64,000 nt of DNA from Rhizophagus irregularis (lineage: Eukaryota > Glomeromycota > Glomeromycetes > Glomerales > Glomeraceae). Location: the NCBI RefSeq assembly GCF_026210795.1, contig NC_089444.1, positions 2,098,501-2,162,500 of the forward strand, given 5' to 3'. Both the position numbers and the translations under genes were made by a program. The number at the start of each line of letters is the position of its first letter. The stretch's first letter is position 1. Positions 1 to 64,000 of this stretch are shown in pieces. Under the pieces are notes generated by a model, which searched no databases, was not told where the DNA came from, and saw nothing but the letters and a program-made list of their open reading frames with translations.

Positions 1-374
1 GGCCAGAATTAATGATAATTTCGGCCAAAATCACATTTTGAAGATCGGCGATTTTAATCCAATAAAATTAATTTTGCCGATTTTGAAAACTATACATGCG
101 ATATTTACCCAAAGACGATGCTGCACCATAATTTTTATTAGGGCAAGTATATTGAAAAAATTTTGCCCTTAAATTTTATTATATTTCCCCTGACTGTTAA
201 AAAGTAAGTATATTTTAATAAAATATAAAGTAAAATAAAAATTTATATAGCCTTAGTAGCTATAAATGTTTATAAAAGTATAATAAAAATATCATATAAA
301 AGATGGTATCATAATAAATATTTTCAAACAATAAAAATAATTATTTTATGTCAGAGTTTGTATTACCATTTTTA

Positions 375-860
375 AACGCAAATATATCAAGATTCACTGA
401 TTCGTTTTCTATAATTTTAGGCTCATTGGAAAGCCCTTGTTCTGGACTTTATAGGCGAAAAAAGAGCTCGCCGATTGAATCATTAGATCCAGAGATATTT
501 ACGTTTAAAGTTGAGGTATGAACTTTTTAACATGCTTAAATGCAAATATCTTGGGATCCACTGATCCATTTTTTATAAATTTAGACTCTTTGGAAAGCCT
601 TTGATCTGGTCTATATGAACGAAAAAAGAGCTTGCCAATTGGATCACTGGATCTGGAGATATTTACGTTTAAATTTGAAGTACAAACTTTTTAATATGCT
701 TAAATGCAAATATCTTGGTATCCACTGATCCGTTTTTTATAAATTTAGGCTTTTTGGAAAGCCCTTGATCTGATCTATATGAGCGAAAAAGAGCTTGTTA
801 ATTGGATAATTGGATCTAAAGATATTTACGTTTAAAGTTGAGATACATATTTTTAATATA
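375..860. repeat. Tandem repeat, about three 163-166 bp units
   Basis: Three diverged direct repeats begin near 375, 538 and 704. Each contains the words GCAAATAT, a TTGGAAAGCC motif, GCGAAAAA(A)GAGCT and GATATTTACGTTTAAA in the same order. No reading frame survives in all three, so I read it as a minisatellite and not a gene. It lies just outside the large inverted-repeat element that starts near 850. The first 370 bases of the window hold only AT-rich sequence with a few GGCCAAAAT/GGCCAGAAT words that recur at other element ends here. Confidence 0.8.
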
Positions 861-1620
861 TATAGTAAGTGCTAAAAATTATATTAATTTAAATGAAATA
901 TTTACCAAATTATAGTTAAGATTGCCTGCCGAAACTAAAAAGAAAATTCCAAAAGGTTTCGGCCAATCAAATCAAATACTAAAAATGCTGAAATTAGGCC
1001 GAAACTTGGTCTTAATTTTGGCCAAAATTAAAATTCGGCCGAAATTATGATATTGTGTCACGTGACATTACACCAATTTCCAAAAAAAGGAAATTTTGTT
1101 TCCCAGTAAAATTGGTAAAATCAGTTCACAAGGGTTATACAAATTTCCAAATAAGGAAATGTATAATGTCGATCATTTTCTGGCCAGAATTACATCCTAA
1201 AAATGGCCAGAATTACATCAGGAAGTCACGGAAAAAATGTTCATCAAATGTACATCGGTCACTTGATGTACATCATAAAGAAACGCTGAACATCGGACCC
1301 TGCAATGTACTACCGATGTCACAACATTTGATGTTCATCGCCAAATCAAAGATGTTCATCACCTGTACATTACGATTAATTAACATATTTATTAATGATA
1401 TTAAAATACATGCATTATTTATTATTATACTATCATTATACTATACAAATGTATTATTAACTAATTAATATAATATCTATGGCTATTTTAAATCTATATA
1501 ATATGTTAAATACTAGATAAAAATTGATTTCCAAAATAAACCTACAAAGAAAAAAATGAAAATGTTAATAAAACTTTTCGTTAAAAATAAAAAAAGTAAA
1601 ATTCGAAGGGATATATATAC

Positions 1621-3150
1621 CTTCGAAATAGGATCCAGTCGCGTCTTGGACCTACAAAAGAAAAAAAAATGAAACCGTTAGTAAAAACGTTTTGTTAGAA
1701 AAAATAAAAATTTGAAGGTACTGTATATACCTTCAAAATTCCATATAACAGAGTGATCCCAGATCCTACAAAAAAAAAGCAAACAAGAAACATTAGTTTA
1801 CGTTTCTAAAAAAAAAATAAAAAAAATCCAAGTTTCGAAGTGAATTGAAATCTTTGAAACTTACCAATCCGTTAAGATTTGTTTTCTTTTTCCGTTCTTC
1901 AGAAATCCACCCAAGATCTAAAAGAAGAAAAAGAATTAGAAATAACAAAAAAAATTAAAAAAATTAAAGATTCGTATTGTCCTTAGAAATCTTTGGGTTT
2001 TCTGTTCTTCGAAAGCCTATCCAAAACCTAAAAATAAAAGAAAAGAACGGTTAGAAACCGTTCATAATAATAAAATAAATAAAAATAAACCAAAGATTCG
2101 TACTTACGAATTTTGGTTTTTTCCATTTTTCGGAAGACACCCAAGAAACCCAAGACCTAAAAATAAAATAAAAAGAACGGTTAGAACTATTCATAGTATT
2201 AAAAAAAAAATCTAAGGGTTGTAATATAATACTTATGAACCTTAGTTCTCCATTTTCCGTTCTTTGGAAGACCACCCGACGGAACCTATAAAAAATAAAA
2301 TAAAAAGAACGGTTAGAACCGTTCATAGTATTAAAAAAAATAAATCTAAGGTTCATAATATAATACTTACGAACCTTAGTTCTCTGTTTTCCGTTCTTCA
2401 GAAGACCACCCGACAGAACCTATAAAAAATAAAATAAAAAGAACGGTTAGAACCGTTTATAGTATTAAAAAAATAAATCTAAGGTTTGTAATATAATACT
2501 TACGAACCTTAGTTCTCCATTTTCCGTTCTTCAGAAGACCACCCGACGGAATCTATAAAAAATAAAATAAAAAAAACGGGTAGAACCGTCCATAGTATTA
2601 AAAAAAATAAATCTAAGGTTCGTAATATAATATTTACGAACCTTAGTTCTCCATTTTCCATTCTTCGGAAGCCCTCCTGAGACACTGAACCTATAAAAAA
2701 AAAGAAAGGAACGGTTAGTAAACCGTTCCATAATAATAAAAAAAATAAATAAAAACTAAGATTCTTACGAATCTTGGTTCCTCTTTGCGAAATCCCTTTC
2801 CACTATCTCCCTTTCCCAGTTTTTTACATTAAAGTCCGGTTTCATGAACAAGCCGGCGTCCTACAAAAAAAAACAATGAAAAAGAAACGTTAGATCGTTT
2901 CTTAAATTAAAAATAACAAAAAATCTTCCCCTTTCCAGTTTTTTACTACCTTAAAGTCTGGTTTCGTAGTATTCAAGCCAGCGTCCCCTAGTAAACGTCC
3001 TACAAAAAATAAAATAATAAAGAGAAACGTTAGTTCGTTTCTTAAATTAAAAATAACAAAAAATCTTCCCCTTTCCAGTTTCTTACTACCTTAAAGTCCA
3101 GTTTCATAGTATTCAAGCCGGCATCCCCCTAGTAAACGTCCTACAAAAAT
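1621..3150 (-). repeat. Tandem array of micro-exon-like modules, about 130 bp each
   Basis: About twelve diverged units read on the minus strand. A typical unit has a T-rich stretch ending TATAG or TTTGTAG, a 49-nt GC-richer core, then GTAAGTA-type sequence, then about 80 nt of AT-rich sequence containing CTAAC or TACTAAC 20-40 nt before the next AG. Cores that I can delimit are 1621-1651, 1731-1765, 1865-1917, 2108-2156, 2237-2285, 2371-2419, 2504-2552, 2638-2690 and 2769-2860, with weaker ones near 1983-2026, 2932-3000 and 3066-3140. The unit at 2237 has lost its donor GT (reads AT). Cores near 2770-3000 have open frames that resemble each other (motifs DAGL..KPDF.V.NW). Whether it is a transcribed gene is inference; it may be an expanded exon-intron satellite. 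Confidence 0.6.
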
Positions 3151-3246
3151 AAAATAATGAAAAGAAACGAAAAAAAAAGATAAAATTAAAAATAAAAATA
3201 AAAAAAAAAATAAATTAAAAAAAAGTAACGAAACTTATAAGTGTGA

Positions 3247-3360
3247 GAAAAGGGGGAGAACGAAAGGGAAGTGAAGGACGAAAGGAAAGGGAAGGATATA
3301 GGAGAAGGACGAAAGGACAAGAGGACGAAGGGAAGTGAAAGAAAGGGAAAAAAAAAGTTT
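3247..3360. repeat. Purine-rich simple sequence
   Basis: A 110-bp nearly pure A/G tract on the plus strand with repeated GGACGAAAGG and GGGAAGTGAA words. It lies at the upstream (minus-strand 5') side of the micro-exon-like array, so on that strand it is a long pyrimidine tract. It could be a promoter-like or leader sequence or only low-complexity DNA. Confidence 0.6.
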
Positions 3361-3574
3361 TAAAGTTTTTTATTAGACTTTTTTTTATCAAAAAAAAAGA
3401 TCAATCGGCAAACTGATCACGTGATAACGATCAATACTAACTGAAATTTACTAGTTAGTAATTATATTTTTATTATAGCAAAGATATGTACATTGAATAT
3501 TTATTATTAAATGCTGCACATCATGATAAAAATTTCATTGATGATGTTCATTAATGTTAAATATTACTTGTACA

Positions 3575-4951
3575 AGGACCCCGCTTACTTCTAATAAAGG
3601 TCTCCGGGCAAAATTTCAGATTTACTAGTAATTTTACCAACCTTTCTTATCTCATAATTTTACCATATATATATAGTGACCTTTTAAAATTATATTAAAT
3701 TTTACCTTAGATTTTCAGAGACCTAAATTTTTTTAAATATTAAATAAACAAAATATTTTATAATCATTACAATAAATTTTAAAAATTTTTTATTTTTACT
3801 AAGTTTAATTCTTATTCTTTAAAGATAAATAACTTTTATTAGTAAAAAAAGTACTTTGAATTACAAAAATACTATAAAAAAAATCTTAAAGACACACATC
3901 TTTAACTTTACTTCGAAACTATTATTCACTTACTTTCTTTAAAAAAATCTAATTAATTTTTTTTAAAAAAAATAAATTCGTAATTGGTATTATTATGAAA
4001 AAATGCTCGTACCCCATAAGTATTAATCCAACTGCTATGAAAATATTTATCTAAATATTTTCGACCTTGCCGAACAACTTTACTTAAGGATGAAAAAGTG
4101 ATTTCATTTGACCAAAGTGCCCAAATTACGCCCTATAATCACTGATCGGGAAAATAAAAAAAAATTAAAAGTGCGAAAATTGCTCGTATTCCGTAAATAT
4201 TAAACTGATTCTTATGAAAATTAATATTCAGGTAGTTTCGATCTCGCCGAACAATATTACTTAAGCTTAAAAAGGTGATTTCATTTGACTAAAATGCCCA
4301 AATTACGCTCCGAATTTAATAAACAAAAAACGTAAATTTTAAGTTAATATTAAAATAAAAAAATGCTCGTATGCAATAAATATTACTCCAACTGCTATAA
4401 AAATTCAAATATAAGTAGTTCGACCTTACTAAACAACTTTCTTAGATAGTAAAATATGATTTGATTTAACCAAAGTACTGAAATTAAATTCTGAAGTTGC
4501 TAATTGCTATACGAATTTTTATATTTTAAAAGCTAATTTTTGTAATAATTTTCAAAAAGATAGTGCTAATGCAAATAAAATTAAAAATATAAAATGGTTT
4601 TTACAAGTATAAAGAAGAGAATAAATTTTTTATTTTGAGAAAAAATTATAAAACGTATATTACCAAATATTGTAATAATTGTTGTACAATATTTCAAATT
4701 AGTATATATAAGGTAAATATTAAATTTTATATACAATTTTACCTTATTATTTACCGAAACATTTGTAAACTTATATTTGATTTTACCTTATAAAACCGGA
4801 AACCTATTTTAACTTTACCTTACATATCCGGAGACCTTTATTTGTCATATATATAATTTTACCTTTATCTATTAAGAGACCTAAAATTTTTTTTTAATAT
4901 AAATTTTACCTTATATTTTCGGAGACCTCTATTAGAAGTAAGCGGGGTCCT
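3575..4951. mobile_element. hAT-type non-autonomous element, long copy
   Basis: Terminal inverted repeats begin AGGACCCCGCTTACTTCTAA and continue into a (A/G)AGGTCTCC motif. They are flanked by the perfect 8-bp duplication CTTGTACA (3567-3574 and 4952-4959). An 8-bp duplication is characteristic of the hAT superfamily. The interior has no coding capacity but carries three tandem satellite units (about 3990-4500). Smaller relatives lie at 52,639-52,872, 60,209-60,434 and 61,791-62,012. Confidence 0.85.
3985..4500. repeat. Satellite-like tandem repeat, three units of about 177 bp
   Basis: Units begin with ATGCTCGTA-like or TTGCTCGTA words at about 4002, 4177 and 4357, and each carries a CGAACAA(C/T)-TTACTTA motif and a TTTCATTTGAC..AA(A)GTGCC word. 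The same unit family occurs in three copies at 10,000-10,600, outside this element, so the repeat has moved or been captured independently. Confidence 0.75.
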
Positions 4952-5399
4952 CTTGTACATTAAAAAGAATGAATATTGCAATGTACATGATTTGCATAAA
5001 TGTATATGTAATATACATTTTTTTCGTAACTTCCTGATGTATACCAATAATTTCGGTCAAATTTTAGACTTTTGGCAATAATTTCGGCATTATAAATTTC
5101 GGCAAATTTATTTTTGATTGCCTAAACTTTTGGCTACAAAAAAGTTTCGGCCTTGGCCTAAATTACCTAATTTCGGCAAGTAAAAATTTTTTAATACTCA
5201 CCCTCAATTTACTATATATTATATAGTATTTTGTATAATAAAAATGTAACAAAATTAATATTTTAATTAAAGGTAAATAAATCAGCCCATATATGTAAAT
5301 ATTCATTGATTTTATTAAAAGTTACTATGTTATCTTTCTTTTTTTTTGGGTTTAACTCACTGGATATTAAATGCTTCTTTTTGACCTCCTTTTTCTTTT

Positions 5400-7150
5400 T
5401 CAAATAATTTACACAAATATTGTTCAATTTTGATTTTTTGTTCATCAGGAGCAAAATCAAGACTTTTAAATCTAAGATCAAGAATTGAAGAAATTAAAGT
5501 TTTAGTAGTAAGTATAGGATAATATTTTTAAATTTGCATATAATTTTGATTTAATTTCATCAAGTAAATCAAAAGTAAGAACTGGTTTACTAATATTAAA
5601 ATTTCCTTTATTTTCAAATGTATCTTTTTATTTTGTAATTTTCTGATAGATTAGTTGTAATAGTATTAATAATTTCAATTAATATTCATACATGTAAGCT
5701 GTTTGTTACATATTTACTTCCTCTTAATTCTGTTATTGCAAATAATGATAAAATTTCTTTTAAATCAGTAAGAAGGTCCCATTTATGATTTGAAATCATT
5801 ATTTTCTTTAATTTTTTACCATCTTTCTTTGAATCTAAATCTGAATCAATTAAAAGTGTATTACATAAGATTTTAATCTACTCTTTTAAATATATCAAAT
5901 GTGACTATGCAAAATAACTAGAATTCCAGCATGTTGTTACATCATTGATTAAATGAAGATATTTAGCTATATTTTTAACATTCTAAAATTAAAATTTGTT
6001 AATAATTAAATTTATAACTTATAAATAAAAGTGATTTGCAATATTGGGATTCACTTTTTTATATTGATTTTATATAAAAAAAGTGAGTTGCGGTATTGTG
6101 ATTCACTTTTTTATATTGATTTTATATAAAAAAAGTGAGTTGAGATATTGCGATTCACTTTTTTATATTGATATTATATAAAAAAAGTGAGTTGCAGTAT
6201 TGCAATTCACTTTTTTATATTGATTTTATATAAAAAAAGTGAGTTGCAGTATCGCGATTCACCTTTTTATATGATATTAATATAAAAATGTGAATCACAA
6301 TATTGCAACTTATTTTTTAATATGATTTTAATAATATAAAAATTGTATTGCAATATTACAGTGCATTTTTTATAATTTATTATTACTCTTTTTGATTTTT
6401 ATCTAATATATATTAATACTTTATTGGCTAGAACTTTTTAGGACCTGGTTCGCTTCTGGTCCAAAATTTGGACTTAAAGATCTGCAGACCAGATCTTAGG
6501 ACTAGGTCTTTAGATTCAGAACCTAGGACTTTACCATCCCTACCTTAAAGTCTACATATCAGTAGTTAATGAAACATTTTTTGTCTTTAACTTAATTTTT
6601 TTAATTAATGCTAGTAAGGTATAATTATAAGCATTACCAATAACTTTCTTAATACCTTTTTTATCTGGTATAATAAAAGCTGAATCTAATTCACTAATAA
6701 GCCGATGAAATGAAGGATTTTGGATAACATATAATGGTTGAAGATTATCAATTATCCAATCTGTTAAAAATTTACGAAGTTCTTTTTACCTATTGTCTTT
6801 ATGTTTATGAACATGTATAACAGTTTGAATAATTTGCTAATTTTGCATAATAGAACAATCAATTAATTAAATTGATTTTTAAAAATAAAAAAAATTAATA
6901 AGAGTACAAGATTAACTTTATTAATTTTACCATTTTTTGATATTTTATGATCAGTTAATAAATAGTTGATGGCATTTTCAGTTGAACCATCATTAATGTA
7001 AAGAATTCCACATATTTTTTCATTAGCATTTAAAAACTTACATTTTTTAAGTGATTCTCCTTTATCTCCTGTTTACCTTCAGTATCCACTTTTTCAAAAT
7101 AATTCCATATTTAACTCCTTTTTTTTGGCTATTTTTTAATCGTTTTGTTG
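5400..7150 (-). pseudogene. Decayed BED-finger/hAT transposase
   Basis: Frame-broken minus-strand reading fragments fit a hAT transposase in the right order. Near 7010-7130 is a BED-finger-like stretch (IWNYFEKVD then Lys/Cys-rich). Near 6640-6770 is a core segment containing LTDWIIDNLQPLYVIQNPSF and IPDKKGIKK. Near 5690-5820 is NHKWDLLTDLKEILSLFAIT with LRGSKYVTNS. Near 5440-5500 is a LDLRFKSLDF segment typical of the hAT C-terminal half. Stops and frameshifts separate them, and a palindromic tandem repeat has expanded inside at 6030-6310. The family assignment rests on motif recognition. It could be the former source of activity for the 8-bp-duplication elements of this window, but its own termini were not found. 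Confidence 0.7.
6030..6310. repeat. Tandem 52-bp near-palindromic repeat, about five units
   Basis: Units start near 6082, 6134, 6186 and 6239 (AGTGAGTTGC...), with partial ones on both sides. Each has AAAAAGTGAGTTGC and GATTCACTTTTTTATAT as opposing arms, so every unit can fold into a hairpin around a GTATTGCG-like loop. It interrupts the hAT pseudogene. Unit spacing is constant and there are no unique spacers, so it is not a CRISPR array. Confidence 0.85.
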
Positions 7151-9990
7151 GTAATTCATTATTTTCAGAAGTTGAAGGGTGAGATTGATCTTATTTTATA
7201 TTAGTATTATCACCTATATTCTGTAATTAAAACATTTAAAAGATAAAAAATTTTTGATTTCGATATAATTGGATTATTCCATTAAAGATAATCGATAATG
7301 TATATATATGATTAGCGACATTTATTACGTAATATCTATTTACTATAAGCTTATATCCACTTATCCCTATGTAATATGAAAAATCTTACATTATACTTAT
7401 ATGTTATATAACCTTCAAATACTTTTCTACCTTCTAAAATATTACATAATAAATATTACTGCCTAATGTATAATACAAAATTTTAAACTAAATCTATTGT
7501 GCAATTACCTTTTTTTTATAATAAATAATAATAAAAAAAAAATTAAAAATTGTAAAATAATTTTAAAATTTTAATAATTAATAATTAATAACTAATAGTC
7601 TAATATTATGTTAAAACATTTTATTTTAATTAAAATAATGATAATATATGAAAAAACAAAGAACATCCTTAGATTCTTATTGCAAAAATATAAACAAAAA
7701 CCATTTTATTTTTTACTTTTTAAAAAAAAAACAAATTTTCAATCTTTAATTTATTAGACTTTTCATTGCAATTTTTTAAGATTCAAAACATCCAAGTAAA
7801 TATCTATAATTAAAAATAAAAGAAGTATTAGTAAAGATTTTCAATTCTCAAACTTACCTTTCATTTTAAAGTTAAGAACTAAATCCTACATTAAAACGTA
7901 TTTATAAGAAAAAAAAATTAAAAGTAACATTAATTAATGTTTTCTAAAATCTCAACTCCCTATTCTAAAGTTTCAAAACATATACCTTTTTCCAAATGAT
8001 CAAATCCAATAACTAAAATCTGAGTTCTAAGTGTCCAGAAAGATACAAGAAATTAAAAAATGGAAAAAAAGGTTAGTTAAAAATTAATATATTACTTTCT
8101 TGATATTTTCTCTCTAATTTTAATTCTATACCTCATGGCTTATTCCAAAGTTCAAGTTTGAAATCACATCTAAAAGCAATAAAGTACAATTTTTTGGACA
8201 AAAAAGATTTTGGTTTAATTTTTTATAAAAAAAATACAAAAGTTCATTTTAATTTTTACATTTTTCTAAATAATTAAATTAAGAAAATATTTAGTTTTTT
8301 TAATAATAAATAAAAAAGTTCATTTGGTTTTATTTTGTAAAAAAAAGTTGAATAAACTATAAGTAATAAAGCAAATGAATTAAAAAAACTGCTATGTAAT
8401 GATTTTATAATGAAATAAATAACGGATTACAGTTAATCCATTAATCCATTATGAATTTGAATCAACAGGTATTTGATACATTTTATCAAATTCAACTGGT
8501 TAAATTTATTAGTCGATTTTATACAGCCAGACTTCGATATACTGATGCTGCTAGTTTAGGTAAAATATATTGTTACATCGAATTATCATTACATAGTGAA
8601 TCATAATGCAGGCCAAAGTCTGATTCTTAGTAGTATTATGCAAACTCTGAGTTTATTTAAAGATTAAATTATAGCTTCTCATTAACATATATTTCATGAA
8701 ACAAAAGTTGTTCATATTTTGTATTGAAATAAAAGCTAAAAAATCTAATTATTTGGATGGAATGATGGAAATCCTCTTGTTAATTCAAGCCAAGTTTATA
8801 GTGCTGACCTGAATTAAATCAGTGTAACCTAAATATCGATATATCTTACTATAGACTACTATAAAGGAACAAGGGATGAGTATCGGTATATATTATATCG
8901 TAAAATTATATATGATATCAGTACAACAAGGTTTTTTTATTAATTGTAAAATAAAATAACAAAAATTTATCAGTACAGGCAATTATTGGTACATAGAATA
9001 TCAGTACATCAAGGTTCAACTATATCCAGATTATAATCGTTAACTTAAATGTCAAACTGGATATCTGATAATAATGATATCTGTTTTTATCTGATATTAA
9101 TAGTTTACGAATCTGAATATTACTTTTAATTCACCTTTATTTTTATTTAATTCTTTCTCTCTTACTAGTTCTTCTTCTATCAGTTCTTCTATTAGTTCAT
9201 TTACTTCTGTTTCAAAACTATAATGAACATATATATTTAAAATTAAAATTATTGTTATTAAATTTAGTGTATTTTTAGTTTAGCATTTTAGTGTAAATTT
9301 ATTAAATTTAACAAATTTAAATTGAAAAAAAAAAGATGAAATTTATCAGAAAATCAAGACTATATTACATAACATTTAATTTTTTTCTAAATAAGAAAAT
9401 TATTGTATAATTGATTATTAGTAATAATATTAGATATAATAATACTACTTGATTTGGATTTTCCAGTAAACTTCTAGAACTTGGATTTTATTAAAAAAAA
9501 AATTTTATTTTTTTTTCTTGTATTTTATATTAGATTTCAAATATAAAATAAATAAGACCAATAAATTCATTTTTCCATATATTTATCATTTAAAATACAT
9601 ATATAAAATAGTTAAATTACTAGATATTTATATAATCATTATTTATCATTACATTTTACAGACAATTTTTTTGTAAAAGCAAAAAAAGAAAGAAAATATT
9701 AATTGTTTAATAAAATAATTATTTTGATAAATCATTTTATAATATATGTGTAATTGTATATAATTTAAAAAAAAAACAAGTTTTTATCAATAATAAATTA
9801 TATCCTGTAATGTTTTTATTAAAGTATTAAAAAAAATGTTGCAAAACATATTTTTTATATAAGTAATTTTAATGCTCATCTCAGATAAAAATCATTTAAT
9901 TATATGATTTTTAAAATTTATACATATAAAGTAAAGCTGATTTTTTAATAAATTATATTGCTGATAAATTGCAAATTTTCCTCTTTACTC
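7151..9990. other. AT-rich gene-free stretch
   Basis: I find no supportable gene, RNA or clear transposon end in this interval. It contains homopolymer A/T runs and some short repeated words (ATCAGTACA near 8920-9010, TATCTGATA near 9060-9110) that may be remnants of old elements too worn to assign. Confidence 0.6.
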
Positions 9991-9999
9991 TATTAAAGC

Positions 10000-10600
10000 A
10001 TTATAAAATTTGATAGCTAAAATTTTGACACCAAAATGGTGAAATTATATTCTTAATAAGAAAAATTCAAAATTAGTATTATTATAAAAAATACGGATAT
10101 TTTTGCAAGCATTATATCTACACTCATAAAAATTAAAATGCAAGTATTTTCCACCTTACTGAACAATTTCACTTAATAAAGAAAGTCAATTTCATTTGAA
10201 TAAAGTAGTAAAATTACGCTTTGAATTTAATAATAAAAAAGAAAAAATTTAAAAATTATTGCTATTATGTAAATATCACATGTATTATATTTACACTCAT
10301 GAAAATTAAGATATAAGTAGTTTTGATATTGCTGAACAACATTTACTTAATAAAAAAGTCAATTTTATTTGACTAAAGTAGTAAAATTATGCTCTGAAGT
10401 TAATAAACAGAAAAATGAAAAATTTAAAAATTATTATTATTATAAAAATAAGAATATTTCCATAAATATTATACCTATGCTTATGATATTTACAATATAT
10501 ATAGTTTTGACATTGCTGAACAACTTTCACTTAATAAAGAAAGTTGATTTCATTTTGACTAAAGTGGTGAAATTACACTAAAATTATTAAATAAAAAAAT
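10000..10600. repeat. Satellite-like tandem repeat, three units of 165-185 bp
   Basis: Three diverged copies share the order: (T)ACTGAACAA or TGCTGAACAAC (near 10165, 10330, 10513), TTACTTAATAAA, TTTCATTTGA..AAAGTAGT..AAATTA(C/T)GCT, and an AT-rich linker. It is the same family as the triplet at 3985-4500. A 70-codon open frame across part of it is accidental. From 10,600 to 11,430 the sequence is AT-rich with no feature I can support. Confidence 0.7.
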
Positions 10601-11427
10601 ATAAAACTTTGGGAGTTAGACAGTTAATAGTATTATAAAAACACAAATTTCTCTATAAATTTTATTTTTAATTTATGAAATTGAGTTGTATAGGTTTAAT
10701 AGTATGTTTGAAAAAAGGTACAGTTTAAAAAAATTTTTATTTATATATATAAAATTGTAAAATATAATACAACCAAATTAATATAAAACTAACATTATAT
10801 TACTGGTGAATTTTACCAGAAGTAAAATTTACCTCCTGGTGAATTAATTTTAAATTAACCACTGGTGAATAGTATAAAATTAATCCTTTTAAAAATAGTT
10901 TCAGCTAATTTTAATTATTAATAATTAATATATACTATATATAAAATTTGAGTTTCAGTTAGTTTGGCTATTAATTGAATACATTAGATCTTAAAATGTT
11001 TGTAATAATAATAATTGTAAATAAATTTTTAAAATTGAAGCAATTGAAGTATAAATATTTTTTAAATTTAAATTTGGACAAAATAATTAATTTCAAAAGT
11101 ATAGTACAATTATGAATTTTCTGATAAGAATAATTGTAATTTATTTAGATGGTCAATAAGTTCAACACATGAGATCATGTGCCAGAATTTTTTTTTAATG
11201 GACATCGTGTTTTAAATATGAACATTATAATAACTTTTGTCAAATAATAGGATTGCCTTTATTGCCTTTATTACCCTATATAAATACAGCGCCTGTATAA
11301 AATTATAAAATGTCTGAATAATTGTTAGTAAATACCTAAATGTTATGTAAGATATTTTTTAAAATAAGTGAAAGAAAAAATAACCCTGAATTCTAAAACC
11401 GAATTTAATTGAAATTAGTGTGATTAA

Positions 11428-11428
<1 letters not shown>

Positions 11429-11461
<33 letters not shown>
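11429..11461. repeat. (AT)n microsatellite
   Basis: A run of alternating T and A of about 30 bases lies about 70 bp beyond the stop codon of the SF1 gene, in its probable 3' flank. Confidence 0.95.
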
Positions 11462-11464
<3 letters not shown>

Positions 11465-11530
11465 TGCCGTCAAACAGCAACAATTGGTATTGGTTAGTAT
11501 AAACATAAAGTGAAAAAGGTGATAATAAAT

Positions 11531-14046
11531 TTATTTCGGTGGTGGGGGTGGAGGTTGAGTTGGTGGAGGTGGAGGTGGTGGGGCAGGAGCAGAAGGGGGT
11601 GGTGGTGGCTGTTGCTTTGTTGGAAGGAATTAAGGAAAGTGAGTAGTATATTACAAAAATCATTTAATAAAGATCCAAGATAATATTTACCCATCGAGCA
11701 GTGGAAGGTGGAGGGGGTGGATATCCTGCAGCAGCAGCAGCTGTTGAATAAGTTGTGCCATAAGTAGCGCCATAACTAGAATTGTTGTAAGATGTGTACG
11801 CATAATTTGATGCTGCAACAGGAGGTGGAGGATACATGGAAACATTTGGAGCAGGAGGATACAAAGAAGATCCTGGTGGTGGGGGTGGTGGATAAGTAGT
11901 AGATTTTGCAGTATTCCAGGGTGTAGAAGTTGTTGACAATCCCGGAGGAGGTGGGGCGTTACCCAATCCTATAATGGTTTTGAAATTCGTATGAATAATG
12001 GATTTAACAATGTGATTTAAATTTAAAATAATAATACCTGGCGGTGGTGGAATATTTGGTTGTTGCCAAGGCGGTAAAGCGTTAGTTCCGGGATGTGCAT
12101 TAGAAGCAGTTACTGCCGGTTTTGAAGCCCAGGGTGGTGCAGTAGGAGAGCCTAAAGCTGAATGAGATGCCCATGGAGGTTTAGAACCACCAGCAGGGCC
12201 ATAATGACCCTATATTTTAAATAGAATCAATTAAAATGAATTAAATCATATCAATTGTGTCCACAACAATATTTATGCATACCACTTTAATGCCAGGATC
12301 ATTACTTCTTGATGATTCAACATTTTCTCCTAATTCAGCCATTAAACTCAAATATTCGCTATCTAATTTTTGATCTCTCTGTTTGGCTTGTTGTAAAGCT
12401 TCAGGATTATTTCTTTCCATACAATCCCTAGCAGTGTGACCATGACCTCCACAGATTCGACAAGTTAAATTAATAGTGAAATTCTGAGTTTCTGTACATT
12501 CGTACTTGCGATGGCCAGTAGCGCCACAATTAGTACAAATTTGATTTTCATCGTCTCGAAGTGTACCATTTAGAGCTGCTAATTCACGTAATTGTTGTCT
12601 TTTAAGTTCATTTTGACCTTCAGGAACTGAAGCAGACTATAAAAACATTTATATTAACCTTAATTAAGAATAATTGATATATAGACTATTATTAACATAA
12701 ATTTACCGTTTCAATAATCTTGTTGATCATCTTTACTGCTTTAGCAACTTTTTCTTCGGCATCTGCAGTTACTAAACAATGTAAATCTTCTTCTTGATTT
12801 GCATTAGCAGCAGCATCTGTCCTACTTTTCCCTTCCTTCACGCTTCCTCTACCACGGATGCTGATTTTGGCACCGGACTCTGACTCCATTTTTTTGAGGG
12901 TATTTCCACGCGGGCCAATTAATAAACCAATAAAATTAATTTCGGGAAATTCTTTAGCCGGAATATACACTTTATCTTGTACTTTTGTAGGCTTTTTATA
13001 ATCAGCGGGAGGTTTGAAGTCGGGATTTCTTCGTACGGCTTCTTCGATTAATTTATGTCTCTCATCTTCCAACTTTTTGCGATATCTATACTCTCTAGTA
13101 TTAACACGTTTACCCTGAGAATCGTAAATTGGTTCTGGAGATGGCGATCTTTAAATCAACAAAAAATATAAAGTTAAAATAAATGATACATATAAAAAAA
13201 AAATTTTTTTAATAGGAAAATTAAATACCTCTCTTTTTCTGGTGGAACATAATCCCCTAATCTTAATTTTCGGCCAATTTCTTCTAACCTCATATGTACT
13301 AAAAAAAGATTTATTATTAATTAGCAAAATAAATTATAAACCAGAGAGATTACACTAAAGCAACTTACACAAATAAGTATCCAATTGTTCTTTTGACATA
13401 TTGTAGGTAATAGCAGTCGGCACACCTATATCAACCTTTGTTTCTTCCCCACCCCACCTACTTCTTCTTTTGCGCTTACGTTCCTCAGTAGCTCCATCTG
13501 AAATATTCCAGTTAGTTGACGTAACGGTATGGTACGATTTACAGAGTTCAGATTTTCATAGGAAAAAAAAAATTAAGTGAATAGCAAATAACGAAACACA
13601 ATTTTGCACATTGTTAGTATATGAAATTTTTGTTAGAACATAAATAATCTGTTAAATTTTTTGATTGCCCTGTCAATCATTACGTTTTAATGGCAATTAT
13701 TAATACGTAGTAAGTTTATTCATAGAAGAAATCAAAAGCAAAAGCAGTAAGCAAATAATGTTACTCGCTAAGAATTATGGTAAATAATATATAGAATTTA
13801 AGTCCTTTTTTTTTTTAATACAAACGGGTATTTGAAAACAAAAGGGAACAATTTCTAGATGACCTGGTCAATCAAATTTATACCTGTTTGTTGATCGTTT
13901 TCTTCTTTTGCTCTTTTGAGAGAGTTTCCATTTGACTCTAATTTTTTTTCTGCTAAATCCTCGATTTCTTCATTAGAACCTCCTGCTAACCTCCTTTTTC
14001 CCAAAGGAATATTATTTGTACCAGTGATTGTCGAAGGCTTATACAT
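11531..14046 (-). CDS. SF1: Branchpoint-binding protein / splicing factor 1 (SF1, BBP)
   Basis: Nuclear pre-mRNA splicing factor that binds the intron branch site during early spliceosome assembly and partners U2AF. Eight exons are readable (junctions near 13884/13497, 13379/13298, 13229/13148, 12707/12636, 12283/12209, 12038/11968, 11691/11640). In order they encode a Lys/Arg-rich N-terminus with a KRKRRSRW motif that matches the U2AF65-binding region, a helix-hairpin segment, a KH domain with [15 protein letters not shown] and the KEGK motif, the QUA2-like stretch, two CCHC zinc knuckles ([14 protein letters not shown] and [14 protein letters not shown]), then a long Pro-rich tail ending in PPPPPPK. 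Start ATG at 14046 is the first methionine compatible with the family; another lies at 14079. It is divergent from the next gene. A branch-site reader is notable beside the branch-site-rich array at 1.6-3.1 kb, but no link is implied. Confidence 0.95.
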
Positions 14047-14476
14047 TACGAAAGTACTGAAGGAACCTTCACAAAACACAAATGACGTGAAAAATCAGGG
14101 TTATACCGATGGCTTTGTGCAACTTGCTTATATCATTGCGAGTACGTCATTAATCATGTGATGCAACGTTTATTAATAAATAGTGCAAATGGGAAAGTCG
14201 AAGTTGCTCAAATCTTTTATCATCAGAAAATTGCTGAAATTTGTTGAGCTAGGAAAAGCTCTGGTGAGAGTAGTTATGTACTTTCGACTTTTACTAAATC
14301 GCGTTAAAAGCGTAAAATAGGTTTTTTTTGGGAAGCGCCTAACTCCATTGAAACTATATTTTACCTTAGAGCACTCGCGATTCTCTGTATTTCTTTGTAT
14401 TCCGTTTAATATTAATAATTTATTTTACTGTTGAAACGTGCTACAAGTAGTAAGAAATTATATTTTACGCAACAGT

Positions 14477-15178
14477 ATGGAACAATCTGACGCACCCGAT
14501 ATTAGAGAACGTCCTGAAGAGTCACCCGAAGAGGCGCTAATGGCGTCCTTCCGTGTAGCTGCCGAATCTGTTGCACAGCTTTACAAAACCTCTTTGAATC
14601 AAAAAACGAAATATCATAACACTGGATATGAACAATGTCTGCAAGATTTAATGGGCTTCGTTTCTTCCCATCCTAGTGTTCAACAAAGAAGACAAACAGG
14701 TGGGGATGGACGGGACGCGTTCATATCGGTGCAGGATTTGTGCAGTTTCATCAATTCCAAAACAGAGCAGCTAAAATCAGTGACTCGAAGGAATCGTGAT
14801 GAAGGAATTAATGTTCGTTTACAATCACAACAATCGCAACACCAGCATCAACAACAATTTTTGCACGATCAAATTTCAACTTATGATCAAATATGCCCAA
14901 CTTCTAACATACCACCAACTTCAGCCAACGTATTTGAAAACAACCATGAGACATTTAACTTTTCCTTTCCAGATCATGTTACGTTTAACTCTCTTCAGCG
15001 CGAAATTGATTGTATTGATACGGGCCAAGGAGGAATTGGTATCTTGACTGGAAACGATAATTTAAAAAGACGTTACAATGGATCAAGCGAATTGAATTTC
15101 TTAGGACGATCTACAACTTTTGAATGTTCATTTTACGAACCTCCCACTAAGAAAGGAAGGTTACGCAAGGAAGAATGA
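14477..15178 (+). CDS. HAPSTR1/C16orf72-like protein
   Basis: Single-exon gene of 233 residues. Residues 18-60 (MASFRVAAESVAQLYKTSLN and the following Tyr-rich, GYEQCLQDLMGF stretch) align by eye with the conserved core of the HAPSTR1 (C16orf72/TAPR1) family, which in animals partners the ubiquitin ligase HUWE1 in stress signalling. The middle is Gln/His-rich low complexity. The C-terminus ends in a basic KKGRLRKEE patch next to a TTFECSFYEPPTKK block, similar to the basic tail with a nuclear import signal in animal members. The ATG at 14477 is chosen because the frame upstream offers only a GTG. Its own start is 430 bp from the SF1 start on the other strand. Family call is from memory of the core motif, function in fungi unproven. 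Confidence 0.7.
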   Translation: MEQSDAPDIRERPEESPEEALMASFRVAAESVAQLYKTSLNQKTKYHNTGYEQCLQDLMGFVSSHPSVQQRRQTGGDGRDAFISVQDLCSFINSKTEQLKSVTRRNRDEGINVRLQSQQSQHQHQQQFLHDQISTYDQICPTSNIPPTSANVFENNHETFNFSFPDHVTFNSLQREIDCIDTGQGGIGILTGNDNLKRRYNGSSELNFLGRSTTFECSFYEPPTKKGRLRKEE

Positions 15179-15726
15179 ATTCTATTATGAATATAGTTGG
15201 TCTTTTTCTGTTTAAATAACCGTTAGGTTCATGATCAATTTATAAGCCTATATGTTCGCAGACAGGTTTCATCGTAGGTAAAAATGTTTATAATTCTATG
15301 CTTTAAATATCAAAATGTTGTTTCTTGCATATACTAAAATACTAAATATTCGTTTATTTCAGATTATTTTTGAACATCTAACTTCTCTTATCATAATGTG
15401 TCAATGTGTCATACATATAATATTGAGCAAGGATCAACAATCAATTTGAATTTATATAGATAACAATATTGTTGAATAAATTTCTTTTAAAGACCCAGAA
15501 AATAAATTTATAACTTTTTCTTTTGTATTAGTATATTTCCATTACCGATATTTGTGATCAAATTACTATTAAATAGGAAAGAATTGACATAAGATAAAAT
15601 GATTCTGTGTTGTTTCTATTATATAAGAATAACTTGAATTTAAAATTGTATATTCTGAATTTTTGCTATAAGAATAACAATCGCACAAACCAAAATGAAA
15701 TGAATCATCAATCACTCAAGTTAAGA

Positions 15727-17320
15727 CTAGCTCGAAACTTTAAAAAAACTTTTTACGATCATTTCAATAGCCGATTGAATTCCTTTGACCTCGACCAAGT
15801 TTTGGAAATTAGATGGTATTTGGTTAATTACATGTTTTTCGTCCAATAATGTCCCTAATGAATTGCATCTAATGAATGATCTGATGTAGTGTTAATAAAG
15901 ATGAACTGCACACTTACATTGGTGTGGCATTCGTGCGTGCATCTCAACATCAAGGAGAACATGACCAGATGAAGTAATATTTAAATTCCAAGATAAAATT
16001 AACTCTGGTCCAATTTTGCTAAGATTAAACGATTAATCATTAATGCAAAATTTCACCTTAAATGCGCGTAAGAAAATGTACATAAGCAACTCGAACCTTT
16101 TTTCGGAAAATCTCAATGATGAATGTACGTCAACACACAAACATGAATCTTGGGTAAAAGAATTATGTGTATGAAGACTCGGCAAAGTTAAGGTAGGATA
16201 TTTTCTCTTCAAAACACCAAATAACAGTTTACGTTGATGATTCAATCGCGCATACTCAATAAATCCTTTGAAAAAAATCAATAGATTCCTATCTCGTTCC
16301 ACGCTATTATAAAACATAAATGATTATTAATAATTAATTCAGTAAATAATTAAATAAATTATCATCTCACTTTTCAATAAATTTCCCCATTTCTCGCTTT
16401 ACACCAGAATCTAATTTGATTTTAAGTCTTCTAATGACTAGATTAGTTTCATTCACTTCGAATTCAATAAAGAAGTTGATATCATAAGAATTCCCCATGT
16501 AATTATAATAACGAATACGATCTGGACAAATAAAAAAAAAAAATTTAGCCCCATATCAAACTTTAAGTATATCGATTATTGCTGTTATCTACCTCCATCA
16601 GTTACGGTTAAGTTATTATAAACTTTTAAAAAGTTAATTTTTGTAAAATTTACTAATCGTTCAATCTTAATTGGAATGAAAAAAAGTTCTGTCATAAGTT
16701 AATCAAATGTGCATTATATTTAAAGTTGAACAGTTAGGACTTACATTCTTTGCTCGAAGACTATTATCATTGTTATCGGTGGTGTTGTTTTCATATAGTT
16801 GTTCAACTTGCAAGGATGTACCAACGGACATTAAGAGAGATTGGTCATTTATACTAAGTAACTTGTCACTTTAAAAAAAAACAATTTGAATGTAAGATTT
16901 AATAATGATTTACATCCACATTTTTAACTAAAGCACCATCAGGATACATTAATGCATCTTGATTAGGTATTAAAGAAGGTTCATTTTCTTGACAAATCTG
17001 ATTGGTATTTTTTATGTTTCTTTGTAATTCTTCGATCTCGATTTTAGTTTTACGTATTTGAAGCAACAAGTTATGTTTTTCTTTTTGTGAATTAATTATT
17101 TCATCTTCCATAATCATCATGAGCTGTTGTTCTTCAGCCAATTTATCAAGAGAATTTTTCGAAGGCATAGTAGACTTTGGGAATTCGAAAACAAATATTA
17201 TCTTAATTGAGAATGGACAGATTTTAAAGAAATAAAACAAAAACTCACCAACTCTTTTGTTATCATAGATAATTTTGCAGCCATAGAATCTGCTTTTTCC
17301 TTCAAAGGGTGCTTACTCAT
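15727..17320 (-). CDS. Kinetochore protein CENP-P / Ctf19-like
   Basis: Eight exons. The N-terminal half is a coiled coil (residues about 20-90, heptads in DEIINSQKEKHNLLLQIRKT). The C-terminal half carries the landmarks of human CENP-P (RWD domain) in order: ERDRNLLIFFKGFIEYARLN, a KRKYP turn, a FELL segment, then a beta-strand exon (about 15905-16003, GPELILSWNLNITSSG) and a last exon (to 15727) with NFQNLVEVKGIQSAIEMIVK, which mirrors the family's closing helix. CENP-P (Ctf19 in yeast) is part of the inner kinetochore COMA/CENP-O complex. The last two exons are short and easily missed: a stop in the read-through of intron 6 (16033) would give a false C-terminus. The exon 2/3 and 6/7 junctions are my best in-frame choices, not certain. 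Confidence 0.8.
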
Positions 17321-17903
17321 TTGAAAATTCTACAAAATTTATTGTATTCAATAGATTGGGAAAGTGAAAAACTCGCTACTGCTTAAAACAAATAACGCGT
17401 AAAATGACGCGTTGAGTATGAAGTATAAAATATTTTAATTACATAATCAATTTTGTGCTAAATGTGACTAAATGCTAAATCAGTCAGAATTGTATAAAGC
17501 GCGAGTAAAATTAATTTGGAACAGCACAAATTTAAGAAAACGTGCAATTGCACCGTGTACAACTAAAGACAGTTAGATGACACATATTTATAGTAATGTT
17601 CACAATATGTTTATTATATTTAATAGCAAGAAACAATAGGCAATTTTGTCAAAATTTGTATCACACTTTTGGATATCAATAGTATCAACTATCAATAGTA
17701 TAAATATAGCATAAATATGTATAAATATTACATAGTTGTTAGTTGTTTCAATGATAAAAAGTTTAACAGGAAATTGAAACTTGAAAAAAAAAAGATTCTC
17801 GTTATTGTTCCCACAGTTTCAAGAATCATTTCGCTTAACAAAATAAATATAACAAAATAAAAAATTTTTAAATATTCAACGCGTTCATTCTTTTTTATAA
17901 AAA

Positions 17904-18682
17904 ATGGAAGAAAGTAATTTCGCCCATGAACTCCATAATTCGGCACGCAAGTGCTACCGTTTTTTTTGTCTTAATGGTGAGTAAAATTTGTAAATAATAA
18001 CATGTAAGATATTGATTATAAAGCATTTATTTTTGTTTTTTTAGTTGCTCGTTGCCTTTCTTATGTAGGGGGAAGACTTGAACCTTATACCACTCAAAAC
18101 CAGCTCATGACCTTGGTAACTCCAACCAATCGATTAGCAATTCTCCACCTTCCAAATAATCAAAAACATCATTGCCCTATTTTTCAATTCACAAATGTTG
18201 ATGAAACATACGTCGCATACGCTGGTCACATTCAAAAAGAGCTTGTTAATGTTAAGCGATTTTATTCTTATTTCAGAAATACTTCTCGAAGAGATTCCAT
18301 CTCCATCTCCAAAGACAATAATTTTCAGGATCTAGTCGCAGCAACGGTGGAAGCCCACAAAATAGAATTAAATTATATAGATCCATTAAAAGAATATTTG
18401 AACGTAGTGTTCGATAAAGATCGAGAAGAATTCATGGAAATTTTTGTCGAAATAGGTACACAAAATAATTAAACAGCCTTCTGTTATATATTAAACTAGC
18501 AAAATCTGATCTAGTATAAATTTTTAGATGATTCCCCTACGAATTCAGAACCGACATTCGAAGACGTTATGACATTATGGATTGCAGTTTTCATTTGGGC
18601 TATTCAGCTTATAGTAGGTCGTCTTTTATACAAGAAAGTTGCATTCAGAATTACTGGTAAAATCTATGGTTTAATACAATAG
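17904..18682 (+). CDS. Unknown protein with C-terminal membrane segment
   Basis: Three exons (17904-17976, 18045-18455, 18528-18682) join in frame to 212 residues with GT-AG introns of 68 and 72 nt. The N-terminal region has a Cys-rich start (RKCYRFFCLNVARC). Near the end a hydrophobic span of about 17 residues (TLWIAVFIWAIQLIVG) is followed by basic residues, which suggests a tail-anchored or single-pass membrane protein. I do not recognise the family. It starts 584 bp from the divergent CENP-P gene. The clean exon structure and absence of stops support a real gene. Confidence 0.65.
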
Positions 18683-19038
18683 CAAGCCCACCATAGTAAT
18701 AAAATAGATCGCAGATCACTCTATTACCATTATTTACACATGGTTGTACAAGTAACTTTTTTTGTAGTATTTGATTATTACCCAGAAACTAAAAATTTAG
18801 TAATTTCCTAACTCGGAATTTGACATTTGACACTACTTTTTGTACTTTGATGTAAAAGTTTTTAATTGATTATCAAAAGTTTCCTAGTTCGGAAAGTTTG
18901 GGTTATCAAACTATTCATAAATCCGATCTTTTTACGTAATTTTTTATTTGCGTATAATAAAACCAATTTGGTCAGTTAAATGTTTATTTGTTTAATTTAA
19001 ATAAATGTTATATCGTAAAACACCAAAAAAAAATTAGT

Positions 19039-19839
19039 ATGAATGATATAAAAGGGAAGGAAAAGGCCTTAAAATATATAAAACAAGAAGGGAATACGCG
19101 ACCGGTTTCATTTTACGAACTTAATAGTCAAATGCATGGAAATAGTAATATTCATAGTATTCTTCAAGAGCTGGTCACCGAAGATTTCATGTGCGTATAA
19201 TTTGAATACTTTATAAAAAATAAAGGTTTAAAGACTACAGTTTCTGTTTTTTTTTCTTTCCTTTTTTTGTTAAATAGACTAGAACAAAAGATTGAAATAA
19301 ATGGGCTTTCATTGGATATACCATTAGATACCGTAACTTTATATTTTAACAAGATCAAGAGTAATAAGGATAAAGTATCGGCACCGACTTTAAGAGTAAA
19401 TATAATTTATTATAATTTTATTTTATTTGAGTGATTTAATTAACCAAATTTCGTGTTAACAAACAGAGCAGTGTTCTAGAAGAATCATGTTTACAAACAA
19501 GTTCTAAATCAGTTAAATCAGTTGAACCTAACTCCCAGATTCAATCGCTTAAAAATCAACTTCTTGAATTGAATAATTATGAAATAGATTTGAAAAAAAA
19601 ATTGCAGTAGGTGTATAAACTTGATTTTTAAAAATTATATAAATATTTAATATATTAATTATTTCTCTAATAGAAATAATTTGGACGTACAAAAGACGTT
19701 GAATGATCATTACCGACAACTACACGAATATAATGAAATAAAAGATATAGGACAAATGTTGCTTGGTAAATGTGCTGAAATTGAAGGAACAACAACAAAG
19801 GAAATGTATAATAAGTTTGAAGTTGAACTAAATGATTAA
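19039..19839 (+). CDS. SWI5: Swi5 homologous-recombination factor
   Basis: Four exons; the last (19675-19839) encodes the Swi5 signature: LHEYNEIKDIGQMLLGKCAE, then TTTKEMYNKFEVELND at the C-terminus, almost the textbook end of Swi5/SWI5 proteins. The preceding exon supplies a coiled-coil segment (LKNQLLELNNYEIDLKKKLQ). Swi5 with Sfr1/Mei5 stabilises Rad51/Dmc1 filaments in DNA repair and meiosis, in the nucleus. The N-terminal extension (exons 1-2) is not recognised and looks like a winged-helix-sized segment. The junction after LKKKLQ uses donor GTAGGT; the alternative donor four bases later would put a stop in the frame. Its stop codon is 21 bp from that of the convergent F-box gene, so the 3' ends must overlap. 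Confidence 0.88.
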
Positions 19840-19860
19840 AAAAAAATAAACAATAGCTTT

Positions 19861-21306
19861 CTATGATTCTTCATCAAAATCTAAAATAGCAATTGTCCCA
19901 CTCAAACAACCGATTATTATGCGTCGATGATCTATACTCAAAGTTCTGAAGATTTCTTTATTAAGAATATCTGTAGATGTCCCTTTAGGATATACTATTT
20001 CTTTAGGTCGACCTGTATCATTAAGTAAAATCAATTGTAAAATATCAGAGGACTGCTGGTTACTAGCGCATACCATTCTTCCTCTTCTTGTATCAAAATT
20101 ATGAAGAGAATTTGAATAATTCCTTAACGTATTTAATATATTTAGCGATAATACTATTTGATCAGGAAATTCATTCGTCGATTCTTCTGCACTTTTTGAT
20201 GAAAGATAATTCTGGACATAACTCCACCCCAATTGTCCTTCGTTAAAGGCAGTTGAAAAAATACAATTTCCATTTAGTATATCAAATGCTTTAATACTTG
20301 AATTACTATGAGACAATACTGTATTATTAAATATTCGAATGGCTGTTGCTTCTGCTAGTATTGTCGTTATTTTTTCTCCCGTTTTCCAATTCCAAACGAT
20401 TAAGCTTCCATCAAATGCACAAGATGCAACATATGATCTAGATAAGCTAATACATCTTACAGCGCTAACATGTCCTTTCAGTTCTCTTATCAAATCTCCA
20501 GTTTCCATATTCCAAATGAAGGATGCTCGGAAAAATGTTGAAGCAGCTACAATTTTTTCTTCGATCAGGAAATCCACACAGCTAAAAGAATTTCCACACA
20601 ATGTACGAATACATTCCCCAGTCTCGATGTTCCAAATTCGTACTGTTCTATCCGCTGATCCAGTTACCAAGATATTTTCTTTTAATTTTGCATCTGTTAC
20701 ACGTTCTGTATGATCTCTAAGAAACTTTATCGTTTGAACTTGTCCATTGTTCCAATTTATTTCTCTTCGATATTGTTTTTGGTATAATTTTTTCCATCCC
20801 TCTTTAGGAATATTCAAATTCTGCGCTGCCGTTATACCTTTGTTTACGTATAACAATTCTAGGCATTTTAATCTCCATATTGTGGACTCATTAGTGATGT
20901 TCATCCATGTTTTACAAACCTTAATTGAATAAATTATATTATCATATTATAAATAAAAATATATAAATATGGAAGTACCAAATTACCTCACGACAGGTAC
21001 ATAATTCTTTGCCGCTAAGAAATGCAAATATTTTTACTGCAAGTTCAGGTGGTAAAGCTCCAATAATATCAAACCTTCCAAGACCTTTCGATTCTAATAC
21101 TTGTTGCAAGGTAAAAATTTCGTGCGGATCACATTCTTCAACGAGAGACAATAAGCTACAAGATATAAGGACTGTTTTTCTTTACATAAGACTTTAAAAA
21201 AGAACAATAATCCCTTAATAATTTTATTATGCACTTACAAGACTTTACGTTTCTCTCTATCTAGACTTTTAAATCGAGACAATATTCCAGCTACTTCGTT
21301 TTGCAT
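19861..21306 (-). CDS. F-box / WD40-repeat protein
   Basis: Three exons: MQNEVAGIL start at 21306, an exon with most of the F-box (LPPELAVKIFAFLSGKELCTC, about 21000-21150) and a large exon (20904 down) with the rest (VCKTWMNITNESTIWRLKC) and the WD repeats. WD units are visible as VTGSADRTVRIWNIETGECI, then SFIWNMETGDLIREL, VASCAFDGSLIVWNWKTGE and a degenerate C-terminal set ending in IGCLSGTIAILDF. The architecture matches substrate-recognition subunits of SCF ubiquitin ligases, similar in layout to FBXW/Cdc4/Met30 types; substrate unknown. The later repeats are worn, so the propeller count is uncertain. ORFs on the plus strand across it are shadows. Confidence 0.88.
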
Positions 21307-21790
21307 ATTTTAGATAATTAAGATGAGAATCATGAGATTCTCGGAAAAAAATATTTTTTTCCCTTTACGCTAACAAATAGGAGATATCCGAGAGGAAAAT
21401 TTCATGTTCCGGATTTTTGTTACACGAACAAATAATGACGTTTTATCATATGAATAAACTGATTGATGATTGATAATTTTTATAATGGGTTTTATGTAAA
21501 CCAATTTCAAGTTCTAAATAGTAAAGTAAGCATCAAAACCGGATATTTATGTTAAACAATAATAAAAAAATTATTTCAAATAATTTTTATTTCATCAAAT
21601 CTACTCTAATAAAATAAATAATGAGTTTAATACATAAAAAATATATAAAATTATAAAAATTCTAACAAGCAGACAAAAAAAATGATGAGGATGGAAGTTT
21701 TTACAAAAATGTTTTATAATCTATAAATAATTAATAATAAAATCAAAAAAAAGATTTTCTCTTTAAAATCTCTTTTTACAAAGTGAGAAT

Positions 21791-22930
21791 TTATTTAATT
21801 GAATTCATCTTTCTTGTGGTGAACCTTAATTTATCAGCAGTTCTATCTAGATCTCCATCCAATTCATTCAACAATTGATTTTGATAATCTAATTCTTGTC
21901 CAATAGCCAAACCAATATGTTTATGTCTACTTAATATAGCGCTAAACTGTTCAACATGACTGTCCTGATCTTCCATAGTTTGTTTTTGTAAATTAATTAA
22001 TCCCTCATTATCCAATCCACGAGTTTGTTCAGTTTCTGCTGGCATAGTAGCTCGACTATTACCAAATACTCTTCTCGATGATGGTGTTACTGAAGCTACT
22101 TTAGAAGAAATTCCATTATTATTACCGTTTCCAACAATTCCTTTATTCATTGATGGTCTAACAGGTTGTTTGAATAGAGCTGCTCGATCCATTGAACTTG
22201 CTGGCGTAGCAGCTTTACTAATGTCAGTTCTTGTTGCCAATACAAGTTTTGTCAAAGTATCTTTTTCTTCTTTAATTTCTGTTAACATATCTTGTCTTCT
22301 TCTCAACTCCCCTGCTGACATAATTTTTCCATCTTTTCCACTTCCTTCCGCAAGTCCTTTAAGACCTGTTTCAAGTTGAGTTACACGCGTTCCAAGTAAC
22401 GTCAAATTTTTCTTTGCTTGTAAGTTATAATTATGCGACAATTGTACTTCATTATGTGCAATATGAGTTTCTCGTTTATTCAAAAGTGACCTAATTTCTT
22501 TGGCTTTAGCTTGCACTTCGTTATATTCGTCAAGCCAAGTTTCTGAAGTATACATTGAAGCTGCGTCAAGTAGTCGACCTGTTGGTATGGCTAAAAAATC
22601 TCTCCATTCATCGGTTTCTCTATAACGATCATCTTTATGAAAGAGTATACCTCTCAAATAATCTTCTAACCCTCTACGTCTTTCTTCTACTAATACTGGA
22701 TTTCCGAGAGTGGACTGAAAATAATGTTTAGCCGGCATTTCGAATGGTGGTGGATTACTTGGAAAAAGTCTTATAAGTTTATCATTTAATTCATCAAACT
22801 CACTATACCGCTTCCAAACCGACCAAGTTCTGACTGCTGCATTTACTTCTACTTTATAAACTATATGTGGTTTTGGGTTTAATCTTGTTTCAGTATCTCG
22901 AACATATATATTTTGAATGTTTTCAATCAT
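21791..22930 (-). CDS. VAM7: Vam7-type PX-SNARE
   Basis: Single-exon gene, 379 residues. Residues about 1-115 form a PX phosphoinositide-binding domain: RTWSVWKRYSEFDELNDKL with the Arg-Tyr-Ser-Glu-Phe motif, the Pro-rich PSNPPPFEMPAK loop, and RRRGLEDYLRGIL. The last about 65 residues form a SNARE motif (MEDQDSHVEQFSAILSRHKH, LGELD-like heptads through LDRTADKL). There is no transmembrane helix. This arrangement is that of the fungal vacuolar Qc/SNAP-25-like SNARE Vam7, which acts in homotypic vacuole fusion with the HOPS complex. Length agrees with the family (about 316 in yeast, longer elsewhere). Start is the ATG at 22930; upstream frame has only a TTG. Confidence 0.93.
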   Translation of the reverse strand: MIENIQNIYVRDTETRLNPKPHIVYKVEVNAAVRTWSVWKRYSEFDELNDKLIRLFPSNPPPFEMPAKHYFQSTLGNPVLVEERRRGLEDYLRGILFHKDDRYRETDEWRDFLAIPTGRLLDAASMYTSETWLDEYNEVQAKAKEIRSLLNKRETHIAHNEVQLSHNYNLQAKKNLTLLGTRVTQLETGLKGLAEGSGKDGKIMSAGELRRRQDMLTEIKEEKDTLTKLVLATRTDISKAATPASSMDRAALFKQPVRPSMNKGIVGNGNNNGISSKVASVTPSSRRVFGNSRATMPAETEQTRGLDNEGLINLQKQTMEDQDSHVEQFSAILSRHKHIGLAIGQELDYQNQLLNELDGDLDRTADKLRFTTRKMNSIK

Positions 22931-23482
22931 TATGAAGAAAGTCAAAAGGTAAAAGGGGTTTAAACAGTGAAGAACTTAACCGGTTTGAAAACTATTTATA
23001 ATAAATTCATCAGATCATGCGTATTCTGTGCTTGTTACATTTAACGCACAATCCCCTCCCCTGCAAATCTTCTGGTGCATGCGGGCGCTTTACTTAATTT
23101 ATGCCAAAAAAGTTAAAAAATGGAAAAAAATGACGTAAATTTAAAAAAGGACAATCAATGGGCCTAAAGTTTACCTCTTTACATTTTATATATATTTATA
23201 AAAAAAATATATATAATAACAGTGAATAAAATGTTTAAAAAAAAAATTGGTTACATTTTGGATTTGAAAATTAATCCTAAAAAAAAATAAAGCAAATATA
23301 ACTAACTAAAATATTTAAATAATAAAATAAATATTTATATATATATAAAAAATGTAAAAAATCTTGTTCAAAACTAATCTACTTTGAGTTATTTTTTTTT
23401 TTTCCTTTTATGTTATATAGTGAAGAATGCTTCTATTAAATAAGTTACATAAATAAACGTCTCAATATACAATAATCAAGCA

Positions 23483-26279
<2,797 letters not shown>

Positions 26280-26462
26280 TATTTTTCAATCAAAAAATAA
26301 AAAAGAAAAAAGGGAACAAAAAAAAGTGAAAAAAACAATCGTGCCTAGAGGAAGTTGAAATACCTATAAGATACACAAAATTAGGTAATGTGAGACAATC
26401 TTTGATCTACATAACATTAATTTTATAATTCGTATAAAATTATCGCAAGTATCTAGTTTAAA

Positions 26463-28824
26463 ATGAGCAGTAAACTTTCTAAATCGATGGAGTCTTCGAG
26501 TGACGCTGTAGATGCAGCTATTGCTCGGGTAGCAGAACTTTTGAGGTCTCCGGACGATTTAGTCAAAACAAGCCTTTTACGTAAGAGATTGGTGATAGAA
26601 AAAGCAACGATTGACGCTCAGCTTAAAACTGGCGTAAAAGCACAGTTAGATACTACACAAGATGGAATTGACACGTTAACTTCTTCCAGAAAACAAATGG
26701 CCATAATCAAGGATAACATGCAAGCCATAGATCGTTTATGTTCGGAAGCACAAAATATGATCCAACACTTTCCAAGGATCAATAAGGTGAAAAGATAAAA
26801 TAACTCGGGGTATCTTATGACAAAGACATTTATATCAATAATTTTTTTTTAATAAAAATTTTATATAACACAGTTTTTTAAATTTTGATCAGATTTCTCA
26901 AATTCACCGTAATTTTGTCGCGACCCGAGATACTGTTCAACGATTGAAAGAAATGTATTTGACAGTCGATCAAATTCAAAATATGATAGACAATGAAAAA
27001 CAGAATATTCTTGGGCCCGCAGAAAGCTTATTATTTATCCATTATCAACTTTTCCGTTTACAGGAATTTCGAGATATTACAATGTATCAAGCAAATATTT
27101 CATCACAAGATGATGTGGTTCTTACACTAAAAAAATATTTTAAAAGATTAGATGAAGTGTCAGAAGATTTTGAGAATTACTTTTGGACACTATCGAAAAA
27201 TATTATGAATTTAGTTAGAAATGGTCAGGGTTCTGTGATCGTTCGTATCGTTAAGGTGATTGAAGCTGAAGAAATAGCTGATGAAAGGGCTACAACAGCT
27301 GAGCATGCTAGACATAGTCATCAAAATCTTGCAACAAAATTTAAATCTGTTCAAACAAGTCCTCGTGTGATCAGATCCTTCCGTAGTCAATTTCAAGATA
27401 AACTTCACGATTCCATTTCAGAATTATTTGAAGATTTTTATGGTAAATATAAAAATGCCCCAGTAGAATTATTGGGTCAATTAGATTTCATATTTGATGA
27501 CTTAGCGGTAGTATTTCAAGAGATCGTACCACGTTTCCCTAAAAAATATAATATCTTTTCGGTTTTTGTTTTGGAGTATCATCATCACGTTTATAATATA
27601 CTTGATAGGATTGTAAAGAATGATCCAGATGCAGGAACGATATTAAGACTAATTCGATGGATTCGGACGTATTATAAAAGAATGAATAAAGAAATTCGTA
27701 TTTCTGAAGATATTCTTGAACCTCCTTTGCTTGATGGACGAGAACAAGATTTGATTAATGATTATCTTAAGTTAGTTCGTGATTTAGTTGATAAATGGAT
27801 GATGAATTTGATGGATGGTGAAACTAAGGATTTTATAGAAAGAAGCAAAGCGCCAGAAGAGGCAGGCGATCTGTATTATCTTTCTGGATCAGTATATATG
27901 TTTAAAATTGTTAATCAACAAATCGATGTTGCTGCAGAATCAGGTCAAGGAAAAATTTTAGCAGATGTTGTCAAAGAATGCTGTGAAGTTATGTTGGAAA
28001 CGCAACAAACTTGGATGAATTTATTAAAATCTGAACTGAAGAGACAAATTGAAAAGCCTGATGAAGTACCGCCAGGATTTGTTGATTATGTCATTGCTTT
28101 GGCAAATGATCAAATTCGATGTGCAGATTTTACGGATGAAGTTCTGAATCGACTGGGGCCTTTATTATCTGAGAAGTATAGAAATCAAATTAACAATGAT
28201 CTTGAAGAAGCGATGAAAGGATTTTTATCAGTCGCAAGAGCAGCAAAAGATACACTATTAGATATTGTTTTCAATGATCTTAAGAAGCCGTTCAGTCAAT
28301 TTTATACATCAGATTGGTATCAAGAAAATCCAATGCTGTTAATTATTGAGACCGTAAAAGACTATACCTTTGACTTTTGTACTCATTTAAATGAATATTT
28401 AAGAGATAAAATTATGACCAATACTTTAGAACGTTTCATTATAGCATATATTGAAGCAATGCGCAATAAAGGAGCCAAATTTAAGAAACCAGAATGTGTA
28501 ACACGCATAGTAAATGATAGAACGACGGCGTATGCATTTTTTCAACAACATATTCCATCAAAAGAGTTAAATAATTCTTTTGATCTATTAGCGAGAATTC
28601 ATACTCTAGTAGAAAGTCCACGTAAATCAATATTTTTGGATTATTATAATCTTAAAAAAGCGTTTGGAGATGTACCTATTGGACTCATTGAAGATATATT
28701 GTCTAGAAGGGATGATTTGGACAGATCTCAAATTAAGGAAATAATGGAAAATATTAAAGCAAAAGTTAAAGATACAGGAGAATATACTGGAACTCCTACA
28801 ATCTTAAGTAAACTTAATTTTTAG
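26463..28824 (+). CDS. SEC6: Exocyst complex subunit Sec6 (EXOC3)
   Basis: Two exons (26463-26786 and 26893-28824) join in phase to 751 residues, close to the family length. The first exon gives the N-terminal coiled coil (KAQLDTTQDGIDTLTSSRKQ, MAIIKDNMQAIDRLCSEAQN) and the second the helical-rod body with recognisable Sec6 stretches such as LLFIHYQLFRLQEFRD, then FIFDDLAVVFQEIVPRFP, RIVKNDPDAGTILRLIRW and, near the end, IPIGLIEDILSRRDDLDR-type sequence. Exocyst tethers post-Golgi vesicles at sites of polar growth, as at hyphal tips. The 106-nt intron carries GTGAAA-AG ends. Confidence 0.95.
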
Positions 28825-28930
28825 AAAAATTTTAGTACTAAAATTTATCTAAATGAATTAGAAATTCTTCTTTTTAATCTTTTTTGAGCTTAAAATCTTA
28901 GTAATAATTTTATGTCTGTTTACTGTAGTT

Positions 28931-30392
28931 CTATTGTGGAACTTTATTATAAAAATTTTGTTGTTTTAGAGTAATCGCAGTAAGATAAGGTGCACTTATT
29001 GGAGGCTGTAATGGATCTAAACTCTTTTTCTTTATAGTAGAAGAAAAAAATTTATTTAATTTTAGTTATATTTAATAAAAACATTTGAACCTATTTATTA
29101 ATTAATACATGCCTCAAGCGGATAAGTCATATCCGAATCAAATCCACTAATTGAAATAATTAGGTGAATCTGCTGAATCATATAAATTCTTATGAATTAA
29201 AAGTGATGTTACCTTAGATCACCACAAGCGATAAATGGAACTATCACACGATTTGGACCCAAAAGTTCATTTTGTTTTCCTATTATGTTAAAACGTATTA
29301 ATAAAAATTATATCAAATTGTAATATAAATAAAACATAAAACCATAAGATAAATCGAGTAAAGGATTAATCATTGTTGGAACATAATCCTTTGGAGGCGT
29401 ATAATTTTGACACACGACAAATGCTTCTAGAAATTAAATTAATTTTATATTTTAACTAATAATCAATTTCCAGATAATGAATTTAAAAAGTGAAAAATAT
29501 GATACCTACCTATACTTGAATTTCTTGAACTTCTAGGTTTACTACAAGTAACAATTGGAAAAAAAATTTTAAGTTGAGAATATAATAAAGTAATATCTTT
29601 ACCACGAAATATTTTTGCTATAAAAGTTCCTCCCGGATGTAAAATATTTGTCGTAATATTTAATGCTGATAATAATAATTGTGCTTGAATATATTCATCC
29701 ATATCATGTAGTCCAGTTACTATATTATTTATATAAGAATTAATATTTGAAAATTATTTATAACATGAAAATGTATAAATTACAAATAGATACCGTCTGG
29801 TGCACCATCACATACTATAAGATCTGCCAATTCACCTTCAAAATATGAAATAATTTGTTCTGCTGTTGATAGTTTTGTAATATCACCTTGAATTTGAATA
29901 ACTCCTTCAAGAGGTGCCTTAACAAGAAAGTTTATGTTATGTCACGGTTTATATCACAAAAATTTGTGTCTGTAAAAATCTACCATCGCTTGCAAGTCTA
30001 CAGCAACAATTTTTGGAGGTGGTGCATCTTTAGGACGATTTTCACTATAAATCATTACAATTTTACCATAGATCAAAATAATATGATAATCAACTAATTA
30101 TACTAATATACTTTAATTTTTTTGTTAATACTTGGGACCAACTACCAGGAGCAGCACATAAATCAACTGCCCGTTGAATTCCTATTTATAAAAATTTTTT
30201 AAAATTTTAAAATTTTCCTTTTCTCTTACTGCCTCACTAATACGCTTTTAAATTTTAAATTAAATTTCTACCTTTAAAAATGTTAAATTCTTCATCAATT
30301 TGAAGTAATTTGAATGCGCTTCTAGCTCTCCAACCTTGTTCCTTAGCTAATCTATAATAAATATCACGTTTATCTTTTGATGATTTTCCCAT
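28931..30392 (-). CDS. TRM7: tRNA 2'-O-ribose methyltransferase Trm7 (FtsJ family)
   Basis: Multi-exon gene. Start [20 protein letters not shown] at 30392. The K-D-K-E catalytic tetrad of FtsJ/RrmJ enzymes is visible in [24 protein letters not shown] and SSIEAFVVC; the SAM site is CAAPGSWSQ. It methylates positions 32 and 34 of the anticodon loop of tRNAs with partner subunits in the cytosol. The C-terminal exon (28931-29029, [15 protein letters not shown]) fits the conserved tail of the family, but it joins the preceding exon only if the intron (29030-29112) begins with GC (GAG|GCATGT). Divergent from RPB4, 115 bp between starts. Confidence 0.92.
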
Positions 30393-30507
30393 GAAGAAAA
30401 GAAGATTCGATTAAGTCGTATATAGGCAAAATTATCATTTATATTGGACTATCATGTCGATCATTAATAATAGTCAAAATCTTTTCTACCTAATTTAACT
30501 TTTCAGT

Positions 30508-31336
30508 ATGTCTCACCATGCTCCAATTATTCATCGTTCGCGTAAAGCTCCTCAAGAAGAAGAGGATGCCGCAAAATTAAAATTTGGCGAAGGTTTGTTA
30601 GATCTTTCTTTGTAATGCAATTAAAATTTTATTATATTAAGTTTTTAATTATTCGACAGATTTTGAGGATGAAGAGTTTCTATTTATTTCTGAAGTAGCA
30701 CTTTTGTTAGAAAAAATACCAGATTCTCAAAAGAATAATACGTTAGTTATAAATTTATGATTCATGTTTGATTTACAATATATTATATAATATACATTAT
30801 CTTCCTTTAATTAAAATTATCAGCGTGTACAAAAAAACCGAGGAATTAGTAAATACGTTTACAAGATTTCATAATGATGAATCAGTTCGTGAACTTCGAA
30901 AGTAAGTAAAATAACGTACAAATTTTTTATTAACTAGTTTTTTAAAAATTTTTAAAAGTTTTAGAATCACTAAATAAAATTTCACATTATTTATATTTCA
31001 ATGAATTTTAATTAAAGGTAAAAAGATTTTGATCCATTTTTTTATTTAAAGTACGATATCAATTATTTACGTAATTATTGTTCGAACTACAGAACTTTAA
31101 TGAGACACAAGCTACATAAGTATGAATTAGCACAGTTGGCAAATCTAGTTTGTGAAGAAATAGATGAGGCAAAATCACTAATACCAAGGTAACATAAAAT
31201 GATTTAAAGATAATATTTTATACGATCACGATATTTATATGCAGATTTTATAAATCCACAGTTTAGCCAAAAGAAGTGATGAGGAAATTCGTGCCATGCT
31301 TGATGACATTTCAGCATTGAAAAAATATCAAAGTTA
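30508..31336 (+). CDS. RPB4: RNA polymerase II subunit Rpb4
   Basis: Five short exons with GT-AG introns. It begins MSHHAPIIHRSRKAPQEEED, then DFEDEEFLFISEVALLLEKI, a middle segment with ELVNTFTRFHNDESVRELR, and a C-terminal HRDC-like helical region, RHKLHKYELAQLANLVCEEI then DEAKSLIPS and a closing SDEEIRAMLDDISALKKYQ. Rpb4 pairs with Rpb7 on the polymerase stalk and helps in initiation, transcription coupled repair and mRNA export. The protein is of the short animal and filamentous-fungus type (about 140-150 residues), not the longer yeast type. The exact junction around the fourth exon is my best in-frame join. Confidence 0.9.
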
Positions 31337-32067
31337 AAAGATGACTTAAGGTAATTTTCTCGGTGGACACTGTAACTTGATTCTTCTAGTCAATATTAAT
31401 TACTTTAACCCTCATCTATTCTAGAGAGTAAATCATCTTAATAAATACGATATTTTGAAGTTTTCTATTTTTTACATATATTTAATATATAAAGTTCGAT
31501 ACTGCGTGTCTTGCGCCAAGACAATAACTAAAAATCATGGCACCTTCCCGTAATAGTTATCATATACCCTTAACGTAGATGTTTAAAACCTAGAATTTTT
31601 TTATACGAAATAAAAATTTCCTTTAACGGGATACGTATAGAATTACGTGATTATTTTAAACTACAAAAAAAAACGATTTTCATCGTACAAGTCACGTGTA
31701 TAAAATTTTCATATATACTATAAATACTATTGACAAAGCAAATTCTTTCTTTCTCTTTCTTACGTATTTGGACTGTAATAATTTTCTAATAGGTGAGGAA
31801 TAAAATTATACAACTCAATTAATATTCTGAATTGACCACTACTAACCCATGCATATAAGTAAAAATAAATATTTTACTTATAAAATTCGCTTTTAATTAT
31901 TTTATAATGTGAATCATTTTTCATTATCAAAAAAAAAAAAAAGTGAATCACAAAGCAAAATGATCTTATAACATAATTAGGCAGGTATGAAACTTTTAAA
32001 TTTTAATAATCATTCATTAGGTAATTCTAACAATTGTGCTTATTTTTATACCAGTCGTAAATATATT
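31337..32067. other. Intergenic DNA between RPB4 and TAD3
   Basis: AT-rich DNA with no gene. It contains two (A)-rich stretches, a TCACGTG E-box-like word near 31,693 and a TATAA-like word near 31,723, plus a T/A hairpin-like pair around 31,912-31,953 where GTGAATCA occurs on both sides of an A run. I do not assign a promoter. An in-frame ATG at 31,987 would extend the TAD3 protein by 27 residues. Confidence 0.45.
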
Positions 32068-33474
32068 ATGGATCAAACTTTACCATTTAAATATGTATCA
32101 TCAGATGAAGAAAGTAGAAGTTTAGAAACAGGTATAGTAAATTGTAATATATATAAATATGTATTTTTAATTTGATATAATATTAATCATGATATTTTAA
32201 AAATTGTAGTTGATGTTTATGTTAGTGATGTGAAACCAGAAGAAACTGGACCAATTATAAAGTAAATTATAAAAGATTTATATAATATAATAAATTATAA
32301 TTAACTTAATATTAATTTATAAATATATAAATTTTTTAAAGATTTATAAAAAAATATTGTCCTCGAGAAGGAATTTTGGATCATGTTAAAAGAATTAAGA
32401 AAACTTCTCATGATAAAGGTAAATAAAATTTTAAAAAATATATACATACAATATTATAATTATTTATCTTTGTTAATAAATTTTTAAATTTTTTTTGATT
32501 ATAGGATTTACATTAACAGTATTAATATGTTCAGTTGAATCAATTACTTTTACAGATTTAATAGCATTAATAAAAAATCATAATCTTAATTCAATACTTA
32601 AACCTCGTATTCAACAAGTTTGTAAATATCCTGCTATTACACGTACTCAATTTGACGAATGGAGAAAATTATGGCCAATCAATTTTATTGAAGATCCGAA
32701 AAGGTAAAGTTTAAATATTTTGCAGCAGTAAATATAATAATTTTATTATGTAAAATCAACATTAATATTTACTTAAGATAATTAATTCATTTATTTTAAT
32801 TGAGTATAGAGAATTAAAATTCACTTTAAAAGAAATAGAAAATATAGAACAATATATGGAAAGAGCTATTAAATTATCTATTCAAGCAAAATTAAAGGGA
32901 GAAATACCGATTGGATGTATAATGATTGATCCAAAAAATAATGTTATATTATCAGAATCTTTTGATACTCGCAATTCAACAAAACATCCACTTAGTCATG
33001 CTATACTTAACTGTATAAATAATGTAGCTTCTTTGGAAAAATCAAATTATTTAGAAAAATCAAACAAAATTGAAATTATTCAAAAACAAAAAAAACAACC
33101 AGTTGATGTAGTAATAAATATTAATAGTGAAAGTTTTTCTTATCAACAAAATAATAATGAAAGTAAAACTACATACCTATGTAAAGGTTTTGATATATTT
33201 ATTACTCATGAACCATGTATAATGTAAGTTACTTATCATATATTTTTAAGATTATTTCTAAAAATTAATTTAATTAATATTTTTTTTTATTAGGTGTTCA
33301 ATGGCACTTGTACATTCAAGAATTGGTCGAGTATTTTATGGTCATTCAAATAAAGTGTCAGGTGGATTAGGTTCTTGTTATAAAATTCACACTCATAATT
33401 CACTCAATCACCATTTCAAAGTATTTAAAGGATTGCTACAACATAAAATTGATGACTTGTCAATTGATTGTTAA
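32068..33474 (+). CDS. TAD3: tRNA adenosine deaminase subunit Tad3 (ADAT3-like)
   Basis: Six exons, start at 32068 (MDQTLPFKYVSSDEESRSLE). The N-terminal part (about 120 residues, motif GIL-DHVKRIKK) is the family-specific domain. The deaminase domain follows: PIGCIMIDPKNNVILSES, then HPLSHAILNCINN and EPCIMCSMALVHSRIGRVFYG and a KIHTHNSLNHHFKV tail. Zinc-binding residues are present (His in HPLSHA and the PC-x2-C motif), but the Glu that would activate water is replaced (HAI rather than HAE), which is typical of Tad3. It acts with Tad2 to convert adenosine 34 to inosine in tRNA. A Ser/Asn/Gln-rich insert lies between the two zinc motifs. An alternative start is at 31987. Confidence 0.92.
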
Positions 33475-33823
33475 TTTAAAATAAAATGTAATAAATTAAT
33501 GTGATATATTTGTAAATGCAAAAATTTATTAAAATTGACGTACAAGTTATTGTAAAAACCACTGGATTTTAAACAAGATATCAAACTATTATAATTAAAT
33601 TGTGATTTGACATAAATTTCTTGTTATGCACAATATGCAATATGTTCAGTCAATGATTTTAAACTTATTAAATTTCATAATTAATTTTATCTTGCTTTCT
33701 CACGGCCGCTTATGAAATTTAAATACCAATATTAACCTTTTGGTAACTTTGCCATACATATTTAGAAATTAATTGATGTATGGATACTTCAATATTGTAT
33801 AAAATTTGTTGAAAAATGTCACT
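33475..33823. other. Gap between convergent TAD3 and DAD2 genes
   Basis: Both neighbours end here, so this is probable shared 3' UTR. No RNA gene or repeat was recognised. Some AATAAA-like words lie on both strands. Confidence 0.5.
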
Positions 33824-34369
33824 TTATTTACTATCAGCATCGGCAGATTTCATGGGAATACGTACAACAACAGGTATTTGATGTTCTGATACACCAGGTT
33901 TTGGCGTTTCTTCCGTTTCTTTTTTTTCTTCTATGAAATTGAAAGAATTTTTAATATAAATATTACACGTAAAAAATTGAAACAATGAATTTCATATATA
34001 CCTTGCAATAATACAGTCCTAAAAACGGTTTGCCAATTACGTAGTACTGTAGCAACAGCTATAAAAAATAATAATTGATTAAAAGATCAAATAAATATTC
34101 TCTCAATAATTCTACAATTTACCCTCACAACCCTTATTTAATTCTTCAATATTATCAGACAATTGATCAAAGTAGTCTGATAAATCTTGTGAAGATTTTT
34201 TAAGAATTAACAAATTATCATATTCTTGTTGTTTTTCTTGAACTTTTTGTGTAAGTAAAACTTGTTTTGCTGAAGGTACATTAACAGGTATTTGTCGCTG
34301 TTGTCGTTGGTGAATAAATGGTGGTGGTTGTTGTTGTGAAACGTAAAATGGGTTTTGGTTGTTGGTCAT
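33824..34369 (-). CDS. DAD2: DASH complex subunit Dad2
   Basis: Three exons, about 135 residues. The first exon has a Gln-rich start (MTNNQNPFYVSQQQPPPF) and a coiled coil (LLTQKVQEKQQEYDNLLILK, then DLSDYFDQLSDNIEELNKGCE). The second exon supplies AVATVLRNWQTVFRTVLLQ, the conserved Dad2 C-terminal motif (GTEAVALVLANWQNVLR-like). The last exon gives a disordered tail (ETPKPGVSEHQIPVV). Dad2 is part of the fungal ring complex that couples kinetochores to microtubules. Divergent from the ketoacyl synthase gene (281 bp between starts). Confidence 0.88.
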
Positions 34370-34650
34370 TTTCTTTTATGGTTGATTTAGACGCGTTTTA
34401 CACGAGATGGAAGTACAAAATAATGTAATTAATAAATGATGAGGATAAATGACGCGTTAATTTTTATTTAAAAATTATCTTTACAAAAGAGAATGAAAAG
34501 CAAAAATTTTTTATGCATATTTAGAATTCGAACAAGTTTCTTAATGATAATGATCAGCCGCACGTATTGTAGATCATGTAGATTGTAGATCATCTTTTTA
34601 TCCATCTTTTGTAGTTTCGATTTTTTCGTCATTTTTGTTATTTTTAAATT

Positions 34651-37525
34651 ATGTTTTCGCGTAGAGTAGCAGTAACAGGTTTAGGCTTAGTAACACCATT
34701 GGCGACAGGAGTGAGAGCTTCCTGGAAAAAATTGATAAATAGTGAAAGTGGAATAATATCTTTAAAATCAAGTCAACCACCAAATAATGAACCTTATAAA
34801 AATAATTCAACATATTTACCATATTATGAAAGAGAGAAAGGAGTATTTAATGAGTTACCTTCAACTATAGCTGGTGTAATTAAACCTGGTAAATACGAGG
34901 ACGGTGGGTTTGATACGAATGAATGGTTGGATCGTGGGGTAATTATCAGAAAACCCCAATTTTTAATAAATAATAAATAAAAAAAAATAAATTCGAAAAT
35001 ATTATATTTTCCAAAGAACAATATTTTTTTTTTATTTTATATATATAATGAAAATTTAATTAAAGGAATTCATTCATTCATTTACTCTTATTATTGATTT
35101 ATTTTATTGATTTACTATTTTTTTTACTATTTGAAATATTCTCATTTTTTATCTGTTAGGACGAAAGTAGAATGGCATTATTTTCGCATTATGCCATTTG
35201 CGCAGCAAAACAAGCATTGAATGATGCAGAATGGAAACCTACAGCCGATTCTGAAAAAGATAGAACTGTAATGTGTAATCAAAAAAGTTATATTATATTC
35301 GACTGCAAAAAAAATAATTATTTACTTAAAATTATTATTTACTAAATAGGGAGTTTGTATCGGATCAGGAATTGGAAGTCTTGAAGATGTTGTATCAAAT
35401 ACTATGAAGTATAATGCTCACGTAATTTACACACACATTTTTTTTTTAAACGGGTTTAATTCCTTTTAATTATTGATGATGTTATTGTTCTATAAAAAAG
35501 GGATCAAGAAAAGTTAGTCCAATGTTTGTACCAAGGATATTAATAAACATGGCAGCAGGACATTTAACCATGAAATATGGATTTCGTGTGAGTCTTTTAA
35601 ATCAAATTCATTTTTAAGTCGAATATCCTTAATATTTTTAATATGAAAAAAAATTCATTTCGAAGGGGCCAAACCACGCAGTGTCAACAGCTTGTACAAC
35701 AGGAGCTCATTCAATAGGAGATGCAAGTAGATTTATACAATTCGGGGATGCTGATGTCATGGTTGCAGGAGGATCAGAAGCATGTGTTTTACCATTAGCT
35801 ATGTCAGGATTTGCAAAGTGCGTAATGAAAAGTGATTCAATGAAGATCAATTTTTATGTATTCATTTTAATATGATATATTAGAGCAAAATCTTTGGCGA
35901 CAAAGTTTAATGACCAACCCGAAAAAGCATCAAGACCATTTGATAAAGATCGCGATGGATTTGTTGTAGGCGAAGGGGCTGGAATGGTAGTACTTGAAGA
36001 ATATAATCATGCAATTAATCGAGGAGCAAAAATTTATGCGGAACTAAGTGGATATGGTTTATCCGGTACAATTATTTATAATAGTTTTTAACGATATATC
36101 GATATTATTGCGAATGACGTTTTTCTCTTTCATTAATATATAACTAATTTTTTATACAAGGGGATGCTCATCATATAACAGCTCCTCCCGAGAATGGTAT
36201 TGGAGCTGAATTAGCAATGCGTAGAGCATTATCACAAGCTAAATTATCACCAAAAAATATTGATTATATTAATGCACATGCAACTTCAACTCAACTAGGT
36301 AATTAATTGATTTTTATCAGAAATTAATATTGCTTGTGTAATTAATTCATTCGAAATAATTTAGGTGATATCGCCGAAAATCGAGCAATTAAATCAATAT
36401 TTCAACAAAGTGATATTGATAATAATAAGAAACTTGCGATATCTTCAACTAAAGGATCAATAGGACATTTATTAGGAGCGGCAGGAGCAGTTGAAGCGAT
36501 CTTTACAATTTTAGCAATTTATAATGTAAGTAATTTTCTTTTTTAATTTATCGAATTTATCGGATTATCAATAATGAAAATTCAAAAGTAAATTTATAAT
36601 TAAGTTGTGAAACAATATGACAATGTGACAATGTGAGGTTAAATATATTGTTTAATAATGAAATTTTCTCATTATGATGATATTTGAGTTTGATTCACGA
36701 AATTTTGTGGGGTTAAACACGTTAAACATGATAGTGGACTTTTTACTTTATTAAGGAAGGATTTTCTTGTGCTAGGGGTATGATCATATTATATAATTCT
36801 GTTTTGTAATAGTTGTGATATTTTGTGGTTATTAAAATTATTAAGATCAACCCCAGTATATTCTTTTCTTCTTCAAATCCGATTCGGCAAATTCCTTTAT
36901 CTAGATAAGAGAAACTTTATTATTTTTTAAAGAATTCGCTTTTTTTTCCAAAAAAAAAAAAATTTAGAATTTTTAATTAGAACGTTCTTTTCTTTTATTT
37001 ATTATTTATTTACTTGGGAAAAAAAAATTATTTACATGGGAAATTTTGGTAAAAAAAACTTTAAAAAAAATTCATGATTACGGAAAAATTCCTCTTTCAG
37101 AGAAAAAGAAAAAAAAAGATAATGTGAAAAATTTTTAGATAAGCAATTAAGAAAAATTATCAAAGTTATTAACCTCATTTTTTTCATTTTTATTTTTCTC
37201 ATACCCCAAAAAAATTTCACATATAAACCACATTTCCTAACCTAACTAATTTTTTTACCTATCAACGATCTACCTAACCTAACCCAATTCAAATTCCAAT
37301 CAATCCATTAATCTGTTATCAATCACGCACATCACATCTTTTTTTTAGGATATTCTTCCACCAACATTAAATTTACATTCATTAGATGATTTAAAAGATT
37401 CATATAATTTTAATTATGTACCATTGAAAGCTCAAAAAGTTGGTGGGAATGGTATCAAAGCTGCGTTAACTAATTCTTTTGGATTTGGTGGAACTAATGC
37501 TTGTTTATGTTTTGTTAAAATTTGA
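34651..37525 (+). CDS. CEM1: Mitochondrial 3-oxoacyl-ACP synthase (KAS II type, CEM1/OXSM)
   Basis: Multi-exon gene that starts [20 protein letters not shown] and runs through [18 protein letters not shown] (catalytic Cys), [31 protein letters not shown] (first catalytic His), [17 protein letters not shown] (Lys and second His), and the closing [15 protein letters not shown]. The Cys-His-His triad and the C-terminal glycine-rich motif are all intact. It extends fatty acyl chains in mitochondrial type II fatty acid synthesis, feeding lipoic acid supply. An intron of about 820 nt (36,527-37,348) is far longer than the others in the gene and holds only AT-rich and T-run sequence. No separate targeting peptide is visible beyond the Met-Phe-Ser-Arg-Arg start. 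Confidence 0.95.
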
Positions 37526-39445
37526 ATAATTTGAATAATTAGAATTATTTGTATTATTAGAATTATTTACTATTCATTCACAATAACTCAAAAACCATTC
37601 AAACTAATTCAAATAATTCAATAATTCAAAAGTAACTCAAATAATTCAAAGTAACACAAAAAAAAAGTACTTTTGAATAATAAAAAAAAGGAAAAAAAAA
37701 AAGAATCCGAAAAATTTCTATATCAAGTTTTGTTTACATAAATAAATAAAAAAAAAAATGGTTTTCTTTCAAGTATATTTTTTTTACTCTATTATATATT
37801 TAATAAATAATCATTCTATTATTATAGTATTATTATAGTATTATAATAATTGTACGATATACCATTTTTAATGTATATAATGTAATATAATGTGTATATA
37901 TATATATGTATATATTATATACTGTATATGTATAAAAAGGTTTTTTTTCAAATAATGTACAGTATTTTTTTTTTATGTATCAATGAATATATGACTGTTG
38001 TTTGGTTTAAATATTTAATATTTGGATGAAAAATTCAATTCTTTTTTTTTTTTATTGTTGTTATTTTATTTGGAATCTTGAATAAAATATATATTATAAT
38101 AAAATTTTTTTTTTTCTTTTTCTCGGAACTTTTTTTTTCTTTCTTTCGAATGAGCGCGAAAGTATAAATTATTAAATATTTTTTTTTCTTTCTTTTCTTT
38201 TTTTAGAGAGCCACAGAAAAAAAAAAACTTTAAAAAAAAGAATCGAATTGATAAAAAGAACTAATAAAGGAATGATTTGATGATATAGCATTCTTAAAAA
38301 AAAACAAATAGACCCAAAAAAGGAAAACTTCAAAAAAAAGGAAATTTCAAAAAAAAAAAAGGAAACTTAAAAAAAAAAAGGGAAATGTAAAATGAAATGG
38401 AAAATGTAAAAAAAAAACGGGGAATACTTACCTATAATTCTTTCTTGATCTAACTTATCACAGTATAATTGAAATAATAAAAATATAAAAGGAAAAAGGA
38501 GAAGAAAAAAAAGGAAATTTTTTTTTTTTTTAAAAATTTTTGAATAAAAAGGAAAAATGAAAAATGAAAAAGGAAAAAAATGGAAAAATTTAAAAAAAAA
38601 AAATGGAGAGAGAGGCTTTTTCATTACTTTCTTTTGATCGCATTAAAATATTAAAGAACACTTTGCGTAATGAATACTAATTATTTTTTTAAATAATAAC
38701 TCATATTTAATTGTACCATTCTTTTAACATACTTGGGAGGGAACTATAAAAATTGGATATTTTACGTTATCATACTTTAAGACGTTTTAGACGCGTCTTT
38801 ACTAATCTCATTCTAATTACCCTTAAATATAGGACCACTAAATTAAAATAAATTGTATATAATAATAAAATCTGTACAAAATTTATATGTCTAAAAAAAA
38901 AGGGCGAGAGATATAAGGGAAGATGGTACAAAAGGAAAATTATTATTACTAAAAGAACTATTTGCCTCTATTGGCTTCTACCATTTACTGACTAAAAATA
39001 TTTTTTTTTATTTTTGTATATATTATATAGAAAATGAAATAAGAAATGCGTATTAGATTGTTTTTAGTGGAAAAAAAATATATAGTTAAATGAATAAAAA
39101 GGGGAAAAAAGGTGGTATTTATAATATAAGATATATGTTGATGCAAAAAATAATTACACAAAGGCCATATATACGAAATATTACTACATTAAAATGTTTA
39201 TTATACTTATTATGTTATATACTAATATAATGTGGTGGAATAATACGCGATTGAATAAACAATGAATCGACTTTAATCCGTAAATAATAATATAATTTCT
39301 ACAAGTTCGGTTATCAAATCTAAAAAGAATTTTTTGCGGTTAATTAAAATTCCTGATATATCAAAAAGGATTCAATAATATTACGCGTTAACTTACCAAT
39401 TTAATTATTATATCCATCAATTCGTATATTCTCACCAATACAGAT
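37526..39445. other. Gene-free stretch rich in A and T runs
   Basis: Downstream of the ketoacyl synthase stop codon, direct repeats of AATAATT and TTCAAA words, then long poly-T and poly-A runs around 38,050-38,620 (pure A or T up to 12-13) and (TA)n at 37,890-37,925. Poly-A-run ORFs (near 38,370-38,620) are accidental. The 3' UTR of the minus-strand gene below must lie on the far side (39,000-39,445). Confidence 0.6.
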
Positions 39446-40177
39446 TTAATCGAACCATGGACGACCTTCACCCATAGCCCAACCAGCAATTAAATCTTTA
39501 ACTTTGAGTTCTTCAATGTCAAGTTCACCTTGATCGCGTTGCCAATCTTCATATGTTTGCCGGGTAGGCCATTCTGATGATGATCTCGGGCTATAATCGG
39601 ATGGTCCAGCTGTATTTAATTCAAAGATGATAAAAAAGATAAGTACGAATAATATAATATATTTTTTTTAAGTAAAAAGAGAATATTTTTCAAATGCGTA
39701 CCACTGATTAATTCCTCCGAGTGTTGAGATAATCTTCGTTTATGTACAGGTGGTCTAAACAAAGCGTTACAAGTGAGAGGTTGTTGATATGGATTAGGAT
39801 GAACAAATTCATCCGTTGTATCATCATCCTCATCATCTTCCCTCTCATAATTATTATAATAAGTGGGTAAATTTGTATCTTTTTGAACGAATATACCTTT
39901 TAAAAAAAAAACAAGACAAAGTTAATGAGATGAATCACGTGAGATTGATAATGATTCGCGTAATTCACTTACTTTCTACTTTATCCCAAGCTCTTCGGAA
40001 AAAGCTCCGATTAGAATATGATTGTATTGTTGGTTGAACAATATTATTGACGTTCGATGACGATGAAGATTCTAATTGAGAAGCGGAAATATCAACAATA
40101 TCTCGTCGTTCATTATTTGGTTGAGAAGTAACAGCAGCAACGTAAGCTTGAACTATGGTTTCAATTGGATTTGCCAT
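39446..40177 (-). CDS. Hypothetical acidic protein, family unknown
   Basis: Three exons. Exon 1 (about 39,975-40,177) encodes MANPIETIVQAYVAAVTSQP and a segment with Asn/Ser tracts ending RRAWDKVES. Exon 2 is strongly acidic (EREDDEDDDTTDEFVHP) and then has VHKRRLSQHSEELIS. Exon 3 ends SEWPTRQTYEDWQRDQGELD and IAGWAMGEGRPWFD. No domain recognised. The exon boundaries are GT-AG and keep the frame. The AGWAMGEGRPWFD tail looks conserved-type (Trp-rich end) and could be a short linear motif; that is a guess. Probably disordered protein. Confidence 0.6.
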
Positions 40178-43100
40178 AATTCTTAACGTGGGACTAATAT
40201 AAAAATTTTATAAATTTATTTAAATTTTTTTGAAATTTTTTTGAAATTTTTTGAATAATATATAATCCAGTATATACTGTGAAAGAATTAGTTTGTAAAA
40301 AAAAACAAGAAAGAAAGAAGTAAAAAGAAACTTTGTGATTTTCTATTTACACGAGAAGATGGAACCAAAGAGATTATAAAAGTTTTTGTTAGAACAAGAG
40401 CGAAAATATCTTTTTTAGTACACTTTTTTATCTTATTAAATATAAAATACAAAAAGGGAATAATAATATATGATAAAAATATAATATGTGATTATTCTTT
40501 CACGGGTCTATTTATTTATTTACAAAGAGTAGTTATCCGTAAAAGAGTAAAAAAAAAATTAAAGAATGCTATAAAAATGAATAAAAAAAAATAAAATAAT
40601 AGAATAGACGACGTGTATATATATAAAAAAAAACGAAAAAAAAAGCGAAAAAAAAGACAATCGTTGAAAAATGCACAAACGGGTAAATTTCTTACTTACC
40701 CTTTTATTTATAAAATCAGGTTATTTTATTATTATAAATAAACATATAATAAAAATGTGCGTAATTTAATAATTACGGGGGGTAAAAAATACATTAAACT
40801 CTAATTGGTATATTATTTATTTATATATATATATATGATATAAATGAATAAGAAAAAAAATGGGGCGGGGTGATTGCCAAAACTTTGTCAAACAAACCAC
40901 TACATTTCAACTTATCTTTGATTGATCAGTAAAGTTCGGTTAACTTGATTGACTTTGACCGTAATATAAAAAAAAAACTATTTTTATACTTGGTTAGTAG
41001 TATCACCGATAGTGAAGTAATTTTCGGGTATATCAAGAGTTGCAAAAAAAAAAAAAATTACGAAATTGCGAAATTATAAAAAAAATTTATACTATTACAA
41101 AACCCATAAACGGGAAATTATTTAGGTCACTGCCGCGTATTTTTTTTTTTCTTTAAATTTGTAGGACGTGTATAAACAAACATTTATATTAACTACCGGT
41201 ATATAAAAAAAAATTTTTTTTTTTCTTAAATAAAAAGGGAATTTTTAATGAATAAAGAAGAATCGATTTTAAAACAATTAGTATTAATTAAATTTTGCAT
41301 TAAAAAGACAATAGTACAATTGATTTAAATACATATACTTTGTTATCTTTCTTGTAATTGTTTATCTTATTTGAATAAGTAATATAATTAAATCTGTTCG
41401 TTAAGAAATCGATGTAAAACCAAGAGATAAGGAGAAAGGAGAAAATGTAAGGAAAGTTATAGAATGTTTCCTAAACAAGAACATCAATCAGCCCATCATT
41501 TTTTGTTAAGAAAGACTTTTCTTCTTTGGTTAACATTACGCCAAAATGCACCTAACGAATTACACGATATGAGCAATTTATGTAATTTATGTAATTTATG
41601 TACTGTAAAGTAATCTAATAATCTAATCAATTAAATGTAATGTACGTTCGCCTTGACTTTGCACTTTCGGAAGTAAAAAAAAATATCTGCTTTGAGAAAA
41701 TAATTAATGCGATGCGTTAATAAGTATTCATTGGCTAATTGAAAATTTTCCGTTTGGTTATCTTTCCTCGTTTGCTTATATGTTTTCTATTGTTGTAATA
41801 AATAAATATATGAAATTATGAACTCCCAGGTAAAACAAATCAAGTTAAAAAAATTTCTTTTATTTCATATTCATATGTATTAGTTTTTTTTTTGTTGGGG
41901 CGTTGGGGAAAGAAAAAAAGTAGAAATTACTACGTACAATACCGAATAAGAAAGACATGAACTTAATAAACTTTAAATATATCTATTTATATAATATAAT
42001 ATATACTGAGTATATAACGTATATATATATATATGTACATGTATTATTGTATTATATATATATATCTTTTACATTATAAATAATATATATATATATGCAC
42101 AGCATTTATTTATTTATTATGTCATATATATATATATTATATATATATATTATTATGATTATACAAAATTTGATTTTTATGCGTGATGAGGCTTAATGAT
42201 TTTTCTTTTAAAAGATTAAACCATTTCTTTTTCAAATAAAAATGATTTTTTACTGTATTGCCACGTTTACTAACATTCAAATTTCAAGAGATAATTGTAT
42301 TTCTGTGACCTAATATCTAATATTATTCACATGATACTAAAAATAAATAAATAATGATTGGTCCGTAATATCAACAACAGCTGTCAGGAGTACCTTATAT
42401 GTTACATTTATTTATTTATTCAATAGAAAAAAAAATATTTCGAAATGATTTTTTTTTGTGTAGAATTTCCCTTAACTTTGATAATTTACAATCTCGTGTT
42501 ATTACTGTGTTGTTTGTATCTTAAAGAATTAAAAAAGGATACTTTGAAACGAAACAACGAAAAGGCTGTTAAATTTGGTAAAAGAAACGCCAGACGCCAG
42601 ATTAACGATCCTTATCAATCTAATTGTTACTTTAAAAAAAAAAAACGCGCTATTTTACAATTTTGAATAAATGAATGAAACCATTAATATGGTAAATTAA
42701 AGAATATCAAGCAAAAAAATCAGGTAAATACCGCAATTATTAAAATAATTATTAATATTAATAATATTTATATTTCATGATATTCCGAACTTTATTGTTT
42801 TACAAGATCGTGATTCAATGATTTCATGGAACCCTGATTTTCCTAATTTAATAATTATTCTTGAAATGAAACCTGTATTTTTCTCTCTTTTTTTTTTTCG
42901 TTTATTTCAAACTTGAAAGCCACATTATCTTTATTGTACAAGCCTTCTGATTTTCAGTTTCAGTAGTTTCATTTTAGAACCAATATATTTTTATCTGTAA
43001 ATTTCCATTAAAAGTCATGATTTGCTTAGCTATAAATGCCACGATGCTACATGGACACTCAATTGACACATAAGATTGTGTTACAGAAAATTTCCAAAAT

Positions 43101-45376
43101 TATACATTAAATGTTCCGTATATTTATTATTGTATATTCAATCGGATAAACTTTTTTAATGATCCAATGATTTTGATTTTAACTAACTAAATTCAACTAA
43201 CAAAAGTAATAACCGAAAATTAAAAAAAAAACTCCGATTTCTTACAAGTTTGTAATGTACATGTATAAGTAGTTAAATGTCAATTAACAAAATATCTTTG
43301 TTATTATTTTTTCCTCTTTCATTACTTTTTGTGGAAATTTTGTTATAAAGAATTTTTTTCGTTATGCCTTATTTTCGATTCATTACATGTAAGAAAAACC
43401 TTAATTCCCAAAGAAATCATAAAAAGGAAATATAATTATGTTTCGTATTAACTTTCATTGGCTAATATTTGTATTTGTTTATTGGCTAATATTGTTATCA
43501 ATTATTAATAGTAATAATAATATCGACATATCGACATTAGCACAATCTTTCTGTATCAATAAGTACAAATAAAGTGGTTATCGCTAATCTAACTTTATCT
43601 TTTTCAATGGGTTTAAATCTTAAAAATTATATAATACCTGGTTTTTTTTTTCGCGCGATTTCGAATATTCTTAAAAAAAAAAATTTTTATATATTTTCAC
43701 AAGATTGTGTAATTATTTTTTTTAAGGTTCAGTTTTATTCCTATACTATAAAATATTGGGGAAAAAATTACTTTTATGAAAACCATTTTTAAAATAATTC
43801 TTTTTATTGTTGTTATTGTTGAAAAATAACTTCTTGTTTCACTAAATCGTAATATTTTCTATATTAGTTAAGTTTACGTTGATATTATGATATTATGAGG
43901 AAGGATAAACAAATTATTAAAAAATTTAAAAATATTTAAAAAAAATTCACACCATAGTTTTAATCATGAAAAACTTTTACCTCATTATCACCTATTGTTT
44001 TTGAAATCAACTTTCCTTTTTTCAGATATCGCCGATTTTGTAACATCTAAATTTAGATGACTTCTTCGTATACTAATATGGGAACTTCTTTTATAGTATC
44101 ATAATGATTTTATAAATGTGAAAATAGATCATGCCTTAATTCTTATCATCGAACTACTTCGAACTTCGAAGCAGTTCAGAATCCCTAAAAGATCTTAAAT
44201 TATACTTTACTATTCTAAAACATATAATAAAAAAAAATTAATATTTTATAATAACTTATAATAGTTAATAATAATAATTGAGTAATAAGTAAATTAGTTT
44301 ATTTAAATATTTATTAATTCATATAAATAGTAATTTATTATTATTATTATTATTTTCTTTCTTAATTATAATAAATACTTTGGTTAATAATATTTTATAT
44401 TTTAAACTATTATTAAAAATTACTCTTGAAGTATATTAAAAATAAGAAATATAAAAAAGAAATTTATAATTTAAAATTTACAATTATATTTTTGCAATAT
44501 TATAATAATAATTATTATTTATTTCATAAAAAGTTGGAAATAATAGGAAAAAAATCCTAATATTTCCTTCTTATGAAATAAATGGATATTAAATATTAAC
44601 TATTTTAAACTTAACGATTTTAAAATAAAATTAGTAATTTTCTGACTATTTATATTTATATAATAAGGCTGAAAAATAAATAAATGAAGATTCCTAATTA
44701 TTTATAAATTCAGCTAATTATTTACAAATTTTAAAAAATCAGTATAAAAGTATTAAAAAAAGTAAAAATAAATTAATTAATATTATTTTATATTATTTTT
44801 TTTTTATTTTAATTATTAATATTCTAATAATTATACTATAAATTCAAAATTTTTTTAATTTTAGAAATTTTTTTTTTGAAAAATAATATTTTATATTGTA
44901 TAATTTATATATTTAAAAAAAGATATAAATAAATAAAAAATCTGTAAATATAAATATAATAAAAATAAATTAATTATAAATATTATTTTTTAAAAATATA
45001 TGATAAAAAAAATAGAAAATTTTTAATTTTAACTAAAAGACAAATTCCTAACATGACAAATAAGAAGTGACAAATAGGATTTTAATAATAAACCATTTTC
45101 AAATTTCCAAATTAATTAACAAAATAAAAAATATAATAGGAATATGATATATTATAATAAATAAATCTAATCTCTAATCTAATCCTAATTTTAACTTCTA
45201 AATTCTAATTAATAAATATTAAGGAAAAGAATTTCCCTTTAATAAACATAATTATTTTTAAAAAAATAATATAATTTAAAATTTTTTTTTATAATCTAAG
45301 ATCCAAGTATTTCTTTTCTCTTTGATAATATTATATATTTCATTTTTTTTTTATAATTAAAATTCTAAAAATTAAA
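40178..45376. other. Gene-free AT-rich region
   Basis: About 5.2 kb with no gene I can support. It contains (AT)n or TATATA tracts at about 40,820-40,850 and 41,990-42,160, a tandem TGTAATTTA triplet near 41,580-41,600, and a 30-bp inverted repeat hairpin at 44,518-44,583. A 70-codon frame at 42,445-42,666 and another at 43,574-43,792 lack a start context, codon evidence or family match and were rejected. Confidence 0.55.
44518..44583. repeat. Foldback hairpin (30-bp arms)
   Basis: The sequence TTATTTCATAAAAAG..GGAAATAATAGGA is followed after an A-run of about 7 bases by its near-complement TCCTAATATTTCC..TTATGAAATAA. The arms are about 29-30 bp with two or three mismatches. It could be a foldback end of an old element, a terminator-like structure, or a small MITE; no target duplication is visible. 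Confidence 0.6.
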
Positions 45377-45772
45377 TACAAGTGCCGCTCGTTATAATGA
45401 TACGTCCGGGATCAGAGATTTTTGTCATTATAACAAGATGTCATTATAACAAGCTTTTTTTTTTATAATGACATACAGTCAACTCCCTCTATAGTCACTC
45501 CCGTTATAGTCACATTCTACTATATAGTCACACCAGTTGAATGTTCAAAACACTTTATTATTAAAATCTATCCTATATAGTCACAATCTATCTATAGTCA
45601 CTATCACACCTATCCTCAAAAATCTTATATTAAAAAGAACCGTTTATAATCGCAGTTATATAAAGAATATATTAAATAACTTGGCATCTAATAATCGTAC
45701 AAAGATGTATCATAGCTTGTTAAAATCGTCTCACTGAGCACAAATCGAATGGTGGTAGTTTTATTCTTTCCT

Positions 45773-46750
45773 TTCGCTAGTGTTTACGGCCAGACCACCC
45801 ATTGCCACTTAGAGACTAATCTCGGGTCTGTGTCTTATCATCTTCAATGGGCAACCATTATACCGAGTACTTAATTCCTCAGGTAACAGCACCACTATAG
45901 AAGACATCCCCCATCGGGCTATTATAGGCTGATCTGAAGCTAGATACACGCCGCCTACTCATCCTATACCCATTGCATGATACTGATACTCAATTTATTT
46001 AACGACCTTTAGAGAGCATCTACTTTCATGGAAGACTTTCGACAGGTAACATCAACCATCTAGTCTGCCTTCCATACCATCATTTTAAGTACGAAGCCTG
46101 CCACTTTCAGGCCACTACAGCCTGCGATTACCCCTAGCACCGATAGTACAGTTGTTTACCCCAAGTGGTATACTTTGTAGTGACCAGCACTCGGACAGAA
46201 AGTAGCAGGCTTCTGTCCGGGATCACCCCTTATGGTGGGTATCAGCCACCGGGATCGCCCAACCGGGACCCCAGAAGTGGGGAATTGAACCTTAACCATG
46301 CCTATGTTCTGTGCACGAACACCTTGGTTGGTCTAAGACCTAACAGAAGGTCAAACTACCGCTAGACGTTACTGCCTCCAGCTTTACCATCAGGACGACC
46401 ATCTAACCATTACTATTACTAAGTGGTATCGTGGAGTGACCACCTGAACAAGAAGTCCCCCAGGTATAGTAGTGACCTCAAGACAGGACTGCGCACATGC
46501 CAATGGCCTCATAGGGAACGTTAGAAGGACACCATGACCCTTAGTTAAAATGTGCGGCCTAACCGTACACACTAATTCACCATGATGCAGTCCAACTACA
46601 CTAATCCCTATACCTTCACGCTATTGGTTGTAACGTCCGCAGTAAAATTCTTTTTATTTCCGTAGTCATGGGAATCGAACCTGCGACCTCACCATACTCA
46701 GGCTTAATGAGGTCTTCGCGACTAACCACCAAGATAGGCGACCAACCCGT
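45773..46750 (-). mobile_element. tRNA-derived SINE-like unit A
   Basis: About 980 bp on the minus strand. Pol III promoter-like motifs: a B-box GGTTCGATTCC at 46,671-46,681 (complement) and a second B-box-like GGTTCAATTCC at 46,281-46,291, each with tRNA-like surroundings (TGGTGGTTAGTCG like an A box; a CAA-CCAAGG stretch). Two tRNA-like modules suggest a composite or dimeric SINE. It shares a flanking word, TTTTATTCTTT(T)CC, with its neighbours. Apparent open frames inside it are shadows. Confidence 0.7.
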
Positions 46751-46766
46751 CGTTTTATTCTTTTCC

Positions 46767-47750
46767 TTTCGCTATCGTTTACGGCCGTGACCACCCATCG
46801 CTCTTGGCGACTAATCTCGGGTCTGCGTCCTATCATCTTCACTGGGCAACCATTATACCGAGCACTTAATTCCTCGTAACAGCACCACTTTGAAGACATC
46901 CCCCATCGGGCCATTTTAGGCTGATCTGAAGCAGACACGCCGCCTACTCATCCTATATCCATTGTACGATACTGATACTCAATTTATTTTACGACCTTTA
47001 GAGAGCATCTACTTTCATGGAGGACTTTCGACAGGTAACATCAACCATCTAAGCACCCTTCCATACCACCATTTTAAGTACTAAGCCTCACTCAAAGCGC
47101 CACTACAGCCCGCGATTACCTAAGCACCGATAGTACAGTTGTTTACCCCAAGTGGTATACTTTGTAGCCGACCACTCGGACAGGAAGTAGCAGGCATCTG
47201 TCCAGGATCACCCCTTATGGTGGGTATCAACCACCAGGATCACCAACAGGGGCCCACCCAAGAGTAGGGAATCGAACCCTATAACTATGCTACCTGTTCG
47301 TGCGACGAACACCTTGGTTGGCCGCAAGACCTAACAGAAGGTCTAACTACCACTAAGACATTGCACCCTCAGCTTTACCATCTAGGACGACCATCTAGCC
47401 ATTACTGACCCCAAGTGGTATTATGGAGTGACCACCCGGACAGGAAGTCCCCCCAAGGTATAGTTGGTAGTGACCTTAAGGACAGGACTGCGCACATGCC
47501 AATGGCCTCATAGGGAACGTTAGAAGGACACCATGACCCTTAGTTGAAATGTGCGGCCTAACCGTACACACTAATTCACCCATGATGCAGTCCAACTACA
47601 CTAATCCCTGTACCTTCACGCTATTGGTTGTATCGTTCGCAGTAAAATTCTTTTTATTTCCGTGGTCATGGGAATCGAACCTGTGACCTCACCATACTCA
47701 GGCTTAATGAGGGTCTCAGTGACTAACCACCGAGATAGGGTGACCAACCC
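46767..47750 (-). mobile_element. tRNA-derived SINE-like unit B (near-duplicate of A)
   Basis: A second copy of unit A in direct tandem, displaced by about 1,000 bp, differing by scattered substitutions and small indels. B-box GGTTCGATTCC occurs at 47,671-47,681 and 47,268-47,278 (complement). The divergence shows that it is not an assembly duplicate. The two copies are separated by the same target-like word (46,751-46,766). Confidence 0.75.
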
Positions 47751-47767
47751 TAGTTTTATTCTTTTCC

Positions 47768-48032
47768 TGTGCAAACAGTCTTTTGACTTTATCTTTTATT
47801 TATATTTAAAATTTCGAAAACATAATCGAACAATATTACAAAAATAAGAAAATAAACTAATAAAAAATAAAAAGAGTAGCTTCACGACTCATACAAGTAA
47901 AGAAATCTAAACTAAAATAAAATTAAAGCGAAGAAAAACTAAACTATTACAGAATCGCATACCCCAACTTTACCCGAAAGCCAGTGTGAGTCAACTATAC
48001 AACATCCAAAAAATCCAGTCCGTTACCAGAAA
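47768..48032 (-). mobile_element. 5'-truncated LINE copy (3' tail only)
   Basis: About 265 bp nearly identical to the 3' end of the larger LINE copy next to it (TGTGCAAACAGTCTT..GACTTTATCTTTTATTT at plus-strand left end). It stops sharply at CCAGTCCGTTACCAGAA where the parent continues into coding sequence. Truncation at the 5' end is the hallmark of target-primed reverse transcription. Confidence 0.82.
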
Positions 48033-48301
48033 AGTTTTATTCTTTTCCTGTGCAAACAGTCTTATGACTTTATCTTTTATTTATACTTTGGACTTCGAAA
48101 AATAATCGAACAATATTACAAAAATAAGAAAATAAACTAATAAAAAATAAAAAGAGTAGCTTCACGACTCATACAAGTAAAGAAATCTAAACTAAAATAA
48201 AATTAAAGCAAAGAAAAACTGAACTATTACAGAATCGCATACCCCAACTTTACCCGAAGGCCAGTGTGAGTCAACTATCCAACATCCAAAAATCCAGTCC
48301 G

Positions 48302-48649
48302 TTACCAGAAAGAAATCCTAAGAGGTTGAACTGTTAAGCGGCGCAGAAAATCCAAGTGCGAGATCCAAGATCCACCCCGAATTATAGAAGAGGATATCCA
48401 AGAAATCCAGGAATCCTGAGAGACTGACGCCAAAGAAGAGTTGTGTTGTTGTGGAGAAGTAGTATTAGGAGAAGAAATTGTAGATGGGCCACGTAATTTG
48501 GAAGCAGCCGAGATACCCTGCGACTCCTCCCAAGCATGGAAAAGAACATTCCGACACAGCCAAATTTCACCATATAATTCGACTTGGAAGTCATTAAGAA
48601 GGGGAGAAATAATCTTGTATATAATAGAGAGAGGAAAGTGTTGATTCAA
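48302..48649 (-). pseudogene. C-terminal ORF2-like fragment of the LINE
   Basis: A 115-codon frame with the piece IWLCRNVLFHAWEESQGIS, resembling the end of LINE polyproteins that finish in a W..RC...W...GI pattern. The start is artificial (the upstream part is deleted). It ends just before the 3' tail shared with the truncated copy. Confidence 0.4.
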
Positions 48650-48923
48650 AAATCACTAGCAAGCTAGTCGAATTAATCTTTAACCGAAGTTTTATGTGTA
48701 AATTCTGGCTGACATAAAATGTTGTAAAAATTTGTAATTCAATAAAGTAAATTCATCAATCGCTAAAGCGCTGTATATAAATTTCCGATACAGAATGATA
48801 AAATTTGTATTCATAAAGAGAAGGGAAATAGGAAAGCTTAAAATAAGCATGAAAGAAGTGAAAAAGGGAAGATAATTAAAAGAAAGTAAAAGAAAGTAAT
48901 TAATTAAAAGGGAACTAGCGCAA

Positions 48924-51188
48924 TTAGCGCATTAAGAAAGTAGGATGAACAAAATCAGCGGGTAAAACCCACTGTGATCGAAAATCAGAAGGAGCAGGGT
49001 AAGGATGTGAATCAAACCAAGGTGCACAAACATCCAATAATGATAAGATATCACAAGGTTTAACACGACCTAGTTTGAAAGAAAACCGTGTATCACTGTT
49101 CCAAAATTGTGAAAATGTTGAAGAGGAGGCCGATTTAGTGATAACAGATTGGATGGCATCGCGAAGATACTTCTTTGATACCGAAGAAGTATTGTGCTTG
49201 GAAATTAATAACCAGAGGAAATTGTGAGAAGGTACATAAATGGAAGCACTATTCGAGAGTATCCTTCGGACCATATCAATAATGGAACGACTAAAGCCAA
49301 GAGTTTTGAAATCTTGATAATCAATAACAGGGCAGTTTGGACCAACAAAAGGACCAGAGGTGGGTTTGTTAGTAATAAAATGACTTGCAACTACAGAAGA
49401 GGGATTCAAAATCACTTTTTGGATAGAACCCGTAAACTTAGAAGAAACGAACGCAACTGAAGATTGATGTGAACGTTCTTTCAAACAGAAGGAAACATCA
49501 GGACGCGAGGATACAAGATTACGTATATTCTGAACAATGGAGTAATCAGTAGTAGACATAGTCAAATTATAGGAGGTAGGAGGAATGACTATAGCAGGAT
49601 CCTTAGTAGCCATCCACATAGAAGAGTCAAGAAGATCGGGGTGAACAACATGTCGTGAAAATTTACTCCGGTCTGATAAAAGGTCTTTATGGCGTACTTG
49701 ACGGGCAAGTTGTTTCTTCGTAGGGTAGGAGATGGATTGGTGAGCAGAATATGAGATAAGAGTTCGTGCAGAAAGTGAACCATTGTCGTCCTCAAGAACA
49801 TGGTGAAAAGCATAAGATTTGCGGTAGGAAATTCCTAGGCGTCGGGAAGTTACGTCTTTATAAAAACCATCAGCATGTCTTTTAGACACACGGTTACAAG
49901 GTAAACTGAAAGGAGGGGAAGAAGGAGGGGAGGAGTGTGAACAAGTTTTTTGTCGTGAATATGACAAGCATGACGAAATTGAGACATAACATAGGCAGCA
50001 GGAGTCTTGCAAAACGGACAACCAAAATAAAGGCCAAGGTAAAAGCAAGATTGTTGGTATCGAAATTGAATAAAGGTACGAGTACGTCTATTATTACGAT
50101 GAGAAGATGACCAATGAGCAAGAGAGGTAACACGTTGTGTTAATAAAAGCTGGCGTAATCTATTAAAATATTTACGTCGAGCATGAGAGGAAATACGGTT
50201 TTGTCGGTAAAAGAAAAAGGTTAAAAATTTTGATAAAATAAATTTTAAGTTAGGAGAAGGACGATCAGATGTAAATTGAAAGGGATCAGTAGTTGAAAGA
50301 AGAGGAGAATTGGTATGAATCGAATAACAATTATCCGAATCAGGAGTGGGGTCCAAAAGGAAGTAACAGTTGCCTCGTCGAATAGAATATAAACGGTTAG
50401 AGCCAACATTTCGAGCAGGACGTATCCGTCCATCCAGGATGGTACGTATTGTGAAAGTGTAAGGTGAACACTGTGTGTGATCATGAGGGAGGGCTGAAGC
50501 AGAAGTCGCAGGAAAAATTTCCGCAGGAATACTATTTAAAGAAAGGACCGGAGAAGCTAAAGGAGGAACGATATTGTCATAATCAGCGGTATCTACTAAA
50601 GCTGAAATTTGGGGAGTAATAAGAGAGGAATCCGGAAAATTATTTCGAAAAGAATTCTTAGGCTCGGAAGGACGTGATAAAGGTGGAACCAATAAACGTA
50701 TTGTAGAAGGGGATAAAACCAAACGCGCAAAAGACAATTTAGTTTTAATTTTCTGTGCGCGCTTAAAGGATGCAGGGGAAATCATAGAGGATACGCGTTT
50801 ACAAAGAAATTTAGGAGTACGCCGTGAAGGGCGTAAACGATTGGTGCATCGTGTAGAAGGGGTACATAAATCTAAGATGATATTAGGATCGCCTCGTGTT
50901 TAGAAGCCCAAATAGCTAATGGAAGAGGAGGTAGATCGTCATTCATTGGATCATCATGTGATGGATGATCGTCAACAGGGGGGATAGCGAAATCCTTTTT
51001 TGAATCCGCAGTAGACGAAAGAGAGTCCAAGCGCAAGTGTAAAAGGCGTTTTTGTCAGGAAGAGAGTTGTAACGAGCAAAAAGAGTTTCTTGTTTAAGGG
51101 CGCACTTAGCGCAGAGGTCCTCAACTTCGCGAAGTTTAGAAAGAACTTCATCCCAACTCAAAGTTGAGAAGTCATGAGAAGAGGCCAT
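48924..51188 (-). pseudogene. ORF1-like gene of the LINE, frameshifted
   Basis: Starts MASSHDFSTLSWDEVLSKLR (51,188) with a coiled-coil-like N-terminus that contains a Cys pair (CAKC). The frame is lost near 50,990 and resumes in the frame from 50,785 to about 50,000, which includes a C-x2-C....H-x3-H-like stretch (CPFCKTPAAYVMSQF..CHIHDKK). A further shift continues the frame from 50,048 to 48,924 (motifs WMATKDPAIVIPPTSYN and RSQWVLPADFVHP). No family recognised beyond a gag-like zinc-finger guess. Coding is no longer intact. Confidence 0.55.
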
Positions 51189-51462
51189 AGGCCAGAGGAA
51201 GGATAAAAATAAAAGAAAAATTAATAAAAAAACTTTGAAAAAAATTATTTTATTTTTATGTAAAAATTGTCGTGAGGGCAACGGGAGAGAGTTTTTAGTT
51301 TTTTAGTTTTATTCTTTTCCGATCACTGGCTGACGAGTTATTCAACAAAATGTTAAACATCGGCATTATAATATTTCTTGATTTACGTTTACTGCGCCAT
51401 TTAACATTTTGCTAGATTTCTCGGTACCTAGTGATTGTAAAAAGACGATTTATAGCTCGTTG

Positions 51463-51830
51463 GAATCGCCTCATCGAGACGAATCGAATGGTGGTAAGCT
51501 CATCTCTCTGTGATCAATATTGACGGAGTTATTACTTAAAAACCATTTAATATTTTTTAATTTCGGAAATTGATCTAGTGATTGGAATTCGATGTATCTT
51601 ATACCATTAGATTCGTCTCATCAAGACGAATTGAATGGCGGTAAGATCGTCTTTCTAGAATCAATATTGACAGAGTTATTACACAAAAACCATTAATATT
51701 TTTTTAATTTCGGAAATTAATCTAGTGATTGGATCTCGACATATTTTATACCATTAGAACCGTCTCATCAAGACGAATCGAATGGCGGTAAGATCATCTC
51801 TCTACGATTAATATTGGCGAAGTTACGATA
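51463..51830. repeat. Internal 147-bp tandem units of the pogo-like element
   Basis: Three units share TCTCATCAAGACGAAT and GGCGGTAAGAT words, with spacing about 145-150 bp. The short copy at 62,347-63,452 has four (62,787-63,290), so copy number varies between copies of the same element. Confidence 0.8.
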
Positions 51831-51931
51831 CAATAAAGTTTTAAGTATAATTCTGGTTAAAATTATGTTAATTTTTGGCCGGAATTATGATATACAAATA
51901 TAAGAAATTTTTTATATAGTCACATCTCTTT

Positions 51932-52000
51932 ATAATCACCAAATATATTTAATAATAAAAGATAAAGTCATAAGACTGTTTGCTCATAATCACCAAATAT
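51932..52000 (+). mobile_element. 39-bp LINE tail insertion with 15-bp target duplication
   Basis: The word ATAATCACCAAATAT occurs twice (51,932-51,946 and 51,986-52,000) around 39 bp containing AAAAGATAAAGTCATAAGACTG, which is the 3' end of the LINE at 48,049-51,303 in the opposite orientation. The short copy of the pogo-like element has only one such word, so it gives the empty site. It is an extremely 5'-truncated insertion. Confidence 0.85.
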
Positions 52001-52638
52001 GGACTGTCCCAAATGTGTGACTATAAAGAGAGTTGACTGTATTTATAAAATAATATAATGTGTCATTATATATTGAATTTTTTATAATTGAAATTTGCAA
52101 TACAGTTTATTATTAGAAATTGCAATATACAAGTATAATTATTTATATAATGACTGTCATTATATTTATGATGTCATTATATCAAACTAGATTATAACTT
52201 TATAAAATTAGTTTATCAAAATTTTGTGTCACAGTCATTATATATTAATATTTATAATAATGTCATTATAACAAGCAAATTTAAATATAGTAAAATTTAT
52301 TTTTAATAATTTTGTCGTTATAACCATATGTCAGTTTATCAAGATGTAATTATAATGAGCGGCACTTATATATATTTTTGCAGTAAAAAAAAATGAAATT
52401 GCTAAGAAAAGGAAAAATAAAAAATGAATTAATGCCAAATCTAAACTTATTTAAATCTAAAATTATATTTGACATATAAACATAAATCTGATTTTTTCTA
52501 ATAATTTCATCTCTTTTTATTATAAAGGCTTATATAAGTATTTTAATTAAAATTACCTTTTTACTAGTAATTTTTTTAGTAATATATTTAATAATCCAAT
52601 ATAAAGTTCAAAGACTAAATGAATAAAATTAATACAAT

Positions 52639-52872
52639 AGAACTCCGCCTATTTCTAATAAAGGTCTTTGAAAAAAATTTCAAATTTACTAGTAATTTTA
52701 CTAGTGATTCTATTGGTTAATTGATCTAAAAAGGAAAAAAATCATAACAACTTAGTGTAATATTTCCTTTTTTAGGTGTAATTTATCTATATATAGTAAG
52801 ATCTTCAAAAATTCTTAATTATAATTTTACCTTGGGTTTCCAGTGACCTATCTTATAAGTAAGCGGAATTCT
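52639..52872. mobile_element. hAT-type MITE, short copy
   Basis: TIR AGAACTCCGCCTATTTCTAA at the left and the near-complement (AAGTAAGCGGAATTCT) at the right, 234 bp, with the perfect 8-bp duplication AATACAAT (52,631-52,638 and 52,873-52,880). Same family as 3575-4951. Confidence 0.9.
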
Positions 52873-53336
52873 AATACAATGTATACAATTTAGTCCCAAC
52901 AAAAAAATTTTTAAGCAGCCAAATTTTTTACATTATGTAATACTTAATCCTGTAATTTTATTGGTCAGATTTATTTAATTTAAATTATAATTCTTAATTC
53001 TAACCAAATTTATATAGTTAATAATTAAACAAAGGTAATTTTGATCAGATTTACATATAATTCTGGTTAGAATAAAATAGCCAAATATTTAATTTAATAG
53101 TAAAATATTTTAATTTTAAATTGCTATTATTTTATTAAAAAATACTTTACAGGAAATTTAAAAATATAGTTTTATTAATACATTTATACTTTATGTTTAT
53201 CTTTTTTTTTGAATGAATAGTAGTGATTTAAATTTCATCAAATTTAATTGCTGGAACTAAATTGTATGCACTATAGTCTAAAAAAGTTCTGCAGAAGAAG
53301 TCCATTCAAGACTTAGATATCCTAGAAATACAAGTA

Positions 53337-53923
53337 CACAGTCAATCTTGATAAATCGGATCAGTTGGTTCCAGTAAAAATATCCGATATATCAAGACAT
53401 CCGATATATCGAAAAAGTCGGATTTATATAAAATATATGAAATATCAAGATATCACGTGATTTTTCGTTCAAAATTTTAAAATTCAAAACGAAATATAAT
53501 TTTATTATTATAAAAGAACTATCTGTTATACACAGGTGAAAGATATCTGATTAAAATATAAAAAAAAGAATGGTAAAATTGTATGGAACATTTGTAAAGA
53601 ATTTCGGTATAAAATGATTAATTTTAATTCTGGTCAAAATTAACTATTTCAGCTGGAATTAACCATTTTTTTAAAATTACAATAATATAAAGGTATACTA
53701 AAAAAGGATAAATTAACGCCAAATTTGGAAAAATTCGATATATCAAGATTTTTTTGATATAACTGATATAGAATCAAATCTGACTTATGAAATATCGTGA
53801 CTTTACTAATAAAATCCGGTATATCGCGATTGTTTTAATATGATAGATTTTGTTCTGGGAGAAAAATCTGAAATAATACCAAATCCGGTTTATCGAAGAT
53901 CCGATTTATCGCAATCGCCTATG
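53337..53923. mobile_element. Degenerate TIR element (pogo-like termini)
   Basis: Ends share GATAAATCGGATC and a C(A/C)GTC-like start near 53,337 and complement near 53,923, flanked by TA. The 590-bp interior is full of (GATATATC)-type words that recur (CCGATATATCGA and AATATCGTGA). Coding capacity is nil. Tigger/pogo ends commonly carry a ..CGATAA.. motif, so I lean to that group. Confidence 0.6.
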
Positions 53924-55853
53924 TACTCCATCTGCAAGCTGAAAAAAGATCAACTATTCAAAAACTAGATATAAGTTTAAAATCTTATCTATAGATTATT
54001 CCCATATAAGAAATATCTTAAGAACCTTACGTATGATACTTACCTTCAAGTTAATGGACCTTTGATTTATGAGCAGCCTTTAACACTTAAAAATAAGTTT
54101 GTGACTTTTTATTAGATGTCTTGAAATAACAGCAGATTATTTTAATATTTTTAATAATAGGGTTAAAAGAGATATATAAGTTTTAACAAAAGATTGGGTA
54201 TATGCAAAAATTTTGCAAGAAAGTAAAGAAAAAAGAAAAAAAAATTAGGTTTTTAAATAAGAAAAAAATATAATGTGAAAAAATGCATTCAATTTAAAAA
54301 AATAAAAATAATACGAAAAGTTCAACAACAGCTAATAATTATTACATGTAAAATGGTTTAAGAAAAAGAAAAAGTTATTTTTAGAATAAAAAGAAATATT
54401 TTAAAATAGTAATACACGATTAACTAATTTAAAGAGCAAAATCAATCAAATTAAATTAGTGAAATAATAATATTGCAATTTACTGAAATTAGTAGTCGAT
54501 CACTCTTATTTAAAGACGCATTCTATTTTGTTATGATTCACTTTTTTTTACTATAATACCTTACAAAATTGTGTTACAAACTTATTAATTGAAAGAAACA
54601 GTTCTCAAGAATTACAAATAAAACAAGCTTTATTCAAATAAAATGGATGATAAAATAAAAATTCATATGACATATTAATACTTATAATGAGCTCAACAAT
54701 TAAAACAAAGAATTCCAGCTTTAATTTTTGTATATTTCTTAGGTTAATTTATTAAACAAAAGGAATTATTGAAGAAGCAAATAAGACAAATTGTCTCTGA
54801 ACATTACTATTAGATATCAGTTTGAGTTTATTATATTTTTGAAACAAATCCTATTCAGATTTATTATACCGTTAATATTACTGTTAATTTGATAAGATCT
54901 TTGAAACAAAATGAAATTAAGCTATTGGTATTAGAAATTTAAAGACTCACAGGAGTTCATTCTTTAAGGGAGGAAGTAAGAAATATAGCACAGTAATTTT
55001 ATGTAAATCATTTTGTAGATCATTTCATAGATCTCTTAATTTTTTCAATTTTCTTGATTTTCTTAATTTATTTGATAAATCTGATAAATTTGATATATTT
55101 AATTTATTTATTTTATTAATTTTATTTGTTATAAATTATAATTATTTTATTTTACTTATTTATTTTATTTATTTTATCAAATATTCTTATTTTTTTATAA
55201 ATAGTGTTAGAACTTTACTCAGTTTGAAGAGTAGATAATTTGAAAATAGTTTTAAGATAGTTTTAATAGTTAAAAATTGTATTGTAGTATTCAAGTTATA
55301 TGAAAAAAGTATTATTCCCAATAGTATAATTCCAGATAGTTAATTTTACAAACAAGAGATTATTTATATTTTTTGTATCTAAATTCTTACATTATTTTAA
55401 TAAAAACCTATTTTCTTTAACTAAATATCCAACATCATTTCATATGATTATTTATAATTAACTTAAAACTTTCCTATTAAATTAAACTTTAATTAACCTA
55501 TTAAAGTGTTAAAGTTTTTCAATTAACTTTAATTGTTAACAGATAACAGTAGCAATGCGCTCCTCTTTTTTGGTATAATAAATATGTTGATCATTTTTTA
55601 TTATATAATATCATTAAATTTTCTGATTTTTGAATAAATATTATATAAACTTTATGTATATACAGTATTATAAAGCTTTTAAAGATATATACTATGTGTA
55701 TTTTTACTTGCTCTACAACTTTACTTAAAGACTAAAGTATGATTTAAAATGGTGTTTTTGATTTTTATATATGAGATATTATAAAGAATGCATTACAATA
55801 CACCTGCGTATAAAATTTAAACCATTAAATATATATAAGTTAGTAATGTTATA
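53924..55853. other. Gene-free AT-rich stretch
   Basis: No gene, RNA or clear element end was seen. A degenerate interior fragment of the MITE family at 56,654-56,919 may lie around 55,640-55,830 (shared word TTTACTTAAAG and flanks), too worn to call. Confidence 0.5.
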
Positions 55854-55987
55854 CCGTATTCATCGGAAAATAAGCAACCCCCGAAAATAAGCAACATGGG
55901 CGGAATTATGGCATTTTCTGGCCCGCATTACTAAATCTTGGCCTACATTACGTGCAAAAGTTGTTGCTTATTTTCCGATGAATACGG
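55854..55987. mobile_element. 134-bp TA-flanked MITE
   Basis: Near-perfect terminal repeats CCGTATTCATCGGAAAATAA (left) and its complement (right), about 25 bp each, with TA at both flanks (55,852-55,853 and 55,988-55,989). The middle is unique. This is a typical Tc1/mariner-type MITE and the ends are almost identical, which suggests recent insertion. Confidence 0.9.
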
Positions 55988-56653
55988 TAAATGTTATAAT
56001 ATAATAATAAGACCATGCTTATAAAAAAAATAAAATAAATAAATAATAATCCATATAAAATTACAAAATTTTAAAATTATTAACAAAATTATTTAAAAAT
56101 GAAAAATATTTTAAATTTATTATTTAATTTTTATTATAATTTTTAAAATTACTATAAATTGCCAGTATTATGTAATGTTCAATAATATATAATTTATTAC
56201 TTTACATTATACTCTTCTTATTTCTGTTTTTACTATGTATTTTAAGGACTTAGAATTTTTTTTAGTATGAAAAATCCTATTTATCATCCTTATTTATCAC
56301 ATATGTAATTCCAGCCAAATTTTATAATTCTAGCCAAAATATTCTTTTTTAGACACTTGAGTAATATTATATAATCCAAAAAAAAAACAATTTTATTTCT
56401 TACAAAAAATGGAAAATGAAGTTTATATAATATTTCAAAAAAGGCAATTTTTATGTCAATCATTTAATTTTAGCCAAAATTAAAAAATCACATGACACTA
56501 GTAATGATTGCTGTTCCAATTTAATTATTTGTTTAACGTCTAGACCTTTTGAAAAAATTAAGGGAGGAGGGGGTATAAGTTAAACAAACTAAATAAATAA
56601 ACATAGAAAAATTTGAAAATTTCAAGCAAAATTTAAAGGGAATATTTATTAGG

Positions 56654-56919
56654 CAATTTCTATTTGTACACGGGGTGTTTAAACACGGGTCATATTAGTA
56701 GATTAAAAACGGCATTCAAAACCTCCTTTAATGCCTTAAGTAAACTTGCAGAGCAGGTGAAAATACATATATTTATCTGTAATATAATAAGAATAAAAAG
56801 TAAAGGAGTATAATGTCAGTAGCATTCAATTTCAAATTAAAAAACAAAAAATTAGTCTATTAAAAATTATATTTATATGACCTGTGTACAAACACCCCGT
56901 GTAAACTTAGAAATTTTCT
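56654..56919. mobile_element. 266-bp MITE with about 40-bp imperfect TIRs
   Basis: Left AATTTCTATTTGTACACGGG and GTGTTTAAACACGGGTCATAT; right end is the complement with about 85% identity. The interior shares words (TTTACTTAAAG complement and CTCTTGCAGAG-like) with 63,505-63,817, which is an inverted and degraded second copy. Target duplication not clear. Confidence 0.8.
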
Positions 56920-57502
56920 TTTATTAATTATTATTTTATTTATTATCTACATATTTTTAATTGTAAATTATAAAAATTGGCAGTTTAATATATATTTAAA
57001 ATTATTAATTTTTTTATTGATAATAAAAAAAAAAGATTATTAATTTCGGTAAATTAGAAATTAAATTTATCAATCTACAAAATCGCATAACGTATATCGT
57101 TTCACAAGGATCACCTAGTTTTTCTAGCACTAACATGGTGATGAGTTGGATCTTTTAAATCACGATATGACCGGCTAATCAAATTATTGTTTTTCTTTAG
57201 CAAAGTGCGTGAATTTGTTTCACGCAGTCACATGATTTTTTCTTTTAAAAGGTGGCGATTCCGGTCAGGCTATTTTTTCATTAATGTATTATTATTTTTT
57301 CTGAGGCACAAAATAGGACTGAGAGAGAATATTGATGGGTTGCCAGAATTATATAAAAATTTTCTTTAACGCTATTATTACAGGTATAAAATATGAATTT
57401 ATTTTGATAATTTACAAATTTTACTTCTCGTTTTTCTCATTTATCTGTTCTACATAAAACACTCATAAAACTCTGCTTAATATAAGATCTTGTGTAAATT
57501 TA
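56920..57502. other. AT-rich gap before the oxidase gene
   Basis: AT-rich with a GGATCACCTAG..TTAATCTA-like patch near 57,100-57,250, a TTTCACG direct repeat and a GGTGGCGATTCCGG word; no gene. A 60-codon frame here was rejected. Includes the 3' UTR of the next minus-strand gene. Confidence 0.45.
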
Positions 57503-59146
57503 CTACTCGTTTAAGGGTTTAATATTAAATAATTTCCGCCAATAGTCGGTTACAAATATTTGATCTGGATCCATTTCATTTCTGATTTCTAACCATTTAG
57601 TTAGCTTTGGGTAGCGGCTGTGTAAGAAGTCAATACCGAATGTATATTTTCCATACTTTTTACCAGGTTCTGGCATATGTTTTCCCCAATGCAACCTAGC
57701 ACCATCTATCGGTAATAATAAATTCCAATAATTTTCAAAATATTCGCGAGGATCACCAACGTTATATGTCCACCAATATGGATCTACTCTAAAAACGTCA
57801 CGACCAAAAGATGGGCTCATCCAATAAGGAGATTTTTTAGCACCATAGAGTTCTATCGCAAAATTGCCAGCATATGAGGGATGTTTATCAAATAATTTCT
57901 CTAATTTCTGCATCGTAACGTCAATTTTATCCAATGGAACCCAAATTTCTGTGAATGTAGTTTTCAATAAACCATCAACATCTGCTTGATCGTCATTAGG
58001 TAAAGCTTTATACCAGTGATCTCTAAATGAAGAAGGTTTTTCATAAAGAACTGGAATAAATTGATTAAGATAATCCGCGATTATTTTTTGGGCTGTTTCA
58101 TCATATTCATATATTTTCATTAAATTGTTAATACCACCAAGGACTATAGTCAACATGATGGACGTTCCTAGGTCTTTTATTGGATGATTATATTCCAGTA
58201 CTTCACCCTGACTAACTTGTTTTCCGTACCATTCTATAGTACGTTTGACTCCTTTTTGCGGAAACCAATTCATGTGAAAATATTCTTTATTTCTTAGAGC
58301 ATTTAATAATTTTTCATAATGTCCATTTTGACTCACCAATGAAGATTTTTCGAATTCTTTATTAGATTCTTCTCCCTCTACTAAATATTTTTTAGGCAAT
58401 TTAAAACTTGCCCTAGTAATTATCCCAAACAATCCCATAGATACTACTGAAGCGTTAAACTTATCCTCTTCTTCATTTCTATTTAAGGTAACAACGTCTC
58501 CTTTTCCGTTGACAAACTCTATTTCTTCTAAAACATCGCCAATAGTATGACTCAAAGACCCACCCGCGGTAGAGGTTTGAAGAAAACCTGCTATGGTTTG
58601 ATGGCTCATACCACCTAAAATAGGGAGAGCAAGTCCTTTCTCATTGACTTGATAGTTAAAAGAAGTTTGTTCGGATGAATTCTCGTCAGAAGGATCAATT
58701 CCTAATTTGCATCCTGCTCCTACATTAACATACCCAGTATTAGAATCTATACTGTGAACCTTAATAAGTTCCCCTCCCAAAGTTACGTGAATATGGTTAT
58801 CGTTTTGAGCATAAATGGCTTCCTGAACCGAATGTCCAGCCCCCATAACACGCACTGTCGCACTTTTAGAGCGAGCAAAGTCAATCAAATTTTTAACATG
58901 ATTCACATTCTGCAAGTGAAAAATCCCTTTCTTTCTAGGAATATCTTTTAACGCATCATCGTCCAAATACTTTTGAGATGACGAATCCTGAATGAACTTT
59001 AAATTTTTCAACTTAAAAGTAATGTCATTAATTTCCTGAGCTAAAGATTTTGAGGGTAATGGTCTATTATTAAATGCGCGAGAACCAAACCTCAGACTTT
59101 TAGAAAAGAGAAAGAGAGGATGAATTCTTGAAGATTGAAAGAACAT
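57503..59146 (-). CDS. D-arabinono-1,4-lactone oxidase-like FAD enzyme
   Basis: Intronless, 547 residues, the only intact intronless long enzyme gene in this half of the window. An N-terminal segment with Arg, Ser and Phe (FFQSSRIHPLFLFSKSLRFG) suggests mitochondrial import. The FAD domain has VRVMGAGHSVQEAI (GAGHS with the candidate covalent-FAD histidine), LGGMSHQTIAG and STAGGSLSHTIGDVLE. The C-terminal ALO-type domain has ARLHWGKHMPE (HWGK signature) and WKLFNIK at the end. Members oxidise arabinonolactone or gulonolactone at C1 to make erythroascorbate or ascorbate. The long middle and the unusual GG-MSHQ spacing mean the exact substrate cannot be read. Absence of introns may be old or indicate transfer/retroposition, unproven. 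Confidence 0.87.
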   Translation of the reverse strand: MFFQSSRIHPLFLFSKSLRFGSRAFNNRPLPSKSLAQEINDITFKLKNLKFIQDSSSQKYLDDDALKDIPRKKGIFHLQNVNHVKNLIDFARSKSATVRVMGAGHSVQEAIYAQNDNHIHVTLGGELIKVHSIDSNTGYVNVGAGCKLGIDPSDENSSEQTSFNYQVNEKGLALPILGGMSHQTIAGFLQTSTAGGSLSHTIGDVLEEIEFVNGKGDVVTLNRNEEEDKFNASVVSMGLFGIITRASFKLPKKYLVEGEESNKEFEKSSLVSQNGHYEKLLNALRNKEYFHMNWFPQKGVKRTIEWYGKQVSQGEVLEYNHPIKDLGTSIMLTIVLGGINNLMKIYEYDETAQKIIADYLNQFIPVLYEKPSSFRDHWYKALPNDDQADVDGLLKTTFTEIWVPLDKIDVTMQKLEKLFDKHPSYAGNFAIELYGAKKSPYWMSPSFGRDVFRVDPYWWTYNVGDPREYFENYWNLLLPIDGARLHWGKHMPEPGKKYGKYTFGIDFLHSRYPKLTKWLEIRNEMDPDQIFVTDYWRKLFNIKPLNE

Positions 59147-59870
59147 GATAAAATAAATTAATGTTTAAAAATGAAATGTTGGTATGTATAAATACTTGTT
59201 CATAAAAAATTCAATATCGCTTTTAATGTCTTTATTCGCATACATAAGGATAAATTGCATCAACAAAATTTACGGTAACTGCTTTTGTCTTAATTTGAGA
59301 CTTTAATGATATCGTATTCATTTTGCCCTTTTTAGATAATGATAAAATAAAGATGACAACTGCCAAGCTTTGCTGGAATTTCTCTCAATTTTTAAGATAT
59401 AAATAAATGCGGGGTAATACACAAAATGATTGTCATCTAAAAAATTTTTAGTATGTAAAATGACCAATGATCCATTCTGATTGTACAAATGGTTTTTTCT
59501 CTAATGAAAGCAGGTTTTATTATACGCAAACTGATTTGGCGTAGATAGAATACATTAACAGTTAAATGAAAAAGAGCGCCTTAATGGTATTAACATTAAA
59601 CACACGAAATAAATCATAAGAACTGTGATATAAGCATATGTAGTAAAAGAAATTTTTTCACGTTATACTTTTATCTGAAAATAGGCTGATACTAAGAAAA
59701 AAATTAATTTGTTAGTATTGCATTTTCAATGTTCGCATGTATTATAGGCGCAGTATATTACACATAAAATAATTCACAAATTTAAAACCAATCAAAATCT
59801 TTATTATATCTTTGTAAAATATTATGTGAGAAAGGGCTGGCTGGCTAAGTAAAGATGAAAGTAAAAAATA
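59147..59870. other. Upstream region of the oxidase gene
   Basis: No supportable gene. AT-rich DNA with a TATAAATA-like word at about 59,187 on the plus strand that is not obviously placed for this minus-strand gene. Confidence 0.4.
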
Positions 59871-59872
59871 AT

Positions 59873-59978
59873 AGAGTAGCAGGTTGTTTCAAAAAAGGAA
59901 AGGCATAAAAGAACATGCCTGCTTGATAAGCCTGCTGAGCCCTAGCTCATATACTGGCAGTTTTTTTCCTGCTACTCT
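59873..59978. repeat. 106-bp foldback element
   Basis: AGAGTAGCAGG at the left and CCTGCTACTCT at the right are perfect complements, and the interior also has a GCCTGCTTGAT-AAGCCTGC repeat. It may be a small MITE. The right arm overlaps the end of the minus-strand ORF at 59,972-60,187. Confidence 0.7.
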
Positions 59979-60187
59979 GGATTGTTATTTAAGTTATTAT
60001 TTAAACTACATGTAATTTCTTTAATATCTATCCATCTCATAATTGACATTACTGTGTTAAATTTTGGATCCCCTTCACCATAATAAAAGCTTTTCACAGT
60101 GCCTTTTCCAATCTTTTTTCCAGCAAGTTCATGAATTTCACATCTCACAGTTTCAAGTCTTTGGGCAATTGTATAATATTGAATCAT
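59972..60187 (-). CDS. Small possible helix-turn-helix protein
   Basis: 71 codons from an ATG. The middle (CEIHELAGKKIGKGTVKSFY then GEGDPKFNTVMSIMRWID) has the spacing of a Cro/C1-like HTH: helix 2 with LA, a Gly turn, helix 3 TVKSF, and a later Thr/Ser-x-Ile-W helix. It reads like a domain fragment of a larger Rhizophagus-type protein family. No other domain and no upstream exon are seen. It may be a pseudogene remnant. Confidence 0.35.
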   Translation of the reverse strand: MIQYYTIAQRLETVRCEIHELAGKKIGKGTVKSFYYGEGDPKFNTVMSIMRWIDIKEITCSLNNNLNNNPE

Positions 60188-60208
60188 TTCATTTCAGAGA
60201 GTTTTGAT

Positions 60209-60434
60209 AGGATCTCGCTTACTTATAATATAGGTCACCCCCAAGCCTAAGGTAAAAATCATATATAAAATTCTTCACAGATCCTACTATAAAAGGAAAT
60301 TTTATGTTACATTGTTATGATTTTTTTTCCTTTTTAGCTAATTAACCAACAGAATTTAAGAAAAAAGTAAGGTAAAAACTATTAGTAAAGGCCAATTTTC
60401 TACGGTGACCTTTATTATAAATAAGCAGGGTCCT
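60209..60434. mobile_element. hAT-type MITE, short copy
   Basis: TIR AGGATCTCGCTTACTTATAA / complement AGGACCCTGCTTATTTATAA, 226 bp, with perfect 8-bp duplication GTTTTGAT (60,201-60,208 and 60,435-60,442). Same family as 3575-4951 and 52,639-52,872. Its left end lies just upstream (minus-strand sense) of the small HTH ORF. Confidence 0.92.
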
Positions 60435-60459
60435 GTTTTGATAAAAACATTGAAGTTAG

Positions 60460-60873
60460 ATGAAATTCTGCCAAATTCAATTGATTTTATCAATTTCTCC
60501 TGAATTTTTTATTAAATTCATTATTGATTCTGCTGATCTCTGCAGTAAAAATAGAATTATTAACTTCAGAAAGATATGCAGAAAGTTTATTGGCAATTTT
60601 AATAATAATTTTTATGCTAAGTTTTTTGTAAATAACAGTAAGAGAATTTTCACAGTAATACTTCCATTATGTGCCTTACTTTTTAATTTCTGCAATGAAA
60701 TTAACATTAATTTCAGATATATATGCAGAAAGTTCATTAGCAATTTTATTATCACAAGTAGAGAGATTATTGGAGAATTAGTTTTTGATAATATAAATCA
60801 AGAAACATATGCTAAGAAAAATAAAAGGTATAAAGTCTTTAAAAATATACCACAAGGTGTTGCTTTAGAATAG
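60460..60873 (+). CDS. Hypothetical 137-residue frame, weak
   Basis: An open frame from ATG 60,460 with two related halves: ICRKFIGNFNNNFY and ICRKFISNFI (around 60,575 and 60,720), i.e. an internal duplication of a Cys-Arg-Lys-Phe-Ile motif preceded by INF(R)... AT-rich composition makes open frames common here, so the support is mainly the duplication. Could be a remnant gene or a chance frame. Confidence 0.25.
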   Translation: MKFCQIQLILSISPEFFIKFIIDSADLCSKNRIINFRKICRKFIGNFNNNFYAKFFVNNSKRIFTVILPLCALLFNFCNEININFRYICRKFISNFIITSREIIGELVFDNINQETYAKKNKRYKVFKNIPQGVALE

Positions 60874-61318
60874 GATTTTACTTACTTATAAGATAAATTA
60901 CTCTTAGGAGGATTGGAAAAACTACTAATAAAGGTCACTGGTTTTTTTAGTTCGAACTTATAATTAATTTTCAAAAAAATTACCGTAAAAATAATTAATA
61001 AAAGTCACATGTTGGTTTGCAAGAATAAGAAAATTTGAGTGAAGATTTTTCCTTTTTCTGTTTTTGAAGCAAAAATATCATGTGAATTATACTTCTCAAT
61101 AGAATTAAAAAGTCAATATCAAAATATTACGGCATAGCCAAAAACAATTATGTCAGTACAAATATTTACTAATAAAATATATAATTACAGCAAATTACAG
61201 CATTTTAATTACGTCTGTCATAATTCAAAAATTCAATTCCGCTGATAAGTATAATGTGAATAAATAGCTAATTGACCAATCATAAGATGGTTCATATTTA
61301 TATGATTTTCTGAATTTT

Positions 61319-61535
61319 TTCTGGTAACCTTTATATATAGTTTCCCAGTTCTCTCTCAGGCCTAAGGTAAAATTCTTTGCAAATTTTACTATAAAAGAAA
61401 ATTTTATATTACATTGTTATGATTTTTTCCTTTTTAGCTAATTAACCAATAGAATTTAAGAAAAAAGTAAGATAAAAATCATTAGTAAAGGGCTAATTTT
61501 CTACAGTAATCTTTATTATAAGTAAGCAAAATTCT
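61319..61535. mobile_element. hAT-type MITE, degraded copy
   Basis: The right end (ATTATAAGTAAGCAAAATTCT) and the interior (ACTATAAAAGAAAATTTTAT, TTAACCAATAGAATTTAAG) match the copy at 60,209-60,434. The left end is worn (GGTAACCTTTATATATAG). Another fragment lies near 60,880-61,010, and an inverted partial copy near 61,650-61,780. Confidence 0.6.
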
Positions 61536-61790
61536 TCTAGAACTTACCTACTATTATCTAAATAATCTTCATTTTGTGTAATAGTATATTTATTCAATAA
61601 TTTTATAAATAACATATTCTCAAATTTTACAAGATATGTCACCAGTAGAAATTTTACTTTTATATGAAACTTTATCTTAAAATTTGTTCAAATTCTAAAA
61701 AATTATAACAATGTAACATAAAATTTTCTTTTATAATAGGATTTTTAAAAAGTTTTATATAAAACTTTACTTTAGACTATAGGATGACCT

Positions 61791-62012
61791 AGAACCTCCA
61801 CTTACTTATAAAATAGGTCATTATAAGTCTAAGGTAAAAATTATATATAAAATTCTTTGCAAATTTTACTATAAAAAAAAATTTATATTACATTATTATA
61901 ATTTTTTTTTTTTTAACTAATTAACCAATAGAATTTTAAAAAATGTAAGGTAAAAATCATTAGTAAAGGGCCAATTTTCTACAGTAATCTTTATTATAAG
62001 TAAGTGGATTCT
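61791..62012. mobile_element. hAT-type MITE, copy
   Basis: TIR AGAACCTCCACTTACTTATA / complement AGAATCCACTTACTTATAAT, 222 bp, and the same interior words as 60,209. The 8-bp duplication is no longer clear (GATGACCT versus AGTAATCT). Confidence 0.75.
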
Positions 62013-62346
62013 AGTAATCTATCTGCAAAATGAAAGCAAATATAATTTCAAAATAAAACTAATGTAAAGTAAAAAAAAATAAGATTGGTATTGTAGATTT
62101 ATTTATATTATTTTTTATCAATGTTTTATAAAAGCATTTACTTATTAAACAGATCTGTAATTCTTTATATATACATTTTTATAATAAAAAATTTGTATTT
62201 ATTCATTGATTTTTATATTACAATTTTAAAAAAAATTTAGAAAATAAAAAAATACTTAAAAAATATTAGAAGAAAAGTTATAATAATTTATTTTATAAAT
62301 TTTATCAATTTTTAGCTATGAATAATAAATAAATAAACAGCATATA

Positions 62347-63452
62347 CAGTCAACTCCCTCTATAGTCACTCCCGTTATAGTCACATTCTACTATATAGTC
62401 ACACCAGTTGAATGTTCAAAACACTTTATTATTAAAAACTATCCTATATAGTCACAATCTATCTATAGTCACTATCACACCTATCCTCAAAAATCTTATA
62501 TTAAAAAGAACCGTTTATAATCACAGTTATATAAAGAATATATTAAATAACTTGGCATCTAATAATCGTATAAAGATGTATCATAGCTTGTTAGAATCGT
62601 CTCACTGAAATGAATCGAATGGTGGTAGTTTTATCCTTTTGCGATCACTGGCTGATGAGTTATTCAACAAAATGTTAAGCATCGGCATTATTATATTTCT
62701 TGATTTACGTTTACTGCGCCATTTAACATTTGCTAAATTTCTCGGTACCTAGTAATTGTAAAAAGACGATTAATAGCTCGTTGGAATCGCCTCATCAAGA
62801 CGAATCGAATGGTGGTAAGCTCATCTCTCTGTGATCAATATTGACGGAGTTACTACTTAAAAACCATTTAATATTTTTAATTTTGGAAATTGATCTAGTG
62901 ATTGGATTTCGATGTATTTTATACCATTAGATTCGTCGCATTAAGACGAATCGAATGGTAGTAAGATTGTCTCTCTAGGATCAATATTGGCAGAGTTATT
63001 ACACAAAAACCATTAATATTTTTTTAATTTCGGAAATTAATCTAGTGATTGGATTTCAGTGTATTTTATACCATTAGAACCGTCTCATCAAGACGAATTG
63101 AATGGCGGTAAGATCGTCTCTCTAGGATCAATATTGGCAGAGTTATTACACAAAAACCATTAATATTTTTTTAATTTTGGAAATTAATCTAGTGATTGGA
63201 TTTCGATGTATTTTATACCATTAGAACCGTCTCATCAAGACGAATCGAATGGCGGTAAGATCATCTCTCTACGATTAATATTAGCGGAGTTATGATACAA
63301 TAAAGTTTTGAGTATAATTTTGGCTAAAATTATATTAATTTTTGGCTGGAATTATGATATACTAATATAAGAAATTTTTTATATAGTCACATCTCTTTAT
63401 AATCACCAAATATGGACTGTCCCAAATGTGTGACTATAAAGAGAGTTGACTG
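62347..63452. mobile_element. pogo/Tigger-like TIR element, short (near-empty-site) copy
   Basis: 1,106 bp, TIR identical in the first 20 bases to 45,476, TA flanks at 62,345-62,346 and 63,453-63,454. It has the site (TAGTTTTATCCTTTT at about 62,626-62,640) that is interrupted in the long copy and four internal 147-bp units. No open frame encodes a transposase, so it is non-autonomous. Confidence 0.9.
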
Positions 63453-63504
63453 TATATTATTTTTTAAAAATAAATATCATATTTGCAATTTACAATTAAA
63501 GTAA

Positions 63505-63817
63505 GAAAATTTTTTAATTTACATGGGGTGTTTATACATATATCACATGACTTTATTAAAAAGTTATGTAAAAATAAATTTTAATAAATATAATTTTAAA
63601 AAAAAACATGTAGTATATATATTTTTGTCTGTTTTGTAAGTTTACTTAAAGCGTCAAAGTTGATTTTGAATGTCAATTTGATTTATTTAACAAATTTTTT
63701 TTTTCCTATTTTTTTGTTAAATTTAATTCTGCCTAACATTAAATGATTAACATAGAAAATTTACCTTTTTGGAAACCCGTATTTGAATACACTATGTACG
63801 AATAGAAATTGTCTTAA
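63505..63817. mobile_element. Degraded inverted copy of the 56,654 MITE
   Basis: Left end ATGGGGTGTTTATACATAT is like the GGGGTGTTT end, and right end AATAGAAATTGTCTT is like the complement of AATTTCTATTTG; interior words (TTTACTTAAAGC, GAATGTCAA) match the complement. Identity is modest. Confidence 0.6.
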
Positions 63818-64000
63818 AGTAAAATGTATATACTGATTATTATTATACAATTTATATTAATGGTATTAAAATAAGAAATAATTTATTTATCGCACGTGCG
63901 ATGCAAATTTTTATGTTTATCATTGCCATTTTAAGGGGGTGGCGATGTATAAGCAGGTTGATCAACATAAATAATTTACAAAAAAGGAAAGTGGCGATGC

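Follow-up and report, generated by a model that had tools for sequence, protein, structure and literature searches.

The window, a stretch of 64,000 nucleotides from Rhizophagus irregularis (contig NC_089444.1, positions 2,098,501 to 2,162,500), carries on its minus strand, from position 3141 down to 1542, a head-to-tail array of exon-intron modules, which confirms the tandem array described in a first-pass annotation of the same letters. Read on that strand, a module opens with a pyrimidine tract that closes in AG; after it come a short core, a donor of the GTAAGT type, a spacer rich in T and a branch site of the CTAAC type (CTAAC, CTAAT or TTAAC), before the pyrimidine tract of the next module begins. 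The acceptors end at 3141, 3000, 2861, 2691, 2553, 2420, 2286, 2157, 2028, 1918, 1766, 1652 and 1542. Cores with both ends clear measure 92, 53, 49, 49, 49, 49, 53, 35 and 31 nt, and thus the core sizes listed earlier were recovered. The features of the array are, in the direction of the modules:

3240..3352, minus strand: tract rich in pyrimidines that precedes the first donor and resembles a promoter or leader (putative promoter role), kept in the nine loci compared
3233..3238 (about), minus strand: first donor, broken in the window copy (ATAAGT)
1542..3141, minus strand: tandem array of exon-intron modules, the window copy having 12 units that match the profile
2769..2860, minus strand: micro-exon, 92 nt
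2638..2690, minus strand: micro-exon, 53 nt
2504..2552, minus strand: micro-exon, 49 nt
2420..2503, minus strand: intact intron, 84 nt, with GTAAGT, CTAAC, TATAG and both the donor and the branch hairpin; RNA fold z -3.96
2371..2419, minus strand: micro-exon, 49 nt
2286..2370, minus strand: intact intron, 85 nt, with two hairpins; RNA fold z -5.28
2237..2285, minus strand: micro-exon, 49 nt; the donor after it is broken (ATAAGT)
2108..2156, minus strand: micro-exon, 49 nt
2028..2107, minus strand: intact intron, 80 nt, with two hairpins; RNA fold z -4.75
1865..1917, minus strand: micro-exon, 53 nt
1731..1765, minus strand: micro-exon, 35 nt, with donor GTATAT within the hairpin GAAGGTA...TACCTTC; the fold of 1653-1745 has z -4.64
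1621..1651, minus strand: micro-exon, 31 nt, with donor GTATAT

Not every unit of the window copy is intact, as manifested by donor ATAAGT at 2236, branch site CTACC at 2580 and donor GTAAAT at 2637. A GTAAGT donor is unclear in the first two units and in the unit at 2027-1987. The first donor reads GTAAGT in all eight other loci that matched the search string (13 others searched) and ATAAGT in the window copy. Over the whole window GTAAGT is not enriched (32 matches versus 27.8, sd 5.6, in shuffles), and the case therefore rests on the spacing of the signals and on the other genomic copies rather than on motif counts. A search of window positions 1-6000 against Rfam gave no match at the gathering score.

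This array forms the inner part of a DNA transposon that is bounded by terminal inverted repeats (TIRs) and a target-site duplication (TSD):

1216..5039, minus strand (direction of the predicted transcript): whole TIR transposon, about 2.4 kb without its nested insert; TIR CATCAGGAAGTYACG
1216..1240, plus strand: TIR, left on the plus strand and at the 3' end of the predicted transcript; exact match to CATCAGGAAGTNACGNNAAAAATGT
5015..5039, minus strand: TIR, right on the plus strand and lying 5' in the predicted transcript; the pattern of the left TIR recurs here on the other strand
1214..1215 and 5040-5041, no strand: TSD TA, as identical 2-bp flanks
3575..4951, no strand: nested hAT-like TIR insert of 1.4 kb, beginning AGGACCCCGCTTACTTC... 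and inverted at its other end; 8-bp duplication CTTGTACA at 3567-3574 and 4952-4959

The other copies of the window transposon run uninterrupted across the point of the nested insert, which we take to be hAT-like from its 8-bp duplication only. The first-pass picture of the array is supported in part; it recognised neither the membership in a transposon nor the covarying hairpins; the inverted repeats within which the signals of the window array sit were missed.

The TIR of the window element has 96 genomic matches with at most two mismatches, and the reversed pattern has none. Eight other copies (L008-L015) are 92.6-95.2% identical to the window element in their best piece; the end at window position 1216 is common to seven of the eight (L009-L015), and the TIR of the opposite end is likewise present in seven (L008-L014). 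Among 40 loci scanned, both ends were found in nine, and in all nine the 2-bp flanks are identical (TA in five, AT in two, CA and TT in one each); 3-bp flanks are identical in none of these nine. The window element contains no transposase, and its longest frames, of 122 aa (in the array) and 150 aa (1016-1468, overrunning the end of the element), have no Pfam match. Because of these ends, the TSD and the lack of a transposase frame, the window element is a non-autonomous TIR DNA transposon. An autonomous partner was not found among the four TIR-bounded elements that were opened (L049-L052) or near L047. A Tc1/mariner frame in L050 was rejected as such a partner, being part of a nested insert with its own TIR that is missing from L049, a 97.6% relative over 3.0 kb. 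As regards a Tnp2-type transposase, a Transposase_21 frame is present near L047, outside that element. L050 also holds, at 2031-2273, a captured host-like gene piece within the same TIR family: an 81-aa open stretch that is present at three places between such TIRs and that has an 82% match in a 231-aa open frame at C13:843589-843792.

Array-bearing elements have at least three kinds of ends. The tested ends of the window family (CATCAGGAAGTYACG) are one kind; CATCAGCAAGTTT, read by eye, bounds L047 and L048; and CACTGGTC or CACTAGTC, also read by eye, is found at L045, L035, L054 and L059 and is the start expected of CACTA. Non-autonomous transposons of the CACTA/EnSpm (CMC) type have TIRs, a 2-bp TSD and repeated subterminal motifs. 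The window family resembles them in all three respects, its TSD lying within the 2-3 bp of that group, and other array loci have the ends just mentioned. In contrast, the TIR of the window family starts with CATCAGG rather than with CACTA or CACTG, and no transposase was found with it. Membership in Tc1/mariner was rejected, since four of the nine TSDs are CA, AT or TT rather than TA.

The genome was searched over 146,748,485 bases in 32 contigs. A query of about four units gave at least 113 genomic matches, with 40 of 296 candidates scored, and one form of the donor hairpin occurs 485 times with at most one mismatch, its reversal not at all. Forty loci were cut out and aligned, yielding a profile of 178 columns and 452 rows of the same unit, in support of the earlier suggestion that an exon-intron cell had been amplified. 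In the arrays of these loci, which total 65.8 kb, there are 288 CTAAC on the array strand versus 15 on the other, and 245 versus 15 GTAAGT; the relatedness of the units means that such counts are not independent observations. Twelve apparently isolated hits, taken from the first 100 of the 485 places, were opened. Eleven have at least two profile matches, some of them partial, and the twelfth is a truncated array piece; the TIRs flank whole arrays, not single introns. The possibility of a solitary repeat removed from host genes by splicing thus finds no support here. The nearest thing to a lone module is L063 (C8:2773250-2774450), a truncated piece with one complete exon-intron unit in unrelated DNA.

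Among the 300 units in which all three signal columns are filled, GT is present in 238 (and missing at the donor column in 62), AG in 280 and TAAY in 289; 208 units have the GT, the branch site (TAAY or TGAY) and the AG of a spliceosomal intron all intact. Introns have a median length of 84 nt, and 23 nt separate the branch A from the AG, with 91% pyrimidine in between. Five AGs were observed between branch site and acceptor versus 6.1 expected, a difference that is uninformative as to AG exclusion. GC content is 0.44 in the exons and 0.22 in the introns. Six host introns of the window, whose positions between open frames were judged by eye, measure 60-80 nt and have GTA donors (GTAAGT in two of the six) and AG ends.

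The donor and the branch site are each set within an inverted repeat of their own (...CCAAGATTCGTAAGTACGAATCTTGG... for the donor, GAACGGTTACTAACCGTTC for the branch site). Pairing was assessed on 113 rows (28 consensus rows plus the unclustered rows), with partners slid by 1-3 columns as controls. Paired cells amount to 86.6% in the donor hairpin (23-46% when slid) and 89.7% in the branch hairpin (21-68%), and cells in which both partners have changed number 71 in the donor hairpin (slid 13-36) and 34 in the branch hairpin (slid 2-11). Counted by base pairs with any double change, there is no excess over the slid controls (donor 8 versus 5-10; branch 3 versus 2-4). A signal G or C changes less often than the non-signal base with which it pairs (G71 nine times versus 22 for C82; C134 four times versus 16 for G125), and the A-T pairs are mixed. 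RNA folding gave z scores of -4.0 to -5.3 for four of five window introns and -1.0 for the fifth; 60 of the 300 array introns were sampled, with a mean of -4.78 and 90% below -2, and the six host introns ranged from -1.28 to +1.15. Array introns thus typically carry two covarying hairpins, one over the donor and one over the branch site. In L049 and L050, which belong to the same end family, units with other stems also hold TTAAC or CTGAC in a hairpin, as judged by eye, and their retention of the signals indicates that the plan recurs beyond one repeat.

Selection on the splice signals was assessed with a test similar to that of McDonald and Kreitman, in which a change private to one row counts as young and a difference between a cluster and the global consensus counts as old. 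Private changes are taken to have arisen mostly after insertion. Rows with fewer than 95 aligned bases (80 of 452) were dropped, the remaining 372 were grouped into 86 clusters, and counts were taken from the 28 clusters with at least four members from at least four loci (287 rows). The splice columns were 13 in number, comprising GTAAG, TAAY and both AGs. They have an old:young ratio of 5:34 versus 517:417 at all other columns (odds ratio 0.12, p 8.5e-8), and versus the hairpin arms alone (young 103, old 93) the odds ratio is 0.16 (p 3e-5); the p values are too small because the clusters are related (CpG decay lies outside the model), and the pattern is consistent. Young changes accumulate at the splice columns at 34 per 3,361 cells (0.010) versus 417 per 33,696 elsewhere (0.012), near the ordinary rate, and hence these bases are not simply less mutable; the young rate at the branch columns alone is lower, at 0.0046. 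The G of the donor, which is part of a CpG, has been lost from 14% of rows.

The old rate at the splice columns is 0.015, versus a mean of 0.161 (sd 0.035) in base-matched random column sets, none of 20,000 being as low. The acceptor AG, with two old changes in 95, is as constrained as the donor and the branch site. In 12 held-out loci outside the profile (60 rows) the mismatch is 0.026 at splice columns versus 0.154 at base-matched columns (0 of 20,000); these loci were picked by a motif of the donor hairpin, a choice that works in favour of the donor columns and not of the branch-site or acceptor columns. Motif columns anchor the alignment and may look over-conserved, yet the hairpin arms also anchor it and do not have the pattern. 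The old:young and base-matched comparisons therefore support the proposal that splice signals are kept while the remainder drifts, as if splicing were selected. Divergence that is equal throughout the unit, named beforehand as the outcome contrary to that proposal, is not what the data show.

The elements also have a gene-like layout. L047 and L048 present, in order, a CT-rich tract, TATAAAA, an exon 1 that has an ATG and the donor GTGAGT, a first intron that is long and has numerous hairpins bearing CTAAC or TTAAC, the micro-exons, and a last exon with AATAAA. In the spliced models of these two loci one later acceptor is misplaced in both, the end of the first intron is misplaced in L047 and a micro-exon is skipped in L048. 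The first intron of L047, of the CATCAGCAAG family and at about 2304-3320 of the reverse complement, contains a separate array of alternating hairpins, of which AATCGGAACGTTGGCTAACGTTCCGATT and AACGAAACGTTTTTAACGTTTC are examples; a site resembling CTAAC or TTAAC is present in many of them. The layout of L047 and L048, together with the pyrimidine tract and first donor kept in the window family, suggests that the array elements hold a transcription unit, of which the window copy would be a decayed example.

The array, the transposon, its copies, the signature of selection and the hairpins are matters of observation, and from them we conclude that the elements probably carry a mostly non-coding transcription unit of many micro-exons, with selection for its splicing during the active period of the family. 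Such a unit presupposes transcription on the array strand, actual splicing, a non-coding product and a benefit to the element, each of which we infer. A module consisting of an acceptor, a micro-exon of about 45 nt, a donor in a hairpin, a T-rich spacer, a branch site in a second hairpin and a pyrimidine tract would have undergone head-to-tail amplification within non-autonomous TIR DNA transposons of Rhizophagus. During multiplication of the family, copies whose modules were still spliced would have fared better, so that purifying selection would hold the donor, branch and acceptor bases and compensatory change the hairpin stems, whereas the exons would drift in sequence and in length and the arms in sequence. 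After insertion each copy would decay neutrally, as the window copy appears to have done.

The selected trait would most likely be the act of being spliced rather than the content of the exons. Efficiently spliced transcripts might, for example, be treated like those of host genes and escape silencing by small RNAs or chromatin. Work on stalled spliceosomes in Cryptococcus reportedly ties splicing to small-RNA silencing. Splicing has reportedly been linked to small-RNA silencing in fungi and nematodes, and these links make protection from silencing a reasonable candidate benefit. An awkward point is the sequestration of the donor in a hairpin, which is expected to hinder pairing with U1; the donor hairpin might instead tune or order splicing.

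An inert satellite, derived from an exon-intron fragment that a transposon captured once and then amplified, would have inherited its splice signals without using them. Tandem repeats can homogenise by unequal exchange, several units of the window are broken, and elements with this TIR can hold pieces of host genes, as the 81-aa stretch in L050 exemplifies. Such a satellite predicts the same old:young ratio everywhere, whereas that of the splice columns is eight-fold lower and the base-matched tests agree, and units with unrelated stems keep the same signals; we consider this origin unlikely. Selection may instead have acted on the hairpins and not on splicing, the product being an RNA hairpin chain that serves as small-RNA precursors or decoys, or the DNA being a series of protein-binding palindromes, with GTAAG and CTAAC as mere loops. 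Both hairpins do pair and covary beyond the slid controls when cells are counted, and most introns fold far better than shuffles with the signals in or beside loops. Hairpin selection leaves unexplained the constraint on the acceptor AG, which lies outside the hairpins, the lower rate of change of G71 and C134 relative to their partners, and the intron-like spacing and step in GC between exon and intron, so that we regard it as about equally unlikely.

That the modules form a fast-evolving protein gene built of micro-exons, as had also been proposed, is very improbable. In L039, L041, L042 and L044 the six to seven recognised exons, when joined, are open throughout in one frame, and in L048 a frame is open from the ATG in exon 1 to an exon with a misplaced acceptor. 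Against this, the 225 exons flanked by AG and GT divide about evenly by length modulo 3 (85:78:62) and contain 306 stop codons versus 325 (sd 10) in dinucleotide shuffles; neither the preserved frame nor the depletion of stops that would mark a coding micro-exon gene was found among them, and the exons drift more than the splice sites. The open frames of the four loci nearly persist in frame-broken controls. The low fractions of these loci in the spliced-frame test (0 to 0.03) are not evidence of coding, because the control exons are slightly shorter than the real ones. In that test 7 of 33 loci gave a fraction of 0.05 or less, with a median of 0.37. Judged from these exons, the product of the array is most likely non-coding for the greater part, and coding is possible in the subfamily of L039, L041, L042 and L044. 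A mobile intron resembling an introner, single units of which insert into host genes as new introns, has parallels in introners, in many cases non-autonomous DNA transposons that bring splice sites with them (PMC9860276), and in the symmetrical introns that proliferate in Hypoxylaceae (PMC8469720). No copy recognisably serving as an intron of a host gene was found among the 12 isolated hits opened; 11 of the 12 are multiple and the other is truncated, and the TIRs bound whole arrays. This possibility is accordingly the most remote of all.

The proposed transposon-borne, spliced transcription unit has partial counterparts elsewhere. Flatworm micro-exon genes are protein genes that consist largely of very small exons and preserve the frame; the arrays share the very small exons but do not keep frames. 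The TnpA transcript of Spm, a many-exon transcript of a DNA transposon, codes for a protein. The arrays resemble it in placing many exons within a DNA transposon, the array transcript being predicted, whereas TnpA is protein-coding, and we know of no tandem exon-intron satellite among multi-exon transposon genes of this type. Introners are, like the arrays, transposon-derived and bring their own splice sites, often with TIRs and a TSD, and they become single introns of host genes (Gozashti et al. 2022, PMC9860276), whereas here complete exon-intron modules remain in tandem within the transposon. The internally symmetrical stwintrons of Hypoxylaceae are, like the array introns, fungal introns of pronounced inverted-repeat symmetry that have proliferated; their description (PMC8469720) gives terminal inverted repeats of 45-55 nt, symmetry of the whole intron and no flanking duplication. 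In contrast, the arrays have two local hairpins, at the donor and the branch site, inside a TIR element with a TSD. The array elements therefore work somewhat like introners and symmetrical stwintrons and yet are neither, since their modules remain in tandem within a transposon. No description of tandem exon-intron arrays in transposons or in this fungus was found in the freely accessible published literature that was searched.

Roughly two in three transposons of this fungus lack a classification (PMC11075540), and the plan of the arrays could account for some of them. The modules illustrate the amplification of an exon-intron cell as a whole, and they would provide a means of learning whether a donor and a branch site can be used when enclosed in hairpins. 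If they are spliced, the elements would represent a transposon in which splicing has itself become an evolved trait, the introns being of an unusual form with two hairpins, and would offer a natural test of whether intron density shields a transcript from silencing. A further-reaching proposal, which we put forward as tentative and rather doubtful, is that of a new selfish strategy: the transposons would carry a purpose-built array of splicing cassettes, each a minimal structured intron with a meaningless micro-exon, kept because repeated splicing passes the transcript off as host mRNA (e.g. by avoiding RNAi or co-transcriptional silencing, or by keeping chromatin open), and at least three transposon families of this fungus would share the cassette or use it independently.

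Several other features lie in the window. A 52-bp palindromic satellite (GTGAGTTGCAATATTGCGATTCAC, 6.5 copies) occupies 6020-6357, and a related repeat flanks the arrays of L043 and L057. A gene for the branch-point-binding protein SF1/BBP, with SF1-HH, KH and zinc knuckle domains, lies on the minus strand at 12241-13150 and shares the window with the array by chance. A GC-rich block at 48924-50899 (minus strand) contains two long overlapping open frames with no Pfam match at E 0.001, and near it is a 280-bp direct duplication at 47752-48311. A 147-bp tandem repeat occurs in two separated and nearly identical copies, at 51463-51825 and 62784-63300, and a 15-bp repeat, AGTCACTCCCGCTAT, likewise occurs twice, at 45477-45513 and 62348-62384; the two pairs are possibly one repeat element that is present twice.
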